Positions 1-64,000 of a DNA stretch of 64,000 nt are shown here, one piece after another (within the stretch, counting starts at the first letter, position 1; each line of letters begins with the position of its first letter). Where the stretch lies: NCBI GenBank assembly GCA_000702085.1, contig JNKP01000006.1:124001-188000 (forward strand), read 5' to 3'. The stretch is from Lachnospiraceae bacterium P6A3. GTDB lineage: Bacteria; Bacillota; Clostridia; Lachnospirales; Lachnospiraceae. The notes beneath the pieces were generated by a model that was not told the DNA's origin, did not search any database, and saw nothing but the letters and a program-made list of their open reading frames with translations. The translations under genes were made by a program, and so were the position numbers.

Positions 1-2
1 TA

Positions 3-2378
3 TCATATGCGATCAAGGATCAGATCATGGATATGTGGATCGAGACCCAGGAAGCATATGAAAAAGAAGATCCCAAGATGGTCTATTACATGTCGATGGA
101 ATTCCTTATGGGAAGAGCCCTCGGCAACAGCCTTATTAATATGGAGGCTTATAAGCCCGTAAAAGAAGCATGTGAGGAAATGGGACTCGATCTTAACGTG
201 GTGGAGGATCAGGAACCCGATGCAGCTCTCGGAAACGGCGGTCTCGGAAGACTTGCCGCATGTTTCCTGGATTCACTGGCAACCCTCGGATATCCCGCAT
301 ACGGATGCGGAATCCGCTACCGTTACGGAATGTTCAAGCAGAAGATCGAGGACGGATATCAGGTAGAGGTTCCGGATAACTGGCTTGCAAACGGAAATCC
401 TTTCGAACTCCGCCGTCCCGAATATGCCAAGGAGATCAAGTTCGGAGGATATGTTGATTTTCATACCGATGAGAACGGAAGAGGAATCTTCACTCAGAAG
501 GATTATCAGTCAGTAAGGGCAATTCCTTTTGATATTCCCATCGTAGGTTACGGAAACGGAATCGTTAATACTCTCAGAATCTGGGATGCAGAGCCTGTTG
601 AGTGTTTCCAGCTGGATGCATTCGATAAGGGTGATTATCAGAGATCCGTTGAACAGGCAAACCTTGCAAAGAACATCGTTGAGGTTCTCTATCCCAACGA
701 CAATCATTATGCAGGTAAGGAACTCAGACTTAAGCAGCAGTACTTCTTTATATCGGCATCCGTTCAGGAAGCGGTTGATAAGTACATGCGAGCTCACAAG
801 GATATCAAGAAGTTCCATGAGAAGGTAACATTCCAGCTAAATGATACCCATCCTACCGTTGCAATCGCAGAGCTTATGAGAGTTCTTATGGATGACTACG
901 GACTTACATGGGATGAAGCGTGGGATGTAACCACCAAGACATGTGCTTACACCAACCACACCATCATGAGCGAAGCTCTCGAGAAGTGGCCCATTGAACT
1001 CTTCAGCCGTCTTCTTCCCAGAATCTATCAGATAGTGGAAGAGATCAACAGAAGGTTTATCGAGCAGATCAAAGAGAAGTATTCGAATGTTCCCGGTGTT
1101 GATGTTAACGAGAAGATCCGCAAGATGGCAGTCATTTATGACGGACAGGTCAAGATGGCACACATGGCTATCGTATCCGGATATTCCGTAAACGGTGTTG
1201 CGGAGCTTCATACCGAGATCCTTAAGAAGCAGGAACTTAAGGACTTCTACGAGATGTTCCCCGAGAAGTTCAATAATAAGACAAACGGTATCACCCAGAG
1301 AAGATTCCTTCTTCACGGAAATCCTCTTCTGGCAGACTGGATTACCGATCATATAGGAGATGAGTGGATCACGGATCTTCCTCATATTCATGAGCTTGCA
1401 ATCTACGCCGATGATAAGAAGGCTCAGAAGGAGTTCATGAATATCAAGTACCGCAACAAGGTACGCCTTGCAAAGTACATCTCCGAGCATAACGGAATCG
1501 AAGTCGATCCCAGATCCATATTCGATGTTCAGGTAAAGCGTCTCCACGAGTACAAGAGACAGCTTATGAACATTCTCCATATTATGTATCTGTACAATGA
1601 GCTCAAGGATCATCCCGATAAGGACTTTACTCCGAGAACATTTATATTCGGAGCCAAGGCTGCAGCAGGCTACAGAAACGCAAAACTTACGATTAAGCTC
1701 ATAAACTCCGTAGCTGATGTTGTAAATAACGATCCCGATGTTAAGGGACTGATGAAGATCGTATTCATCGAGAACTACAATGTATCCAATGCGGAACTTA
1801 TCTTTGCGGCATCCGATGTTTCGGAGCAGATCTCAACCGCTTCCAAGGAAGCATCCGGAACCGGTAACATGAAGTTCATGCTCAACGGTGCACTTACCCT
1901 CGGAACCATGGACGGAGCTAACGTAGAGATCGTCAAAGAAGTCGGAGAAGAAAATGCATTTATCTTCGGCATGAGTTCGGATGAGGTTATCGGATTCGAA
2001 AATAACGGTGGATACGATCCCATGCAGATCTTCAATAACGATCCCGACATCAGACGCGTTCTCATGCAGCTGATCAACGGAACATATTCCCCCGATACCG
2101 AGCTCTTCAGACCTCTTTACAACAGCCTTCTGAACACTCAGTCCACTTCCAAGGCAGATACTTACTTTATCCTTAAGGATTTCAAGTCATATGCCGACGC
2201 AAGGGCTAAGATCGTAGAGTATTACGAGAATCAGACAGCTTGGGCAAAGAGTGCGATACTCAATGTAGCTTGTTCCGGAAAGTTTACATCCGACAGAACC
2301 ATTCAGCAGTATGTAGATGAGATCTGGCATCTCGACAAAGTGGTTCTTAAGAGAAAAGCATCCAAGACAGAGAAGTAA
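3..2378 (+). CDS. glgP: Glycogen/maltodextrin phosphorylase, 5' partial
   Basis: GT35 phosphorylase that releases glucose-1-phosphate from alpha-1,4-glucan ends using pyridoxal phosphate; cytosolic glycogen turnover. The PLP site is visible as GTGNMKFMLNGA near the C-terminus (about nt 1859-1893), with family blocks such as YYMSMEFLMGR near the start and DVQVKRLHEYKRQLMN in the middle. The reading frame is open to the window edge: codons before the ATG at 27 read SYAIKDQI, which fits family sequence, so the true start lies upstream and the ATG at 27 is probably internal. Family length is about 800-830 residues, so only a few dozen residues are missing. A perfect hairpin follows the stop. No glg partners are visible here. 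Confidence 0.95.
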   Translation, partial: SYAIKDQIMDMWIETQEAYEKEDPKMVYYMSMEFLMGRALGNSLINMEAYKPVKEACEEMGLDLNVVEDQEPDAALGNGGLGRLAACFLDSLATLGYPAYGCGIRYRYGMFKQKIEDGYQVEVPDNWLANGNPFELRRPEYAKEIKFGGYVDFHTDENGRGIFTQKDYQSVRAIPFDIPIVGYGNGIVNTLRIWDAEPVECFQLDAFDKGDYQRSVEQANLAKNIVEVLYPNDNHYAGKELRLKQQYFFISASVQEAVDKYMRAHKDIKKFHEKVTFQLNDTHPTVAIAELMRVLMDDYGLTWDEAWDVTTKTCAYTNHTIMSEALEKWPIELFSRLLPRIYQIVEEINRRFIEQIKEKYSNVPGVDVNEKIRKMAVIYDGQVKMAHMAIVSGYSVNGVAELHTEILKKQELKDFYEMFPEKFNNKTNGITQRRFLLHGNPLLADWITDHIGDEWITDLPHIHELAIYADDKKAQKEFMNIKYRNKVRLAKYISEHNGIEVDPRSIFDVQVKRLHEYKRQLMNILHIMYLYNELKDHPDKDFTPRTFIFGAKAAAGYRNAKLTIKLINSVADVVNNDPDVKGLMKIVFIENYNVSNAELIFAASDVSEQISTASKEASGTGNMKFMLNGALTLGTMDGANVEIVKEVGEENAFIFGMSSDEVIGFENNGGYDPMQIFNNDPDIRRVLMQLINGTYSPDTELFRPLYNSLLNTQSTSKADTYFILKDFKSYADARAKIVEYYENQTAWAKSAILNVACSGKFTSDRTIQQYVDEIWHLDKVVLKRKASKTEK

Positions 2379-2385
2379 TTAAAAT

Positions 2386-2409
2386 GTACCGGAGCTCCGG
2401 CTCCGGTAC
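2386..2409 (+). terminator. Perfect hairpin after glgP, weak terminator
   Basis: Ten-base arms GTACCGGAGC and GCTCCGGTAC with loop TCCG lie 7 bases after the glgP stop. There is no long T run after it, so it may be a weak terminator or an mRNA-stabilising hairpin. The next gene's ribosome site (GAGGAG) begins 8 bases downstream, so partial read-through into the hydratase gene is possible. Confidence 0.5.
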
Positions 2410-2430
2410 GATTTATGAGGAGATATTTTT

Positions 2431-4725
2431 ATGATCAGACTTACAGACGGCGGCGCATATCTTGTAAACGGCACAGAGCTTGTCGAGGATAATGCGGAAG
2501 CAGGCGCTAAGATCACTTCGCTTACGGGAAGCGCTCCCGACAAAGCGGAAGCTAAGCGCTCAACCATGGCTTATTCCATTCTGGAGAAGCACAACACCTC
2601 CGGAAACATGGAGAACCTTAAGATCAAGTATGATTCACTTGCCAGCCATGATATCACTTTCGTAGGTATCATTCAGACCGCAAGAGCATCGGGCCTTGAG
2701 AAGTTTCCCATCCCCTATGTTCTTACCAACTGTCACAACTCTCTTTGTGCGGTAGGCGGAACCATCAACGAAGACGATCACGTATTCGGTCTTTCCGCTG
2801 CCAGAAAGTACGGCGGAATATATGTACCTCCTCACCAGGCGGTCATCCACCAGTTTGAGCGTGAGATGATGGCGGGATGCGGAAAGATGATACTCGGTTC
2901 CGACTCTCACACCAGATACGGTGCCCTCGGAACAATGGCGATGGGTGAAGGAGGCCCCGAGCTTGTTAAGCAGCTTCTCGGACAGACTTACGATGTTGCC
3001 ATGCCCGGAATCGTTGCCATCTACCTGACCGGTTCACCCAGAAAGGGAGTAGGACCTCAGGACGTAGCAATCGCTATCATCGGTGCGGTGTTCAAGAACG
3101 GATATGTTAAGAATAAGGTAATGGAGTTTGTAGGACCCGGTGTAGCAAATCTTTCCGAAGATTTCAGAATCGGTGTCGATGTAATGACTACAGAAACGAC
3201 ATGCCTGTCATCTATTTGGGTAACCGATGATAAGACCAAGGAATTCCTTGAGATTCACGGCAGAGGAGAGGACTACTACAAGATGGATCCCGGTGCCGTA
3301 GCATATTATGACGGTGCGGTCATTGTAGATCTCTCCGAGATCAAGCCCATGATCGCCATGCCTTTCCATCCCAGCAATGCTTTTACCATCGACGAGTTCA
3401 ATGCAAATCCCGAGGATATCATCCACGAGGCTGAAGAGAGAGCAAAGGTTTCCTTCGGTGATAAAGTGGAATTTGAGCTTATGAGTAAACTCAGGGGCGG
3501 AAAGTTCTATGTAGATCAGGGTATCATCGCAGGATGTGCCGGCGGCGGATTTGAAAATATCTGTGCCGCAGCGGATATCCTAAAGGGTGCTTCCATCGGA
3601 GACGGAGAGTTTACTCTCAGCGTATATCCCGCATCCATGCCCGTATACATGGAGATCATCAAGAACGGATGCGCAGCAACCATTCTTGAGACAGGTGCTG
3701 TTCTTAAGACTGCATTCTGCGGACCTTGTTTCGGTGCAGGAGATACTCCTTCCAACAATGCATTCTCAATCCGTCACTCGACCAGAAACTTCCCCAACAG
3801 AGAAGGATCGAAGGTTCAGAACGGACAGGTTGCTTCCGTTGCACTTATGGACGCAAGAAGTATCGCAGCAACCGCAGCTAACGGCGGTGTACTTACCAGT
3901 GCCGAGAACTTCGAAGGCGGCTTCAATAAATATACTTATCATTTCGATGCAGGCATTTATCAGAAGAGAGTATTCAATTCCGGTAATAAGCCCGCGCCCG
4001 AAGAGAAGCTCATTCTCGGACCCAACATCAAAGACTGGCCCAAGATGCCCGCACTTCAGGACAATCTTATTCTCAAGGTTGTTTCGGAGATCCACGATCC
4101 CGTTACCACAACCGACGAGCTGATCCCTTCAGGAGAGACTTCAAGCTACAGATCAAATCCTCTCGGACTTGCGGAGTTTGCACTCTCACGTAAGGATCCC
4201 GAATATGTGGGCCGCGCAAAGGAAGTAAGAGCTCAGGAAGAAAAGAGAGAAGCGGGAACCTCATTTGCGGATATGACGGATGAGATAAAGGCTGTTGCGG
4301 AAACAGTTACCAAGACCTTCTCGGATGTAAATAAAGACAATACCGGTATAGGTTCTACCATCTTTGCGGTAAAGCCCGGAGACGGCTCCGCAAGAGAACA
4401 GGCTGCTTCCTGCCAGAGAGTTCTCGGAGGATGGGCTAATATCGCAAATGAATATGCCACCAAGAGATACAGATCCAATCTTATCAACTGGGGTATGCTT
4501 CCTTTCATCATTGATGGAGAAGAACTTCCCTTCAAGAATCTTGATTACATTTTTGTACCCGGTATCAAGCAGGCTGTTATCGATAAGGCAGACAGCATCA
4601 AGGCATACAAAGTTGATACCGCTTCGGGAGATCTGAAGGAATTTACCATGACACTCGGCAGCCTTACCGATGAGGAGAGACAGATAATCCTTAAGGGATG
4701 TCTCATCAACTTCAACAGGAGATAA
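2431..4725 (+). CDS. Aconitase-family hydratase (YbhJ-like)
   Basis: 764-residue member of the aconitase superfamily, resembling the uncharacterised YbhJ-type hydratases rather than housekeeping aconitase or LeuC. Visible marks are [11 protein letters not shown] (substrate/cluster region, about residue 154), GCAGGG (about residue 369) and CGPCFGAGD (about residue 430). The last two place three cysteines where aconitases bind a 4Fe-4S cluster, and the C-terminal swivel domain begins about residue 620. The substrate is unknown; hydration/dehydration of a hydroxy-acid is an inference from the family. The ATG is preceded by GAGGAG. The stop is one base from the next start, so it is co-translated with the SseB-like gene. 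Confidence 0.8.
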
Positions 4726-4726
4726 G

Positions 4727-5314
4727 ATGGAATTAAACAAGACAGTATCAAATCCCATGCTGGTGGGAGTAATGCAGCTTATAAAGGCTGACGGAAAAAC
4801 TCCCGATCGGGGGCATCAGGAAATGTTTATGGAAGAACTTGATAAGGCGGAGTTTCTTGCTCCTGCCGAGGTTAAGGCCGAGGTCGGACCTGACGGAGAA
4901 AAGCTGGTTAACGGAAAAGCACAGTTTCGTTTTCCTATTCTGACGGGTTCGGACGGAAGAAGATTCTTCGTTGCCTTTACGGATAATGCGACGGTTGAGA
5001 AAGCGCAGGCTATGGAAGGCGCATCTAAGCTTCCCGAAGAATTTGTTAAGGAAACCGTTGCGGTAAAATTCTCGGATCTTGCCAGATTTATCCTTACACC
5101 CAATCCGGACGGAAGCGAGAATACAACCTTCGGTATCGTGATCAATCCTTTCATGGAAAATATCGTGATCCCCAAGAATCTTGTGGCTTCGATCGTAATG
5201 AAGAAGCAGAAGGAAGCAAGGGACAGACTTGAAAAGGTTGCTTCGATAATTTCACCGAATGCGGACAGCAAGGTTATTCGTTTTCCCGGTAAGAAAGACG
5301 AAGGCGATAACTAA
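4727..5314 (+). CDS. SseB-like N-terminal-domain protein
   Basis: 195-residue soluble protein resembling the SseB N-terminal domain family: a 'MQLIKADG...F..FLAPAEV' opening, then FPILTGSDGRRFFVAFTDN and a FGIVINPF segment near the C-terminus. The family is often of unknown function; in enterobacteria the name comes from serine sensitivity. No signal peptide or membrane segment. The ATG lies one base after the hydratase stop, with an AGGAG inside the end of that gene, so the two are translationally coupled. A strong terminator follows. The function is not known; the coupling suggests an accessory role to the hydratase, which is inference. Confidence 0.65.
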   Translation: MELNKTVSNPMLVGVMQLIKADGKTPDRGHQEMFMEELDKAEFLAPAEVKAEVGPDGEKLVNGKAQFRFPILTGSDGRRFFVAFTDNATVEKAQAMEGASKLPEEFVKETVAVKFSDLARFILTPNPDGSENTTFGIVINPFMENIVIPKNLVASIVMKKQKEARDRLEKVASIISPNADSKVIRFPGKKDEGDN

Positions 5315-5340
5315 ATTATTTCGATAAACAAACCGATATA

Positions 5341-5372
5341 AAGACCGGAGGAAGTTTTTCTCCGGTCTTTTG
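5341..5372 (+). terminator. Rho-independent terminator of the hydratase operon
   Basis: Arms AAGACCGGAG and CTCCGGTCTT around a 9-base loop, followed by TTTT. It ends the hydratase/SseB transcript. Confidence 0.85.
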
Positions 5373-5402
5373 TTACATTAAAAACCCATATCACGGAATG
5401 AC

Positions 5403-5474
5403 GAACGCAGAAAGGATTCATGGCTCCGATGGAGCCGGGAGATTAAACTCCGGAATCCCGGAGGCGTTCTTTTT
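5403..5474 (+). ncRNA. Structured 5' leader, three-way-junction fold
   Basis: A closing stem GAACGC (5403-5408) / GCGTTC (5464-5469) encloses two hairpins: GGCTCC-GAT-GGAGCC (5422-5436) and CTCCGG-AATC-CCGGAG (5448-5463). A run of T follows (5470-5474). This is a compact three-helix RNA directly upstream of the gene at 5520. The T run allows an attenuator reading. It did not match the conserved cores I know for c-di-GMP, SAM, TPP, purine, lysine, cobalamin, glycine or fluoride riboswitches. The pairing is visible in sequence; the regulatory role is inference. Confidence 0.4.
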
Positions 5475-5519
5475 GTTGTCTTTATTCCGGATGGGGCAAT
5501 CAGAGAAAGGAGATTTTTA

Positions 5520-6683
5520 TTGAGGATTAACGGTTCGGTCACAGGAATGGAGTCCGAACGCAGCTACAGTGCTGTGAGTTATTCAGAAAGGAGTTTGAAA
5601 GCTACGAAGGTATCCGGTTCCGGAATAGAAGGCGGACTCGGCTTCGGAGCACGCGGGGGAGCGTCATCATTTCTCGATACTCTTCTGGGAAAGTATGAAG
5701 ATAAAGGCGGAAAGGAGGATATAGACGAAAGCCCGGAAGGAGAAAAAACAGAAGAGAAAACACCCTCGATCACGGACATCATGGGAAACATGACTATCAG
5801 AGGAGTGAAACCCGAGGAAAGTGCGGAAGCCGTAAGAAGCGATTCCGAATTATATGCCCGTAAAATGTCCTTTTTGTACATCTTCTCCATATTGTTTGAA
5901 GATTACAGAAAGAGGATCGATGATCTGATGGCTGATTTAAGAAGCGGATACGAGACATGTAATTCGGGGCGGACTTACGCAGAAAACCGGATTTCTTCGG
6001 ATCAGACACCTTCTTTGGCGAAACTTGAAATGACGGAAAAGCATTATTTCAAGGAGGTAGAGGATACGGGCTTTAGGACTAAGGGCAAAGCATTTACCGA
6101 AGACGGAAGAGAGATTGAGTTTAATATCGATGTTCACATGAGCAGAGAATTCGAGGAGTATTATGAAGGAAGAGTTAAGGGAAGTGCTCCTCACTACATT
6201 GATCCCCTTGTTATTAACCTGGAATCCGGAATTACCGGGATATCCGATCAGGAGTTTTATTTTGACCTGGATACGGACGGAAAAGAGGAGAAGATAAAAA
6301 CTCTTTCTCCCGGAAGCGGATTTTTGGCGCTTGATATTAATTCAGACGGTAAGATAAATGACGGATCCGAGCTTTTCGGAACCCGGAGCGGTAACGGTTT
6401 TGAGGAACTTGCCCGGTTTGATACGGACAGGGACGGCTGGATAGATGAAGATGATGATGTATTCGATAAACTTTCCGTCTGGGTTAAAGAGAAGGATGGC
6501 AGCGATAAACTTCTGTCTTTAAAGGATGCGGGAATCGGTGCGATCAATCTCATGAATGCACCCACGGAGTACTCGCTTAAGGATGAGACATACAAAACGA
6601 ATGCCATAATAAGAGCCACAGGAATGTTCCTCTATGAAGACGGAAGAGCGGGGACGGTCCAGCAGGTGGACATGGTCAGCTGA
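5520..6683 (+). CDS. Hypothetical protein with EF-hand-like calcium loops
   Basis: 387 residues starting at TTG, with AAAGGAG seven bases upstream; no ATG is as well placed. The N-terminal 150 residues are low-complexity and polar with no signal peptide. The C-terminal part (about 240-330) carries repeated acidic loops: FDLDTDGKEEKI, LDINSDGKINDGSELFG, FDTDRDGWIDEDDDVFD. This spacing is the DxDxDG calcium-loop pattern seen in bacterial RTX-associated and dockerin-like proteins, usually followed, as here, by a 'LSVWVKEKDG' strand. Calcium binding is therefore likely and the function unknown. Similar unplaced proteins accompany motility or secreted systems in Lachnospiraceae, but nothing here proves that. 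Confidence 0.6.
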   Translation: MRINGSVTGMESERSYSAVSYSERSLKATKVSGSGIEGGLGFGARGGASSFLDTLLGKYEDKGGKEDIDESPEGEKTEEKTPSITDIMGNMTIRGVKPEESAEAVRSDSELYARKMSFLYIFSILFEDYRKRIDDLMADLRSGYETCNSGRTYAENRISSDQTPSLAKLEMTEKHYFKEVEDTGFRTKGKAFTEDGREIEFNIDVHMSREFEEYYEGRVKGSAPHYIDPLVINLESGITGISDQEFYFDLDTDGKEEKIKTLSPGSGFLALDINSDGKINDGSELFGTRSGNGFEELARFDTDRDGWIDEDDDVFDKLSVWVKEKDGSDKLLSLKDAGIGAINLMNAPTEYSLKDETYKTNAIIRATGMFLYEDGRAGTVQQVDMVS

Positions 6684-6745
6684 TAGACCGAAAAGCCATT
6701 TGGTGGTAAAATATCTCCGTGTGTTTTGATAATACGGGAGGGAAA

Positions 6746-8008
6746 ATGGGGCGTATGAAAAAACATACAATTTCATACGCTTCATTTTTTATGTGCTGCA
6801 TTCTGGGATTGTCTGCATGCAGTTCCGGAATAACCGGTGCAAGGAGTATGGAACCGGTTGCGGTTCTGGATTATGATGTCCCCGTCGGTCTTCCCAATAT
6901 CATGACGGATCTGACCGGCTACTCATCCGGTGCCGAAAAGTATGCATATCTGAGGCTTGCTCCCGGACAGGACGAGGTGGTTTATTTCAGCGTCAGAGAT
7001 CTTGACCGTGACAGAATAGTATTTGAAGGAATGTTCGAAGACGCCAAGGGTAACGATTCGATAAAGAAGGCAGATTTTTCTTCGCTTACCGCTTCCGGTA
7101 ATTACAGGATCGAATGTGATATATACGGTTATTCACAAAACTTTACCATAAGTCCCGATTGTTATCTGGCAGGAAGTATCAGGATAAACGCGGAAGTGAT
7201 GGAAAGCCTTAAGAATCTCACCGCAACTCCGGTTTCCGTTCTTGATTTTCTTCAGGCATATGAATGGTACGGGATGCCTGATGCATCAGATCCTGACAGG
7301 ACCGATATTGTATCGAGTGCACCGGAGCAGCTTGTGTGCGTAAGAGACTGGATATCGGGAAGCGATTATTCGGACAGTTCATATACGGACGCAGTCATAT
7401 ATGCGGCGATACTGGCAAAGTTTTCTTTTTTATATAAAGAATACGACAGCGCACTTGCGACGGAGTGTCTTCAGAAAGCTTCATCGATATATTCCCAGAG
7501 CGGAAATGTATTGAAGAGTGATTCTGCGGCATTCAGAGCTCTCGCGGAGCTTTACAGGGCGTCGGGAGACAGTACATATGCTTCGGAACTGCTGACATAT
7601 AAGGATTATTTCTCGTCATCCGATATTTATCCCGATGACGGTTACATGTACGGAGCAATGACTTATATCGTCACCAGGCAGACCGTGGACAAAGAACTCT
7701 GCGATATGCTGGTGAATACGATATTGTCAAACGCTCAGATTGTAAATAACAGACGCAGGGAGATTGCCGATCCTTTGTCATCCCAGACCGGTTCACCGGA
7801 AGAGATGATAGGGTACATGAGACTTCTTATGAGCGCCAATTATATCCTCAAGGGATATGAATATGACAAGACCATGCAGATGATGCTTCATTATCTGTCG
7901 GGAATGAATGTGGAATCTTCGGTATACACTCCGGTCGAAGGGGGAGCGGGAGTGTACTGCCTGATATACGGATGTATGGCTGAGCTGGAATCCGAAGGAA
8001 AGTTGTAA
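6746..8008 (+). CDS. Lipoprotein with CelD_N-like Ig domain
   Basis: About 421 residues. The start is uncertain between ATG at 6746 and ATG at 6755; a GGGAGGG sits at 6736-6742. A signal peptide ends in the lipobox LSAC, so it should be membrane-anchored outside the cell. Residues roughly 50-140 resemble the cellulase N-terminal immunoglobulin-like domain (MTDLTGYSSGAEKYAYLRL ... NYRIECDIYGYSQNFTIS). The remainder is helical and loosely like a GH9 alpha/alpha barrel, but I do not see the GH9 catalytic aspartate motif. It may be a non-catalytic relative of GH9 glycosidases. It stands between unrelated genes with no clear operon partner. Confidence 0.6.
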   Translation: MGRMKKHTISYASFFMCCILGLSACSSGITGARSMEPVAVLDYDVPVGLPNIMTDLTGYSSGAEKYAYLRLAPGQDEVVYFSVRDLDRDRIVFEGMFEDAKGNDSIKKADFSSLTASGNYRIECDIYGYSQNFTISPDCYLAGSIRINAEVMESLKNLTATPVSVLDFLQAYEWYGMPDASDPDRTDIVSSAPEQLVCVRDWISGSDYSDSSYTDAVIYAAILAKFSFLYKEYDSALATECLQKASSIYSQSGNVLKSDSAAFRALAELYRASGDSTYASELLTYKDYFSSSDIYPDDGYMYGAMTYIVTRQTVDKELCDMLVNTILSNAQIVNNRRREIADPLSSQTGSPEEMIGYMRLLMSANYILKGYEYDKTMQMMLHYLSGMNVESSVYTPVEGGAGVYCLIYGCMAELESEGKL

Positions 8009-8044
8009 TTAACAGATTGTCAATAAGAAGAAAAGGGCACTAAT

Positions 8045-8788
8045 ATGATCAGATTGTTTATTACTTTTGTGTACGTGGCATTGTTTTTGATCTTTACTAC
8101 TCCCCTTATGCTCGTATGCTTGATCATGAGCAAATTTAATCCGGAGAAAGCGGACAAACTTGCCAACTCGGTTGTCATGTGGGGCTTCAGAAGCGTATGG
8201 AAGCTCTGTGGTATTAAAGTCGAGGTGAGGGGCAAAGAGAAGGTTCCTCAGGACAAAGCTTTATTATATGTGGGAAACCACAGGAGTATATTTGATATTG
8301 TGGTGGCTTACCCGCTGTGCAAATGCCCTACCGGAGTAATTGCTAAAAAGTCAACTAAAATGATTCCTCTTTTAAGCATTTGGATGATGCTTCTTAAGTG
8401 CCAGTTCCTGGACAGGAAGAATACAAGGAAGGGATTGGAAACCATTCTCAAGGCCATCGAACTGGCCAAGACCGGAGTATCGATCCTGATCTTCCCCGAG
8501 GGAACCAGAAACAGAGATTATGAAACAGACAAGCTTCTTCCCATGCACAACGGTAGCTTTAAGATAGCTACCAAGAGCGGAGCACTGATCCAGCCCGTAA
8601 CAATGGTCGGAACGGAGAATATCCTTATCAGACATATTCCTTTTGTCAGATCGACAAAGGTTGTGGTTGAGTTCGGTGATCCCATCGATCCCGCACTTCT
8701 GGACAAAGAAGCCAAGAAAGACATCGGCGGATATGTAGGATCGGCCATGCAGGAGACTTACTCCGCTATAAAGAGGGAACTGAAGTAA
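8045..8788 (+). CDS. plsC: 1-acyl-sn-glycerol-3-phosphate acyltransferase
   Basis: 247-residue PlsC-family acyltransferase that acylates lysophosphatidic acid to phosphatidic acid at the membrane. It shows the catalytic NHxxxxD block as NHRSIFD (residues 78-84) and the substrate-binding FPEGTRN block (about 150-156). A hydrophobic N-terminal helix (about residues 3-28) anchors it. Length is normal. AAGGG lies upstream of the ATG. It is separated from its neighbours by short gaps; the substrate chain (acyl-ACP or acyl-CoA) cannot be told from sequence alone. Confidence 0.9.
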   Translation: MIRLFITFVYVALFLIFTTPLMLVCLIMSKFNPEKADKLANSVVMWGFRSVWKLCGIKVEVRGKEKVPQDKALLYVGNHRSIFDIVVAYPLCKCPTGVIAKKSTKMIPLLSIWMMLLKCQFLDRKNTRKGLETILKAIELAKTGVSILIFPEGTRNRDYETDKLLPMHNGSFKIATKSGALIQPVTMVGTENILIRHIPFVRSTKVVVEFGDPIDPALLDKEAKKDIGGYVGSAMQETYSAIKRELK

Positions 8789-8939
8789 GGGGGTTCCCTT
8801 AAAAGCATTGAAAAATAGCTGAAAATCCGGAAACTATACGCTTGAAAAGGCTTCCATGGCGGGTGCCAGGCTGGACATCCGGAGGTTTTTGTGTTAAAGT
8901 CTTTGCGTATTTAAATCCGTAACTATCAAGGGGCTTTTC

Positions 8940-10232
8940 ATGGAACAGTACTTGATTCACGGCGGTAATTCATTGGTTGGGGAAGTTGAGATAGGAGGTG
9001 CGAAAAACGCAGCTCTTCCTATATTAGCCGCCTCAATTATGACCGATGAGACCGTCCATATAGATAATGTTCCCGACGTTCGTGACACCAACGTGCTCAT
9101 GGATGCTATGGGAAGCATAGGTATCATTGTTAATAAAGAAGATCGTCACCGCATCACCATAAATGCAGCCAATATCGGAAGCACCGTGGTATGCGACGAT
9201 AATATAAAGAAGATCAGAGCGTCTTATTATCTGATCGGTGCAATGCTCGGAAAATATAAGACTGCCGAGGTTACCCTCCCCGGAGGATGTGACATCGGAT
9301 GCAGAGCCATCGATCAGCATATCAAAGGCTTCAGAGCTCTCGGAGCCGAAGTGATTCTCGAACACGGTATGATCAAGACCAGGGCACAGCGTCTTGTCGG
9401 TAGCCATATTTATATGGACGTCGTCAGCGTGGGAGCGACCATTAATGTAATGCTTGCAGCTACCATGGCCGAGGGAAAGACCATCATCGAGAATGCGGCT
9501 AAGGAACCCCACGTAGTTGACGTGGCCAACTTCCTGAACTCCATGGGAGCAAATATCAAGGGTGCAGGTACCGATGTCATCCGTATCAAAGGAGTGCCCA
9601 AGCTTCACGGAACAGACTACACCATAGTTCCCGATCAGATCGAAGCAGGAACCTTTATGCTGGCGGCTGCGGCTACAAGAGGTGATATAACCGTTAAGAA
9701 TGTTATTCCCAAGCACCTTGAGTCCATTACCGCAAAGCTTCTCGAGATCGGATGTGAAGTAATGGAGCAGGGAGACCAGGTCAGAGTTGTATGTTCGAGG
9801 CCTCTCAGACATACACATATCAAGACTCTTCCCTATCCCGGATTCCCTACCGACATGCAGCCTCAGATCACTGTTGTGCTCGGACTTTCCGAGGGAACCA
9901 GTATCGTAACCGAGAGTATTTTCGAAAATCGTTTTAAGTATGTTGACGAACTTATCAGAATGGGCGCCAACATTAAGGTAGAAGGAAATACCGCCATCAT
10001 CGACGGAGTATCCAAATACACCGGAGCCGGAATCGCAGCTCCCGACTTAAGAGCCGGTGCGGCACTTGTTCTTGCGGCACTTGCTGCAGAGGGCGAGAGC
10101 ATCGTCGATAATATCCGGTATATCCAGAGAGGATATGAGGATTTCGAGCTTAAGCTCAAAGGTCTCGGTGCTGATGTAAGCGTCGTCAGAAGAGACAACG
10201 ATTATCGCAATTTCAAACTGATGACCAGCTGA
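8940..10232 (+). CDS. murA: UDP-N-acetylglucosamine 1-carboxyvinyltransferase
   Basis: First committed enzyme of peptidoglycan synthesis; transfers enolpyruvate from PEP to UDP-GlcNAc in the cytosol. 430 residues, standard for the family. Visible are the GGAKNAALPILAAS block with Lys22/Asn23 and the catalytic loop GGCDIGCRAIDQH with Cys117, the residue modified by fosfomycin in sensitive enzymes. Firmicutes often carry two murA genes; I cannot tell which paralogue this is. It appears monocistronic, followed by the SAM riboswitch of metK. Confidence 0.95.
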   Translation: MEQYLIHGGNSLVGEVEIGGAKNAALPILAASIMTDETVHIDNVPDVRDTNVLMDAMGSIGIIVNKEDRHRITINAANIGSTVVCDDNIKKIRASYYLIGAMLGKYKTAEVTLPGGCDIGCRAIDQHIKGFRALGAEVILEHGMIKTRAQRLVGSHIYMDVVSVGATINVMLAATMAEGKTIIENAAKEPHVVDVANFLNSMGANIKGAGTDVIRIKGVPKLHGTDYTIVPDQIEAGTFMLAAAATRGDITVKNVIPKHLESITAKLLEIGCEVMEQGDQVRVVCSRPLRHTHIKTLPYPGFPTDMQPQITVVLGLSEGTSIVTESIFENRFKYVDELIRMGANIKVEGNTAIIDGVSKYTGAGIAAPDLRAGAALVLAALAAEGESIVDNIRYIQRGYEDFELKLKGLGADVSVVRRDNDYRNFKLMTS

Positions 10233-10250
10233 AGATGATAAATACGGATA

Positions 10251-10279
10251 TTGACATATATCCTTATATATAGTAGTTT
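10251..10279 (+). promoter_or_regulatory. Candidate promoter of metK leader
   Basis: A consensus -35 TTGACA (10251-10256) is followed after 17 bases by a weak -10, TAGTTT (10274-10279), about 25 bases before the S-box aptamer begins. The -10 is poor, so the exact start is uncertain. Confidence 0.45.
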
Positions 10280-10304
10280 TTACTTAATCAAATATGTTTT
10301 ACCC

Positions 10305-10398
10305 CTTATTCAGAGTTGGCAGAGGTACATAGGACCGATGAAGCCACGGCAACCCCTTTAAGGAAGGTGCCCACCTGAGCGATTAATCGAACAATAAG
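10305..10398 (+). ncRNA. SAM-I (S-box) riboswitch aptamer
   Basis: Conserved S-box blocks appear in order: CTTATTCAGAG at the 5' side, AGGACCGATGAAGCC, CGGCAACC, GGAAGGTGCCCACCTGAGC, and the closing P1 strand AATAAG that pairs with CTTATT. It precedes a terminator hairpin and metK, the classical S-box arrangement: SAM binding should stabilise the terminator and lower SAM synthetase expression. Confidence 0.95.
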
Positions 10399-10422
10399 AG
10401 GACAGTTAATACACGACTAAAT

Positions 10423-10452
10423 CCGCTTCTTGTTCAAGGAAGCGGTTTTTTT
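10423..10452 (+). terminator. Riboswitch-controlled terminator before metK
   Basis: Stem CCGCTTCTT / AAGGAAGCGG type pairing (10423-10445, one wobble pair) followed by seven T. It is placed between the S-box aptamer and the metK ribosome site, so it is the expression platform. Confidence 0.9.
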
Positions 10453-10488
10453 ATGTGGTTAAGGGCCGTAAGGCCGGAAAGGAAATAT

Positions 10489-11679
10489 ATGGAGAAAATA
10501 TTATTTACATCCGAATCGGTTACCGAAGGACATCCCGATAAAATCTGTGATGCGGTATCCGATGCAATACTTGATGCGATGATCGAGCAGGATCCCATGA
10601 GCCGCGTTGCCTGTGAAACAGCAACATGTACCGGATTCGTACTCATCACCGGAGAGATTACAACAAAAGCCAATGTGGACATTCAGGACATTGCAAGAAA
10701 GACTATCATCGATATCGGATATGATTCATCCGATAAAGGTTTTGACGGAAAAACTTGTGCTGTTCTCGTAGCACTCGATAAGCAGTCTCCCGACATCGCC
10801 ATGGGCGTTGACAAAGCACTCGAAGCAAGAGAGAACCAGATGAGCGACGAGCAGATCGAAGCAATCGGTGCCGGCGATCAGGGTATGATGTTCGGTTTTG
10901 CGGTTAACGAGACTCCCGAACTGATGCCTTATCCCATTTCACTTGCACACAAACTTACCAGAAAGCTTACCGAAGTAAGAAAGAACGGAACTCTTCCCTA
11001 TCTCAGAGCAGACGGAAAGAGCCAGGTATCCGTCGAATATGATGAGAACGGAAAGCCCGTAAGACTTGAAGCTGTAGTTCTTTCTACCCAGCATGACGAC
11101 AAGGTTACTCAGGAGCAGATTCACGAAGACATCAAAAAGTATGTATTCGATGAAGTGCTTCCCAAAGAGATGATCGATGAGAATACAAAGTTCTTCATTA
11201 ATCCTACCGGAAGATTTGTTATCGGCGGCCCCAACGGAGATGCCGGACTTACCGGAAGAAAGATCATCGTTGATACTTACGGCGGATACGCACGTCACGG
11301 CGGCGGAGCGTTCTCCGGAAAAGACTGCACCAAGGTTGACAGAAGCGCGGCATATGCGGCAAGATATGTTGCCAAGAATATCGTAGCCGCAGGTATCGCC
11401 GATAAGTGCGAGATTCAGCTTTCATATGCCATCGGTGTTGCACAGCCTACTTCCGTAATGGTAGATACCTTCGGAACCGGTAAGATCTCCGATGAAAAGC
11501 TGGTTGAGATCGTAAGAGAGAATTTCGATCTTCGTCCCGCAGGAATCATCAAGATGCTTGACTTGAGAAGACCCATCTACAAGGCAACCTCCGCATACGG
11601 TCACTTCGGAAGAACCGATGTTGAACTTCCCTGGGAGAAGACCGATAAGGCAGAGCTTTTAAAGGGATATATTAAATGA
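10489..11679 (+). CDS. metK: S-adenosylmethionine synthetase
   Basis: 396 residues; makes SAM from methionine and ATP. Family blocks [34 protein letters not shown] and the GGGAFSGKD loop are present. I start at ATG 10489, preceded by AAAGGA; an ATG at 10453 in the same frame lies inside the terminator's T run and cannot be used. Expression is expected to be SAM-repressed through the leader. The gene ends in an ATGA overlap with glf, so glf is co-transcribed and translationally coupled. Confidence 0.97.
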
Positions 11680-12797
11680 GATACGATTATCTGATAGTCG
11701 GCGCAGGCCTTTTCGGCAGTGTTTTTGCACAGCGTGCAAAACAGGCCGGAAAGAAATGCCTGGTAATAGATAAAAGAGAACACATTGCCGGAAATATTTA
11801 TTCCAAAGAAGAACACGGTATTCAGGTTCACAAATACGGTGCTCATATATTCCATACGTCCGATAAAAGAGTGTGGGATTATGTTCAGGAATTTGCTGAG
11901 TTTAATAATTTTATTAACTCTCCCGTGGCCAAATACGGCGATGAACTCTACAATCTTCCTTTTAACATGAACACCTTCAGCAAGATGTGGAATATTTCCA
12001 CACCCGAGGAAGCAAAGAAGATCATTGATGAGCAGAAGGCGGATTGTTACAAAGAAGAACCCGCAAACCTTGAAGAACAGGCTCTTAATCTGGTAGGCCG
12101 CGATATTTATGAAAAGCTTATCAAGGGATATACACGTAAGCAGTGGGGCAGGGACTGTACCGAACTTCCCGCATTCATAATAAAAAGACTTCCCGTCAGA
12201 TTTACTTACGACAATAATTACTTTAATGACAGGTATCAGGGTATTCCCATGGGCGGATATACCGCCATGGTAGAGAAGATGCTTGAAGGGACCGAGGTAA
12301 GGCTCGGAATATCTTACGGCGATTTTCTTGAGAAAAACTGTGCATCTCCCGAACCCGAATCATTCGATAAAGTGATCTATACGGGACCTGTTGATGAATA
12401 CTTCGGATATAAACTGGGTTACCTTGAGTATAGATCTCTCAGGTTCGAAGAAGAGTATATGGAAGATGTAGATAACTTCCAGGGAAATGCAGCAGTTAAC
12501 TACACCTCTGCAGATGTGCCTTATACCAGAATAATCGAGCATAAACATTTCGAATTCGGAAAAGGTGACGGAACTGTCATAACTAGGGAGTATCCTTCGG
12601 AATGGAAGCCGGGAGATGAACCTTATTATCCCGTCAACAATGACAGAAATTCCGAACTGTACGGAAAATACAAAGAGATGGCGGATGCCGAGAAGGATGT
12701 TATATTCGGCGGAAGACTCGGAGTGTATAAGTACTATGACATGGATAAGGTAATCGCATCCGCGCTTGAACTTGCGGACAGCGAGTTTGGAAATTAA
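11676..12797 (+). CDS. glf: UDP-galactopyranose mutase
   Basis: 373-residue flavoenzyme that converts UDP-galactopyranose to UDP-galactofuranose for surface glycans. The N-terminal FAD-binding motif [19 protein letters not shown] is followed by the family blocks [23 protein letters not shown] and [22 protein letters not shown]. It overlaps metK by four bases (ATGA), so it lies under the same SAM riboswitch. Glycosyltransferases for galactofuranose are not nearby. A strong bidirectional terminator follows. Confidence 0.95.
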
Positions 12798-12811
12798 AAT
12801 GATTTCATAAG

Positions 12812-12844
12812 AAAAGCCCTGCAGCTTATCACTGCAGGGCTTTT
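12812..12844. terminator. Bidirectional terminator between glf and the FliD-like gene
   Basis: Perfect 13-base arms AAAAGCCCTGCAG and CTGCAGGGCTTTT around loop CTTATCA. A and T runs on both sides make it work for glf (plus) and the convergent FliD-like gene (minus). Confidence 0.9.
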
Positions 12845-12858
12845 AGTTTGCTTTCTTA

Positions 12859-14151
12859 TTAACAGCTGTAGTTAAACATCATTCCGCTGTAGATACTCGA
12901 TGTATAAGGGGATGACAGATTGTGTCCCGGATTCTTATAAGCGACCACTTTGCGGTTTACATACTGCATGGGATCCAGCGAAACCTGCGAACTTTTTTTC
13001 ATCATCGAGTTCGAGAAGTCTTTAAGCGTACTGAAAGTTTTTCCTATATCATCGCTTTCTTCAGCAACTTCTCTGAGCTTATCCGAATCGATCGAAAGCG
13101 ATCCGTTGCTTTCGACATTGATACCGAGACTTCCCAGTGCATCTTTGTATGCTCCGGTGATGCCGCTTAATTCATTGTCGAGAAGCCTTGTCTTGATGCC
13201 CTGTCCCGTATAGGAGTTAACGGCTTTGAGGAAATCGTTGAAACTTCCGATAACCTGGCCAACATTTTCTTCAACCGATTCGATGTCCGCTTTGATGCTG
13301 ATGGTTGTGGGTTTTCCTTCGGGACTGAGCTCATTTAAAGTAACTTCATACATCTTGCCGATGGTGAAGTGGTTGGATGAAGCGTTTCTGTCCTCACCGT
13401 TTAATGAAAATACCGCATTGGTGGGATAGCTGCTTACTTTATCGAGTCCGAAATAGTCAACCGATCCGGAAGCTTTGGATGTGCGGTCATCGCTTATGGA
13501 GAATATGGTATCCTTGCCTGCGCTTACACCGCTTGAATCGGAAGTGATTCTGATCGCGGAATTATTACCTTCGGTTTCAAGTGATGCACTTAAGCCTATG
13601 CCGGCATTGTTTACCAGTCTTACAAGTCTTTCCTGAATACTTCTGTTGGTTTCGTCTTCGGAGATATGGAACTGGAATTCATAGTTCATATCACCGATGC
13701 TGACGTCAAATGAATAATTGTCTTCGGGAAGCGATACGGGATCGTTGGGAAGGTAATTACCCAGGTTCTCCTGAGGAGATGCCAGCTGTTTTACTTCGAT
13801 ATCGAAAGAAGGAACGGATTCCGTATTGTCATCACCTATGAAGTCGACCGATACGGTATCGGGATCCGTTGAAGCGGCGTGCTTTTTGTTAAAGGCTCCG
13901 TCTTCGTCAAGACCGCCGACTTCCGCAAGAGACGCACGAAGATTACGAGCGGATTCTTTTAATCCGATCGCACCTATCTTGGCCTCCTGATCCTTTACGG
14001 GAAGATACCAGGGAGCATCTTTATTTGCTTTGACGATGGAATTGTAAGTACTGCGAAGCTCACTCTTCTTGTGAGTGTCGTACTTGGATATCTTCGGGGC
14101 GCCGAACGCCGTCAGATAGTTGTTGAATATTGTGTTACTAACAGCACTCAT
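12859..14151 (-). CDS. FliD-like flagellar cap/hook-associated protein
   Basis: About 430 residues. It resembles the FliD (HAP2) family: a central DNYSFDVSIGDMNYEFQFHI strand region, a VNNAGIGLSASL segment typical of FliD N-terminal domains, and a C-terminal DFLKAVNSYTGQGIKTRLL...ITGAYKDALGSLGINVESNGSLSID block matching the FliD C-terminal domain. The extreme N-terminus is long and atypical. I prefer ATG 14151 (GGGGG seven bases upstream) to the GTG at 14157. A sigma-28-like promoter about 260 bases upstream fits flagellar control. It could be a paralogue of the true cap, since no fliS or fliC is beside it. Confidence 0.7.
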   Translation of the reverse strand: MSAVSNTIFNNYLTAFGAPKISKYDTHKKSELRSTYNSIVKANKDAPWYLPVKDQEAKIGAIGLKESARNLRASLAEVGGLDEDGAFNKKHAASTDPDTVSVDFIGDDNTESVPSFDIEVKQLASPQENLGNYLPNDPVSLPEDNYSFDVSIGDMNYEFQFHISEDETNRSIQERLVRLVNNAGIGLSASLETEGNNSAIRITSDSSGVSAGKDTIFSISDDRTSKASGSVDYFGLDKVSSYPTNAVFSLNGEDRNASSNHFTIGKMYEVTLNELSPEGKPTTISIKADIESVEENVGQVIGSFNDFLKAVNSYTGQGIKTRLLDNELSGITGAYKDALGSLGINVESNGSLSIDSDKLREVAEESDDIGKTFSTLKDFSNSMMKKSSQVSLDPMQYVNRKVVAYKNPGHNLSSPYTSSIYSGMMFNYSC

Positions 14152-14157
14152 CGCCAC

Positions 14158-14412
14158 GCCCCCTTTCTTCCATGAAATGTGTGACAGCCGGTGCAGGCTT
14201 AAACCTGACTAAAGGATCCTTCCTTTTTATTAGAGTGGACATATATGGCAAACAGACCTAATATGCCACCATCAGACTATTAGTTAAGATTAAAGTATCA
14301 CCCCAAAGTCAAATTTGCAAGATGTTTTTTTAAGTAAAATAGCGGTTTTTCGGGCTTTGTTGTCGAAATTCTTTCATTCTCACGAGCTTAAGCTTGCAAT
14401 ATTCTGACTATT
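14158..14412 (-). promoter_or_regulatory. Long leader of the FliD-like gene
   Basis: This non-coding stretch lies between the sigma-28-like promoter (14421-14448) and the FliD-like start. On the minus strand it contains a short hairpin CAGG-TTTAAG-CCTG (about 14195-14208), an AAGGATCCTTT palindrome and a T-rich tract near 14330. A second, sigma-A-like start (TTGACT near 14311) is possible. No ORF of note is seen. Confidence 0.3.
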
Positions 14413-14420
14413 TAATAATT

Positions 14421-14448
14421 ATATCGGAATGTTCAGATAATTAGTTTA
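14421..14448 (-). promoter_or_regulatory. Sigma-28 (SigD/FliA)-type promoter
   Basis: On the minus strand: TAAA (14448-14445), 16 bases, then TCCGATAT (14428-14421). The Bacillus SigD pattern is TAAA, 14-16 bases, GCCGATAT, so this matches at all but one -10 position. It points at the FliD-like gene. Confidence 0.6.
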
Positions 14449-14515
14449 GCCTATATTATAGAAATAAGACCGTAAGGCGGCCGTCTAAATACTATGCAAT
14501 AAGCCCATTTTAATA

Positions 14516-14521
14516 TATAAT
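14516..14521 (+). promoter_or_regulatory. Candidate -10 of guaA
   Basis: A perfect TATAAT lies 25 bases before the guaA ATG, with no good -35 at 16-18 bases. An alternative TATTAT at 14453-14458 would give an 80-base leader. No purine riboswitch core is present. Confidence 0.3.
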
Positions 14522-14546
14522 TTAGGGCATTGAAAGGAATGGAAAG

Positions 14547-16178
14547 ATGGATAAAGAACTGGTATTGGTAATAGATTTCGGCGGTCAGTATAATCAGCTG
14601 GTCGCAAGAAGAGTAAGAGAAAACAATGTATATTGCGAAATCTACTCTTATAAAACTCCTTTGGATCAGATCAAGGCGATGAATCCCAAGGGAATCATTC
14701 TTACCGGCGGACCCAACAGCGTCTACGAAGAGGGTGCCGCAGCCTGTGACAAAGAACTCTTTAAAATGGGTGTTCCCGTTCTCGGGCTTTGCTACGGTGC
14801 GCAGCTCATGAGCTTTCTTCTCGGAGGTAATGTCGAAAAGGCTCCCGTAAGGGAATACGGACATACTCCTCTTAAGGTTGATACCTCATCTCCCGTTTTT
14901 GAAGGTGTAACGGAAAATACAACATGCTGGATGAGCCATAATGATTACATATCAAAGATTGCTCCCGGCTTCAAATCTATCGCAACCACAGATAATTGTC
15001 CTTACGCAGCGATTGCAAATGATGCGGAGAATCTTTACGGATTCCAGTATCATCCCGAAGTTCTTCATACTCCCGAAGGAACCAGGATGCTCGGCAATTT
15101 CCTCTACAATGTATGTCATTGCAAGGGCGATTGGAAGATGAGTTCTTTTGCGGAAGAGCAGATTAAGCTTATCAGGGAAAAGGTCGGAGACGGAAAAGTT
15201 CTCTGTGCACTTTCCGGCGGTGTAGATTCTTCCGTTGCTGCCGTTCTTTTATCCAAGGCAGTAGGAAAACAGCTTACATGCGTATTCGTAGATCACGGTC
15301 TTCTCAGAAAAGACGAAGGTGACCAGGTTGAAGCAATCTTCGGACCTGAAGGACATTATGATCTTAACTTCATAAGAGTAAATGCCAAAGACAGATTTTA
15401 CGGAAAGCTCGCAGGCGTAACGGAGCCTGAGCGCAAGCGTAAAATAATCGGTGAGGAATTCATCAGAGTATTCGAAGAAGAAGCCAAGAAGATCGGAACT
15501 GTTGACTTCCTCGTACAGGGAACCATTTATCCCGATGTTGTTGAATCCGGACTGGGCGGAGAATCCGCTGTGATCAAGTCCCACCACAATGTCGGAGGAC
15601 TTCCCGATTATGTTGATTTCAAAGAGATCATTGAACCTCTCAGAAATCTCTTCAAAGACGAAGTAAGAAAGGTCGGACTTGAGCTCGGCATTCCCGACCA
15701 TCTTGTATTCAGACAGCCCTTCCCCGGACCGGGACTCGGCATACGTATCATCGGTGATATTACCGCAGAAAAAGTTGCCATCGTTCAGGATGCGGACTTT
15801 ATCTACAGAGAAGAAGTTGAAAAGGCTGCCAACGAGTATGCGCTTGAAGCAGCAAAGGCAGCAGGAGTTAATATCGACAGAGATCATCCCGACCATGCGC
15901 TCCTCAGAAGCTATTGGCCCGAGTGGATGCCCAATCAGTATTTTGCAGCTCTTACCAATATGAGATCCGTAGGCGTTATGGGTGATGAGAGAACTTACGA
16001 TCACGCCGTGGCACTCCGCGCAGTCAAGACCATTGACTTCATGACCGCAGAGTCCGCTCAGATCCCTTATGAGATCCTAATGCAGGTTATGAACCGCATC
16101 ATCAACGAGGTAAAGGGAGTAAACAGAGTACTCTACGACCTTACTTCGAAGCCTCCCGGGACCGTGGAACTGGAGTGA
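14547..16178 (+). CDS. guaA: GMP synthase (glutamine-hydrolysing)
   Basis: 543 residues; converts XMP to GMP with glutamine as nitrogen donor. The N-terminal class I amidotransferase has its nucleophile in GLCYGAQLM and its histidine/glutamate in YHPEV. The ATP pyrophosphatase P-loop is [11 protein letters not shown], and the C-terminal dimerisation domain ends [17 protein letters not shown]. Usual length is about 510-525; the extra residues are an insertion in the C-terminal domain (after [16 protein letters not shown], with [17 protein letters not shown]) just before the [13 protein letters not shown] block. AAAGGA precedes the ATG. Monocistronic in this window. Confidence 0.96.
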
Positions 16179-16293
16179 CCCTGCTTAGCCATTTGGAGGA
16201 TAAGGCAGGTTGCCCGGTGATTCCTGCGCTGTGCCATAAATACTTTGGAGGCAGAGCATCATTTACTTTCAAATATAGAATTATGCGTTTTAC

Positions 16294-16330
16294 GATGCCC
16301 GAAACCCAATTAATGGTGGTTTCGGGCATC
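16294..16330 (+). terminator. Hairpin after guaA; also first unit of repeat array U
   Basis: A 13-base perfect stem GATGCCCGAAACC / GGTTTCGGGCATC with an 11-base loop, 115 bases after the guaA stop and followed by GAAATCTTTT. It could terminate guaA. It is also exactly 37 bp, starts GATGC and ends GCATC, and stands 25 bp before the next such unit, so it is in register with the array that follows. Confidence 0.6.
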
Positions 16331-16891
16331 GAAATCTTTTGAGAATCTTTCTTTTGATGCTATTCGCTTGTCCATCCCCGGACAAGGCATCAATAATCCT
16401 CAGAAGTTAATATTCCGATGCTTTTTCGAGAACTTTCGTCCCGGCAAAGCATCAAAAATCCCAACCATTTTAATCTTAGATGCTTTTTATGTCTGCGCAA
16501 AACTGCGGAGGCATCGAAAAACATGGACAGCGCAGAAATTGATGCTTTTTGGGTGTTCGGGCAAGCGAAGAAGCATCAAAATCTCTCGAATCCGCAGAAG
16601 TTGATGCTTTTTGGGTGGTCAGGCATGAGGATAAGCATCAAAAAACAGGGAATGTGCCCAGGTTGATGCCTTTTGGGTGTTCGGACATGCGAAGAAGCAT
16701 CAAAAAACAGGTAATGTGCCCAAGTTGATGCTTTTCGGGTAGTCGGGCAAGCGAAGAAGCATCAAAATCCTTTGGATTCGTGGAAATTGATGCTTTTTGG
16801 GTGTTCGGGCAAGCGAAGAAGCATCAAAACCACGCGAGTCCTCGGAAATTGATGCTTATTCGATTCTTTGCTGTCCCGAGAACATAGGATC
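16294..16891 (+). repeat. Hairpin repeat array U: 9 units plus terminal half unit, 62-bp period
   Basis: Units run from GATGC to GCATC and start at 16294, 16356, 16417, 16479, 16541, 16603, 16665, 16727 and 16789. All are 37 bp except the second (36). Every spacer is exactly 25 bp. A tenth start at 16851 keeps the register but lacks the closing arm. The typical unit is GATGCTTTTT - 17-base loop - AAGAAGCATC, so it folds into a 10-12 bp hairpin, usually extended by flanking TT...AA. Units at 16541-16825 are close copies; earlier units share only the stem ends. Spacers are partly conserved (AAAA at the 5' end, GAAATT or AAGTT at the 3' end). The 62-bp period is not a multiple of three and no convincing gene covers it. 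The region fills the gap between guaA and the nuclease-like gene. Confidence 0.95.
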
Positions 16892-16928
16892 AAGTGCGCC
16901 CGTTGATGAAAAAAGAAAGGAAATTCAA

Positions 16929-17762
16929 ATGAACAGAAATAATTACTCAGGAATGCTCCATTCATCCGGTTTGTATGAGGAGGCCCAAAGACGCTGTCTT
17001 GAGCTATCTGATTGCAAGATGCATATTGAGAGCGAACTTCGGAAAGCTCCGGCTGGTATCATACACGTAGTGAATAGTAGAAGCAGAATACAATTTTATA
17101 ACCGCAAAAACAAAACTGATACATCCGGAAAATATATCCGCAAATCAGAAAAACAGATCATTCGGGCGCTGCTTCAAAAAACGTACAATCAAAAAGCTTT
17201 GAAATTGCTGAATGAAGAAATTGGAAATCTCAATCTGCTACAGAAGAGATCAAACGGTATTTCGGAGAGGATAAGGAAGCTGTATTCCAATCTTCCGTCG
17301 GAAATAAAGGAATACATAAATCCTATCGATAAATCAGATGAGGATTTCATTGCAGAATGGATGAACATACCTTACGATGGAAAAGAGATTTCCGAGCAAA
17401 TGCCTGTATTTGTAACTGAGCGCGGAGAAAGAGTGCGCTCCAAATCTGAGCTGAACATAGCAAACAAACTAGCGGAAAATCATATTCCCTACAAGTATGA
17501 GTGTCCACTGATCTTGTCAAAAGGGACGGTGATATATCCGGACTTCACAATCATGGATGTGAAAAAACGGAAAGAAATCTACTGGGAACACAGAGGAATG
17601 ATGGACGACAGAGAGTATGCACGTCAGGCCGTATTTAAAATGAAATCCATGATGAATGCAGGGATCGTGATCGGGAAAAATCTGATCATAACAGAGGAAA
17701 CATATGCAAATCCTTTGGGAACAAATGAGATAGACAAAATGATAGCCGAATATTTCTGTTAA
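16929..17762 (+). CDS. PD-(D/E)XK nuclease-like protein
   Basis: 277 residues. I do not recognise a named family, but the C-terminal half has the PD-(D/E)XK layout: SKSE (Glu174), a strand ending YPDF (Asp205) and YWEH (Glu220-His221). This gives an E...D...E-x-(H/K) active site as in several orphan nucleases from Firmicutes and their phages. The N-terminal half is helical and lysine-rich (coiled-coil-like, about 70-125) and could bind nucleic acid. The frame is open upstream to 16797, but that part runs through repeat units; ATG 16929 has AAAGGA eight bases before it. The gene is AT-rich (22 G/C of 60 at 17161-17220) compared with guaA (34 of 60 at 15541-15600). It sits directly after array U. 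Confidence 0.55.
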   Translation: MNRNNYSGMLHSSGLYEEAQRRCLELSDCKMHIESELRKAPAGIIHVVNSRSRIQFYNRKNKTDTSGKYIRKSEKQIIRALLQKTYNQKALKLLNEEIGNLNLLQKRSNGISERIRKLYSNLPSEIKEYINPIDKSDEDFIAEWMNIPYDGKEISEQMPVFVTERGERVRSKSELNIANKLAENHIPYKYECPLILSKGTVIYPDFTIMDVKKRKEIYWEHRGMMDDREYARQAVFKMKSMMNAGIVIGKNLIITEETYANPLGTNEIDKMIAEYFC

Positions 17763-17835
17763 AATGTGGCGGAATCTTGATTGCAGATATACTCGTTATA
17801 AGTATTATACGCAATAAAATGTTAGGAATATTATT

Positions 17836-18603
17836 ATGACTGACTTTACAACTGTTACAGCCTGCGGCGAGTGCTGCACCGGATGTTCAAAAAAGAAAGA
17901 AGGAATATGCCCGGGATGTATAGAAACTGACGGATGCGTTCCGGAATGGGCAGAATCTGGGAGATGCAAAATACACGCATGCTGTAAGGAACACAATGCA
18001 CGCTTTTGCGGTGTGTGCAATGAATTTCCATGTGAGAAAATTACTCGGATCATTTCATGGAACCCCGACATTGTGCAGTATCTATCGGCATTGGGAGATG
18101 AATACATGATACAGAATATTTCGGATAAGTACGCGGTACGGGTATTGTCTGAAAATGATATTCCTGCTGTCTTGACACTTTGTGAGAAAAACAAACTTTA
18201 TTATCAATACTGTCCTCCTTTTGTCAGCGAAGAAAGTATTCGAGATGATATGAAGGCTCTTCCGCCGGGGAAGGGGAAGCAAGATAAATTCTATATAGGC
18301 TTTTATGATAACGAAGATTTGGTAGCAGTAATGGATCTGATCAGGGAATTCCCTGATGACAAAACTATATTTATAGGGTTCTTTATGACGGATGTGTCAG
18401 TTCAGAATAAAGGTGTTGGATCGGGAATTATCACTGAATTATGTGAGAAACTCAGCCAAAGGGGTTATTTATATGTCAAACTCGGATGGGTTAAAGGAAA
18501 TCCGCAGGCTGAGTGTTTTTGGAAGAAAAACGGATTTAACGAAACAGGAGCAGAAAATACGACGAAGGATTATACAGTAACCATAGCCCAGAGGAAAATA
18601 TAG
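17836..18603 (+). CDS. DUF3795-like zinc domain fused to GNAT acetyltransferase
   Basis: 255 residues. The N-terminal 70 residues are cysteine-rich in the DUF3795 style (CGECCTGC, then CPGC, CKIHACC, CGVC and CEKI), probably a metal-binding domain. From about residue 100 a GNAT domain follows, with the acetyl-CoA loop VQNKGVGSGI and a C-terminal FWKKNGF segment typical of these enzymes. The substrate is unknown. Small DUF3795 proteins are common in clostridia; the fusion is less usual. It lies 73 bases after the nuclease-like gene and one base before the frame of the methyltransferase, inside the array-bracketed island. Confidence 0.7.
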   Translation: MTDFTTVTACGECCTGCSKKKEGICPGCIETDGCVPEWAESGRCKIHACCKEHNARFCGVCNEFPCEKITRIISWNPDIVQYLSALGDEYMIQNISDKYAVRVLSENDIPAVLTLCEKNKLYYQYCPPFVSEESIRDDMKALPPGKGKQDKFYIGFYDNEDLVAVMDLIREFPDDKTIFIGFFMTDVSVQNKGVGSGIITELCEKLSQRGYLYVKLGWVKGNPQAECFWKKNGFNETGAENTTKDYTVTIAQRKI

Positions 18604-18634
18604 GATGTTTTTTGAAATTCAGCGGAGGATACGG

Positions 18635-19390
18635 ATGGAAGATTACAGCATGCAGCATAAGAAAGCCTGGGAATTTGATGCTTACGATTTCTGGGTAAGA
18701 ACTGCAGGAACACCGGAAGAAAGAGCGACAAAGGATAAAGAAAATCCTAAGAAGATGCTGAAGCAGCATGCGGTTTATTTTGATTCTTTTGACGGTGTTA
18801 AGGTAGCAAATATTTGCGGTTCATGCGGAAAGAAGGCAGTACCTCTTGCAATCCTCGGAGCCGATGTTACGGTCTTTGACATTTCCGAAGATAATAAGAA
18901 ATACGCTGTCGAAACAGCTGAGGCTGCGGGCGTAAAGATCGGATATGAAGTTTGTGACATCATGAAGATTGATATGGACAGATATGCCGGATACTTTGAT
19001 GTGGTATTCATGGAAGGCGGGATTCTTCATTATTTTCATGACATAGATGCTTTCATGAGTATTATGAACGGACTGCTAAAACCTGATGGAAAGATGATCT
19101 GCAGCGACTTTCACCCGTTCACCAAGATCTCGGATATCCTGGGGCTTCAGCAACCTACCATGAGCTATTTCTCGACAGACATCTTTGAAGGAGAGATGGC
19201 GCACGCAAGATTTTACGATGAGGAGATCAGAAAGCAGATTCCAAAGTGCCATTATAGGAAGTACACCATCAGCGAGATCATCAATTCTATCATCAGGAAC
19301 GGATTTACCCTGGAGAGGTTTGATGAGCATCCCTCGTGGGAGAATGAGAAACTTCCCGGAGAGTTTACTGCGATAGCAAGAAAGAATTGA
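18635..19390 (+). CDS. Class I SAM-dependent methyltransferase
   Basis: 251 residues. Rossmann methyltransferase signs: VANICGSCGKKAVPLAILGA (motif I variant), VTVFDISEDN (motif II acidic end) and DVVFMEGGILHYF followed by LLKPDGKMICSDFHP (post-motifs). It resembles small-molecule methyltransferases of the UbiE/Tam type; the acceptor is unknown. I use ATG 18635 (GGAGG six bases upstream) rather than 18605. The stop codon TGA (19388-19390) overlaps the first base pairs of array V, so gene and repeat abut exactly. Confidence 0.75.
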   Translation: MEDYSMQHKKAWEFDAYDFWVRTAGTPEERATKDKENPKKMLKQHAVYFDSFDGVKVANICGSCGKKAVPLAILGADVTVFDISEDNKKYAVETAEAAGVKIGYEVCDIMKIDMDRYAGYFDVVFMEGGILHYFHDIDAFMSIMNGLLKPDGKMICSDFHPFTKISDILGLQQPTMSYFSTDIFEGEMAHARFYDEEIRKQIPKCHYRKYTISEIINSIIRNGFTLERFDEHPSWENEKLPGEFTAIARKN

Positions 19391-19722
19391 TGCTATTTTG
19401 TCTGCCCAAATCTTCGCGGCATCGAAAGCTAGCAAATCTACGGAAATCGATGATTTTTGGATAGGGAAGTCAGTGAAGAAGCATCGAAAGCCGGTGAATC
19501 TACGGAAATCGATGCTTTTTGGATAGGGAAGTAAGTGGAGAAGCATCGAAAGCCGGCGAATCTACGGAAATCGATGCCTTTTGCGTGGCCAAGCAAGTGA
19601 AGAATCATCAAAAGCTCGCAAACCCTCAGAAATTGATGCTGTTAGAGATGGCCGTAGCGGGAAAAGGCATCAATTATGGGATGCATTATAGTATTAGATG
19701 CTTAATCGGTTATTGAAACTTA
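19389..19722 (+). repeat. Hairpin repeat array V: 5 units plus terminal half unit
   Basis: Same architecture and orientation as array U. Units start at 19389 (35 bp), 19449, 19511, 19573 and 19635 (37 bp each), all with 25-bp spacers, and an unclosed unit starts in register at 19697. Here most stems are closed by TC...GA (TCGATGC / GCATCGA) instead of the TT...AA of array U, which keeps pairing. Three spacers are nearly identical (GAAAGCnnGnnAATCTACGG followed by AAATC). The terminal half unit begins GATGCTTAATCGGTTATTG, close to the terminal one of array U (GATGCTTATTCGATTCTTTG). The array occupies the gap between the methyltransferase and tetR genes. Confidence 0.93.
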
Positions 19723-19723
19723 T

Positions 19724-20272
19724 TTATTTTAAATATTTGGTATATGGCTTAAACAGCGTAAACAGGTGCGCTGCCATTTCTTCTGAAGTGTACGGAAATG
19801 ATTCTCTGAGCCACCATTCCGTCACACCCAGAAAACCGTTGGAAAGAAACTGTGTCGTGATATCTTTGGACGCAACCATTTCCTTGGGGAATTTGGTAAA
19901 TGCTGCATCAATCTGAGCACTTATGATCTCATGAAGTTTGCTCCTAAAGATTCCGGCTTTATCATTTTTGTATAAGAGGCTGTAGAGTTCTTTGTTTTCT
20001 TCCATGTAAGAAAACATTCCGGGGAGAGCATCTTTTTTAAGCTTTATCTGCGGTTCGCTCTTACAATGAATCGTAAGTTCTTCTAAATATTTATCTATAC
20101 ACTTTTCCAATATGTCATATTTATCAACAAAATGAAGGTAAACGGTTCCGCGATTGATATCTGCTCTTTCGGATATGTCGCGGATCGTTGTCTTCTCAAA
20201 TCCTTTTTCCCTGACAAGATCCATAAAGGTAGTCATTATCAGCTGCCTGGTTTTTTCTATTCTTCTGTCCAT
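19724..20272 (-). CDS. TetR/AcrR family transcriptional regulator
   Basis: 182 residues. N-terminal helix-turn-helix: TRQLIMTTFMDLVREKGFEKTTIRDISERADINRGTVYLHF (about residues 6-46), then YDILEKCIDKYL and a ligand-binding helical domain. The C-terminal part resembles the TetR_C groups of small Firmicute regulators. I use ATG 20272, which has GAAAGGA six bases before it. It is divergent from the ketopantoate-reductase-like gene, with two matching palindromes in the 153-base gap, so it probably represses itself and that gene. Confidence 0.85.
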   Translation of the reverse strand: MDRRIEKTRQLIMTTFMDLVREKGFEKTTIRDISERADINRGTVYLHFVDKYDILEKCIDKYLEELTIHCKSEPQIKLKKDALPGMFSYMEENKELYSLLYKNDKAGIFRSKLHEIISAQIDAAFTKFPKEMVASKDITTQFLSNGFLGVTEWWLRESFPYTSEEMAAHLFTLFKPYTKYLK

Positions 20273-20307
20273 AAACAGTCCTTTCAAATGAACAAATGTA
20301 TATGATG

Positions 20308-20323
20308 TGTTGATTAATCAACA
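20308..20323. promoter_or_regulatory. TetR operator O1 (palindrome)
   Basis: Perfect 16-bp palindrome TGTTGATTAATCAACA, 35 bases upstream of the tetR start. Confidence 0.7.
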
Positions 20324-20386
20324 TAATCCGGATTTTACTCATTGTTTTGGGAATGAGATGTCTTTAAGATGACGATAACAGACACG

Positions 20387-20402
20387 TGTTGATAAATCAA
20401 CA
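20387..20402. promoter_or_regulatory. TetR operator O2 (palindrome)
   Basis: TGTTGATAAATCAACA, the same as O1 except at one central base. With flanking G and C the arms extend to 8 bp (20386-20403). It lies 23 bases before the ketopantoate-reductase-like gene. Two near-identical palindromes in one divergent gap strongly suggest one dimeric regulator. Confidence 0.75.
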
Positions 20403-20425
20403 CATATTCATTAAAAGGAGAACGG

Positions 20426-21361
20426 ATGATGAAAATTTTATTTTTCGGAAGGGGAGCTATCGGAACACAGTATGCATGGGCATTTGAAAAGGCGGGGCAT
20501 ACTGTAGTGTTTTATGTCAGGGCGGGGAGAAGCGTGCAGTATGGCCCCTATGTTGACCTTAAGATTTCTGACGGACGAAGAAAGAAGAGAAAAACAGTAC
20601 AGGAGCGCTTTGATGTAAGTTTCATAGAAGAGATCGATCCGGAAGAAAAGTATGATCTTATGTTCTTCAGCATAAATCCCGAACAGGTTAAAGAAGCTGC
20701 CAAATATCTGGCACCGAGAGTCGGTGATTCAACTGTTTTATTTTTTAACAATTTCGGAAATGACCCATATGATGCAATGCTGCCGATCCCCAAAGATCAG
20801 ATTGTGGTCGGTTTTCCCGGAGCAGGCGGAGGATATGACGGGAACAAACTGTACGGAAATCTGTTTAAAGGAGTTCAGATCGGGATAAAGAAAGAAGCGC
20901 CTGATGCACGGGAAAGAATGGTTCTTGACCTGTTTGCATCCTCCGGTTTTAAGATTAGTGAAAAACACGATATACAGAATTTTTTGATCAATCATTATGT
21001 GGCAAATGCCGCTATGGAGGCGGAGGTTATAAAGACAGGAAGCTTTAAGAACGTGGCAGACAGTAAGGAAGCTTTGACGGGAATGTTTGAAAATATAAGG
21101 GAGATGATTCCCTATCTTAAGGCTAAAAATGTAACGCCCGACCTTTCAGTGAGGTTATTGGCTTTGCTTCCTCCACGCGCCATGGCCGGTCTTCTGAAAA
21201 TGACTTTATATTCTCCGAAAAGCATGGCCTACGAAGCACTTGCTCATAACGGTTTCAAAGCAGGATATGCGGTGAAGGAAATAGTCGGTGAAGCGGATGA
21301 ACTGGGGGTAAGTCTTCCGAGACTTAAAGAGTCGCTTGAGCAAACGGAAAAAGAAGAATGA
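20426..21361 (+). CDS. Ketopantoate reductase-like (ApbA/PanE) protein
   Basis: 311 residues of the ketopantoate reductase superfamily. N-terminal NAD(P) motif ILFFGRGAIGTQYAWAFEKAGH (about 4-25), then a helical C-terminal domain with NFLINHYVANAAMEAEV. True PanE makes pantoate for coenzyme A; this copy sits next to a TetR regulator and outside any pantothenate cluster, so it may reduce another 2-keto acid or act as a general oxidoreductase. The start is ATGATG; AAAAGGAG lies five to eight bases upstream. Regulation by the adjacent TetR through O2 is inferred. Confidence 0.7.
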   Translation: MMKILFFGRGAIGTQYAWAFEKAGHTVVFYVRAGRSVQYGPYVDLKISDGRRKKRKTVQERFDVSFIEEIDPEEKYDLMFFSINPEQVKEAAKYLAPRVGDSTVLFFNNFGNDPYDAMLPIPKDQIVVGFPGAGGGYDGNKLYGNLFKGVQIGIKKEAPDARERMVLDLFASSGFKISEKHDIQNFLINHYVANAAMEAEVIKTGSFKNVADSKEALTGMFENIREMIPYLKAKNVTPDLSVRLLALLPPRAMAGLLKMTLYSPKSMAYEALAHNGFKAGYAVKEIVGEADELGVSLPRLKESLEQTEKEE

Positions 21362-21486
21362 AACCATATAACGAAGTTTATCAAAGCCTGTGCAAAAGCG
21401 CATAATCTGTTGTAAGTGAAAAATTGATAAGGTATACTTATCGCAAATCGGACAAGATCCGTGAAAGCAATTCGGAGGCTGAATTT

Positions 21487-23403
21487 ATGACAGATCAGAT
21501 CAGAAAATATGAGTTTGGAACACCTTATGAAACAGGTGCTGTTGTATGTGATATCCCTAAGATGGTGGGTATACCTGAAAGATTTAAGTATGACATGGAT
21601 TCTCAGACTTTTATATATGATCTTCATGAGAAGGACATGGTATTCGGACTCGGCGAATCAATTCGCGGTATCAATAAAAGAGGCTGGATCTACGTGAGCA
21701 ACAATGCAGATGATCCTGCTCATGATGAAAACAAAACCTCACTGTATGCTTCACAAAACTTTCTGATCGTTGATGATGGTTCGAATTGTTTTGGTATCTT
21801 TATAGATAATCCCGGAAGTGTGACTTTTGATATCGGATATACTGACATGAATGTCATGAGTATTCATCCCGAATATAATGACACTTCTTTTTATGTTATA
21901 GAAGGAAAAACACCTGTTGAGATTGTTCGTGCGTTCAGAGAACTGGTAGGTAAGAGTTATATCCCTCCCATGTGGGCATTCGGATACGGACAGAGCAGAT
22001 GGGGATATAAAACTGCGGATGACATCAGAGAAGTTGCAGCGCGTTACAAAGAATTGGGAATCCCTCTTGATATGATCTATATGGATATAGATTATATGCA
22101 GGATTTCAAAGTGTTTACCATTAATCCCGAAAGATTCCCCGATTTCCCTGAATTCGTCAAGGAAATGAAGGCGGAAGGCATCCGCCTTGTTCCCAATGTG
22201 GATCCCGGTGTAAAGATCGAAGAAGGCTACGATATTTATGAAGAGGGCAAGAAAAAGGGATACTATTGTAAAAAAGAAGACGGAAAAGATCTGGTAGCAG
22301 CCGTATGGCCCGGCAAGGTTCATTTTCCTGATTTCCTGAATTCAGATGTCAGAAAATGGTTCGGTGATAATTACAGGGTATTTCTTGATGCCGGGTTGGA
22401 AGGCTTTTGGAACGATATGAACGAGCCTGCCATCTTCTATTCCGAGGATCATCTTGCCAAAGTGTTCGAGCATGTTAAAGAGCTTGAAAAGAAAGAACTT
22501 GATATCTGGGGATTCTTTGAATTCAAGGATGTATTGGGATCGATAGATAATAATCCCGAGGATTACAGAAGCTTCTATCATAATCTTGACGGACGAAAAG
22601 TCAGACATGACAAAGTTCATAATCTCTACAGTGTTAATATGACAAGATCTGCATCGGAGGCATTCAAAAGACTTGCTCCCGATAAGAAGATACTTCTATT
22701 CTCTAGAGCTTCATATACCGGAATGCACAGATACGGAGGTATATGGACCGGTGATAATATGGCAAGGTGGAGTCACCTTCTCTTAAATATTCAGATGATG
22801 CCCGCTCTCAGTATGAACGGATTTTTATTTGCCGGAGCTGATGTCGGAGGATTCGGCGGAAACACCACGGAAGATCTGATGATGAGATGGGTGGAGTTTG
22901 GAATCTTTACTCCTCTTTTCAGAAATCACTCTGCGATCGGAACAAGAGATCAGGAATTATACCGTTTTAACAGAAAAAGAGATTTCAAGAATCTGGTAGA
23001 ACTCAGATATGCTCTTGTTCCTTACATAAGCAATGCATTTTTGAATGCTGCAGAGAATGATGATATGTACATGAAACCTCTGTGGTTTGATTACAGAGGT
23101 GATGACAGGTGCAGGGAGGTTGAGGATCAGCTTCTTGTGGGTGAGAGCATAATGATCGCACCGGTACATGAACAGAATGCTACGGGAAGATATGTTTATC
23201 TTCCCGAGAATATGAGACTGGTAAGATTCAGAAGCTATTCTGACTATGATACCGAAGTTCTTGAAAGTGGAGATCATTACATTAAAGCTGATCTTAATGA
23301 GGTACTTGTGTTTATAAGACCCGGAAAAGAACTGCCTTTAGCCAAACCTGCAAGGCATGTTGAAGATCTGGATATGAACGACCTTACAGTTATTAAGTAT
23401 TGA
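21487..23403 (+). CDS. GH31 family alpha-glucosidase
   Basis: 638 residues, no signal peptide, so probably cytosolic hydrolysis of imported alpha-glucosides or -xylosides. GH31 marks: PPMWAFGYGQSRWGYKTADD, DMIYMDIDYM, the nucleophile in FWNDMNEP (Asp310), LLFSRASYTGMHRYGGIWTGDN with the acid/base Asp423, and FCADVGGF-like LFAGADVGGFGG. ATG 21487 has CGGAGG eight bases upstream; the frame's longer TTG start lacks one. The exact sugar specificity is not readable. It is followed by a perfect palindrome, then the two-component genes. Confidence 0.92.
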   Translation: MTDQIRKYEFGTPYETGAVVCDIPKMVGIPERFKYDMDSQTFIYDLHEKDMVFGLGESIRGINKRGWIYVSNNADDPAHDENKTSLYASQNFLIVDDGSNCFGIFIDNPGSVTFDIGYTDMNVMSIHPEYNDTSFYVIEGKTPVEIVRAFRELVGKSYIPPMWAFGYGQSRWGYKTADDIREVAARYKELGIPLDMIYMDIDYMQDFKVFTINPERFPDFPEFVKEMKAEGIRLVPNVDPGVKIEEGYDIYEEGKKKGYYCKKEDGKDLVAAVWPGKVHFPDFLNSDVRKWFGDNYRVFLDAGLEGFWNDMNEPAIFYSEDHLAKVFEHVKELEKKELDIWGFFEFKDVLGSIDNNPEDYRSFYHNLDGRKVRHDKVHNLYSVNMTRSASEAFKRLAPDKKILLFSRASYTGMHRYGGIWTGDNMARWSHLLLNIQMMPALSMNGFLFAGADVGGFGGNTTEDLMMRWVEFGIFTPLFRNHSAIGTRDQELYRFNRKRDFKNLVELRYALVPYISNAFLNAAENDDMYMKPLWFDYRGDDRCREVEDQLLVGESIMIAPVHEQNATGRYVYLPENMRLVRFRSYSDYDTEVLESGDHYIKADLNEVLVFIRPGKELPLAKPARHVEDLDMNDLTVIKY

Positions 23404-23424
23404 TGACCGGATGACAATTGGGAC

Positions 23425-23487
23425 GTGACAGTGGGGACGCTTCATTTTTGTCACTCGGTGACAAAAATGAAGCGTCCCCACTGTCAC
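23425..23487. repeat. Perfect 30-bp-arm palindrome (REP/MITE-like)
   Basis: Arms of 30 bp (23425-23454 and 23458-23487) match without error around the 3-base loop TCG. Each arm has the form GTGACAGTGGGGACG...TTTTTGTCAC, with short terminal GTGAC/GTCAC repeats inside the arm. I recall similar GTGACA..GGGGACG palindromes scattered in Firmicutes in association with REP-type (Y1 tyrosine) transposases. No transposase is nearby, so this is an orphan copy. It lies right between the GH31 stop and the response-regulator ribosome site and could also act as a terminator. Confidence 0.9.
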
Positions 23488-23502
23488 AAATTAGGAGTGT
23501 GT

Positions 23503-24210
23503 ATGAAAGTATTTTTGCTTGAAGATGATGATGCCATCGGAATGGGGCTTAAGTATTCTTTGGAAAAAGAGGGATATTCGGCCTGCCTCTACAAGTCGAA
23601 AGCAGATGCCCTTAATGCATGGAAAACAGGTGAATATGATCTGTGTATTCTCGATATCAATCTTCCCGATGGGAACGGATATGATGTATGCAAATTCATC
23701 AAAGAAAAAGAAGATGTTCCGGTGATATTTCTGACAGCAAGTGACGCTGAGGTCAATGTGGTAATGGGACTCGAGATGGGAGCGGATGATTATATCTGCA
23801 AACCTTTCAGAGTCGGAGAACTGATGGCCAGAGTGAAAACCGTGCTTCGAAGAAGCGGAAGATCGAAGGATATTTCTGCGACTGCGGACAACAACATCAA
23901 AATCGAAAACATGATCATCAATACAGCGGAGGCTAAGGTATATCTGTCCGATAAGGAGAGCGGAAAAGAAAAGCACATAGAACTTACCGCGCTGGAGTAC
24001 AGACTTCTTCTTGATTTTGTAAATAACAGAGGAATCGTCATGTCCAGAAATAAACTTCTGGAAGATATGTGGGATGTAAGCGGAGAGTTTGTTAACGATA
24101 ATACGCTTACCGTATATATCAAAAGACTTAGGGATAAAATAGAAGAAGATCCCGCAGATCCGAAGATCATTAAAACGGTTCGCGGAATGGGATATATGAT
24201 CGAGAAGTAA
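23503..24210 (+). CDS. OmpR-family response regulator
   Basis: 235 residues. Receiver domain with acidic pair LLEDDDA and phosphoacceptor Asp51 in CILDINLPDGNGYDV, switch T in FLTASDAE, and Lys in YICKPFRVGEL. The C-terminal winged helix ends TVYIKRLRDKIEEDPADPKIIKTVRGMGYMIEK. I start at ATG 23503 (TTAGGAG upstream); the longer frame runs through the palindrome. It is followed by its kinase after 9 bases and then an ABC exporter, the arrangement of Bce-type peptide-sensing modules. Confidence 0.93.
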   Translation: MKVFLLEDDDAIGMGLKYSLEKEGYSACLYKSKADALNAWKTGEYDLCILDINLPDGNGYDVCKFIKEKEDVPVIFLTASDAEVNVVMGLEMGADDYICKPFRVGELMARVKTVLRRSGRSKDISATADNNIKIENMIINTAEAKVYLSDKESGKEKHIELTALEYRLLLDFVNNRGIVMSRNKLLEDMWDVSGEFVNDNTLTVYIKRLRDKIEEDPADPKIIKTVRGMGYMIEK

Positions 24211-24219
24211 AGGTTTGTT

Positions 24220-25218
24220 ATGATCAAGAATAAAGATTTTTTTAAGATGATAATTATCACCTGCATCACAGTTGCAGTATCCGCTGTAATCGGGTTTTGC
24301 TTTGGGGGACTTGTGGCGGGATGCACTGTTCTTCTGACAGGGACATTAATATGCATTGTTTTTGCTCTGTATACAAGAAAAAGATATAAGGATATAGATG
24401 ATCTGAATGCATATCTGTCCAAGGTTCTCTCGGGTAATGATGTCCCGGATATTACTGATCAGGAAGAGGGAGAGCTTTCTATTCTAAAGACCAATATCTA
24501 TAAAGCGACCACCACATTAAAATTTCAAAAAGAACTTCTTGCTGATGATAAAAGGATGCTGGCAGATGCGATAGCGGATATATCACATCAGCTTAAAACA
24601 CCGCTTACATCAATGATGGTGATGAACGATCTTCTGCTGAACGAGGAGGATGCGGCAAAGAGGGAAGAGTTTATTAAAACACAGTCAAGTCAGCTTGGAA
24701 GAATGAACTGGCTTATTCAGACTTTGCTTAAATTGTCTAAATTGGATGCGGGGACCGCACTCTTAAAGAATGAAGACATAAAAAGCTCGGTCCTTGTGTC
24801 GGATGCACTTAAGCCTTTTGAGATACAGATGGAACTTAAGGACATCGCAAAGAATGTCACGGGGCCTGATATTGATATAACCTGCGATAAAAACTGGACT
24901 CTTGAGGTAATCCAGAATATCATCAAAAACTGCATCGAGCATATGGATGAAGGAGGACTTCTCCGCATCGAATCATCCGAGACGAATCTCTATACCCAGA
25001 TTGCTGTTTCCGATACGGGATGCGGAATTGATGAGTCCGATCTTCCTCATATCTTTGAAAGATTCTATAAAGGCAAGAATGCATCTAAGGACAGTGTCGG
25101 TATCGGACTTGCTCTTGCCAGAACAATCATGACTTCCCAGCATGGAGACATCATAGTCGAGAGCAATAAGGGCGAAGGAAGTACATTCTTTGTCAGGTTC
25201 TATAAGACGATCGTCTAA
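24220..25218 (+). CDS. Sensor histidine kinase (two-TM, Bce-like)
   Basis: 332 residues. Two adjacent membrane segments near the N-terminus (about 10-50) with almost no outside loop, as in intramembrane-sensing kinases that rely on their ABC transporter for signal. H-box ADISHQLKTPLTSM with His123; N-box IIKNCIEHMDEGG; G-boxes DTGCGIDESDLPHIFERFYKG and VGIGLALARTIM. It pairs with the regulator just upstream. The signal (antimicrobial peptide or lipid-II binder) is inferred from the module. Confidence 0.9.
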   Translation: MIKNKDFFKMIIITCITVAVSAVIGFCFGGLVAGCTVLLTGTLICIVFALYTRKRYKDIDDLNAYLSKVLSGNDVPDITDQEEGELSILKTNIYKATTTLKFQKELLADDKRMLADAIADISHQLKTPLTSMMVMNDLLLNEEDAAKREEFIKTQSSQLGRMNWLIQTLLKLSKLDAGTALLKNEDIKSSVLVSDALKPFEIQMELKDIAKNVTGPDIDITCDKNWTLEVIQNIIKNCIEHMDEGGLLRIESSETNLYTQIAVSDTGCGIDESDLPHIFERFYKGKNASKDSVGIGLALARTIMTSQHGDIIVESNKGEGSTFFVRFYKTIV

Positions 25219-25220
25219 TA

Positions 25221-25258
25221 TTACAAAATTGTAATATTAATAGTCACCGTATTGTAAT
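25221..25258. promoter_or_regulatory. Putative response-regulator sites before the ABC genes
   Basis: TTACAA-AA-TTGTAA (25221-25234) has perfect 6-base arms. ATTGTAAT occurs at 25228-25235 and again at 25251-25258, 23 bases apart, about two helical turns. This spacing suits a dimeric OmpR-type regulator controlling the ABC genes at 25321. Confidence 0.45.
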
Positions 25259-25320
25259 GTGATATTGTTAACCTGTTCTCAAGCAGAAAGAAGCTGCGTT
25301 TTGAGAAAGGAGTTTTTGGA

Positions 25321-26016
25321 ATGAAAATACTTGAGATTAAAAACCTTTGCAAGGTCTACGGAAATGGAGAGACCAAGGTTGATGCTCTTGATAATGTTTC
25401 TTTTGAAGTGGAACAGGGAGAGTTTGTTGCCATAGTGGGACCTTCGGGCTCCGGTAAATCGACCCTGCTTCATATTCTCGGAGGTGTGGATTCTCCGACT
25501 TCCGGTGTGGTCAATATCGCCGGTACGGATATAAGCAAGCTGGATGAAACAAAACTTGCAATCTTCAGAAGAAGACAGATCGGACTTATCTATCAGTTTT
25601 ATAATCTGATCCCCATTCTTAATGTTGAGGAGAATATGACACTTCCGCTTCTTCTGGACGGTAAGAAGCCGGATAAAAAGCTTTTGAAAGATCTTCTGGA
25701 AAAACTCGGACTTAAGGAAAGGTTAAAGCATCTTCCCAATCAGCTATCCGGAGGACAGCAGCAGAGGGTTTCCATAGGGCGAGCTCTTATGAATAATCCC
25801 GCGCTTCTTCTTGCTGACGAACCTACCGGAAACCTTGACAGTGAAAACAGTAAGGAAATAGTGGCGCTTCTTAGAAAATTTAACAAAGAGAATAATCAGA
25901 CGGTGATCATAATAACTCATGATGAAAGGATCGCACTTTCCGCAGACCGCATCATCACGATCGAGGATGGAAGGATTACTAAAGACTCAGGCAGAGTGGA
26001 GGTGAGTGCGGTATGA
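25321..26016 (+). CDS. ABC transporter ATP-binding protein (MacB/BceA type)
   Basis: 231 residues. Walker A GPSGSGKST (about 38-46), Q-loop YQFYNLIPILNV, signature LSGGQQQRVSIGRAL, Walker B LLLADEPTGNLD and the H-loop IITHD. The AYQFYNLI-type Q-loop and TGNLDSENSKEI stretch are typical of the MacB/LolD/BceA subfamily, which works with FtsX-type permeases. It overlaps the permease start by four bases. It is likely part of a peptide resistance or export module with the upstream two-component pair. Confidence 0.93.
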   Translation: MKILEIKNLCKVYGNGETKVDALDNVSFEVEQGEFVAIVGPSGSGKSTLLHILGGVDSPTSGVVNIAGTDISKLDETKLAIFRRRQIGLIYQFYNLIPILNVEENMTLPLLLDGKKPDKKLLKDLLEKLGLKERLKHLPNQLSGGQQQRVSIGRALMNNPALLLADEPTGNLDSENSKEIVALLRKFNKENNQTVIIITHDERIALSADRIITIEDGRITKDSGRVEVSAV

Positions 26017-28604
26017 ATATAATGGCCAGGCTCACTCTCAGGCATCTGAGGGAAAATATGAAACGTACCGTGGTCACGATTCTCGGCATAGTCATGGCAA
26101 CATCTCTGATAACCGCCATGCTTCTGGGAGCGTTTTCTGCGATTGATTTTTTCGGAGATGTAGAAATTCACATGAATGGTAATGTTCATGCGGCATGTTA
26201 CAAAGTGACCGAAGAGCAGTTTAAAGCATTAAAAGAAGATCCCCGCATTGAGTCGGTGGGACTTATGGACACTGATTCTGTTATAAGTGCCGTCAGGCTA
26301 AGCTGTGAAGGAGAGGACAGATTCAGAATAGGAAATATTGTACATGGTGATACCTCTTTTTTAACCGCTAAAGTCACGGATGAATATGAAGGTACACTTC
26401 CTGCATCATCATCTGAAGTTGCAGTGGAACGGAAATTTCTGGATGACAACGGACTTGATCTGTCAGTCGGCGATACCATTACCTTTGAAGAGGGAAACAG
26501 ATACTCTATAGATGCGGACGGCAATGTTACTTACTGGGCCGGAAATTACCGTTCCGAAGAGTCATTTGAAACGATTGATACCGTAACCTGCACCATTACC
26601 GCTGTTTTGAACGGAAATTATCCGACAAGAGGATACGATATTTTACGAGGCCTTGATGAAGGCTATTTCCCCGAACAGGATAATACAATGATCACGTTTA
26701 CTCTTAAAAAATGTGATCATACTGCGAACAGCCAGATCAATGACATAGTAAGTTTATACGGCATCGAACATATCAGTAAGAATAGTGAATTGTTAGTAAC
26801 ACGTTTTTCTTTTGAAAAAGGAATGGGCGGATTCGCTTCTTTCTTTTCAATGATGCTGGTAGGACTGACCATAGTGGTTTCCACCTCGGTTATCCTGATA
26901 GTTAATTCATTCGGAATGTCACTGGCCGAGAGAATGAGATATCTGGGAATGCTTGCAAGCGTCGGTGCAACGGGAAAGCAGAAGAGGTTTTCGGTCTATT
27001 TTGAAGGACTTGTGCTCGGAGTTATCGGAATTCCCCTTGGAATACTTGCAGGTATTTTAGGAACCAAGATCACGCTCCTTGTGCTGGGATCCAAAATGCT
27101 TGAATCCGGAATGGTAAACGGCGGGGATAAAATGACCGGGGGAATCCCTGTGGTCTATTCTCCCGCAGTATTTCTGGCAGTGGTCGTTATTTCGGGACTT
27201 ACCATTCTGATCTCGCTCCTTGCTCCTTCAGTAAAGGCATCAAGGGTAATGCCGATAGATGCATTGAGAGAGACTAATACCGTGAAACTTAAAGCCAGAA
27301 GTCTCAGAACAAATCCTATTGTTCGTAAGATTCTCGGATATGAAGGAGAACTTGCTCTCAAGAATATCAAAAGAAACGGATTTAAATCCAAGGTTATTTC
27401 TTTTTCCATAACCGTATCGGTCATACTGTTTCTTACCATAGATTATTTCTGCGAAAGCGTGGATAAGGTGAATAAATATGATTACGATGCACCTTATCAG
27501 GTAAGTGCTTCCTGCTATTATGACCAAAAGGATATGCTGAAAGAAGACCTTGCGGGGATTGACGGAATTAAAGATATGTATATCTGTGATTTCGTAGCTT
27601 ACAAATTTAAACCCGGGGTCAGAGCTGACGGAGAAGTAGAAGAAATCGTACTTGCCAATGCGTCCATAACGAATCCTTCTTTCAGAACGGATGATTACAA
27701 AGGGCTTGACATAAATTCCATGGCAGTTTTGGCAATCGAAGACGATGATTTCAGAGAGATCCTTTCACGAAACGGATTGCCGGAAGACAAGTATTTCGGT
27801 GAGGTCTTAAGAGGACTTATGATCAATTCGTATTTCCATAAATCCTCTGACAAACCTATCTTTAATGAGAGTATCATCGGACAGTCCCTTTACTACGATG
27901 AGGCTATGGGAAATCCTCCCGCAGTGGAAGTCGGTGATCTTATCCCCTATGAGGGCGGAAGTTATGCTTACGAGCTTTTACCCAAAGAGAGTATTGTACT
28001 TATCGTACCGGAATCAATGTATTATAAGAGTGCTGTAATGGTACTTCCGGATGAGAGACTTGTTGCGTCATTTGGCATAGAAACGGATAATGCGGAAGCA
28101 GTTGAACAGGCTATAGAGGATCTGTTTGCAGAAGGTAAGTATGAGTACTATTACAGCTCAGATCTTACCCAGACTCTTGTTATCATGAATACGGTCACTT
28201 TGATACTCAAGGTCAGCATGTACGGATTTACCACTCTTCTGACGCTTGTTGCCGTAGCCAATATCATCAACACGATCTCAACCGGAATACTCCTTCGGAG
28301 AAAAGAATTCGCAATGTACAGATCCGTCGGAATGGATGCGCACGGTTTTAAGAAGATGATCAGACTGGAGACATTTTTGTACGGTATTAAGGCAGTTCTT
28401 TTCGGAATTCCGATATCGATACTCCTGAGCTATATTATGTACAGCAGAATGAGGGGCAATCTGTTCGCATTCGTTCCCAATTACAGGATGTATCCGGTCG
28501 TGATAGCCGCAGTCTTCGGAGTCATCGGCTTAAGCATGCTGATGAGCATGAATAAGATCAAAAACGACGAGATAATAGATGTATTAAAAGAGGATATCTG
28601 CTGA
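26013..28604 (+). CDS. FtsX-type ABC permease
   Basis: 863-residue membrane protein with an FtsX-like organisation: an N-terminal helix (about 15-45), a large extracytoplasmic domain (about 50-270), three helices near 275-420, then a second extracytoplasmic part and three more helices (about 720-855) with ARRKEFAMYRSVGMD-like text (LLRRKEFAMYRSVGMD). The doubled FtsX domain and size fit BceB/MacB-like exporters with eight to ten helices. It is translated from an overlap with the ATPase gene. The substrate is not readable; antimicrobial peptide resistance is inferred from the two-component context. Confidence 0.88.
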   Translation: MNIMARLTLRHLRENMKRTVVTILGIVMATSLITAMLLGAFSAIDFFGDVEIHMNGNVHAACYKVTEEQFKALKEDPRIESVGLMDTDSVISAVRLSCEGEDRFRIGNIVHGDTSFLTAKVTDEYEGTLPASSSEVAVERKFLDDNGLDLSVGDTITFEEGNRYSIDADGNVTYWAGNYRSEESFETIDTVTCTITAVLNGNYPTRGYDILRGLDEGYFPEQDNTMITFTLKKCDHTANSQINDIVSLYGIEHISKNSELLVTRFSFEKGMGGFASFFSMMLVGLTIVVSTSVILIVNSFGMSLAERMRYLGMLASVGATGKQKRFSVYFEGLVLGVIGIPLGILAGILGTKITLLVLGSKMLESGMVNGGDKMTGGIPVVYSPAVFLAVVVISGLTILISLLAPSVKASRVMPIDALRETNTVKLKARSLRTNPIVRKILGYEGELALKNIKRNGFKSKVISFSITVSVILFLTIDYFCESVDKVNKYDYDAPYQVSASCYYDQKDMLKEDLAGIDGIKDMYICDFVAYKFKPGVRADGEVEEIVLANASITNPSFRTDDYKGLDINSMAVLAIEDDDFREILSRNGLPEDKYFGEVLRGLMINSYFHKSSDKPIFNESIIGQSLYYDEAMGNPPAVEVGDLIPYEGGSYAYELLPKESIVLIVPESMYYKSAVMVLPDERLVASFGIETDNAEAVEQAIEDLFAEGKYEYYYSSDLTQTLVIMNTVTLILKVSMYGFTTLLTLVAVANIINTISTGILLRRKEFAMYRSVGMDAHGFKKMIRLETFLYGIKAVLFGIPISILLSYIMYSRMRGNLFAFVPNYRMYPVVIAAVFGVIGLSMLMSMNKIKNDEIIDVLKEDIC

Positions 28605-28610
28605 TTTCAG

Positions 28611-28638
28611 GTCCCGGACTCTGTGTCCGGGACTTTTT
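28611..28638 (+). terminator. Terminator of the ABC operon
   Basis: Stem GTCCCGGAC / GTCCGGGAC with loop TCTGT followed by TTTTT, 7 bases after the permease stop. Confidence 0.9.
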
Positions 28639-28685
28639 AGGCTAAAAAACCCCTAAAACCGCCCAAATACACCGTTTTGTCACAA

Positions 28686-28713
28686 TTGTCTGTTGTATAG
28701 AATGTGTTATAAT
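28686..28713 (+). promoter_or_regulatory. Sigma-A promoter of the signalling operon
   Basis: -35 TTGTCT (28686-28691), 16-base spacer, perfect -10 TATAAT (28708-28713). It would start transcription near 28720, giving a leader of about 175 bases. Confidence 0.65.
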
Positions 28714-28719
28714 CAAATG

Positions 28720-28882
28720 TAGTATGCACTGTACGGTTTTTTGAGGCGGGAAGCTGGGAATGTGTACCATAGTATCGAAATTTCATACGGTTTTCTGTTT
28801 TAAGCCGAATAGACAGATATCTAAGTGTGTCCGGGGCGGATTTTTGCTGTTTTAGCAGGAATTTCGTCCGGGCATTTTTTGT
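28720..28882 (+). ncRNA. Leader with terminator-like hairpin before HD-GYP gene
   Basis: The leader holds an imperfect 14-pair hairpin: 5' arm GGGCGGATTTTTGCT (28834-28848), loop GTTTT, 3' arm 28854-28869. It is followed by T6 (28875-28880) just before the ribosome site. This looks like an attenuator. The upstream part (28720-28830) has no core I recognise, including the c-di-GMP classes one might expect before an HD-GYP gene. The conditional role is inference. Confidence 0.45.
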
Positions 28883-28897
28883 ATGTACGGAGGAATG

Positions 28898-31030
28898 ATG
28901 AGAATCAATAAGCTGAGAATCGAAAAAAACAGCATTTATAGATTTGTGGCTATCATTGGCGGAATAACGGTCAACGTGCTTATGGCATATCTGACCGATC
29001 TGTCGGGTATACCGCTTTATCTGGATTGTGCAGGAAGCATATTTGTTGCCGCACTTGCCGGTATGTTACCCGGACTTATAACGGCTGTCCTGACTAATGT
29101 ATTCAGTTCATTGTTCAACAATTTTTCCATATACTATACCGTTATCGGTGTAATCATTGCCATTGGCACGTCGCATTTTATAAAGCATGAATTTCACAAG
29201 AAGAAAGCTAATTTTATCTGGTATATACTGTCCATAGCCGGTGTTGCAGGCGTTCTTGGCACCATCTTCCAGTGGCTTCTTCTCGGAGGTCCCCAGTTCA
29301 GGGATGTGGCAAACGCGGCCTCCACGCTTTCGGAGGGTGAAGGCTTTTCTTATTTTCTGTTTTCGCTGATCATAAATACAGGTCTTAATCTGGTCGATAA
29401 GGCAGCTTCCGTTGCTCTTGCGATGCTGGCATTGTGGTTTATTCCGGAAGAGATAAAGATCGGGATCGCCAACAGCAAGTGGAGACAGAAGCCGCTTTCC
29501 AAAACTGAGTGTAAAGATATTCGCGTCAGGATGGAGAAAGACGAATCGTCTTTGCGGATAAGACTTACCTATATGCTCCTTCTTACTGCATTCTCACTTA
29601 CGATAGGGCTCAGCATAATAAACATATCCCAGTATTTTAGTGACAAGAAAGAAGAATACAAAGAAAATGCGATGAATGCCTCGGCATTTGCAGCATCCGT
29701 AGTAGATCCCGAAAAGGTGGATTCTTTCCTGACGGGCGGAGAGAATACACCGGGGTATTACGATACCAAAGAAGAGTTTTCCAGGATCAGGGACAGCATA
29801 CCCGGAGTTAAATACCTGTATCTGATCAAGATCAGGCAGGATGGGTGTGTTTTCATTATCGATCTGGATGCCGGAGATGATCCTGCATATGAAAACGGAG
29901 AACTGGTTGAATTCGAAGAAGCATTTGTCCCTTATCTGCCTCAGCTTTTTGCGGGTGAAGCAATCAATCCCATTGAATCAAATGACAGATTCGGATGGGT
30001 CATTTCATCATACACTCCCGTAAGAAATTCTGACGGAGTAACGGTAGGATATGTTGGTGCCGATGCATCATTGTCATATGCTTCCGAATATGTCGGAAAA
30101 TATGCGCTTAAAACCATACTTGTTTTCTCGGGATTTTTCTCGCTTATACTCGGTTACGGCCTGTGGGTATCCGAATATCACATGATATATCCCATAGGAA
30201 GTATGGCCAAGGCAATCAGTGATTTTACAATCGGTGAATCTGATCAGAAAGCTCTCGATGAAAAGGTCAGAAAACTCCGATCGCTTGACATACAAACGAA
30301 CAATGAAATAGAAAAGCTGTACAACTCACTTTGCAAGATGGCATCCGAAACTACGGAACAGATGCGAAGCGTCAGGTATCTTGCAGAAAGCTCTGACAGG
30401 ATGCAAAACGGGCTGATCATTACCATGGCGGACCTTGTAGAAAACAGGGATTCCGATACCGGAGCTCATATCGCCAAAACAGCGGAGTATGTAAAGATCA
30501 TCTCCGAGTCACTTAAAAAGAAAGGGTATTATTCCGAGAAGCTTACGCCTAAATTCATGTCGGATATAGTCAAGTCTGCGCCGCTTCATGACGTAGGCAA
30601 GATCAGCATATCCGACAATGTTTTGAACAAGCCGGGAAAACTCACCGATGAAGAGTATGAGATCATGAAAACTCATACTATATATGGCAAGGAAATAATC
30701 GAAAAGGTTATAAACACAGTAAACGGTGAAAACTATCTCAAGGAAGCAAGGAATATGGCGGCATATCACCATGAACGCTGGGACGGAAAAGGATATCCCG
30801 AGAAGCTTCACGGTCAGGTTATACCTTTGGCTGCACGTATCATGGCCGTAGCCGATGTTTTTGATGCACTTACTTCGCCCAGAATATATAAGCCTGCATT
30901 CTCTATTGAAAAGGCACTGGAAATCATAAACGATGGTTCGGGTAAGATGTTTGACCCCAAAGTCGTTGAAGCGTTTATGGATGCTTTGCCCGAGATCAAG
31001 GTTGTTCTTAAGAAGTATCAGGAAAGTTAA
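28898..31030 (+). CDS. Membrane HD-GYP domain phosphodiesterase
   Basis: About 710 residues. The N-terminus has five or six membrane helices (about 12-185), reminiscent of ECF/MASE-like sensors. Another helix (about 225-250), an extracytoplasmic sensor region (about 255-400), a further helix and a HAMP-like linker follow. The C-terminal HD-GYP domain (about 500-700) keeps its metal ligands: HIAKTAEYV, HDVGKISI, MKTHTIYG and YHHERWDGKGYP. It should hydrolyse cyclic di-GMP. ATG 28898 is preceded by GGAGG; ATGs at 28883 and 28895 are alternatives. First gene of a four-gene operon with 8-25 base gaps. Confidence 0.88.
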   Translation: MRINKLRIEKNSIYRFVAIIGGITVNVLMAYLTDLSGIPLYLDCAGSIFVAALAGMLPGLITAVLTNVFSSLFNNFSIYYTVIGVIIAIGTSHFIKHEFHKKKANFIWYILSIAGVAGVLGTIFQWLLLGGPQFRDVANAASTLSEGEGFSYFLFSLIINTGLNLVDKAASVALAMLALWFIPEEIKIGIANSKWRQKPLSKTECKDIRVRMEKDESSLRIRLTYMLLLTAFSLTIGLSIINISQYFSDKKEEYKENAMNASAFAASVVDPEKVDSFLTGGENTPGYYDTKEEFSRIRDSIPGVKYLYLIKIRQDGCVFIIDLDAGDDPAYENGELVEFEEAFVPYLPQLFAGEAINPIESNDRFGWVISSYTPVRNSDGVTVGYVGADASLSYASEYVGKYALKTILVFSGFFSLILGYGLWVSEYHMIYPIGSMAKAISDFTIGESDQKALDEKVRKLRSLDIQTNNEIEKLYNSLCKMASETTEQMRSVRYLAESSDRMQNGLIITMADLVENRDSDTGAHIAKTAEYVKIISESLKKKGYYSEKLTPKFMSDIVKSAPLHDVGKISISDNVLNKPGKLTDEEYEIMKTHTIYGKEIIEKVINTVNGENYLKEARNMAAYHHERWDGKGYPEKLHGQVIPLAARIMAVADVFDALTSPRIYKPAFSIEKALEIINDGSGKMFDPKVVEAFMDALPEIKVVLKKYQES

Positions 31031-31045
31031 CGGAGGATATCGTTA

Positions 31046-34000
31046 ATGATCGTAATAAACAGAAAAACCGGAAGAAGAATTGCCTCGGCACTTGCGGGAG
31101 CTTTTCTTTCCGCTTGTATTTTATATGTACCGGTATGCGCGGGAAATATACATGCGCCGGAATCCGTGTCTGCGGAAATGACGGAGAGCCGTATAGGTGG
31201 AGGATATTCCGCATCGGGTCAGCTGGACGGTGCGGGATACACCGCGAAATTATATGATGCGACTAACGGTCTGCCTACCTCCGATGCGAATTGCATTCTC
31301 GGAACAAGCGACGGTTATGTATGGATCGGCGGATACAGCGGAATAATCAGATATGACGGTCTGAATTTCGAAAGGCTTGATTCATCGGATGGTCTTACAA
31401 GCGGAAGATCCATATTTGAGGATTCGAAAGGCAGAGTATGGGTTGGGACAAATGACAATGGTGTCGTATTAATCGATAATAATATTCATACCCATTATAC
31501 CTATAAGGACGGTCTGCCTTCATCCTCAATAAGGTGTTTTGCCGAAGATACTGCCGGTAATATCTTTATAGGAACTACGGCAGGATTGACGTATGTAGAT
31601 AAAAACGGGTCGCTAAGGATCGTCGACGACGAAAGAATCAATAACGAGATAGTATCTACGCTTTCAGCAACTCCTTCGGGCCACATTTACGGTGTCACCA
31701 AAAACGGTCATGTGTTTATGATCGAATCCGAATCTGTGAAGTATTTTTACGGAAGTCATGACCTGGGTGATGAAACGATCACCGCTTTGTTTGCGGATCC
31801 GGAAAATGAGGGATTTGTTTATCTGGGAACCGCTGAAGGAACCGTATGTTACGGAAAGTTCGGCGATCTTCTGGAACGAATGAAGAAAACGAATGTATCC
31901 TTCGATAAAGGAATTGTAAGCTTTACCTACGCATGCGAAAGGATATGGGTTGCCACAAATTCATCCGCGGGATATCTGGATGTAGAGAAAAAGTTTCATG
32001 AACTGAGAAATATCCCGATGCATAATGCCATTGAAATGATCGCTTCGGATTATCAGGGAAATCTTTGGCTTGCATCTTCCAGACAGGGTGTAATGAAGAT
32101 TGTTACAAACAACTTCATCGATCTGTATGAACTGGCCGGAATTGAAGAGGAAGTAGTTAATACAACATGCTATTACAAAAATAATCTTTTTGTGGGAACG
32201 GATTCCGGACTTCATGTAATAAACAGCTATTATCAGGCTGTAAGAAAGGATATTTCGGATTATTTCGGAACGGCGAGAATACGATGCATAATCGAAGGAA
32301 CCGAGGATGATCTATGGATATGTACTTATTCTGCGGGAATGGGTATTGTCCATATGGATTCATCGGGCAAATTCACATCCATTACCGAAGGAGACGGCCT
32401 GCCCGATAATTCGGTAAGATGCGCCGTTGTCGCCGATGACGGATCAATACTGGTCGGAACAAACGGCGGACTTGCAGTTATAAAAAATGAAAAGGTTGTT
32501 AAAACAGTTACTGCGGACGACGGTATTGAAAACACGATCTTTCTTACGGTTGAATCCGATTCCGAGGGTAACATCTATGCCGGAACGGACGGAGACGGAA
32601 TCTATGTCATTAACGGCGATGAAGTAAAGCATATCGGAAGAGACGACGGATTATCAAGTGATGTTATCCTGAGAATCAAAAGAGATAATTCCAGAGGCGT
32701 ATTGTGGATAATCACTTCCAATTCCATTCAGTTTTTGTGGAATGATTCGATACATACCGTTAACTCATTCCCCTATAGCAACAACTTTGATATGTTCTTT
32801 GATAAATACGATGATATATGGGTGCTTTCTTCCTACGGAATATTTTCCGTGAAAGCAAGCGACATGATCAACGATGCCATATCGGATTATAAGCTTTATA
32901 CAACCGCAAACGGACTTACCAGTGTGCCCACAAGTAATTCCTTCAGCTGCCTGGATGAATTCGGAAATCTGTACATATCCGGAAGAACCGGAGTAAACAA
33001 AGTAAATATCAATCACTTCTTTGAGTCCGTATCATATCTGAGAATGGGCGTACGTTCCATTTTTGTGGGAGATGAGGAACTTATGCCGGATGCGGACGGA
33101 GTATATACGATTCCGTCAACAAATGCCCGCATCACAATTGTACCTGCGGTTCTTGATTACACCATGACCAATCCCATGATCAGGGTATATCTGGAGGGGG
33201 CTGAGGATAAAGGAATCACCGTTGCAAGAAGCGGCCTTGGTTCGCTTGAATATACCGGATTAAAATACGGAAATTATACTCTTCACATACAGGTTCTTGA
33301 CGGAGTTACCGGAAATGCTATTGAAGAAACCACATATTCGATAGTCAAGCAGCCCAGACTCTCCGAACTTCTCGGTATGAGAATACTGCTCATTGCAATA
33401 GTAGGACTGATCTGCGGACTGATAGTGTGGAGGATAATGTCCGGAACCATTATCAGAAGACAGTATAAAGAAATCCAGATTGCAAGAGATGAGGCAGAGC
33501 GTGCCAACTCAGCCAAGTCAAGATTCCTGGCAAATATGTCCCATGAGATCAGAACTCCCATCAATACCATAATGGGAATGGATGAAATGATTCTCAGGGA
33601 AGATCCGGCCGATGTACCCAAACCTTACTTTATGTCGGTAATAAATTATGCTCTTGATATAAGAGATGCATCGGAATCACTTCTTGGTCTGGTTAACGAT
33701 CTGCTCGATATGTCTAAGATAGAATCGGGCAAAATGAATGTTATCGTAAAAGAATATGATACTGCGGAAATGTTCAGATCTCTTGTTAAGATGACAAGGA
33801 TCAGAAGCAATGAGAAGGATCTGACATTCGATTACGATATCGATGAGAATCTTCCGAAGCATCTGTACGGAGATGAACCTAAAGTAAAGCAGATTATCAT
33901 GAATCTGCTGACAAATGCGGTCAAATATACGGATCTGGGCGGACTTGTGCTGAGCGCAACCGTATTATCCAAAGAAGGAAAAGAAATAAAGATCGCATAT

Positions 34001-35299
34001 TCCGTCAAAGATACCGGAATAGGTATCAAGCCGGAAGATATGGATAATCTCTTCAAGGCTTATGAAAGATTTGACGAAGAGAAGAACAGCGGAATTCAGG
34101 GAACAGGCCTGGGTCTTGATATTTCAAAACGATTCGCTGAGCTTATGGGTGGAACACTTGAGTGTTCCAGTGTATACGGCGAAGGATCGGAATTTACTTT
34201 TACCTGCACGCAGAGATTCGAGGACGAAGAACTTCTCGGAGTATTTGACGAGCATGCGGGTGATGAAACCGGTAAGCCTTATGTTCCTCAGTTTATAGCT
34301 CCCGATGCAAATATTCTGGTGGTTGATGATAACCCCATGAACCTTACGGTTATCAAGGGACTGCTTAAAGCAACCAGAGTATTTGTCACTACTGCGGCCG
34401 GCGGAGAAGAAGCACTTGATAAAGTCAGGGTCGATACTTTTGATGTAGTTCTTCTGGACCATATGATGCCCGGTATGGACGGAATAGAAACCCTTGAGAA
34501 GATACGTGAGCTCAAACCGGATCTTCCCGTATATGCTCTTACCGCAAATGCTATGGCGGGCGGAGCGGAATTTTATATGTCGAAGGGATTTAACGGATAT
34601 CTTGCAAAGCCCATCGACAGCCGTGAACTGGAAAAGGCGATAATGAAGCATCTCCCGGAAGAGATAATGATGAAACCCGGAAGCGAAGATGCCGTTAAGG
34701 ATTTGACCGAACTTCCCGATGATCTTAAGTGGATCAAAGACGTGGAAGGAATCAGCTTCGATGAAGGAGTTAAAGCAGCCGGCGGAATAACATCATATAT
34801 AACTGCGATAAATATGTTCCGCGACACCATCGATGCAAGCTCCAAGGTTATCGAAGATGCATTTGAAGATAAAGACATAAAATTATTTACCGTTAAAGTG
34901 CATGCGCTTAAAACATCGGCCCGTATCATAGGAGCAACCGAGCTCTCAACGCTTTGTGAAAAGCTGGAAGAAGCGGGTAATAAGGGCGACGAAAACTTTA
35001 TAAACGAAAACTGCTCAAAGCTTTTGGAAATGCACAGGTCATTCTTTGATAAATTATCCCGGCTGGGAGAAGGCAAGGAAGAGGAGAAAAAGCCAATTGA
35101 CGAAGATGATCTGAAGGGTGCATATAACGCACTGCGCGAAGTGATTCCCGAGATGGATTATGATTCTGCGGAAATGATAATCGACCAGGTCTTTATATAC
35201 AAGCTGCCCGAAAAGGATGAAGAAGTATTCGGAAAACTGAAGACATATCTTAAGGCACTAAATTGGGATGAAATGGAAAAACTGGTTCAGGATAAATAG
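31046..35299 (+). CDS. Hybrid sensor kinase: beta-propeller, Y_Y_Y, HK, REC, HPt
   Basis: 1417 residues, starting with a signal-type helix (12-32). Outside the membrane lies a long run of Reg_prop propeller repeats (about 65-640; pattern xLPSSSIRCFAED...VGTxxGL), then a Y_Y_Y-like domain (about 690-765) and a membrane helix (about 775-797). Inside: HisKA with His833 in FLANMSHEIRTPINTIMGMD, HATPase ending GTGLGLDISKRFAELMGG, a receiver with Asp1138 in VVLLDHMMPGMDG, and an HPt domain with His1286 in VHALKTSARIIGA. This is a complete internal phosphorelay. Such propeller sensors usually detect glycans in Bacteroidetes; the ligand here is unknown. It lies 15 bases after the HD-GYP gene. Confidence 0.92.
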   Translation: MIVINRKTGRRIASALAGAFLSACILYVPVCAGNIHAPESVSAEMTESRIGGGYSASGQLDGAGYTAKLYDATNGLPTSDANCILGTSDGYVWIGGYSGIIRYDGLNFERLDSSDGLTSGRSIFEDSKGRVWVGTNDNGVVLIDNNIHTHYTYKDGLPSSSIRCFAEDTAGNIFIGTTAGLTYVDKNGSLRIVDDERINNEIVSTLSATPSGHIYGVTKNGHVFMIESESVKYFYGSHDLGDETITALFADPENEGFVYLGTAEGTVCYGKFGDLLERMKKTNVSFDKGIVSFTYACERIWVATNSSAGYLDVEKKFHELRNIPMHNAIEMIASDYQGNLWLASSRQGVMKIVTNNFIDLYELAGIEEEVVNTTCYYKNNLFVGTDSGLHVINSYYQAVRKDISDYFGTARIRCIIEGTEDDLWICTYSAGMGIVHMDSSGKFTSITEGDGLPDNSVRCAVVADDGSILVGTNGGLAVIKNEKVVKTVTADDGIENTIFLTVESDSEGNIYAGTDGDGIYVINGDEVKHIGRDDGLSSDVILRIKRDNSRGVLWIITSNSIQFLWNDSIHTVNSFPYSNNFDMFFDKYDDIWVLSSYGIFSVKASDMINDAISDYKLYTTANGLTSVPTSNSFSCLDEFGNLYISGRTGVNKVNINHFFESVSYLRMGVRSIFVGDEELMPDADGVYTIPSTNARITIVPAVLDYTMTNPMIRVYLEGAEDKGITVARSGLGSLEYTGLKYGNYTLHIQVLDGVTGNAIEETTYSIVKQPRLSELLGMRILLIAIVGLICGLIVWRIMSGTIIRRQYKEIQIARDEAERANSAKSRFLANMSHEIRTPINTIMGMDEMILREDPADVPKPYFMSVINYALDIRDASESLLGLVNDLLDMSKIESGKMNVIVKEYDTAEMFRSLVKMTRIRSNEKDLTFDYDIDENLPKHLYGDEPKVKQIIMNLLTNAVKYTDLGGLVLSATVLSKEGKEIKIAYSVKDTGIGIKPEDMDNLFKAYERFDEEKNSGIQGTGLGLDISKRFAELMGGTLECSSVYGEGSEFTFTCTQRFEDEELLGVFDEHAGDETGKPYVPQFIAPDANILVVDDNPMNLTVIKGLLKATRVFVTTAAGGEEALDKVRVDTFDVVLLDHMMPGMDGIETLEKIRELKPDLPVYALTANAMAGGAEFYMSKGFNGYLAKPIDSRELEKAIMKHLPEEIMMKPGSEDAVKDLTELPDDLKWIKDVEGISFDEGVKAAGGITSYITAINMFRDTIDASSKVIEDAFEDKDIKLFTVKVHALKTSARIIGATELSTLCEKLEEAGNKGDENFINENCSKLLEMHRSFFDKLSRLGEGKEEEKKPIDEDDLKGAYNALREVIPEMDYDSAEMIIDQVFIYKLPEKDEEVFGKLKTYLKALNWDEMEKLVQDK

Positions 35300-35307
35300 G
35301 AGACGAT

Positions 35308-36066
35308 ATGCCGAATAACCGAATAATGATTGCCGGAGAAAAAGAATCTTTTCTCATAAGGGTGCTTATCAAAAAACTGAATGACTCGGGATTTGACGCA
35401 TTTTTCGCTCCATGGAGCGTCAATGATATAAATGCGGGATGGGAGAGCTGCGGACTTATAGCTCTTTATGCCGAAGAAAGAGAACATCCCGGAGAAGACA
35501 CACTTATCTTCCTGAAAGACAAACTGAGTGAAGATTCCAAGATCGTAACAGTTATCGGAGAAAAGCCTGACATTAAATTCATTACCGACAAAGTACCTTC
35601 GGAACTTCTTTACAAAGAATATGTCAGACCGATAGATGCATCGGCATTCATCAAGGATGTGCAGGATGTAATGAAAAAAATGGATGCGGGAGATTTTAAA
35701 AAGAACATCCTTATCGTGGATGACGATCCCAATTACATGGGGCTGGTAAGAGACTGGTTAAAAGGAACTTACAAGGTATCCATGGCCAACTCCGGACTGC
35801 AGGCAATCAAATGGCTCGGTAAAAACAAAGCCGATCTGATCCTTCTCGATCATGAGATGCCCATAACAAGCGGACCGCAGGTGCTGGAAATGCTCAGGAG
35901 CGATCTTGATACGGCATCGATTCCGGTTATGTTTCTCACCGGCAAAAGTGATAAAGAAAGTGTAATGGCGGTGCTGGCGCTGAGACCGGAGGGGTATTTT
36001 CTCAAAACGATAGAAAGAGAAGAACTTCTTGAGCAGCTTAAAGCTTTTTTCATTCGTCATAAATAG
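35308..36066 (+). CDS. Response regulator with pseudo-receiver plus receiver
   Basis: 252 residues with no DNA-binding output. Residues 1-120 look like a degenerate receiver (IMIAGEKESFLIRVLIKKL at the start, no phosphoacceptor aspartate). Residues 128-250 form an intact receiver: ILIVDDDP, phosphoacceptor Asp in LILLDHEMPITSGP, T in MFLTGKSD and the conserved lysine in YFLKTIE. It lies 8 bases after the hybrid kinase, so it is the likely final acceptor of the HPt histidine, passing the signal by protein contact, perhaps to an HD-GYP neighbour. Confidence 0.85.
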   Translation: MPNNRIMIAGEKESFLIRVLIKKLNDSGFDAFFAPWSVNDINAGWESCGLIALYAEEREHPGEDTLIFLKDKLSEDSKIVTVIGEKPDIKFITDKVPSELLYKEYVRPIDASAFIKDVQDVMKKMDAGDFKKNILIVDDDPNYMGLVRDWLKGTYKVSMANSGLQAIKWLGKNKADLILLDHEMPITSGPQVLEMLRSDLDTASIPVMFLTGKSDKESVMAVLALRPEGYFLKTIEREELLEQLKAFFIRHK

Positions 36067-36091
36067 ACAGAATCTGCAGGGATAACGGGAT

Positions 36092-38458
36092 ATGTTAGAA
36101 TTCTTTCAAAACTTTCAGCTTGATCTGATGCTTTCACTCGGCGGAGTATGCTGCGTGATGGTATTTCTGTTGATCTTCACGCGTGTCCTGTCTCCGAGAA
36201 AAAAAGCTATTCTCATAGCGATCGAGTTTTCGACTTTTTGTATATTGATATTCGAACGACAGGCATATAGGTATGCCGGAGATGCGGGACAGATTGCGGA
36301 TGTGATGGTCCGTCTCAGTAACTTCGTAGTATTCTTCCTGAATTCCGTTATCAGTTTTATATTCAATCTGTATCTTGCAGAGGTTGTCAGATCGGATTGT
36401 AATATTGTTATTCCAAAGCGTTTAAAGCTTGCCGGAACATTTGCATCCGCAAGTATGATTCTTTTGGTCATAAATCTGTTTACGGGTTGGGTTTATACCA
36501 TTGATCCGGGCAATGTATATCATCGCGAGTCATTGTTCTATTTGAATTACGCACTTGCTTTTGCAGGACCCTTATTGGATCTTACGGTTATTATTCAGCA
36601 CAGAAAAAAAATCAGTCCCAAGATACTAAGATCACTTCTTCTGTTTACAATAGTTCCGATTGCTGCCGGAGGAGTTCAGGCACTTATATACGGTCTGTCC
36701 ATTATCAATATTTCGATTTCCGTTGTTTCGGTATTTTTGTATTTATTCGCATATGAAGACATCAATGACAAAATAGCTGCAGCGCAGAATACTGAAATGG
36801 AGAATCTGAAAACAGATCAGGTAAAGATTCAGAATCTGTTTGAACAGACGATCAAAGCTTTTGTAAATGCCATTGATGCCCGTGTCGATTATGCGGAAGG
36901 TCATTCGGTGAGAGTGGCCGATTATTCATATATGCTGGCCCAAATGAACGGGAAGAGCGATGATGAATGTAAGGAGATATATCAGGCTGCTCTGTTACAT
37001 GATGTCGGTAAGATTGGTATTCCCGATGAAATACTTAAAAAGGAAGATAATCTGAGTAAGGAAGAGACTGATACGATGAGACAGGAACCTTTGATAGGGG
37101 AGAGAATCCTGTCGGGTATTTCAAATTATCCCCATCTGTCATACGGCGCAAAATATCACATGGAGCGGTATGACGGCAGCGGATTTCCCGGGGGATTAAA
37201 AGGAAATGAAATACCGGAATCAGCCAGGATCATTGCCGTTGCTGAAGCATATGATTCCATGACCACAAGGAACAGTTACAGGGAGCCCCTCCCTCAGTCC
37301 GTTGTAAGAGAAGAACTTATCAAGGAATCGGGATTTAAGTATGACCCTCTGTATACGAGTTACATGCTTCAGCTGATCGACAGTGATGTTGATTACCAGA
37401 TGAAGGAAGAAACGGAAAATGTCGATACGATCTTCAAGAATGAATTTACCTGTGAAGAATACAGAAGTGCCATTTCCTACGGAATAAGAATCAGACCCGA
37501 AAAGAAGATCATAGCTTTCAGCGCAACTCCGATAGATGAGGAAAAACCTTTTTCGTCACCTGCGATCATAGTATTCGACTCGCTCGATGAAAGAGTACAT
37601 GATACCGACAGGGCAATCAAAGACACGAGGTATTCGGAGTTCGGAGAAATATGGTTCGACGGACACTTTGTATGTTCCGAAGCGCGAAATATGAAGCTTA
37701 TCTCCCTTGAAGAAATCGAGCAGGACGAGGATGAGATATATTTCATAGAAATTGCAAGAAACAGAGACCATGTACAGATCAAACTGGAAGGAAAGGGATA
37801 CAGATCCGAAGTTGTGATCGCACTTCCCGACAGTTCCAAATATGCATATATCGGACTTACGGGCGAGAACTGTCATATATCATCCATTGAAGTGGAAAAG
37901 ACCGGCAAGAAAGTTCCCGAAGACGAAATACCCAGAATTTCCGAAGAGATCAATTATATAAACAGACTTGAAAGTGATATTCCGAATGTACAGATAGACA
38001 GTAACAGAAGCGATTACACGGAGGGAGTTAAAGTAACCGACGGTATGAGAATTATTTTCCATACCATGAGCCTGCCTTCCGCCAATCTCGTATGGCACTG
38101 TCCGTTTATTCTTTTGTATACCTCCGATGACGGCAGCGTAATGGGAAGAGGATATAAAGAGTATGCGATGATCCGTCTGGACGGGGAAGCACAGGGCGGT
38201 GGAGATTCTTCCGATAACAGAAATAATGTTGATAAGGGTAAGGAATTCACTACCTGGGAAAACTGGAAGAAACTTAACAGAAAAGGCTTTGAATGTACGG
38301 TATGCTTTACGAAGCTCAAGAATAAGATTATTATCGAAACCGAAAACGGCGGTATATCCATTACCAACATCACCACAGTTCATGATAAAGATAAAGAGAT
38401 TTATGTATCGATCACCGGTGACCAGGTAGCTCTTACGGATATAAGGATCAAGAAATAA
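36092..38458 (+). CDS. Divergent HD-GYP protein with 7-TM N-terminus
   Basis: 788 residues. About six or seven membrane helices fill residues 10-225, followed by a short coiled linker and an HD-GYP domain (about 255-440). The HDVGKIGIPDE core is present, but two usual ligands differ: the H of the 'kxHP' motif is E in MRQEPLIG, and the HHE pair reads HME in YHMERYDGSGFPGG. It may be inactive or altered as a phosphodiesterase. The last 330 residues are an unrecognised beta-rich region with no membrane helices. It ends the four-gene signalling operon; a strong terminator follows. Confidence 0.82.
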   Translation: MLEFFQNFQLDLMLSLGGVCCVMVFLLIFTRVLSPRKKAILIAIEFSTFCILIFERQAYRYAGDAGQIADVMVRLSNFVVFFLNSVISFIFNLYLAEVVRSDCNIVIPKRLKLAGTFASASMILLVINLFTGWVYTIDPGNVYHRESLFYLNYALAFAGPLLDLTVIIQHRKKISPKILRSLLLFTIVPIAAGGVQALIYGLSIINISISVVSVFLYLFAYEDINDKIAAAQNTEMENLKTDQVKIQNLFEQTIKAFVNAIDARVDYAEGHSVRVADYSYMLAQMNGKSDDECKEIYQAALLHDVGKIGIPDEILKKEDNLSKEETDTMRQEPLIGERILSGISNYPHLSYGAKYHMERYDGSGFPGGLKGNEIPESARIIAVAEAYDSMTTRNSYREPLPQSVVREELIKESGFKYDPLYTSYMLQLIDSDVDYQMKEETENVDTIFKNEFTCEEYRSAISYGIRIRPEKKIIAFSATPIDEEKPFSSPAIIVFDSLDERVHDTDRAIKDTRYSEFGEIWFDGHFVCSEARNMKLISLEEIEQDEDEIYFIEIARNRDHVQIKLEGKGYRSEVVIALPDSSKYAYIGLTGENCHISSIEVEKTGKKVPEDEIPRISEEINYINRLESDIPNVQIDSNRSDYTEGVKVTDGMRIIFHTMSLPSANLVWHCPFILLYTSDDGSVMGRGYKEYAMIRLDGEAQGGGDSSDNRNNVDKGKEFTTWENWKKLNRKGFECTVCFTKLKNKIIIETENGGISITNITTVHDKDKEIYVSITGDQVALTDIRIKK

Positions 38459-38468
38459 CCGTATAACT

Positions 38469-38519
38469 AAGGGACGCATCTATAGGCAGAAGATCCATGC
38501 CAAAAGATGCGTCCCTTTT
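38469..38519. terminator. Bidirectional terminator of the signalling operon
   Basis: Arms AAGGGACGCATC (38469-38480) and GATGCGTCCCTT (38506-38517) close an inner GGCA...TGCC hairpin. T4 follows on the plus side and A/T on the minus side, serving the convergent DUF4097 gene too. Confidence 0.85.
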
Positions 38520-38539
38520 GATCACATTTATATTATCAT

Positions 38540-39295
38540 TCAGTTATCTACATTTACGATTCCGAGAGAGGTGTGTGTCTGAACATCTCCGATGTCTCCG
38601 CCAAGATCGATATTTCCGAGATCGGTCTTAACTTCTCCGCTGCCTATGGTGCAGCCATGAGTTTCGATGTTTCCGGCATCGGCATCTGCGTAGAATAATT
38701 CGATCGAACAATCTTTAAGATCGATGTTTCCGGCATCCGCACTTATGGTTGCCTTATCTGCGGTCATATCCTTAATTTCGATATTTCCGGCATCTACTTC
38801 AACATTTATCGTTTCTGCCTGTGTATTTCCGAGCTCGATGTTACCGGCATCGCAGGATATTCCGATGTCTTTAGCGGGTATATCGGCCATTTGGATATTT
38901 CCGGCATCAAGCTTGATATTCAGTTTATCAAGCTCGGTTCCTTCGGGAATCACAATGGTGATCTCAAAATCATTCCATCCCCGGTTTCCTAATCTTATGG
39001 AATTTTTCATTATCAGGGAAAGGACTCCGTTCTTAAGCTCTATATCAGGAATGAATTCTTCGGGAAGGGTATACTCTACGTGTGCATCCTCACCATATTC
39101 GATCGTAAGTCCGGAGTATTTTAAGTCTACTTCGATAGTATCGATATCGCCTGAGAGAGTGACTGTATTACTTACGGAATTCCAGGGCCCGGGTTTAAAT
39201 GAAAATTCACCTCTGTTGAATATGTGTATAAAACAGCCTAACATGATGGCTATAACTGTTATTATTGAAATTACTGTAATATATATCTTAGTCAT
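38540..39295 (-). CDS. DUF4097-family beta-strand-repeat protein
   Basis: 251 residues. One N-terminal membrane helix (about 4-26), then a beta-solenoid-like region in which the short motif DAGNI recurs five times (e.g. DAGNIELGNTQ, DAGNIEIKDMT, DAGNIDLKDCS, DAGNIETHGCT) and a last variant is DLGNIDLGG. This is the DUF4097 pattern, usually an exported or membrane-anchored adhesin-like domain of unknown role. It is the last gene of a padR operon, 9 bases from the DUF1700-like gene, the common order padR - DUF1700 - DUF4097 in Firmicutes. Confidence 0.85.
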   Translation of the reverse strand: MTKIYITVISIITVIAIMLGCFIHIFNRGEFSFKPGPWNSVSNTVTLSGDIDTIEVDLKYSGLTIEYGEDAHVEYTLPEEFIPDIELKNGVLSLIMKNSIRLGNRGWNDFEITIVIPEGTELDKLNIKLDAGNIQMADIPAKDIGISCDAGNIELGNTQAETINVEVDAGNIEIKDMTADKATISADAGNIDLKDCSIELFYADADAGNIETHGCTIGSGEVKTDLGNIDLGGDIGDVQTHTSLGIVNVDN

Positions 39296-39304
39296 GAGAA
39301 CCTC

Positions 39305-40285
39305 CTAGTCTTCATCGGCAATGCAGTTTATCCTGATAACTCTGTGGAATACTCCCGCGATAACCCAGATGATCCAGGTCGTTCCCCAGCTGAAAGTAAG
39401 GAAGCTGATTATCAGATAAATGCAGGTAACGGTCGGCCAGTATACTTCAACGATAGTCTGTGCGGTCTTGCTCTTATACTTAACAGGTTTGCTGTAACCG
39501 CTTCCGTTAGCATATTGTCCGCTGATAGTGCTTTTTTCGTTGACATTGAGAAGTCTTTCGAAACCTCTGGCTATGGAATTGGAGTATACGATGAGGAATA
39601 CTCCGAATCCGACTACAATGAACATGATCCCGGCGCCAAGAGGCTGGTATCTGAAGGGAATCAGGATATTAGGTGTCCAGCAGACTATGCACAGGACAAT
39701 ACCGAGGGATACGCAAAGTGCTCTTATGGGTTCGAAACTGCGTTGCTTTTCTTTAACGTAAGCTGCCGTGTTCATGTCGATGCTGCAGTATTCATGACCG
39801 ATGAAGGTCCATTCGTGGTCTGTAAAACCGGAATAAACCAGAAAACCGATGCCAATCGCGATACTGAGTATCATCAAACCTACGCCGCTCAGAACTTCCA
39901 CTCCCTTTGGACCAAGGATTATGACAAAGGATACCGATATGATGCATAAGAGTATTCCGAGAGCTCTGAAAAGAGCTTTTTTATTTCTGTTTGAGAGGTA
40001 TGCTTTTGCCTCGTCGAGAGAGATAAATCTGCGGGGCATTTCGGTTTCCATTCCTCTTGCAACCTCAACTTCTTTGGTGAGGCCTAAGCTTTCGGCAAGC
40101 TCGTCAAGATTTCCGAATTCGGAGATGACTGTTCCGACTGCAGCATTTTCGCTTGTTCCTTCGGAGATGAGTTCGTTGTATTTATCTTCCATCATCTGAA
40201 GGAGTTCAGCCTTTGCCTTGCGCACTTCCGGAGTGTTGGGCATGGACGCAAACATCGATTCCAGATAATTTTTTATAGTTTCCAT
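39305..40285 (-). CDS. Membrane protein with permease-prefix (DUF1700-like) domain
   Basis: 326 residues. The first 70 residues form the helical 'permease prefix' domain (METIKNYLESMFASMPNT ... ISEFGNLDELAESLGL). The rest carries two pairs of membrane helices (about 105-150 and 190-235) and a final pair near 290-315. Proteins of this sort accompany PadR regulators and DUF4097 proteins and are thought to be membrane stress components; the mechanism is unknown. ATG is preceded by GGAGA on the minus strand. Middle gene of a three-gene operon. Confidence 0.8.
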   Translation of the reverse strand: METIKNYLESMFASMPNTPEVRKAKAELLQMMEDKYNELISEGTSENAAVGTVISEFGNLDELAESLGLTKEVEVARGMETEMPRRFISLDEAKAYLSNRNKKALFRALGILLCIISVSFVIILGPKGVEVLSGVGLMILSIAIGIGFLVYSGFTDHEWTFIGHEYCSIDMNTAAYVKEKQRSFEPIRALCVSLGIVLCIVCWTPNILIPFRYQPLGAGIMFIVVGFGVFLIVYSNSIARGFERLLNVNEKSTISGQYANGSGYSKPVKYKSKTAQTIVEVYWPTVTCIYLIISFLTFSWGTTWIIWVIAGVFHRVIRINCIADED

Positions 40286-40295
40286 TTTTCTCTCC

Positions 40296-40634
40296 TTAAT
40301 GTTCGATGAACTTTTCGATCACGTCTTTTGTCAGAGCCCATTCTTCACATTTTTCTCTGTAGTACTCTTTACCCTTTTCGGTTATCCGGTAATAGGTTCT
40401 CTTTTTACCGTTACCGTCCGGGCCGGGGTCTGCCACAAATGACTCGATGTGTTCATTTTTTTCCATTCTCGTGAAGGCCGAGTAGAGGGTTGTTTCCTTG
40501 ATGACGTATTTTTCTTCGGAGATCGTTTTGATCTGTTTGGAAATTTCGTAGCCGTAGGAAGGTCCCTTCATGAGAATGCAGAGAATCATTGTATCGTTGT
40601 AACCGCGGATCACATCACTGCTGATCTCTACCAT
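40296..40634 (-). CDS. PadR-family transcriptional regulator
   Basis: 112 residues. Winged helix typical of PadR: GYNDTMILCILMKGPSYGYEISKQI, then ETTLYSAFTRMEKNEHIES and KKRTYYRITEKGKEYY, with a short C-terminal dimerisation helix. These regulators usually repress their own operon and respond to envelope-active or phenolic compounds. It is the first gene of the padR - DUF1700-like - DUF4097 operon. The promoter upstream contains repeated elements that are likely its operator. Confidence 0.92.
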   Translation of the reverse strand: MVEISSDVIRGYNDTMILCILMKGPSYGYEISKQIKTISEEKYVIKETTLYSAFTRMEKNEHIESFVADPGPDGNGKKRTYYRITEKGKEYYREKCEEWALTKDVIEKFIEH

Positions 40635-40732
40635 TTTCTTCCTCCTGTTAATAGGTGATTGTTTACATGGTACTGCGGCCGGCCGGACCGCTCACTCACC
40701 TCGTCAGGTTTGTTTAAGTACCACGTCAGACG

Positions 40733-40780
40733 TACTACGACAGTCGTACTATGCCTGATGGGGTAAATATACTACGACAG
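40733..40780. promoter_or_regulatory. PadR operator candidates
   Basis: The 11-bp direct repeat TACTACGACAG occurs at 40733-40743 and 40770-40780. The second lies in the promoter spacer. TACGAC-A-GTCGTA (40736-40748) is a perfect palindrome, and ACGT-CAG-ACGT (40723-40733) adjoins it. Confidence 0.5.
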
Positions 40781-40794
40781 ATGAAGTATGTCAA
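40766..40794 (-). promoter_or_regulatory. Sigma-A promoter of the padR operon
   Basis: On the minus strand: TTGACA (40794-40789), exactly 17 bases, TATATT (40771-40766). This is near-consensus. The spacer contains one copy of the TACTACGACAG repeat, which fits repression by PadR. Confidence 0.8.
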
Positions 40795-40870
40795 CACGAT
40801 ATTTTAAGAAATGCGGTAAAGTTTTTTAAAAGCATGCCGATATACAAAATAAGATAACTTGGAGTGCCCT

Positions 40871-40896
40871 TAAATAGCCTTGCCGGAGGCTGATAA
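40871..40896 (+). promoter_or_regulatory. Sigma-28-type promoter of the DUF6033 gene
   Basis: TAAA (40871-40874), 14 bases, GCTGATAA (40889-40896), seven of eight matches to GCCGATAA. It is about 57 bases before the ATG. Confidence 0.55.
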
Positions 40897-40953
40897 AACG
40901 GATTTTTGTCAAAGGGCGCTTAACCCGGTGAGTACTACAGGGAGGTAGATAAT

Positions 40954-41892
40954 ATGGCGGGTATTCGTGAAATCTCTGCATATCAGCAGAATGCCGATGC
41001 TTGGAAAACCGAGCAGAAACGTATCGATTCGGCAAAAACCACAGAAATTTCCAAAACATCAAAAACGAACGCTGCAGGTGAGGCAAAATCCTCCAAGGTT
41101 GAGTTAAAGGCATGGAATCCTTTGAGTGAGACAAGCAGCCTCATCCCCCGTAAAACCGATTACGGGTTTACTATCGGTGACGTAAAACTGTCCGATACTG
41201 CCGCTGATTACTATTCTCAGTTAAAAGCGAAGTTCGGGAATATGGAGTTTATTGTTGTCAGTAAGGACATGAAGGCTCAGGTGCAGGCCAATGCCGCATC
41301 CTACGGTAACTCAAGCAAGCAGGTCGTTCTTATAGACGAAGAAAAGCTTGAGCGGATGGCGACGGATGAGGACTATCGCAATAAATACGAAGGCATTATC
41401 GCAATGTCACAGGCAAAGCTACTGGAAGCGGGGAATTCCCTTGCAAGCAGCGGAGCAGCCGTGAAGAATTTCGGTATGTCCGTGGATTCAAACGGAAACG
41501 AGAGTTTCTTTGCAACAGTCGAAAAATCTCAGGATCTTCAGAAAGAACGCATTGAGCGTAAGGCGGAGGAAAAGAAGGCTCATAAGAAGGCAGAGGAAAA
41601 GAAAGCCCGCAAGGAAGCGGAGCAGGAGCGCATCGAGAAGAACCGCGAGGAAAGAAGAGCGGAGAGAAAAGAAGCCGAGGAACGTATCCGGGAAGATATA
41701 GCGGATTCCGAAGAGGAAAAAATTCCGGGAGAAGAAAATGTTTCCGAAGAAAAAGAGTATGTAACAATCGAGTCACATACTCTTCAGGATCTTATACGTA
41801 ATGTCCAGACTTATTCCTACAACAATGCCGCAGGACATGTAATGACAGATGCGGAACGCATGGTGGGAAGTCATATCGATTTTAAGGGATGA
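40954..41892 (+). CDS. DUF6033-like Lachnospiraceae protein
   Basis: 312 residues, no signal peptide. The N-terminal part reads MAGIREISAYQQNADAW..., followed by a conserved-looking domain (about 60-185: GFTIGDVKLSDTAADYYSQL, MEFIVVSKDMKAQVQANA, VLIDEEKLERMATDEDYR). Then comes a highly charged coiled coil (about 190-255, repeats of EEKKA.KEAE) and a short C-terminal tail. I believe this is the DUF6033 family of Lachnospiraceae. The function is unknown; the sigma-28-like promoter suggests co-expression with flagella. AGGGAGG precedes the ATG. Confidence 0.65.
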   Translation: MAGIREISAYQQNADAWKTEQKRIDSAKTTEISKTSKTNAAGEAKSSKVELKAWNPLSETSSLIPRKTDYGFTIGDVKLSDTAADYYSQLKAKFGNMEFIVVSKDMKAQVQANAASYGNSSKQVVLIDEEKLERMATDEDYRNKYEGIIAMSQAKLLEAGNSLASSGAAVKNFGMSVDSNGNESFFATVEKSQDLQKERIERKAEEKKAHKKAEEKKARKEAEQERIEKNREERRAERKEAEERIREDIADSEEEKIPGEENVSEEKEYVTIESHTLQDLIRNVQTYSYNNAAGHVMTDAERMVGSHIDFKG

Positions 41893-41904
41893 TCGTTAAG
41901 GGCA

Positions 41905-44385
41905 TCATCCGAATTTCTTGACAAGACTCATTTCCATAATCTTATCACAGAGGTCGCCGAAGCTCCTTCCGGCGGCCTTTGCCGATATTACGAGATGCGA
42001 ATCGGGATAAAGCTGGGGAAGCGAATCGCATTCAAGGCAGACAAAAGTCTTCAGATCGTTTGCCACTATGAAATCCATCTTGGCATATGCGTTTACACCC
42101 AGTGCAAAGGCTGCATCTTCCGCAGCTTTCCGGAGTGCTTTTGCAAGTTCATCGGGGATTTCGGCAGGACACTTATTGGCTGTCTCACCGCTCATGGTGA
42201 GACCTTTTTCTTTGTCGGTGGTTTCGAGAGGAAGCTTTTCAAGAACGGGAAGTGCTTTTCCTTCTACGGTACAAACCGCAAATTCTCTTCCGGTAAAGTA
42301 TTCCTCGATCAAAATCTCCGTATCCCATCTGAATGCATTCTTTACGGCTTTCTCATAAGCGGTTATATCACTTGCGATTGAGATACCTACGCCGATTCCT
42401 CCGTTGTTGGGCTTTACTATGACAGGGAATGAAAGACCGTGATCTTCGGGGTTCGGTATATCGGATCCCTTTTTGATGGTGTATCCGTCGGGAACGGGGA
42501 CACCCATGGTGCGCATGAGCTGCTTTGCTGCGGCTTTGTTGGATGATACTGCGGATGAGAAATAATCGCATCCTGTGTAATCGAGTCCCAGAAGATCGAA
42601 TGCCGCCTGGACTTTACCGTTTTCACCCTCCGCACCGTGAAGAGCTATAAAGATAAGATCGGACTGTCTGCATATCTGTAATACATTGGGACCGAAGTAT
42701 GCATCGGACTGGTCTTTTCTGCGCTTTTTGGTAGCCCACAGATCCGGGATCTCGTTAGGGATATCGCCGGGATTAAGGGAATATTTTGCGGAATTTGCAA
42801 AAACATCATCGGGAAGGAGCTCTTCCGTTTCGTTATAGCCCATGAACGAATCCAGGAGTATTACATTGTTGCCGCGGCTTCTGAGAACGTCCGCAACCGT
42901 AACACCCGTCTTGAGGGAAAGGTTTCTCTCGTTGGAAAGGCCGCCCGCAAGGACTACGATGTTGAGATTTCCCGGAAGAACGAATTCTTTGAGCTCATCT
43001 TCGGTAAGGACAACGTCCTCAACGGCAAGGTCCGAACCGTCCATATTAAGCTCGAGAGATCCCACCATCTGTCTTGTGAGGGTTGCAATCTTAAGAATGC
43101 TTCCTATCTGCTCGGGCTGTAAATCGACATCGTATTTTTTCTTGGCGAAGCTTCTGATGCTCTTTGTGATGGGCCTGTTTACATGTACGACCAAAAAGTC
43201 GGTGAGTCCGAGAAGGGCATTGAGCTTTCTGGAACTTATAAGTTCGTCAACCATGTCGATGACTTTCAGAATATCAAGCGCGTTAAACGCGGTCATGATG
43301 CTTCTGAAGGATTCGAGAAGATTGGGGTTCTTACGTGAATACAGTATGCAATATGCAAGGAGATAAGCCACATTGTCCGAATACTTGGGATCTCCTATCA
43401 TGTCGCAAAGGAAAGTTATGAAATCGGAAATGTTTCCGCCGTTTGAAAGAGCAAAACCCCTTTCGACTATCATTCCGACGAGTCTGTTTGTCTCTTCACT
43501 TTCTTTTTCGCTGACAGCGGAACGGATCATACTGTTGATGAACTGATCGACGATCTGCATCTCGGGGCGCTGGCCGTTCGGATTGATGCGGATGTTGTAT
43601 TCGCCGTTTTCGCCGAAGTCAAAGAAGGTGTTGGGAGCGTGGGACTCGGAGAATCCGTACTTGCCGTAATCATATCCGATGTAATAAGTTTTTTCGCCGA
43701 TATCGTTCATAAGGATATTGACGTAATCGTAATCGATATTGTGGTTGGATATGAGGGACTGGCGGGCGATGATCCTCTTCTTGTAATGCTCGATGAATTT
43801 ATCCGAGAATCCCTGCCCGTCAAAAGAAACACAACGGTCCGGGGTGTCGTTTAAGATGGTGATGTATTTTGCTTTGTTTCCGCCCTTGGAATGCCCGATG
43901 ACGGTGACAAAGTATTTATCAAGATTGTTCTTATCGTATGCCTGCTTATACCATTCGAGAGCATTTATCTGCTGGAGGGAATCCACCTGTCCCGCACCTT
44001 CGAAGTCATCGGTCCACTCTCTGTCGGCTGTTCCGCGGAATGCTACTACGGCTTCATGCTTTCCGCTTTCATCCGCTTTCTCTTTTTCATTGACTACCAC
44101 GATGGAGATTCCACCTCCCGCACCGTATGCCATGTCGAGATGGGACTCGAGAATACGAGACTCGGATACCGAAGGATTATTCAGTATAGCCATGATGACG
44201 TTTCTGAAATCGAATCCGTTCATCTGGGTTGAATATGTGAACTCTTCGTCGAGTGCTTTAAGGTCGACCTGTCTCAGATAATCGCCTACAGTCATGCCTT
44301 CCGCATCCAGTATGGAAACGAGAGGCGCGGTGCCCGGCATATAAGTGAGAAGTTCGATCAAAAGAAGTTCATCTACTCTGTACAT
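41905..44385 (-). CDS. Fusion of Mbeg1/DUF2974-like lipase and D-Ala-D-Ala-ligase-like ATP-grasp
   Basis: 826 residues. Residues 1-290 resemble the Mbeg1-like alpha/beta hydrolases: VVAFRGTADREWTDDFEG, nucleophile Ser166 in VIGHSKGGNKAKY, then SFDGQGF. Residues 300-465 are a helical linker. Residues 473-826 match D-alanine-D-alanine ligase: GGLSNERNLSL (Glu486), HGAEGENG (583-590), VIVKPNNGG (656-663) and LECDSLPQLYP (784-794). The usual GSSVG after the lysine is GGIGVG, the usual tyrosine loop is absent, and NEINT is replaced by LECDS, so dipeptide specificity may differ. Last gene of a minus-strand operon after a channel-like and a cNMP-binding gene. Confidence 0.8.
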   Translation of the reverse strand: MYRVDELLLIELLTYMPGTAPLVSILDAEGMTVGDYLRQVDLKALDEEFTYSTQMNGFDFRNVIMAILNNPSVSESRILESHLDMAYGAGGGISIVVVNEKEKADESGKHEAVVAFRGTADREWTDDFEGAGQVDSLQQINALEWYKQAYDKNNLDKYFVTVIGHSKGGNKAKYITILNDTPDRCVSFDGQGFSDKFIEHYKKRIIARQSLISNHNIDYDYVNILMNDIGEKTYYIGYDYGKYGFSESHAPNTFFDFGENGEYNIRINPNGQRPEMQIVDQFINSMIRSAVSEKESEETNRLVGMIVERGFALSNGGNISDFITFLCDMIGDPKYSDNVAYLLAYCILYSRKNPNLLESFRSIMTAFNALDILKVIDMVDELISSRKLNALLGLTDFLVVHVNRPITKSIRSFAKKKYDVDLQPEQIGSILKIATLTRQMVGSLELNMDGSDLAVEDVVLTEDELKEFVLPGNLNIVVLAGGLSNERNLSLKTGVTVADVLRSRGNNVILLDSFMGYNETEELLPDDVFANSAKYSLNPGDIPNEIPDLWATKKRRKDQSDAYFGPNVLQICRQSDLIFIALHGAEGENGKVQAAFDLLGLDYTGCDYFSSAVSSNKAAAKQLMRTMGVPVPDGYTIKKGSDIPNPEDHGLSFPVIVKPNNGGIGVGISIASDITAYEKAVKNAFRWDTEILIEEYFTGREFAVCTVEGKALPVLEKLPLETTDKEKGLTMSGETANKCPAEIPDELAKALRKAAEDAAFALGVNAYAKMDFIVANDLKTFVCLECDSLPQLYPDSHLVISAKAAGRSFGDLCDKIMEMSLVKKFG

Positions 44386-44427
44386 TAAAACATACCCCCG
44401 AAATAATGATCTTGTATAAGCCTAATA

Positions 44428-44913
44428 TCAGTTTGATTCTATTTCTTCTATCAGAGCCTGATAAACGAGATTCAGGTTTTCGTTTTCGCGTCTGATGTTA
44501 CGGACAAGATTGATGCCGATAAATTTCAGGAGCGACACTCCTGCGGAAGGGTGGGACTCGGCATATCCGTCGAAATCTTTTCTGGAAATCTTGAGTGTTC
44601 TGCAGTCGGTTCTTGCTTTGACCGTTGCGGATCTTTCATCACTGTCAAGAAGAGCCATTTCTCCGAATACGCATCCCGTATCGCTTCCGAGACTTGCACA
44701 TACGAATTTGTCACCGAATATGGTGGTCTTGATGATGTCGACATTTCCTTCTATAAGGAAATACATATCGGATCCGGTTTCACCTTCCGAGATTATATTT
44801 GTTCCCGCAGGTGCTTTGACTTCTTCGAGAAGCGATGCAAAATCATCAAGATCCGATTCGGACAGTTTTCCGAATAACGGGAAAGTTTTCAGCTTATCGG
44901 TGTACTTTGTCAT
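44428..44913 (-). CDS. Stand-alone cyclic-nucleotide-binding domain protein
   Basis: 161 residues, a single CNMP/Crp-like sensor domain without a DNA-binding helix-turn-helix. It shows FPLFGKLSESDLDDFASLLEE, GTNIISEGETGSDMYFLIEGNVDI, and the phosphate-binding cassette VFGEMALLDSDERSATVKA. The final helix (about 125-160) is long and acidic. It starts in an ATGA overlap with the channel-like gene, so the two are made together. A role as a separate regulatory subunit for that membrane protein is an attractive inference. Confidence 0.85.
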   Translation of the reverse strand: MTKYTDKLKTFPLFGKLSESDLDDFASLLEEVKAPAGTNIISEGETGSDMYFLIEGNVDIIKTTIFGDKFVCASLGSDTGCVFGEMALLDSDERSATVKARTDCRTLKISRKDFDGYAESHPSAGVSLLKFIGINLVRNIRRENENLNLVYQALIEEIESN

Positions 44914-46091
44914 TTTTCTTCTCCAAGTATGATGGCACCGGAATTTGAAGGAATTATGTAATCGTCTCCGGGATTTAAGCGGGGCTCGTTTGTTTCCATG
45001 GATTTAACGGTTTTGAGCTTCTGGATGATCTCACCGTAATTGGTTGATTTCTGTGCTTCCGACAAAATGTTGTGTTTGATTTCTTTTTCCACACCCATGT
45101 TCTCGAGGATTCCCAGAAGAAGGATGTTCTTTTCTTTTTTGTAGTAGTCGAAGAGTTCGCTGTATTTGCGGTTTACCCAGGACTCGGGAATGGGTTCGAT
45201 CTGTACCGAAGTTCCGTCACCGTTATCGAGGAAGGAGCTCATGACTTTGCTCATGCCGCTGTAGTTGGTGGATGTTGTAAGGATGTATCTTGTGTATTCT
45301 TCCGTATAGATGATTTCCGCAATGTTTTGTGCATTCAGGTAGTTGCGGTATCTCTCGGTTCTGATCTGGGCACAGATGTGACATTTGGAATTAAGATTTC
45401 TGGCAAGGATTGCCGTTACGAATACTCTGGAATCGATAAGCTCGTCATCGAGGTTGTCGCCGTTTTCTCCGATTATGAGAACCTTGGAAGCGGAAACGAT
45501 ATTGGCGTTTTTGAGGGATTGCTCTTCGGTGAAATCACCTTTCAGAATATGGAGTCCTTTGAGGTCGGGGTCGTCTTTCAGAACCTGGGTTTTCACATCA
45601 TCGGCACCGGTGATCAGTATGATGTCTGCTGCATCCAGATTTTTGTTTTTTCTCAGGATGCCCATGATAAGGCTTTTAACGTCATTTTTCCATCCGCATA
45701 TTATGATGTGATCTTTCATATTCTGCATTTTCTTAAGACCTCTTTGAGCGCTCAGATTACGTGCGACGAGCGAAGATGAGATGAAACCTGTTATGGTCGA
45801 GAGTGCGAGAACTCCCAGAGAGAGGACTATGAGTCCCAGGAGCCTGCCTGCGGGAGTTTCGGTGAATTCGTAATCATTTCCGGCAAGGGCAAGCATGTTA
45901 TATATAAATACATCCCAGAAGGTTAGGCCGTTTTCCCTGGCATCGGATCCGATGTAGCAGGCGTAGCATACGATAAGGACAAGAACTATTATCAGAAATG
46001 TGGTAAATAAGTGTGATTCTCTGATGCGTTCTATGACGCTTTTGCCCTGTTTCCGGGGTATTTTATTGTTTTTGTCAGTATTTTTACCCAT
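44910..46091 (-). CDS. Two-TM channel-like protein with RCK/TrkA-N domains
   Basis: 393 residues. Two membrane helices (about 28-47 and 83-108) flank a pore-like loop, followed by a Rossmann RCK domain (HIIICGWKNDVKSLIMGIL at 128; DIILITGADD; LKGDFTEEQSLKNANI) and a second domain. Overall it resembles CASTOR/POLLUX-type or RCK potassium channels. The loop reads FIYNMLALAGNDYEFTET instead of TxTVGYGD, so it lacks the canonical potassium filter, and selectivity is unknown. First gene of an operon with the cNMP-binding protein and the lipase-ligase fusion. A short N-terminal basic tail precedes helix one. Confidence 0.75.
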   Translation of the reverse strand: MGKNTDKNNKIPRKQGKSVIERIRESHLFTTFLIIVLVLIVCYACYIGSDARENGLTFWDVFIYNMLALAGNDYEFTETPAGRLLGLIVLSLGVLALSTITGFISSSLVARNLSAQRGLKKMQNMKDHIIICGWKNDVKSLIMGILRKNKNLDAADIILITGADDVKTQVLKDDPDLKGLHILKGDFTEEQSLKNANIVSASKVLIIGENGDNLDDELIDSRVFVTAILARNLNSKCHICAQIRTERYRNYLNAQNIAEIIYTEEYTRYILTTSTNYSGMSKVMSSFLDNGDGTSVQIEPIPESWVNRKYSELFDYYKKEKNILLLGILENMGVEKEIKHNILSEAQKSTNYGEIIQKLKTVKSMETNEPRLNPGDDYIIPSNSGAIILGEEK

Positions 46092-46289
46092 ACGAACATA
46101 TTTTACTGTATAACGGCCGTTTTTTCCATATTTTATGGGCTTTTATTACCCTTTTTGGCAAGTGGCGGCACTATATCCGAAAAGCGGCAAAATATGATAC
46201 AATTATTGGGTATTTTTTACCCGCGAAGAAGTTAGACACGGAGTTTTCGTATTAATATCGGTTTGACACAAAGTGAGGCAGATAACGAC

Positions 46290-47705
46290 ATGGAAATGAC
46301 GGTTGAGCTTTTTGACAACATAATCAATACTTCTCAGGACTGCGTGTTCTGGAAGGATAAGGATAGACGCTTCTTGGGAGTGAATCAGGCATTTCTTGAT
46401 TTCTACGGATTCGAATCCCAGGATGTACTTATCGGAAAGACCGATGAGGATATGGGATGGCATTCGGATCCCGAACCATACAGGCAGGACGAACTCAGGG
46501 TTCTGAAGGGAAAAAGCACATATAAAGTTCAGGGGAAATGTTTCATCCGCGGTGAGGAGAGGGACATTATCGCATCAAAGCGCCCGCTCTACAAAGACGG
46601 CAGGATCGTCGGTCTTGTCGGAAGTTTTGTTGACGTAACCGATGTCATAAGACGAAATGAAGCAGCGCAAAACCCAGACGTATATACGATTAAAAAATTA
46701 AGAGAGTTCAATTTCTTTGACAGGCTGATCGACGAAATAAGTCTTGAAGAGATACTGGATCCTTTGACCGGTGTTCTCAACAGGGCCTATGCGATGAAGT
46801 TTGTTCATTCACTTATGGCCGATAACAAATCGTTTACTTTTACCATGGTCGATCTGGATGATTTCAAGTCCATCAACGACCGTTTCGGTCATTCCGCAGG
46901 TGATGAGGTTCTTATCGAAATATCAAAGAATCTCGCGAAGTTTGTTGACGGATACGGACTTGTCGGACGTTATGGCGGAGACGAGCTGCTGATTATCGAT
47001 GTAAAAAACACTTCCTATAAGGATAAGAAAAAATTCTTCGAGAAGCTGTACTCAAAAACCGGAGCATTGAGAAAAGAAATGCAGTTCGGGGAATACTCAG
47101 CGTTTATAACCGCCACATCCGGTGCAGCATCGTTCCCGGATGATGCGGATGATTATGATAAGCTTTTCGATCTTATCGACAAAATGCTTTATATCGGAAA
47201 GAGCAAGGGTCGAAACTGCTATACCATATTTGAAGGTGACGTAGGAGACATAACGGAAGTCTCTGTAAGGTCAAGACGAGGCGTATTTACGGATATGCTC
47301 GACCTCAGGCTTGGTATGGAAAAGGAAAAGACCCATGAGGCAAAGATCAAAGCGGCATTTCCCGTACTTTCCGACGTGCTTCAGATTTCGGAATTGTATT
47401 ATATAAGACCCGGATCGAATATGAGAGCCGTAAACGACCCGGACTTTGAGTGCGATGCGCCCGATATAGATGCATTTGTAACAGAGGATCTTGTATCCGA
47501 GGGCTCGATAGAAAACATAAAAAACACAGCACCTGAATTTGCGGCTTCGTTAAAGGCAAACAGACTCGGATCTGTTTTGATCGCACGGGTAAGGAATGGG
47601 GATATCATTGAAGGATATCTGATATGTGCCGTCCAAAGAAGCCACAGGATCTGGCAGGAATATGAATGCGCAATCCTGTACTATGTTGCAGGACTTATGG
47701 TGTAG
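46290..47705 (+). CDS. PAS-GGDEF diguanylate cyclase
   Basis: About 471 residues; no membrane segment. N-terminal PAS domain (about 1-115: LFDNIINTSQDCVFWKDKDRRFLGVNQAFL ... VGSFVDVTD). GGDEF domain (about 150-320) with LDPLTGVLNRAYA, FTMVDLDDFKSINDRFGHSAGDE and the catalytic loop GRYGGDELLI. The GGDEL variant should be active. No RxxD inhibitory site is obvious. A C-terminal 150 residues look GAF-like. I start at ATG 46290; the longer frame starts at TTG 46263 without a better ribosome site. It should make cyclic di-GMP, opposite in effect to the HD-GYP protein at 28898. Confidence 0.88.
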   Translation: MEMTVELFDNIINTSQDCVFWKDKDRRFLGVNQAFLDFYGFESQDVLIGKTDEDMGWHSDPEPYRQDELRVLKGKSTYKVQGKCFIRGEERDIIASKRPLYKDGRIVGLVGSFVDVTDVIRRNEAAQNPDVYTIKKLREFNFFDRLIDEISLEEILDPLTGVLNRAYAMKFVHSLMADNKSFTFTMVDLDDFKSINDRFGHSAGDEVLIEISKNLAKFVDGYGLVGRYGGDELLIIDVKNTSYKDKKKFFEKLYSKTGALRKEMQFGEYSAFITATSGAASFPDDADDYDKLFDLIDKMLYIGKSKGRNCYTIFEGDVGDITEVSVRSRRGVFTDMLDLRLGMEKEKTHEAKIKAAFPVLSDVLQISELYYIRPGSNMRAVNDPDFECDAPDIDAFVTEDLVSEGSIENIKNTAPEFAASLKANRLGSVLIARVRNGDIIEGYLICAVQRSHRIWQEYECAILYYVAGLMV

Positions 47706-47728
47706 GAGAATTAAAGGAATGGTTTTAG

Positions 47729-48925
47729 ATGTACCGTATTCTGAGTGAAAAGGAAGAGAATACAATATTGATTCCCGCAACGCTGGATAATCATTTTCCT
47801 CTTCTCAAGTATATGTTTTGGAGCAAGGGGTATGCGGTTATTCCGTTGGATGAAAGCGATGAATTCGAAATAAGACAGGAAGGCCTTAAGTATTCCAACC
47901 ACGATATATGCTATCCTTTTGTACTCATGGCGGGTCAGGTCGTCAGAGCACTCAGAAGCGGAAAGTATGATCCCAAGAAAACATTCATCCTTATGCCGAC
48001 TGCGGGGGATGCGTGCAGGGGTGCATGCTATCTGGGACTTATGAGAAGATCTCTTGATAAGTCGCATTTCGAAGATGTACGCGTCATGACTATCAACGTA
48101 AGGCATGTGCGCGATGACATACAGCTTAAGATCAGTCTTGATACGGCAATCAGAGGATTGTTCGGTCTCTTTTACGGGGATATCCTGATGCTATTGGCCA
48201 ATCAAGTAAGGCCTTATGAAGTAAACAAGGGTGAAACCGATGCGCTGTACAAAGAATGGATCGATAAACTGTCCGAAGACCTGAGGCTTGGTAAGAATCT
48301 TACTCTCGGAAAGATGAAAAAGAATTTCCGTAAGATTGCCGAGTCTTTTGCAAATATCAAAAGGGACGGTAAGAAACGCAACGTAGTCGGAGTTGTCGCG
48401 GAGTTCTATGTTAAATACTGCGGTCTGGGTAACTGGGACCTTGTAAAATATCTTGAAGATAATAATGCGGAGGCGCATGTAAACGGTGTGTCATGGTACA
48501 TGCTTTATTACATTGATTCTCACAAGCCTGCAAAGCATAATCTTGAACGTTTCGGATTTGAGATAGTAAAAAAGCTTATGACTTCATGTCAAAGCGATAT
48601 GATAGCTGTGCTTCATGAATACGGATTTCATTGCCTCGATAAGTATGAAGACATGGCAGAAGCTTCCAGAGAGTATGTATCACATACACTTACTATCGGT
48701 GACGGATGGCTGCTCGGTGCGGAGGTTTGTGACTACGCACATCTTGGTTATAAGAAGGTGCTGTGCATAGCTCCTTTCGGATGTATGGCAAATGTATGTG
48801 CGGGAAGAGGCCTTTATCCTCATCTTCAGAGGAAATTTCCCGGAACGAATATTGCCGTTGTGGAGACGGATTCGAGCAGTTCCAAACTAAACTACTATAA
48901 CAGAGTACAGATGCTTATCAAGTGA
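47729..48925 (+). CDS. 2-hydroxyacyl-CoA-dehydratase-like Fe-S protein (DUF2229-like)
   Basis: 398 residues. It resembles the HgdB/DUF2229 part of the large 'CoA-substrate-specific activase' proteins, here as a free-standing polypeptide. Cysteines sit in conserved places: NHDICYPFVLMAGQ, GDACRGACYLGL, KYCGLGNWDL, GAEVCDYAHLGYKKVLCIAPFGCMANVCAGRGLYP. The ASKHA ATPase half that normally precedes this part is absent from the window. An iron-sulfur cluster and electron transfer are likely; the substrate is unknown. It follows the diguanylate cyclase by 23 bases and precedes the antiporter by 36. Confidence 0.75.
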   Translation: MYRILSEKEENTILIPATLDNHFPLLKYMFWSKGYAVIPLDESDEFEIRQEGLKYSNHDICYPFVLMAGQVVRALRSGKYDPKKTFILMPTAGDACRGACYLGLMRRSLDKSHFEDVRVMTINVRHVRDDIQLKISLDTAIRGLFGLFYGDILMLLANQVRPYEVNKGETDALYKEWIDKLSEDLRLGKNLTLGKMKKNFRKIAESFANIKRDGKKRNVVGVVAEFYVKYCGLGNWDLVKYLEDNNAEAHVNGVSWYMLYYIDSHKPAKHNLERFGFEIVKKLMTSCQSDMIAVLHEYGFHCLDKYEDMAEASREYVSHTLTIGDGWLLGAEVCDYAHLGYKKVLCIAPFGCMANVCAGRGLYPHLQRKFPGTNIAVVETDSSSSKLNYYNRVQMLIK

Positions 48926-48961
48926 GACGGGCATTGTGCTTAGGAGAGAGTCTGACGGGTT

Positions 48962-50251
48962 ATGAGTATTTTATTATTTCTTATCATCATTTTGATATTC
49001 ATCGTTTTTATCGGAATAATGAATGAAAAATATTTTCATATTCAGTCCGATATAGCTCTTATTCTTTTTTCTTTTATCATTTCAATGATACTTCTCATAT
49101 CAAGCAAGCTTCTTCAGATCGAGTCACTCGACAGCTTTGTGACCGGTCTGGGAGATTTTGGCTTTGAGGAATATCTGATGGACGGAGTATTGTGCTTCAT
49201 GCTCTTCTCCGGTGCAAGTAAGGTCAATATGAGAAAGTTCCGCGAGAATGTCCGTGCGATCAGTTTGCTCGCACTTCTTACCACGATGCTTTCATCGGTT
49301 TTCTACGGAGTTTTGTTTTATCTTATATCGCATCTGTTCGGATTCGGAATGGATATATTGATGTGTATCCTTCTCGGATGTGTGGTATCTCCCACTGATC
49401 CCATAGCGGCTACCGGGATCCTGAATAAGATCGGCCTTTCCAAAAATGTATGTTCCGTTATTGAGAATGAATCGCTGTTTAATGACGGAACCGGCGTTAC
49501 ACTTTTTATTTTCGTAAGGAGTCTTGTCATTCATAGCGGCGACAGTAACTTTGCGGTGCTGATGTTCAAAGAGATAGTAGGTGCCGTGGCTGTAGCGTTT
49601 GCGGTTTCATTCCTTCTTTTCAAACTGATGGAAGTCACAAGAGACCCTATCAAATATATTCTTATATCATTGCTGGATGTTTCTCTTGTATATATAATCT
49701 GCGAGCATCTCGGCTTTTCCGGAGTCATTGCTTCCGTTGTCTGCGGAATGTATTTCTCATACGCTTATTCCAAAATAGAAAGAAGGATCAAGGTTATCGA
49801 TACCAGAGATCTTTATAAAGATTTTTGGGAGATTATGGAAAGCCTTCTGAATGCCGTGCTTTTTGTAATGATAGGACTTCTTGTATTAAATCTGGATGTC
49901 AGCAGATATATCTTCATTCTCGCCCCCGCAGCGATAATCATTAATGTATGTGCAAGATCCTTCGGTGTATCCGTCAGCAGTATCCTGACCGGCAAAAAGA
50001 ACATCCCCGGTAATTACAATGTTTTCGAATACGTAACGCTTATGACCTGGTCCGCACTTAAAGGTGGATTGTCTCTGGCGCTTGCATTCGGAACAAAAGA
50101 GTTTTTACCCAAGGATGTGTACGATATTTTCATAAATGTAACTTATGTGACGATCTTTTTTACCGTTCTTGTACAGGGACTTACCGTAAAGAATGTATAT
50201 TTTGCACTCGAGAAACATAAAACAGAGCGAATGATCAAAAACAGAAAGTAA
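48962..50251 (+). CDS. NhaP-type cation/proton antiporter (CPA1)
   Basis: 429 residues with about twelve membrane helices. CPA1 marks are CILLGCVVSPTDPIAATGILNKIGLSK, then IENESLFNDGTGVTLF (the ND motif for ion binding) and a GLSLALAFG helix near the C-terminus. It exchanges Na+ or K+ for H+ across the membrane; the ion cannot be told from sequence. The short cytosolic tail ends in basic residues. It is followed after 14 bases by trkA, which suggests a link to potassium control. Confidence 0.9.
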   Translation: MSILLFLIIILIFIVFIGIMNEKYFHIQSDIALILFSFIISMILLISSKLLQIESLDSFVTGLGDFGFEEYLMDGVLCFMLFSGASKVNMRKFRENVRAISLLALLTTMLSSVFYGVLFYLISHLFGFGMDILMCILLGCVVSPTDPIAATGILNKIGLSKNVCSVIENESLFNDGTGVTLFIFVRSLVIHSGDSNFAVLMFKEIVGAVAVAFAVSFLLFKLMEVTRDPIKYILISLLDVSLVYIICEHLGFSGVIASVVCGMYFSYAYSKIERRIKVIDTRDLYKDFWEIMESLLNAVLFVMIGLLVLNLDVSRYIFILAPAAIIINVCARSFGVSVSSILTGKKNIPGNYNVFEYVTLMTWSALKGGLSLALAFGTKEFLPKDVYDIFINVTYVTIFFTVLVQGLTVKNVYFALEKHKTERMIKNRK

Positions 50252-50265
50252 GGAAAGGAACAATT

Positions 50266-51633
50266 ATGAAAGTCATAATAGTCGGAGCAGGGCGCACCGG
50301 AAGATCTCTTGTCGAAGCTCTTGCCAAGAAAAATTACGACATAACCATAATCGATAAACAAAAGAATCTTGTTGATGATATCACCGATAGCTATAATGTC
50401 AGCGGCGTTGTCGGAAGCGGCGCATCCAAGGACACTCTTATGAAAGCCGGAGCGGATACGGCAGATGTTCTTATAGCACTGACTCCCGTTGATGAGATCA
50501 ACCTTCTGAGCTGCATGCAGGCTAAGGCGGTAGGAACGCTTCGCACGGTAGCCAGAGTTTTCCAGCCTGATTTTGCTGCGGAGAGAAAAACTCTTGAGAA
50601 GGAACAGAATATCGATTATATATTCAATCCCAAATATGACATGGCTGAAACCGCAGCTCTGAGCATCGGTCTTCCCGGAATCGTAAGACCTGAAGGCGTA
50701 TTCGGAGACAACATGCAGATGATAACCGTCACGGTCATGGAAGACTCTCCCCTTGCAGGTAAAACACTTATCGATATCCGTAAGGAGCTGGACGCAGAGA
50801 TACTTGTGGGAACCGTACTCCGTGATAATAAGCTGTTTGTTCCTGACGGATATTTTCAGATTGAAGCAGGCGACAGCATCGGAATCGCTGCGGGTATAGA
50901 TGATATCCAGAAGATCCTTAAGAAGATCGGCATCATCAAACATTCCGCCAGGAAAGTAATGATGGTCGGCGGCGGGATCACGGCAGAGTATCTTCTTAAC
51001 ATGCTTCTGGAGAAGAGAAAAAACATTTCGCTTCTTGAATCCGATCTTGATAGGTGCAGAGAACTTATGGAAAGATATCCTTCGGTTCATGTTGCTTATC
51101 TGGAAGGCGAGCTTTCCGACGTACTTGAAGATGAGGGTATCGGATCATTCGATGCCGTAGTATCACTTACCGATAATGATGAGGCAAATCTTGTTACCAG
51201 TATGTATGCATGGTCCAGGAATGTTCCTTCGATCCTTACGAGAGTTGAGCAGCCGGGCCATTTAAAGTTGCTTCACAGAGTAAATCTGGATATTACACTC
51301 TCACCCTCAGAAATATCGGTTGATAAGCTGATCCGATTCGTACATAACTGTGAAGCGGGTGATGCTCCCAATGAGATTGAGAAGTATTGCTCGGTTGCGG
51401 ATAACAAAGCAGAGGTTCTTCAGTTTACCGCAGGTGATGACTTTATAAAGAAGGACATGCTGTTTAAGGATACGGCATTCAAACTTAAGAAGAATATTCT
51501 TGTGGCTTCCATAATCAGGGATGGAGAATTGATAATTCCCGGAGGCAATTCCTGCATCAAAAAGGGAGATAAGGTTATTGTTGTCTCCGATAAGAAGAAT
51601 CACATAGAGAACTTAAACGAGATTTTTTCATAA
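50266..51633 (+). CDS. trkA: Trk potassium uptake regulatory protein TrkA
   Basis: 455 residues, two RCK units each with a Rossmann domain and a TrkA-C domain. First NAD motif: IIVGAGRTGRSLVEALAKKNYDITIIDK (3-30). Second: VMMVGGGITAEYLLNMLLEKR (about 228-248). TrkA binds NAD/ATP and gates a TrkH/TrkG membrane subunit. No trkH is visible here; the adjacent membrane partner is the NhaP antiporter, which may be coincidence, a shared regulon, or a direct partner. Ribosome site AGGAAAGGAAC precedes the ATG. Confidence 0.92.
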   Translation: MKVIIVGAGRTGRSLVEALAKKNYDITIIDKQKNLVDDITDSYNVSGVVGSGASKDTLMKAGADTADVLIALTPVDEINLLSCMQAKAVGTLRTVARVFQPDFAAERKTLEKEQNIDYIFNPKYDMAETAALSIGLPGIVRPEGVFGDNMQMITVTVMEDSPLAGKTLIDIRKELDAEILVGTVLRDNKLFVPDGYFQIEAGDSIGIAAGIDDIQKILKKIGIIKHSARKVMMVGGGITAEYLLNMLLEKRKNISLLESDLDRCRELMERYPSVHVAYLEGELSDVLEDEGIGSFDAVVSLTDNDEANLVTSMYAWSRNVPSILTRVEQPGHLKLLHRVNLDITLSPSEISVDKLIRFVHNCEAGDAPNEIEKYCSVADNKAEVLQFTAGDDFIKKDMLFKDTAFKLKKNILVASIIRDGELIIPGGNSCIKKGDKVIVVSDKKNHIENLNEIFS

Positions 51634-51643
51634 GGTTTTATAA

Positions 51644-52297
51644 ATGATTTTTAATTCTATCTGCAGAGCAATGAGGGAGGATGCTTTAAAACTTCCCGAA
51701 GACAGAAATGTCAAAGTGTATATGAGACATTCCATCAGGTTTGATAATCCCCCCGACGGAGATTATTCGAAACTTCTTCTTACTCCGGAAGGGATTGAGA
51801 TTGCAAACAGGATCGGAAGAGAACTTGATTATCCGGTAGGATACTTTTATTCGAGTCCCGTCGAAAGATGTATTCAGACAGCGACCGAAATTGCAAAAGG
51901 ATGCGGGATTACCGATCCCGTAATCGAAAAAGTCGTAGAGTTTGCACATCTTGAAGGCCTCGGTCATGCACAGAGAGATTTGGGCATAGGATGGTATGAA
52001 TTCTATTACGGCCTCCAGAGAAATATTCCCGAGCTCACAGGAGGGATTACTCTAAAGGAAGCCGCAACTCCGATCATCGATAAGATATTTTCGCTTCCCG
52101 AGACCGATAAGGCACTTGATGTCATCTGCTCTCACGACAGTCACGTCGTAACTCTCGCAAGTGCTCTGTTTGATTTCAGAACCGGGATCAACGGAGAAGG
52201 ATGGATCACATTCACTGAAGGAATGTTCATATACGGATCCAGGGAAGACTTTACCGTACTCTGGAGAGGCGAGGAGAAAAGATTCGTTAATTGGTAG
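51644..52297 (+). CDS. Histidine phosphatase superfamily protein
   Basis: 217 residues. It carries a phosphoglycerate-mutase-like active site with VYMRHSIRFDNP (RHS instead of the usual RHG), the arginine region FYSSPVERCIQTATEIAKG, and the second histidine in VICSHDSHVVTLASAL. The acid/base is probably the glutamate in VEFAHLEG. The substrate is unknown. It lies 10 bases after trkA, so it probably shares a transcript with the antiporter and TrkA genes. A bidirectional terminator follows. Confidence 0.8.
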   Translation: MIFNSICRAMREDALKLPEDRNVKVYMRHSIRFDNPPDGDYSKLLLTPEGIEIANRIGRELDYPVGYFYSSPVERCIQTATEIAKGCGITDPVIEKVVEFAHLEGLGHAQRDLGIGWYEFYYGLQRNIPELTGGITLKEAATPIIDKIFSLPETDKALDVICSHDSHVVTLASALFDFRTGINGEGWITFTEGMFIYGSREDFTVLWRGEEKRFVNW

Positions 52298-52316
52298 GAT
52301 AGATGAATTTGTTAAG

Positions 52317-52350
52317 AAAAAGCAGGCAGCAAATGCTGCCTGCTTTTTTA
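52317..52350. terminator. Bidirectional terminator
   Basis: AGCAGGCAGC (52321-52330) and GCTGCCTGCT (52335-52344) around AAAT, with A5 before and T6 after. It serves the histidine-phosphatase operon and the convergent hybrid-kinase gene, whose stop overlaps its edge. Confidence 0.92.
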
Positions 52351-55125
52351 TCCTTTCAACTTGTTTACGACCATTTCGTAAGCTTTAAGAACTTCTTCGT
52401 GATGAGATCTGATAAATGCTTCATTACCGGTGTTTGAAGCATCCTCCAGTCTCTTGGCCAGATCGGAGAGGTTCTCCGCACCGATGTTTCTGGAATTTGA
52501 TTTCAGTGCATGTACCAGAACGCCGTATTCTTTCCAATCGGATGCTGCAAATTTTTCTTCTATCTTAGCAGTGTTATCGTCATGATCTTCAATGTATATT
52601 CCGCAGATCATTTCATAGAAGCTTTCATCATTGTTGCAGTACTTCATTGCAGATCTCTTATCTATATAATCTATGGAAAGAACATCCGCAGCTTTCAGAT
52701 AAGTGGGTTCCGGTTTTACAGGTTTGTTCCCGGTTTTGGGAGATTTGGTAACCATTCCTTCGGGCAGATATTGAAGGATCATTCCGAGCATCTCATCCCT
52801 TTTAATGGGTTTGCTCAGGTAATCGGTGAAGCCTGCATCGATGTACTCTTTTCTCGCACCCTTGATGGCATTTGCTGTAAGAGCAATAACGGGTGAATCC
52901 ATACATTTGTTTACGGGAAGATCTTTGCTTTTTGCAAGAGTTTCGATTCCGTCCATCTCGGGCATCATGTGATCCAGGAAGATGATGTCGTAATGGTTAT
53001 GGGCAATCATATCCAACATCTCGCGTCCGCTGAACGCTTCTTTGATACGAATGAGAGTATCCTTGAGAAGACCTTTTACGACTTCTATATTCATCTTGTT
53101 GTCGTCCACTACCAGTATGGAAGCAAGAGGCGCGGTGTAGGTGAAGTCGTCATCAACAAGTTCCAGATTGTCTCTGGTGTATTTTTCTTCGATATTTCCT
53201 ACGGGTTCACTGTTTTTGATCTCCTGATCAATTCTGACGGTAAATACCGAACCCTTTCCGTATGTAGAGTCCACATCGATGGTTCCGCCCATGAACTTGA
53301 CCATTCCCGCGCAGATTGCAAGGCCCAGTCCGGTGCCTTCGATGTCTTTGTTTCTCTTTTCGTCAATCCTGCTGAATTTTTCGAACAGCTTACCGAGATC
53401 TTTTTCTTTGATGCCTATACCGGTGTCACTGACTTTGATCTCAAGTGTAACGGTATTTCCGTTAATGCTGCCGTTTATATCAAGAGAGACGCTTCCCTTC
53501 TCGGTATATTTGACGGCATTGTTCAGAAGATTGATCATGATCTGTCTGATCTTGTTTTCGTCTCCGTAAAGACCGTCGGGAAGATCTGCCGATACGCTCA
53601 TGTTCAGATCAAGGTTCTTCTGACTTGCCTTTACATCGATCATTTTAACGACATCAATTGTGAGAGAAGAGAGGGAATAATCGTTGCTTACAAGCTCCAT
53701 TCTTCCGGCTTCAATCTTGGAGAAATCAAGAATGTCATTAATTATCGCAAGGAGCGAATCACTTGCACTTTTAATATTGGAAGAACATTCTCTGACTTCT
53801 TTTGAGATGTTCTCTCGAAGGATGATCTCATTCATTCCCATGATGGCATTAATGGGAGTTCTGATCTCATGGCTCATGTTTGCAAGGAATTCGGATTTAT
53901 ACTTGTTGGCACGGACCGCTTCAAGTATCCGGTCTCTGCTCAATCTCATCTGTCTGATGGTCTGGAAGAGCATCATCAGGATCATGAAGTAAAGCCCGAT
54001 CAGAATATACAGACCGTCGATCCTGTCTGATATCAGGATCATGATGACTGCCTCAACAAGGCTTCCGGCGGACAATCCTATTATTCCCGTAAGAACATAT
54101 ATGTATTCTTTGGCAAGTCCGTTTGCAATATCTATTCCTATTGTTGTAAGAATACATATTATCGCAACGGAGATTATCGTATTTATAATTACGGTTGAAT
54201 ATCTGAAGTCGAATATTTCGGCAACGTGCAGGAATGAAATAACCGCAAATGTCAGAAACAGACTGATAAGAATTCCGATGTAAACTTTCTCGTATCTTCT
54301 TTTCTGTGTTTCGTTTATGAAATACAGGAAGGGTGCGATCATTACCGTGACAAGCAGATATCCCCATACACCGTCCACATAATACAGTCCGGTGATGTAT
54401 TGAGGAATAATGTTATCAACAAGAAGCCAGAATGTAACGAGCGCGAATCCGAAACCTATGGATAGAAGCATTTTCCATTCGTCGTATTTTCCTCTGAGGA
54501 AAAGGGAGAAGATGACAAGCGCCACGGAGAAGAAGAACAACAGGAAGGCAAGGATAAACTGTATTCCCGCCATTTTTATGATCTCCATGAATACACCGAG
54601 TGAATCGCCGTAGAAGATGGTTGAAAAACCTTCCTGAAGATTATCGATCATGATCTTCTCGATTCGGATGGTTTTACCTGCGTCTGTGGGATAAAGCTTA
54701 ACCTGGAGGAATACCGTCTTTTCATTCAGACCGGGAAGAGGGTTATCTTCGTTGGAAAAAGATGACCTGAGCTGACCGTCCACATATATGTAAACATCAT
54801 TATATGCGAAGATACAGAAGATCGTACCTTCCTCGATCACATCGGGAAGAGTGGATTCTACGGCAAATACTCCGCGCTCCCCGGGTTCTGCAAGTATGGG
54901 AAGATCCTGGGCAACTCTTGTTCCGTCCGGATAAACTCTTTCCCATGGCTCTTCATATACTGCGGACCATCTGATGATTGTGTCTTCTCTGTCAAAGCCT
55001 ATCCATGAAACGGCTATGAATGCGAATATCAGAACGGAAACCCCGCCGAAAACAGAGAGCATAAATCTGAACACTCTGTGGCTGGTGATGTGTTTTTTGA
55101 AATTCAGTAATTTTTTTTCGGACAT
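52348..55125 (-). CDS. Hybrid histidine kinase: 7TMR-like sensor, HK, REC, HPt
   Basis: 925 residues. Membrane helix about 18-38, an extracytoplasmic beta-rich domain (about 45-175) and about seven helices (about 180-395) in the 7TMR-DISM layout. HisKA with His419 in FLANMSHEIRTPINAIMGMNE; HATPase ending GTGLGLAICAGMVKFMGG; a receiver with its aspartate in IIFLDHMMPEMDG and the lysine in DYLSKPIKRDE; and an HPt domain near the C-terminus with VLVHALKSNSRNIGA. The kinase core closely resembles the one at 31046. No response regulator with DNA-binding output is beside it. Confidence 0.92.
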   Translation of the reverse strand: MSEKKLLNFKKHITSHRVFRFMLSVFGGVSVLIFAFIAVSWIGFDREDTIIRWSAVYEEPWERVYPDGTRVAQDLPILAEPGERGVFAVESTLPDVIEEGTIFCIFAYNDVYIYVDGQLRSSFSNEDNPLPGLNEKTVFLQVKLYPTDAGKTIRIEKIMIDNLQEGFSTIFYGDSLGVFMEIIKMAGIQFILAFLLFFFSVALVIFSLFLRGKYDEWKMLLSIGFGFALVTFWLLVDNIIPQYITGLYYVDGVWGYLLVTVMIAPFLYFINETQKRRYEKVYIGILISLFLTFAVISFLHVAEIFDFRYSTVIINTIISVAIICILTTIGIDIANGLAKEYIYVLTGIIGLSAGSLVEAVIMILISDRIDGLYILIGLYFMILMMLFQTIRQMRLSRDRILEAVRANKYKSEFLANMSHEIRTPINAIMGMNEIILRENISKEVRECSSNIKSASDSLLAIINDILDFSKIEAGRMELVSNDYSLSSLTIDVVKMIDVKASQKNLDLNMSVSADLPDGLYGDENKIRQIMINLLNNAVKYTEKGSVSLDINGSINGNTVTLEIKVSDTGIGIKEKDLGKLFEKFSRIDEKRNKDIEGTGLGLAICAGMVKFMGGTIDVDSTYGKGSVFTVRIDQEIKNSEPVGNIEEKYTRDNLELVDDDFTYTAPLASILVVDDNKMNIEVVKGLLKDTLIRIKEAFSGREMLDMIAHNHYDIIFLDHMMPEMDGIETLAKSKDLPVNKCMDSPVIALTANAIKGARKEYIDAGFTDYLSKPIKRDEMLGMILQYLPEGMVTKSPKTGNKPVKPEPTYLKAADVLSIDYIDKRSAMKYCNNDESFYEMICGIYIEDHDDNTAKIEEKFAASDWKEYGVLVHALKSNSRNIGAENLSDLAKRLEDASNTGNEAFIRSHHEEVLKAYEMVVNKLKG

Positions 55126-55148
55126 GATCTTTTCCCGGTGATTATATA

Positions 55149-55997
55149 TTATTCAACACATATAAACAGATATTTGAAATATGTGTGGTTTCTTGCGTCG
55201 TCATACAGATTGATAAGGCTTATCGAATACAGATCGGATACTGCTTTGAATTTGTTCTTATTTATTAAGGAAAGCATTTTGCGATATGTCTTTTCGATAT
55301 CAGGTGAATTGTTGTCCTGGTAACACAGGACCGCCTTGCTTCCCGGAAGAGGGAATGTTCCCATGTTATCGGCGGGAAGAAATGACAGGCTGATTATATT
55401 ATTGTAGACATATTTTCCGTTTGACAGATCTTCGTAATCGATGGTAACCCCGGCGGGGAACATCGGAAGAGAATCATCCCGTGAAGTTCTGGTAATATGA
55501 GCTGAAATATCCGATGCAATGTCACCTGTGTGAAAGGAAGATTCTTTGTCAGTGATGGGAGATGAGAACACACTCATGGGAGGCATCACATCCACAAAGG
55601 GAACTCCCGGCTTGTGTGAGTTGAATTTTCCGAGGATCCACATTCCGAGCTGAAGCGCGGAGATCTTTTTTGTAATAAGAAATGCTTCATGCTGCATCTC
55701 TCTGATCTTGGTGTTGGCCAGTTCTTCAATGCCGTCCCTTGAGAGATTGTGAATGATCTTTCCGATTTCGGCGATCGAACACCCCGTCTGTCTGAGCGTT
55801 GTTATGAAAAAGAAGGAACCGATCTGTGCGGACGAATAATAGTGATATCCGTTCCTGGGATTTTTCCATGGAACAAGAATATCCTGTTCATAATAATATC
55901 TGAGAGTATCTCTTGTGGTATTGCAAAGTGCTGCAAATTCGGATACCTGAAGAGTATATTCGCTGTTTTCCGTTTGAATGCTACGGTCCGAAGCCAT
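55149..55997 (-). CDS. MerR-family regulator, divergent from the fab operon
   Basis: 282 residues. MerR winged-helix N-terminus: YTLQVSEFAALCNTTRDTLRYYYEQDILVPWKNPRNGYHYYSSAQI (about 14-58), then a coiled-coil helix (about 95-120). The C-terminal 150 residues look like a GyrI/BmrR-type effector-binding domain. The ligand is unknown. It is transcribed away from acpP-fabK..., and the gap contains two related inverted repeats, one inside a 19-bp-spaced promoter of the fab operon. I infer that it controls fatty-acid synthesis and itself. Confidence 0.85.
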   Translation of the reverse strand: MASDRSIQTENSEYTLQVSEFAALCNTTRDTLRYYYEQDILVPWKNPRNGYHYYSSAQIGSFFFITTLRQTGCSIAEIGKIIHNLSRDGIEELANTKIREMQHEAFLITKKISALQLGMWILGKFNSHKPGVPFVDVMPPMSVFSSPITDKESSFHTGDIASDISAHITRTSRDDSLPMFPAGVTIDYEDLSNGKYVYNNIISLSFLPADNMGTFPLPGSKAVLCYQDNNSPDIEKTYRKMLSLINKNKFKAVSDLYSISLINLYDDARNHTYFKYLFICVE

Positions 55998-56072
55998 GTC
56001 TGTGTAATCCTATAAATCCTGTATTAGAGCAACTCACGGCTATTTTATATGATATGAATCGGAAAAGCAAAG

Positions 56073-56102
56073 AAAACCTTGGGGTTTGCCCCAAGGTTTT
56101 TT
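56073..56102. promoter_or_regulatory. Inverted repeat A in merR/fab gap
   Basis: AAAACCTTGGGG (56073-56084), TTTG, CCCCAAGGTTTT (56089-56100), then two more T. It looks like a terminator, but no transcript should end between divergent genes. Its core CTTGGGG...CCCCAAG matches the inverted repeat in the fab promoter, so an operator for MerR (autoregulation) is more likely. Confidence 0.55.
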
Positions 56103-56180
56103 GTATTATAATCTTTCGATTTTGGCCCAAGCGGATATTTACTGCGAAAATATTGCTTTTTTTACGCTCCGAAATATAGC

Positions 56181-56211
56181 TTGACTTGGGGGTAACGCCC
56201 AAGCTTATCCT
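56181..56211 (+). promoter_or_regulatory. MerR-type promoter of the fab operon, 19-bp spacer
   Basis: -35 TTGACT (56181-56186), 19-bp spacer, -10 TATCCT (56206-56211). CTTGGGGGTAACGCCCAAG (56185-56203) is an inverted repeat filling the spacer. Overlong 19-bp spacers with a dyad between -35 and -10 are the hallmark of promoters activated by MerR proteins. A half site CCCAAG is at 56126-56131. Confidence 0.65.
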
Positions 56212-56272
56212 AAAATGGCTATGGGATGAAAATCCATTTGAAATGAAAAATGTGTTTACAAAGGAGAACAAA

Positions 56273-56494
56273 ATGAAAGACGTTACCGAAACAATCATCC
56301 GCGTTATTGCAGAATACCTTGATAAGGATCCTTCAGAAATTCAGGCTACGGATACATTTGCCGAGATCGGTCTTGACTCACTCGACATCATGGAGCTTGT
56401 AATGCAGCTTCAGGAGGAACTTGACTGCAAGATCGAGCTTTCCCAGGATATCACTTCCATCGAAAAACTCGCAAAGTTCATTGAGGAACAGTAA
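56273..56494 (+). CDS. acpP: Acyl carrier protein
   Basis: 73 residues, acidic. The phosphopantetheine attachment serine is Ser36 in GLDSLDIMEL. It carries growing acyl chains for the enzymes encoded downstream. ATG 56273 has AAGGAG six bases upstream; the longer frame begins inside the promoter. Its stop overlaps the fabK start (TAATG). First gene of the fab/acc operon. Confidence 0.95.
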   Translation: MKDVTETIIRVIAEYLDKDPSEIQATDTFAEIGLDSLDIMELVMQLQEELDCKIELSQDITSIEKLAKFIEEQ

Positions 56495-57450
56495 TGAATA
56501 GAGAAGATCTCATGAAAAAGAATCCCATTTGCGAAATGCTGGGGATAAAGTATCCGGTCATCCAGGGCGGAATGGCATGGATAGCCGATGCATATCTTGC
56601 GGCAGCCGTGTCGGAAGCCGGCGGCCTGGGACTTATAGCTGCCATGAATTCCAACGGTGAGCAGCTCAGAGAGCAGATAGTAAAGGCTAAAGAACTTACG
56701 GATAAGACTTTCGGTGTAAACCTGATGCTTATGAGTCCGTACATTGATGAAGCGGTTGAGGTGGTATGCAGCGAAAAGATCAAAGTGGTTACCACGGGCG
56801 CCGGAAATCCCGCAAAGTATATGGATAAATTAAAAGCTGCGGGCGTAAAGGTTATCTGCGTGGTGGCGAGTGTCGCGCTTGCGAAGATGGTAGAGGAAAT
56901 GGGAGCAAGCGCGGTAGTTGCGGAAGGATGCGAGTCGGGTGGCCATGTGGGTGAGACCACAACCATGGCACTTGTTCCGCAGGTGGCAGATGCCGTAAGT
57001 ATTCCGGTGATTGCCGCGGGAGGTATTGCCGACGGAAGAGGTATGGCTGCATCGTTTATGCTTGGAGCATGTGCGGTTCAGATGGGCACAAGATTTCTTA
57101 CCGCCAAAGAATGCAGGGTTCATGAGAATTATAAAGAAAAAGTACTGTCCGCCCGCGACCGCGATACGATCGTGACCGGAAAAAGTCTGGGACATCCGGT
57201 ACGTGCACTCAAAAACAGGATGACCAGAGAATTTTCAAAGCTTGAACAGGATCCTATGACAAAGCCTGAGGATCTGGAGAAGATGGGAGCGGGAGCTCTC
57301 AGAAGAGCAGCTGTTGACGGAGACGTAAAAGGCGGCTCATGCATGTGCGGACAGATCGCAGGCCTTGTGAACAGTGAAGGAACCTGCGAAGAGATCATTA
57401 CAGGAATCTGCAGTGAGGCCTCCTCACTGTTGGGGACCCCTATCCCCTGA
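56494..57450 (+). CDS. fabK: Enoyl-ACP reductase II (FMN)
   Basis: 318 residues of the FabK/nitronate-monooxygenase fold. FMN-binding text: YPVIQGGMAWIADAYLAAAVSEAGGLGLIAA, SGGHVGETTTMALVPQV, IPVIAAGGIADGRGMAASFMLGACAVQMGTRFL. It catalyses the final reduction of each elongation cycle and replaces FabI in many Firmicutes, which changes sensitivity to FabI inhibitors. The TAATG overlap with acpP and GAGGAA upstream fix the start. It is in the same position as in other clostridial fab operons. Confidence 0.93.
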   Translation: MNREDLMKKNPICEMLGIKYPVIQGGMAWIADAYLAAAVSEAGGLGLIAAMNSNGEQLREQIVKAKELTDKTFGVNLMLMSPYIDEAVEVVCSEKIKVVTTGAGNPAKYMDKLKAAGVKVICVVASVALAKMVEEMGASAVVAEGCESGGHVGETTTMALVPQVADAVSIPVIAAGGIADGRGMAASFMLGACAVQMGTRFLTAKECRVHENYKEKVLSARDRDTIVTGKSLGHPVRALKNRMTREFSKLEQDPMTKPEDLEKMGAGALRRAAVDGDVKGGSCMCGQIAGLVNSEGTCEEIITGICSEASSLLGTPIP

Positions 57451-57507
57451 TTCACCCCCCCTTCAAACCCGGACGGGGCAATTAGAAATACGTTTAGAGG
57501 AATTATT

Positions 57508-58431
57508 ATGGGCAAGATTTCATTTTTGCTGGCAGGCCAAGGCAGCCAGTATCCCGGAATGGGAAAAGAATTGTATGAAGATATACCGGAGGCCGGATCG
57601 TTTTTCGATAAGGCCGAGGCGCTCCGCCCGGGTACCCTTAAGCAGATGTTTGAGGGAAGTGAAGAAGAACTGAAGAAAACGGTAAATACACAGCCTTGTG
57701 TGTTTCTTGCGGACATGGCAGCAGCGATCGCACTTGAAAAAGAGGGGATTATCCCGGATGCGGTTGCGGGTTTTTCTCTCGGAGAGATCGCGGGACTTGC
57801 GGTAAGCGGACTCCTTACGGGAGAGGAAGCTTTCAAACTGGTGACCGTGAGAGGCAGTCTTATGCAGACAGCGGCAGAAAAGGTTAAGGGTAAGATGGCT
57901 GCGGTCCTTCGAATGGACAAGGATGAGCTGGAGGATGTTTGCAGGGAAGCAGGCGTATACCCGGTCAACTATAACTGTCCCGGACAGATCGTTGTGTCGG
58001 GAAGTGAAGAGAAGATGGATGCGTTTTGCGAAGAACTGGGAAAAAGAAAAGTACGGTTTGTAAATCTCCCGGTCGGAGGAGCCTTCCACACTCCTTTTAT
58101 GGAATCCGCATCTGAGGGGCTTGAAAAGGAATTGTCCGAAGGAAGATATGCATTTGCGGATACCGAAAGAATTCTGTATTCGGATCTTAACGCATTGCCG
58201 TATCCTGCGGGCAATGAGGAAAGGATTAAGGCCATCTCAAAGCAGGTTTCCGGAAGCGTCATGTGGGAAGACATTATTAAAAATATGGCAGAAGACGGAG
58301 TCGATACTTTTATTGAATGCGGTCCCGGAAATACCCTTTCGGGTTTTGTTAAAAGAACACTTAAAGATGTCAGGATCTTTAACGTAAGCGACAGGGAGTC
58401 CTTGAAGAATACCTTGGAGGGACTTAAGTAA
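57508..58431 (+). CDS. fabD: Malonyl-CoA:ACP transacylase
   Basis: 307 residues. It moves malonyl groups from CoA to ACP. N-terminal GQGSQYPGMGKEL, the catalytic GFSLGE (Ser90), and the second catalytic residue in GGAFHTPFM (His about 197). The usual start is kept: ATG 57508 with TTTAGAGGAA upstream. The stop TAA is immediately followed by the fabG ATG. Confidence 0.95.
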   Translation: MGKISFLLAGQGSQYPGMGKELYEDIPEAGSFFDKAEALRPGTLKQMFEGSEEELKKTVNTQPCVFLADMAAAIALEKEGIIPDAVAGFSLGEIAGLAVSGLLTGEEAFKLVTVRGSLMQTAAEKVKGKMAAVLRMDKDELEDVCREAGVYPVNYNCPGQIVVSGSEEKMDAFCEELGKRKVRFVNLPVGGAFHTPFMESASEGLEKELSEGRYAFADTERILYSDLNALPYPAGNEERIKAISKQVSGSVMWEDIIKNMAEDGVDTFIECGPGNTLSGFVKRTLKDVRIFNVSDRESLKNTLEGLK

Positions 58432-59172
58432 ATGTTATCGGATAAGAATGCCGTTATAACCGGCGGAACACGCGGAATAGGAAAAGCAATCGCACTTAAG
58501 TTTGCCGAAAACGGAGCGGATGTTGCGATAATCGCAACATCCGAATCGGATGCTGCAAGACAGACACTGGCTCAGCTTAAGAGTCTGGGAAGCGATGCAA
58601 AACTTTATGTATGTGATGTAAGAAATCCGGAAGAAGTGACAAGAATGTCGGAAATGATCCTGTCGGATTACGGGCGTATAGATATACTGGTCAATAATGC
58701 AGGGATTACAAGAGACAATATTCTCCCTGCACTTAAGGATTCGGATATAGATGATGTCATCGACGTTAATCTCAAAGGATGCATGTATGTGACAAGGGCT
58801 TTTATCAGAAGCTTTGTCAAACACAGATGCGGAAACATCATAAACATAAGCTCTGTTGTGGGACTTATGGGAAACAAAGGGCAGGCCAATTATGCGGCAT
58901 CCAAAGCCGGCATTATCGGTTTTACCAAGACAGTGGCAAGAGAATACGGGAAAAGAAATATAAGATGTAACGCCATTGCTCCGGGTTATATAGCAACCGA
59001 AATGACGGCGGCACTTAATGAGGAAATGACAAAGGCGATAGAGGAGTCTCTCCCTCTCGGAGTTTTGGGAGAACCGGAGGATGTGGCGCAGCTTGCACTG
59101 TTCCTTGCCGGTAATGCATCGAAATATATAACCGGCGAAGTGATCAAAGTTGACGGAGGAATGTATGTCTAG
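58432..59172 (+). CDS. fabG: 3-oxoacyl-ACP reductase
   Basis: 246-residue short-chain dehydrogenase. NADP motif GGTRGIGKAI (11-20), NNAG (88-91), catalytic Ser-Tyr-Lys as INISSVVGLMGNKGQANYAASK (Tyr154, Lys158). It reduces beta-ketoacyl-ACP. The start is directly adjacent to the fabD stop, and the end overlaps fabF by 8 bases. Confidence 0.95.
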   Translation: MLSDKNAVITGGTRGIGKAIALKFAENGADVAIIATSESDAARQTLAQLKSLGSDAKLYVCDVRNPEEVTRMSEMILSDYGRIDILVNNAGITRDNILPALKDSDIDDVIDVNLKGCMYVTRAFIRSFVKHRCGNIINISSVVGLMGNKGQANYAASKAGIIGFTKTVAREYGKRNIRCNAIAPGYIATEMTAALNEEMTKAIEESLPLGVLGEPEDVAQLALFLAGNASKYITGEVIKVDGGMYV

Positions 59173-60397
59173 AGTAGTAGTGACCGGAATGGGAGTTATA
59201 ACACCGATTGGAAACGATATTGATACTTTTTGGAATAGTATTACAGAAGGTGCTTGCGGAATAGATCATATAAAAAGGTTTGATGCATCACGTTTGAAAG
59301 TAAACCTGGATGCAGAGGTTAAGGATTTCGAGCCTAAAGATTATTACGATACGGTTCAGGAAATCAGAAAATCGGATCTTTATATGCAGTATGCCATGGC
59401 TGCGGCAAAGCAGGCAGTGGAAGACAGCGGAATACTTGAAAGTGATCTTGATAAAGAACGTTTTGGGGTTTACATCGGATCGGGAATAGGCGGAATCAAT
59501 TCCACTTTGAGGGAAACAAGAAAACTCGATGATAAAGGGCCGGAGATGGTATCACCTTTCTTTGTTCCCATGATGATCAGCAATATGGCAACAGGTGCCG
59601 TATCCATCAGATTCGGAGCCAAGGGACCGAGTCTTCCCGTTGTTACAGCCTGTGCAACTTCAACTCATACCATCGGAGAAGCATACAGAAGCATTAAGCA
59701 CGGATATGCAGATGCGATTATCGCCGGCGGAAGCGAAGCATCGATCAATGAACTTGCGATGGCGGGATTTATTAACTGTCAGGCACTTAACCTTTCGGAT
59801 AATCCGGAAGAAGGAAGTCTTCCTTTCGACAAGAGAAGGGGCGGCTTTGTAATGGGAGAGGGAGCAGGAATACTTCTTCTCGAAGAATATGAACATGCTT
59901 TAAAAAGGGGAGCAAAGATCTATGCCGAAGTGGTGGGATATGCCAATACCTCCGATGCATATCACATCACTGCTCCCGATCCTGAAGGTGACGGTGCGGT
60001 AAGGGCGATAAAGTCCGTTGTAAAAGAGGCCGGAATAACAGATACCGATGAGATCTATGTAAATGCTCACGGAACCGGAACTCATTTAAATGATGCGATG
60101 GAGACAAAGGCTCTTAAGAAAGTATTCGGAGACAGAGCATACGATCTTCACGTAAGTTCTACCAAGTCGATGACCGGTCACATGATGGGTGCAACCGGTG
60201 CTGTTGAAGCTGTTGCATCCGTCCTTGCACTTGCAAACGGCATTATTCCTCCGACCATCAATTACAAAGAACGTGATGAGGAATGTGATCTTGATTACAC
60301 TCCGAATAAGGCGGTTAAGGCGGATATAAAATATGCCATCAGCAATTCCCTCGGCTTTGGCGGACACAATGCTGTGATAGCGTTAAAGAAGATCTGA
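59165..60397 (+). CDS. fabF: Beta-ketoacyl-ACP synthase II
   Basis: 410 residues. Condensing enzyme with Cys163 in VTACATSTHTIGEAY and the two histidines in VNAHGTGTHLND and STKSMTGHMMGA; it ends NSLGFGGHNAVIALKKI. ATG 59165 has GGAGG five bases upstream and overlaps fabG, so translation is coupled; the longer frame from 59150 is unlikely. Confidence 0.95.
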   Translation: MSRVVVTGMGVITPIGNDIDTFWNSITEGACGIDHIKRFDASRLKVNLDAEVKDFEPKDYYDTVQEIRKSDLYMQYAMAAAKQAVEDSGILESDLDKERFGVYIGSGIGGINSTLRETRKLDDKGPEMVSPFFVPMMISNMATGAVSIRFGAKGPSLPVVTACATSTHTIGEAYRSIKHGYADAIIAGGSEASINELAMAGFINCQALNLSDNPEEGSLPFDKRRGGFVMGEGAGILLLEEYEHALKRGAKIYAEVVGYANTSDAYHITAPDPEGDGAVRAIKSVVKEAGITDTDEIYVNAHGTGTHLNDAMETKALKKVFGDRAYDLHVSSTKSMTGHMMGATGAVEAVASVLALANGIIPPTINYKERDEECDLDYTPNKAVKADIKYAISNSLGFGGHNAVIALKKI

Positions 60398-60415
60398 TCG
60401 CGAAAGAGGACAATT

Positions 60416-60841
60416 ATGAGCTCATTACAGGAATATGCAAATTTGTTTGAGAAGCTGGATCTGTCTGAACTGAGCGTTGAGGAAGAAGGACTTAAGCTTA
60501 CTTTAAAACGTGAAGTAAAGGCGCAGGTACTTCAACAGGTATCACCTGCGGCAGATGCAAAGCAGATCGCTTCACCAAGTTTTACGGATTCTTTGGGGCA
60601 AAAGGCTTCCGAAGAAGTAACCGGAACAGAGATAAAAGCGCCTCTTCTCGGAGTATTCTATTCAAATGAAACTCCGGTAAAAGAAGGAGACAATGTTAAA
60701 AAAGGTGATGTCCTCTGCTCAATCGAGGCGATGAAGATGATGAACGAAGTCAGATCGAGCGCAGACGGAACCGTGCTGAAGATCATGGCGGAGAACGGTT
60801 CGCTTGTCGAATATCATCAGACACTTTTTGTTATCGGATAA
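60416..60841 (+). CDS. accB: Biotin carboxyl carrier protein of acetyl-CoA carboxylase
   Basis: 141 residues. N-terminal helical part, an Ala/Pro linker (about 42-66), and the biotinyl domain with the biotin lysine Lys107 in SIEAMKMMNEV. The AMKM motif is preserved. It carries carboxybiotin between AccC and AccDA. Third-last functional block of the operon, 18 bases after fabF. Confidence 0.95.
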   Translation: MSSLQEYANLFEKLDLSELSVEEEGLKLTLKREVKAQVLQQVSPAADAKQIASPSFTDSLGQKASEEVTGTEIKAPLLGVFYSNETPVKEGDNVKKGDVLCSIEAMKMMNEVRSSADGTVLKIMAENGSLVEYHQTLFVIG

Positions 60842-60850
60842 GGTCAGGTT

Positions 60851-61285
60851 ATGAACAGAGAAGAGATAAAAGAAATACTTCCTCACAGAGAGCCGATGCT
60901 TCTTGTTGATGAAGTCGTATTAAATGAAGACGGAAGTGCAACGGGTTATTACAACGTTCGCGGAGATGAGTTTTTTCTTCAGGGACATTTTCCCGATAAC
61001 CCGATCGTGCCCGGTGTGATCCAGTGTGAGATGATGGCGCAGTCAGCCTGTATTCTTTTTAAAGACAGGATGAATTCGGGTAACGTGCTTCCGGTGTATA
61101 CGGGACTCGATAAGGTCCGCTTCAGAAAGCAGATCGTTCCGGGAGACAGGATAAGAATCGATGTGAAGATAGAAAGAGGCTGTCATCCTTTGTACAGGCT
61201 CAGCGGAGAAGTATCCGTTGACGGTAAGAAATGCATGAGCGGAGAGTTTTCCTTTGCAATAGTAGATAATAAGAAAGGAGAGTAG
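60851..61285 (+). CDS. fabZ: 3-hydroxyacyl-ACP dehydratase
   Basis: 144-residue hot-dog-fold dehydratase. LPHREPMLLVDEV near the start, catalytic His46 in GHFPDNPIVPGV and Glu60 in CEMMAQ. It dehydrates beta-hydroxyacyl-ACP. It is set between accB and accC, the standard Firmicute order. Confidence 0.95.
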   Translation: MNREEIKEILPHREPMLLVDEVVLNEDGSATGYYNVRGDEFFLQGHFPDNPIVPGVIQCEMMAQSACILFKDRMNSGNVLPVYTGLDKVRFRKQIVPGDRIRIDVKIERGCHPLYRLSGEVSVDGKKCMSGEFSFAIVDNKKGE

Positions 61286-61286
61286 C

Positions 61287-62615
61287 ATGTTTTCCAGAAT
61301 TCTCATTGCCAATCGCGGTGAGGTTGCAGTCAGGATAATAAGGGCCTGCAAAGAAATGGGAATAGAGACCGTTGCCGTTTATTCGGAAGCGGACAAGGAC
61401 GCCCTCCATGCGGAAATGGCAGATGGTTCTTACTGCATCGGGGGCCCTCTGGTAAAAGACAGCTATCTTAACATAGACGCTATTATTACGGTTGCCAAAA
61501 AGACGGGAGCCGAAGCTGTTCATCCCGGTTACGGTATGCTTTCGGAAAATCCTGCGTTTGCGGCAGCATGTGAAAAAGAAGGACTGGTATTTATCGGACC
61601 GTCTTCAACTGTCATGGAGAAGATGGGACAGAAGGAAGTCGCAAGAAGCATTGCAATGAAGTGCGATGTTCCCGTTGCAAGCGGAAGCGGGATATTAAAG
61701 GATGCGGATGATGCAAAAAAACAGGCGGAAAAAATCGGTCTTCCGGTAATCCTGAAGGCAAGAGCAGGAGGCGGAGGCAAGGGAATCCGTATCATACGTT
61801 CCGAAAGCGAGATAGAGAGCAGTTTTTCACAGGTGCAAAAAGAAGCGATTAATTCATTCGGAGACGACGGAATCTTCATGGAAAAATATCTTGAGCATGT
61901 TAAGCATGTCGAGGTTCAGATCCTTGCGGATGCAGCCGGAAATGTGCTGATCCTGGGTGACAGGGATTGCAGCGTTCAGAGAAGAAACCAGAAATTGATA
62001 GAAGAATGTCCCGCACCTGTTTTAAGTGAAACGACAAGGGAGCGCATGTACGATGCCGCAAGAAAGCTTGCTTCCGAAGTCGGATATGTGACTGTCGGAA
62101 CTGTAGAGTTTCTCGTGAAGGGCGAAGAGTTTTATTTTATGGAAATGAATACGAGGCTCCAGGTTGAACACTCGGTCACGGAACCCGTATGCGGCATAGA
62201 TATAGTTGAATGGCAGATAAGGACTGCAGCGGGAATTACGCTTCCTTTTTCGCAGGAAGACATCGGAAGAAAAAGGCATGCGATCGAGTGCAGGATCTGC
62301 GCGGAAAATTCCGATAACTTTACACCTGCGGTAGGAAAGGTTGAGATGCTGCACATTCCCGGAGGTGTCGATGTAAGGTTTGATTCCGCTTTATATCAAA
62401 ACTGTGAAGTAACTCCCTTTTATGATTCCATGCTCGGCAAGCTTATAGTCTGTGCAGATACAAGGGACGGTGCGATACGCAAGATGAAGAGCGCACTTTC
62501 GGAATTCGTACTTGTAGGCGTTGAGAATAACAGGGAAATGCACATGAAGTTTCTTGAAAATGAGGGATTCATAGTAGGAAATTACGAATCTGACATTTGT
62601 GAAAAGGTTCTGTGA
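61287..62615 (+). CDS. accC: Biotin carboxylase subunit of acetyl-CoA carboxylase
   Basis: 442-residue ATP-grasp enzyme that carboxylates the AccB biotin with bicarbonate. N-terminal ILIANRGEVAVRIIRACKEMGI, glycine-rich ATP loop KARAGGGGKGIRI, metal and bicarbonate site FMEMNTRLQVEHSVTE, and C-terminal GKLIVCADTRDGAI. Length is normal. The start follows the fabZ stop by one base. It ends near accD with TGA overlapping a possible GTG start. Confidence 0.95.
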   Translation: MFSRILIANRGEVAVRIIRACKEMGIETVAVYSEADKDALHAEMADGSYCIGGPLVKDSYLNIDAIITVAKKTGAEAVHPGYGMLSENPAFAAACEKEGLVFIGPSSTVMEKMGQKEVARSIAMKCDVPVASGSGILKDADDAKKQAEKIGLPVILKARAGGGGKGIRIIRSESEIESSFSQVQKEAINSFGDDGIFMEKYLEHVKHVEVQILADAAGNVLILGDRDCSVQRRNQKLIEECPAPVLSETTRERMYDAARKLASEVGYVTVGTVEFLVKGEEFYFMEMNTRLQVEHSVTEPVCGIDIVEWQIRTAAGITLPFSQEDIGRKRHAIECRICAENSDNFTPAVGKVEMLHIPGGVDVRFDSALYQNCEVTPFYDSMLGKLIVCADTRDGAIRKMKSALSEFVLVGVENNREMHMKFLENEGFIVGNYESDICEKVL

Positions 62616-62617
62616 AA

Positions 62618-63451
62618 ATGGAATTAAAGAAATTATTCTTAAAGGCTAATAACGAATTGGAAAATTCGGGCACCGGAAGCCGTGACAGAAAAGTCGCATG
62701 CAGGAAGTGCGGCAGGAAAAATACTGTTACCGGGATCAGGAATAACAATTTTGTATGTCCCGACTGCGGCCATTATTTCCAGGTGAGGGCAAGGCGCAGA
62801 ATCTTGATGCTGACTGACAGAAGAAGCTTTGTGGAAATGAACAGGGATATAAAATCCGTTAACACACTCGGATTCCCCGAATATGATGATAAGCTTCGCA
62901 CTGCAATGGAAAAGAGCAGGGAGAATGAAGGAGTTATCTGCGGAGAAGCGGATATAGACGGACATAAGGTATGTATCTACTCCATGGATTCGAATTTTAT
63001 GATGGGCTCCATGGGCGCAGTGGTCGGAGAGAAGATCACTTCTTTATTCGAATATGCAACTGTTCGGAATCTGCCTGTTCTGGGCATAACCGTATCGGGA
63101 GGCGCAAGGATGCAGGAGGGAATGATATCCCTGATGCAGATGTCCAAGGTCTCCGCGGCGGTAAAACGTCACTCCAATGCAGGAAATCTATATATTGTTC
63201 TTCTGACCAATCCGACTACGGGAGGAGTGGATGCAAGCTTTGCGATGCTCGGAGATATTACACTTGCGGAACCCGGAGCAAGGATAGGATTTGCCGGTCC
63301 CAGAGTTATAGAAAAAAGTCTTAACAGATCGCTTCCGAAGGATTTTCAAAAGGCGGAGCGGGTTCTTGAATGCGGATTTATCGATGCGATAGTGTCACGC
63401 CGCGATCAGAAAGCGTATATCGCAAAGCTTCTTATAATACATGGTATGTGA
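62618..63451 (+). CDS. accD: Acetyl-CoA carboxylase carboxyltransferase beta subunit
   Basis: 277 residues. Zinc ribbon CRKCGRKN...CPDCGHYF (Cys28, 31, 47, 50), then the crotonase-like carboxyltransferase domain with GSMGAVVGEKIT, VSGGARMQEGMISLMQM and GFAGPRVIEKSL. The start is uncertain: GTG at 62612 gives a GTGA overlap with accC and a better-spaced AAAAGG, while ATG is at 62618. It works with AccA, encoded next. Confidence 0.93.
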   Translation: MELKKLFLKANNELENSGTGSRDRKVACRKCGRKNTVTGIRNNNFVCPDCGHYFQVRARRRILMLTDRRSFVEMNRDIKSVNTLGFPEYDDKLRTAMEKSRENEGVICGEADIDGHKVCIYSMDSNFMMGSMGAVVGEKITSLFEYATVRNLPVLGITVSGGARMQEGMISLMQMSKVSAAVKRHSNAGNLYIVLLTNPTTGGVDASFAMLGDITLAEPGARIGFAGPRVIEKSLNRSLPKDFQKAERVLECGFIDAIVSRRDQKAYIAKLLIIHGM

Positions 63452-63473
63452 TCTTTAACAAACGGAGATGCAG

Positions 63474-64000
63474 GTGTTTAAGAATTCTATTGATACAAAT
63501 GATGATTACGGTATCGTACTCGAAGCAAGATCTGACAAGAGACTGACAGCTACGGATTATATCGATGCGCTTATTACGGATTTTACGGAGTTCCACGGTG
63601 ACAGACTGTATGGTGACGATAAAGCGGTGATCGCAGGTGTTGGTTTTCTCGGAAACCGTCCGGTTACAGTTATAGGAATAGAGAAGGGTAAAAATACCGA
63701 GGACAGGATATTCAGGAATTTCGGAAGTGCGCATCCTGAAGGATACAGGAAAGCGCTCAGACTTATGAAACAGGCAGAGAAGTTTAAGAGGCCCGTGATC
63801 TGCTTCGTTGATACTGCCGGTGCTTTCTGCGGGATCGATGCGGAAGAACGCGGGCAGGGAAGAGCAATCGCGGAGAATCTTTTCGAGATGTCAGATCTTA
63901 AAACGCCGATCATTTCTGTGGTCATAGGAGAGGGCGGAAGCGGAGGCGCGCTTGCTCTGTGCCATGCGGATCGTATATGGATGATGGAGGATGCATATTT
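63474..64000 (+). CDS. accA: Acetyl-CoA carboxylase carboxyltransferase alpha subunit, 3' partial
   Basis: Open to the window end. The translation reads [13 protein letters not shown]..., then [50 protein letters not shown], the conserved [18 protein letters not shown] and [20 protein letters not shown], all AccA blocks. GGAG (63464-63467) abuts the ATG at 63468, so GTG at 63474, six bases further, is the better start. The remaining third lies beyond the window. Confidence 0.93.

Follow-up and report, generated by a model that had tools for sequence, protein, structure and literature searches.

Tandem repeats lie directly upstream of a nuclease gene in type III toxin-antitoxin systems such as ToxIN, and the intergenic BIME-2 sequences of enterobacteria are built of inverted units that alternate and are joined by linkers of fixed length. 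TIGR-Tas loci have, next to a protein gene, an array in which two repeat positions alternate, the repeat sequence varying between loci, with spacers mostly of 9 nt and a protein containing a Nop domain (PMC12045711). REPIN/REP-RAYT systems are described as a chromosomal nuclease-type gene adjoining its own repeats, which are non-autonomous, dispersed in extragenic DNA and arranged in inverted pairs, several distinct repeat-enzyme sets being present per genome (PMC3116915).

Within the window, the whole stretch of 64,000 nucleotides analysed here, an array of short inverted cores (array U) precedes a nuclease gene. The pair looks like a kind of genetic element not described before; no earlier description was found in the open-access PMC papers searched, although such an absence is no proof. 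We consider it rather probable that array U is the cognate double-stranded DNA (dsDNA) site array of the adjoining nuclease, gene and array together forming one genetic element. Its role is read below as that of a nuclease-driven repeat element, most likely persisting and spreading in a manner analogous to REPIN-RAYT, with defence, autoregulation and chromosome organisation remaining as rivals.

Layout of array U

14547..16178, plus strand: guaA (GMP synthase), neighbour of array U
16294..16855, no strand assigned: array U, 19 cores, GATGC and GCATC alternating, period 62 bp (six helical turns)
16326..16360, no strand assigned: first of nine constant GCATC-N25-GATGC modules (35 bp), proposed dimer site
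16387, 16449, 16511, 16573, 16635, 16697, 16759 and 16821: starts of the other eight GCATC-N25-GATGC modules, 35 bp each

The count given in the original prediction was borne out: nine GATGC...GCATC units were found at 16294-16825 (37, 36, 37, 37, 37, 37, 37, 37 and 37 bp), all eight spacers measured exactly 25 bp, and GATGC at 16851 formed a tenth, unclosed unit. The exact three-core pattern matched 14-16 times per strand in the source genome and its reversed control not once, indicating that the pattern is not due to chance; over 397 genomes the reversed control gave a single match. It had also been proposed that length and stem are kept while the loop drifts. This holds for units 1-4, whose loops show a pairwise identity of 7-30%, about that expected by chance, and yet are all 27 or 26 bp long between constant cores. 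Units 5-9, with a loop identity of 74-100%, are clearly recent tandem duplicates. The additional base pair reported outside the stem is present in units 1, 2 and 5-9 as stated, but units 3 (C..A) and 4 (A..G) are unpaired at this position.

These duplicates are what a plain tandem repeat, or a set of fragments of a known IS or REP family, devoid of function, would lead one to expect. Such an explanation is nevertheless close to negligible, given that length is constant where the loops are random to each other, that the architecture is common to many genera with unrelated sequences and has a fixed link to one gene family, and that the neighbouring gene encodes no tyrosine transposase domain.

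The hairpin had been taken as the repeat unit, and this part of the prediction was not supported: GCATC-N25-GATGC is the constant module, and relatives differ in the length of what had been seen as the hairpin loop. Unit and spacer should trade places, with rcX-N25-X (X being the core) as the fixed module. A chain of RNA stem-loops had been offered as another possibility. When partners were exchanged within the array, pairing beyond the core was no better than after the swap in three of four comparisons; in the fourth, inside the loops, it was 3.13 against 3.04 of 7, and no swap reached the observed value. An Rfam search of 14000-21000 gave no match at E 1. Folding of the array as a whole is predicted to be strong (z -7.8), but inverted cores alone give such a fold. 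Array U is, then, probably not an RNA hairpin array. An RNA-level system, in which the array would be transcribed as a stem-loop chain and serve as a guide-RNA array or as a type III antitoxin for the nuclease, would draw on the position of the repeats directly 5' of the nuclease gene, as in ToxIN, on that fold, which inverted repeats would give in any case, on the small pairing excess inside the loops and on an A-rich spacer on the nuclease strand (see below), a bias that dsDNA modules alone do not need. We regard it as very unlikely, because pairing past the core otherwise stays at the swap level, the Rfam search was negative, the protein has no Pfam match, arrays are also found 3' of the gene and at other places in the genome, and the period is quantised by the turn of B-DNA, which RNA would not need.

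The spacer bias is an observation of its own. Among the 66 arrays with a 25-bp spacer, to which the count is confined, A exceeded T on the nuclease-coding strand in 47 and the reverse was true in 17, an asymmetry that a symmetric dimer site leaves unexplained. A terminator scan found none within array U; by eye, unit 1 gives the impression of being the guaA terminator.

Comparison with the array-bearing systems gave partial likenesses in each case. The array resembles TIGR-Tas in having two alternating repeat positions beside a gene and a locus-specific repeat sequence, but it differs in its intervals of 25 bp and 17-49 bp in place of about 9 nt, in its phasing by DNA turns and in a protein that has no Pfam hit, Nop included. 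With ToxIN it shares tandem repeats immediately 5' of a nuclease gene; however, the protein matches neither Pfam nor, above the cut-off, NCBIfam, and hence no ToxN/CptN/TenpN-type toxin, the repeats diverge freely save for the cores, and arrays are dispersed and also occur downstream. BIME-2 and the present arrays have in common an intergenic position and inverted units that alternate at fixed linker lengths, but BIME units are longer palindromes with no known cognate PD-(D/E)XK nuclease beside them, and the one-turn linker steps seen here are, to our knowledge, unparalleled in BIME-2. The earlier statement that the array is not a CRISPR was confirmed: the cores alternate in orientation, array U DNA matched no phage or plasmid at E 0.1, and spacers are alike between units in many relatives of array U.

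The adjoining nuclease and its family

16929..17762, plus strand: 277-aa PD-(D/E)XK-like nuclease of an array-linked family, candidate catalytic residues E174, D205 and E220/H221
17058..17105, plus strand: proposed recognition hairpin, a beta-hairpin of codons 44-59 (strands E44-50 and E53-59) with residues that differ according to the core
17403..17759, plus strand: catalytic domain, codons 159-277; nearest folds I-Bth0305I homing endonuclease, TnsA and Bax1

The gene begins 38 bp beyond position 16891, where the original prediction ended, and thus outside it. Its 277-aa product had no Pfam match, no tyrosine transposase domain and no NCBIfam match above the cut-off. In PADLOC, residues 151-275 matched the end of PDC-S68, a large candidate defence protein (E 4.7e-28). 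The motifs SKSE, PDF and WEH were recognised by eye, and E174, D205, E220 and H221 proved invariant in all 136 relatives; the last active-site motif is E-H-R and not E-x-K, R222 being kept in 76 of the 136. An AF2 model (pLDDT 91) gave structural matches to I-Bth0305I, TnsA, Bax1 and VRR_NUC, absence from this fold-match (VIA-align) list excluding no families beyond those named. The E...D...E-type site and the predicted fold together point to a member of the PD-(D/E)XK superfamily, the putative catalytic residues being our own assignment from sequence and model. A sequence search of solved structures returned three matches, all above E 0.05 and none credible. The nuclease evolves at a dN/dS of 0.13-0.29.

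The enzyme is a clear point of difference from REPIN-RAYT, as RAYT is an HUH/Y1 tyrosine transposase and the nuclease is PD-(D/E)XK-like by its AF2 fold and has no Pfam match. The predicted catalytic domain is alike in fold to that of the EDxHD, or PD-(D/E)XK, homing endonuclease I-Bth0305I; unlike I-Bth0305I, the nuclease was seen with no intron or intein around it, adjoins an array of presumed sites instead of interrupting a single one, and has a coiled-coil arm with a beta tip.

Of the first 14 loci bearing the array pattern (the window and 13 more), five had the nuclease or a homologue adjoining the array, which lay 5' in all five. Relatives were found in 125 of 397 genomes of the family and 16 of 31 of the genus, with up to six per genome. 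Of 398 genomes sampled from the phylum, 7 matched; five belong to the same family, and the other two matched only from residue 122 or 153 onward, within larger open frames, so that the nuclease-array partnership was found in one bacterial family only, a further difference from REPIN-RAYT. Linkage was scored in 141 loci, namely the window, the best 80 of 117 nuclease loci of the genome_contigs set, a second nuclease of the source genome (L196) and 59 picked among the family-genome matches listed; removal of five duplicates (at least 97%) left 136 non-redundant loci. One kilobase on either side was scanned for an alternating inverted 5-mer of any sequence with a period of 48-100 bp, at a threshold score of 6 that none of 834 dinucleotide shuffles reached (none scored above 5). 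An array preceded the nuclease gene in 100 of the 133 testable loci and followed it in 14 of 135, and 103 of 136 had one on either side; where at least 800 bp of upstream sequence was available, the figure for upstream arrays was 92 of 116. In ten of the 80 genome_contigs matches the contig ends within 500 bases 5' of the start, which would be expected were arrays to break assemblies; should the element spread, it may account for some assembly breaks, and for some unnamed nucleases, in this gut and rumen family. L138 was left out of the nuclease alignment because of a stop codon.

Viral contigs contained no relative. Among phages, three unannotated records showed 29-34% identity to the nuclease, one of them covering 94% of its length, and eight plasmid records matched 23-43% of the length, seven being annotated as AAA ATPases or a RecD-like helicase and one unannotated. 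Virus or plasmid cargo was considered and discarded, as the viral contigs gave no relative, the phage matches are these three records and the plasmid matches are partial. The same searches bear on a role in defence or autoregulation, whereby the array would act as operator and decoy, holding the nuclease inactive and repressing its gene, the nuclease would attack foreign DNA, and dispersed arrays would titrate it. The array does lie in the 5' region of the gene, a related domain ends PDC-S68 and the plasmid AAA ATPases or RecD-like helicase, and a genome can hold up to six relatives. However, arrays also lie downstream (14 of 135) and far from the gene, the neighbours (guaA, GNAT, methyltransferase, TetR and ApbA) do not resemble a defence island, and the viral contigs and phages gave no more than the records just listed; we judge this role unlikely, although it is the strongest of the rivals.

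Helical phasing of the modules

The periods of 100 upstream arrays fell at 51-54 bp (24 arrays), 61-64 bp (54), 71-75 bp (19) and 83-84 bp (3), with none between, classes that correspond to five to eight turns of B-DNA. The suggestion that about six turns per period would place the repeats on one face of the DNA thus finds support in the quantisation of the period throughout the family. The best-fitting helical repeat was 10.4 bp (mean resultant length 0.90), on a broad optimum of 0.87-0.89 at 10.0-11.0 bp. A quick maximum-likelihood tree of the 136 nucleases, in which 57 of 133 inner branches were open, required at least 20 changes of period class among 103 labelled rows; the classes of L136 and L146 were set by hand, and three loci were classed by their downstream array. 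The sister nucleases L095 (73 bp) and L098 (84 bp) have the core GATGC in common and are nested among 62-bp relatives, and one core can be found at several periods (GATGC at 62, 73 and 84; GTTGC at 62 and 84; GCTGT at 62-63 and 73). For a core found at several periods, the rcX-to-X distance remains 29-31, and each step adds about 11 to the X-to-rcX distance. Across all arrays except two with no fitting register, 538 of 581 spacer distances were 29-31, a figure partly set by the chosen register, and 461 of 505 loop distances fell in 22-24, 32-34, 41-45 or 53-54.

Base composition was less regular. Three separate groups each showed A/T-rich blocks in N25, at about positions 3-6, 12-14 and 20-22 (reached by 0, 0 and 1 of 1000 shuffles), at a spacing of 8-9 bp and not 10.4 bp. 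Linkers of 27, 28 and 38 bp were patterned (best periods 11.5, 9.25 and 10.75), and those of 18 bp unpatterned. Class-averaged A/T power peaked at 5, 6, 7 and 8 cycles per unit in the five-, six-, seven- and eight-turn arrays, by a narrow margin in the six- and seven-turn classes. With the cores masked, the helical harmonic was still raised (0.088 against 0.052; 0 of 500), but the second harmonic above it was equally high (0.092) and the helical one ranked top in only 10 of 97 single arrays, which makes an A/T comb the weaker evidence. Quantisation of the period is the firm evidence, and the A/T pattern supports a structured site over a strict 10.4-bp comb.

One dimer per module, with all modules on one face, is suggested by the fact that rcX-N25-X is constant while the linker varies in whole turns. 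In the element as we picture it, a nuclease dimer would bind each rcX-N25-X module (GCATC-N25-GATGC in array U) in dsDNA, each core being read by a beta-hairpin that tips a coiled-coil arm and the catalytic domains lying near the dyad; the 34-residue arm helix (about 50 Å) would be some 15 bp long, as far as the core lies from the dyad. With linkers of about 18, 27, 38 or 49 bp, all modules would come to lie on one helix face, where neighbouring dimers could align or bend the DNA cooperatively. Of the roles suggested in the original prediction, that of binding sites is thereby favoured. The sequences themselves show phasing, linkage, dispersed arrays, an association of core with nuclease and conserved residues of the active site; binding by this protein, the geometry of the dimer, cutting, maintenance in trans and spread are what we infer from them. 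In the one-turn quantisation of linkers, nature has left a striking record of helical phasing in B-DNA. A test for polarity of array growth, corrected for the leader after the last core, was not significant and no polarity is claimed.

Cores, dispersed arrays and possible spread of the element

Core similarity followed nuclease identity (r 0.43; permuted maximum 0.12), and residues 47-57, a beta-hairpin in the predicted structure, differed most when cores differed, a result reached by 3 of 200 core shuffles. In the element as pictured, core and recognition hairpin would change together. In orthologous arrays, changed sites numbered 1 of 120 in cores against 44 of 611 elsewhere, with no indel (Fisher 0.006), over three comparisons of which two share one array and none is significant alone. 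Were the reading correct, a recognition code between protein hairpin and DNA core could be read from genomes, the family offering many natural core specificities and spelling each of them out many times over in its own arrays. Good material for such a code are the nucleases L131, L145 and L150, 76-81% identical yet with three different cores. By eye, in the studied set, genomes with at least two array-bearing nucleases have a different core at each (window/L196, L131/L150, L132/L160, L106/L123, L221/L237/L251, L217/L254 and L212/L249), those of L132/L160 being similar though not identical.

18605-19390: methyltransferase gene
19389..19701, no strand assigned: second array, GATGC core, period 62 bp, with no adjoining nuclease gene; its first core overlaps the methyltransferase stop codon

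At 19388-19393 the methyltransferase stop TGA forms part of TTGATGC, the first core of this second array. Two further GATGC arrays lie on other contigs of the source genome (C1:105016-105298 and C2:233282-233534). Its second family nuclease, L196 (C1:589590-590393), has a different core, GGCTAT-N25-ATAGCC at period 73, and arrays of this type occupy 13 places including the one beside L196, with 45 exact modules; one additional isolated match was found, as the control also yields. Larger ORFs flank each of the 12 places away from L196, and in three of them the array touches an adjacent or short ORF. Dispersed extragenic repeats with a single-copy cognate gene, in inverted pairs and with several distinct repeat-enzyme sets per genome, are the traits shared with REPIN-RAYT; in contrast to REPs, which are 16-mer palindromes predicted to form ssDNA hairpins, the repeats here are long helically phased arrays with cores of 5-7 bp and free linker sequence. 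Array copies devoid of the gene would be maintained in trans at these intergenic places.

Among the 31 genus genomes, 62-bp GATGC arrays were found in G000 (the source genome), G410, G412, G421 and G422 and in none of the other 26. Close orthologues of the window's nuclease are present in G000, G410 and G412, so that arrays occur in 3 of 3 genomes with such an orthologue and 2 of 28 others (Fisher 0.002, the rows not being independent). G415 holds the relative L098, whose GATGC core at 84 bp is invisible to the 62-bp pattern. GGCTAT arrays were found in G000 and G410 and at three sites in G409, that is, in 2 of 2 genomes with a full-length cognate nuclease (at least 79%; G000 and G410) and 1 of 29 others; five more gave one or two matches each, as did the reversed control. 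In G412, two contigs bear GGCTAAT-core arrays: one also has a diverged cognate nuclease (69%) truncated where the contig ends, the other a fragment (87%). This co-occurrence indicates that cognate arrays accompany the nuclease, with leftover arrays where the nuclease was not found in incomplete assemblies.

Presence of the arrays varies at orthologous positions. The element follows guaA in G000, G412 and G410, in G406 with the core GGTGC, and in G403 as a mixed array of GATGC, GATGT and then GCTGT; it is absent from G421 and G409 (guaA identity 98 and 95%), where guaA directly adjoins an apparent homologue of the gene at window position 21424. An array upstream of ychF with the GGCTAT core is present in G000 and G410 and absent from the 12 others that were read, some of which had little sequence upstream. 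On movement of the repeats, a trait of REPIN-RAYT, the data consist of such presence and absence between species; if the element spreads, it would be a second, independent invention of a REPIN-RAYT-type partnership, in a large gut and rumen family. These data also weigh on a role in chromosome architecture, in which phased, possibly bent arrays would organise the nucleoid with the nuclease as a domesticated partner. Helical phasing with A/T tracts, dispersal in intergenic space and an orthologous solo array kept in G421, with no nuclease beside it, are compatible with this, but presence varies within one genus at guaA and ychF, the cores change fast, and the active-site residues are invariant, although a structural role would not need them. 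This role appears improbable, more so than defence.

Returning to the nuclease-driven repeat element, a more elaborate version can be offered tentatively, as a possibility that falls well short of the general reading. Nuclease dimers on phased modules would form a DNA-wrapping filament, cut and repair would drive array growth and dispersal, and a mutation in the recognition hairpin would lead the element to rewrite the cores of its arrays in concert. Older cores would then be fossils, as might be the GATGC, GATGT and GCTGT succession of G403 or GGCTAAT beside GGCTATA in G000, where both modules were seen by eye in the array upstream of ychF.

As for the sites themselves, guaA lies upstream of the nuclease, on the same strand and within about 1.5 kb, in 26 of 136 loci, and these guaA genes form two classes, 66-100% and 39-43% identical to that of the window; guaA 3' ends look like a favoured place for the element, or else the guaA link is old. 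The start of ychF may be an insertion hot spot. From 16178 to 21424 the window reads guaA, array U, nuclease, GNAT/DUF3795 protein, methyltransferase, second array, TetR and ApbA-like reductase, and the stretch missing from G421 and G409 is an island with two arrays of one core. By eye, at L281 and L287, downstream of guaA, the core shifts along the array towards the nuclease, from GATGC to GATGT and then GCTGT/GAGACA types, and in several genomes the sequence preceding ychF (L323, L328 and L335) resembles the ends of tyrosine-recombinase genes.
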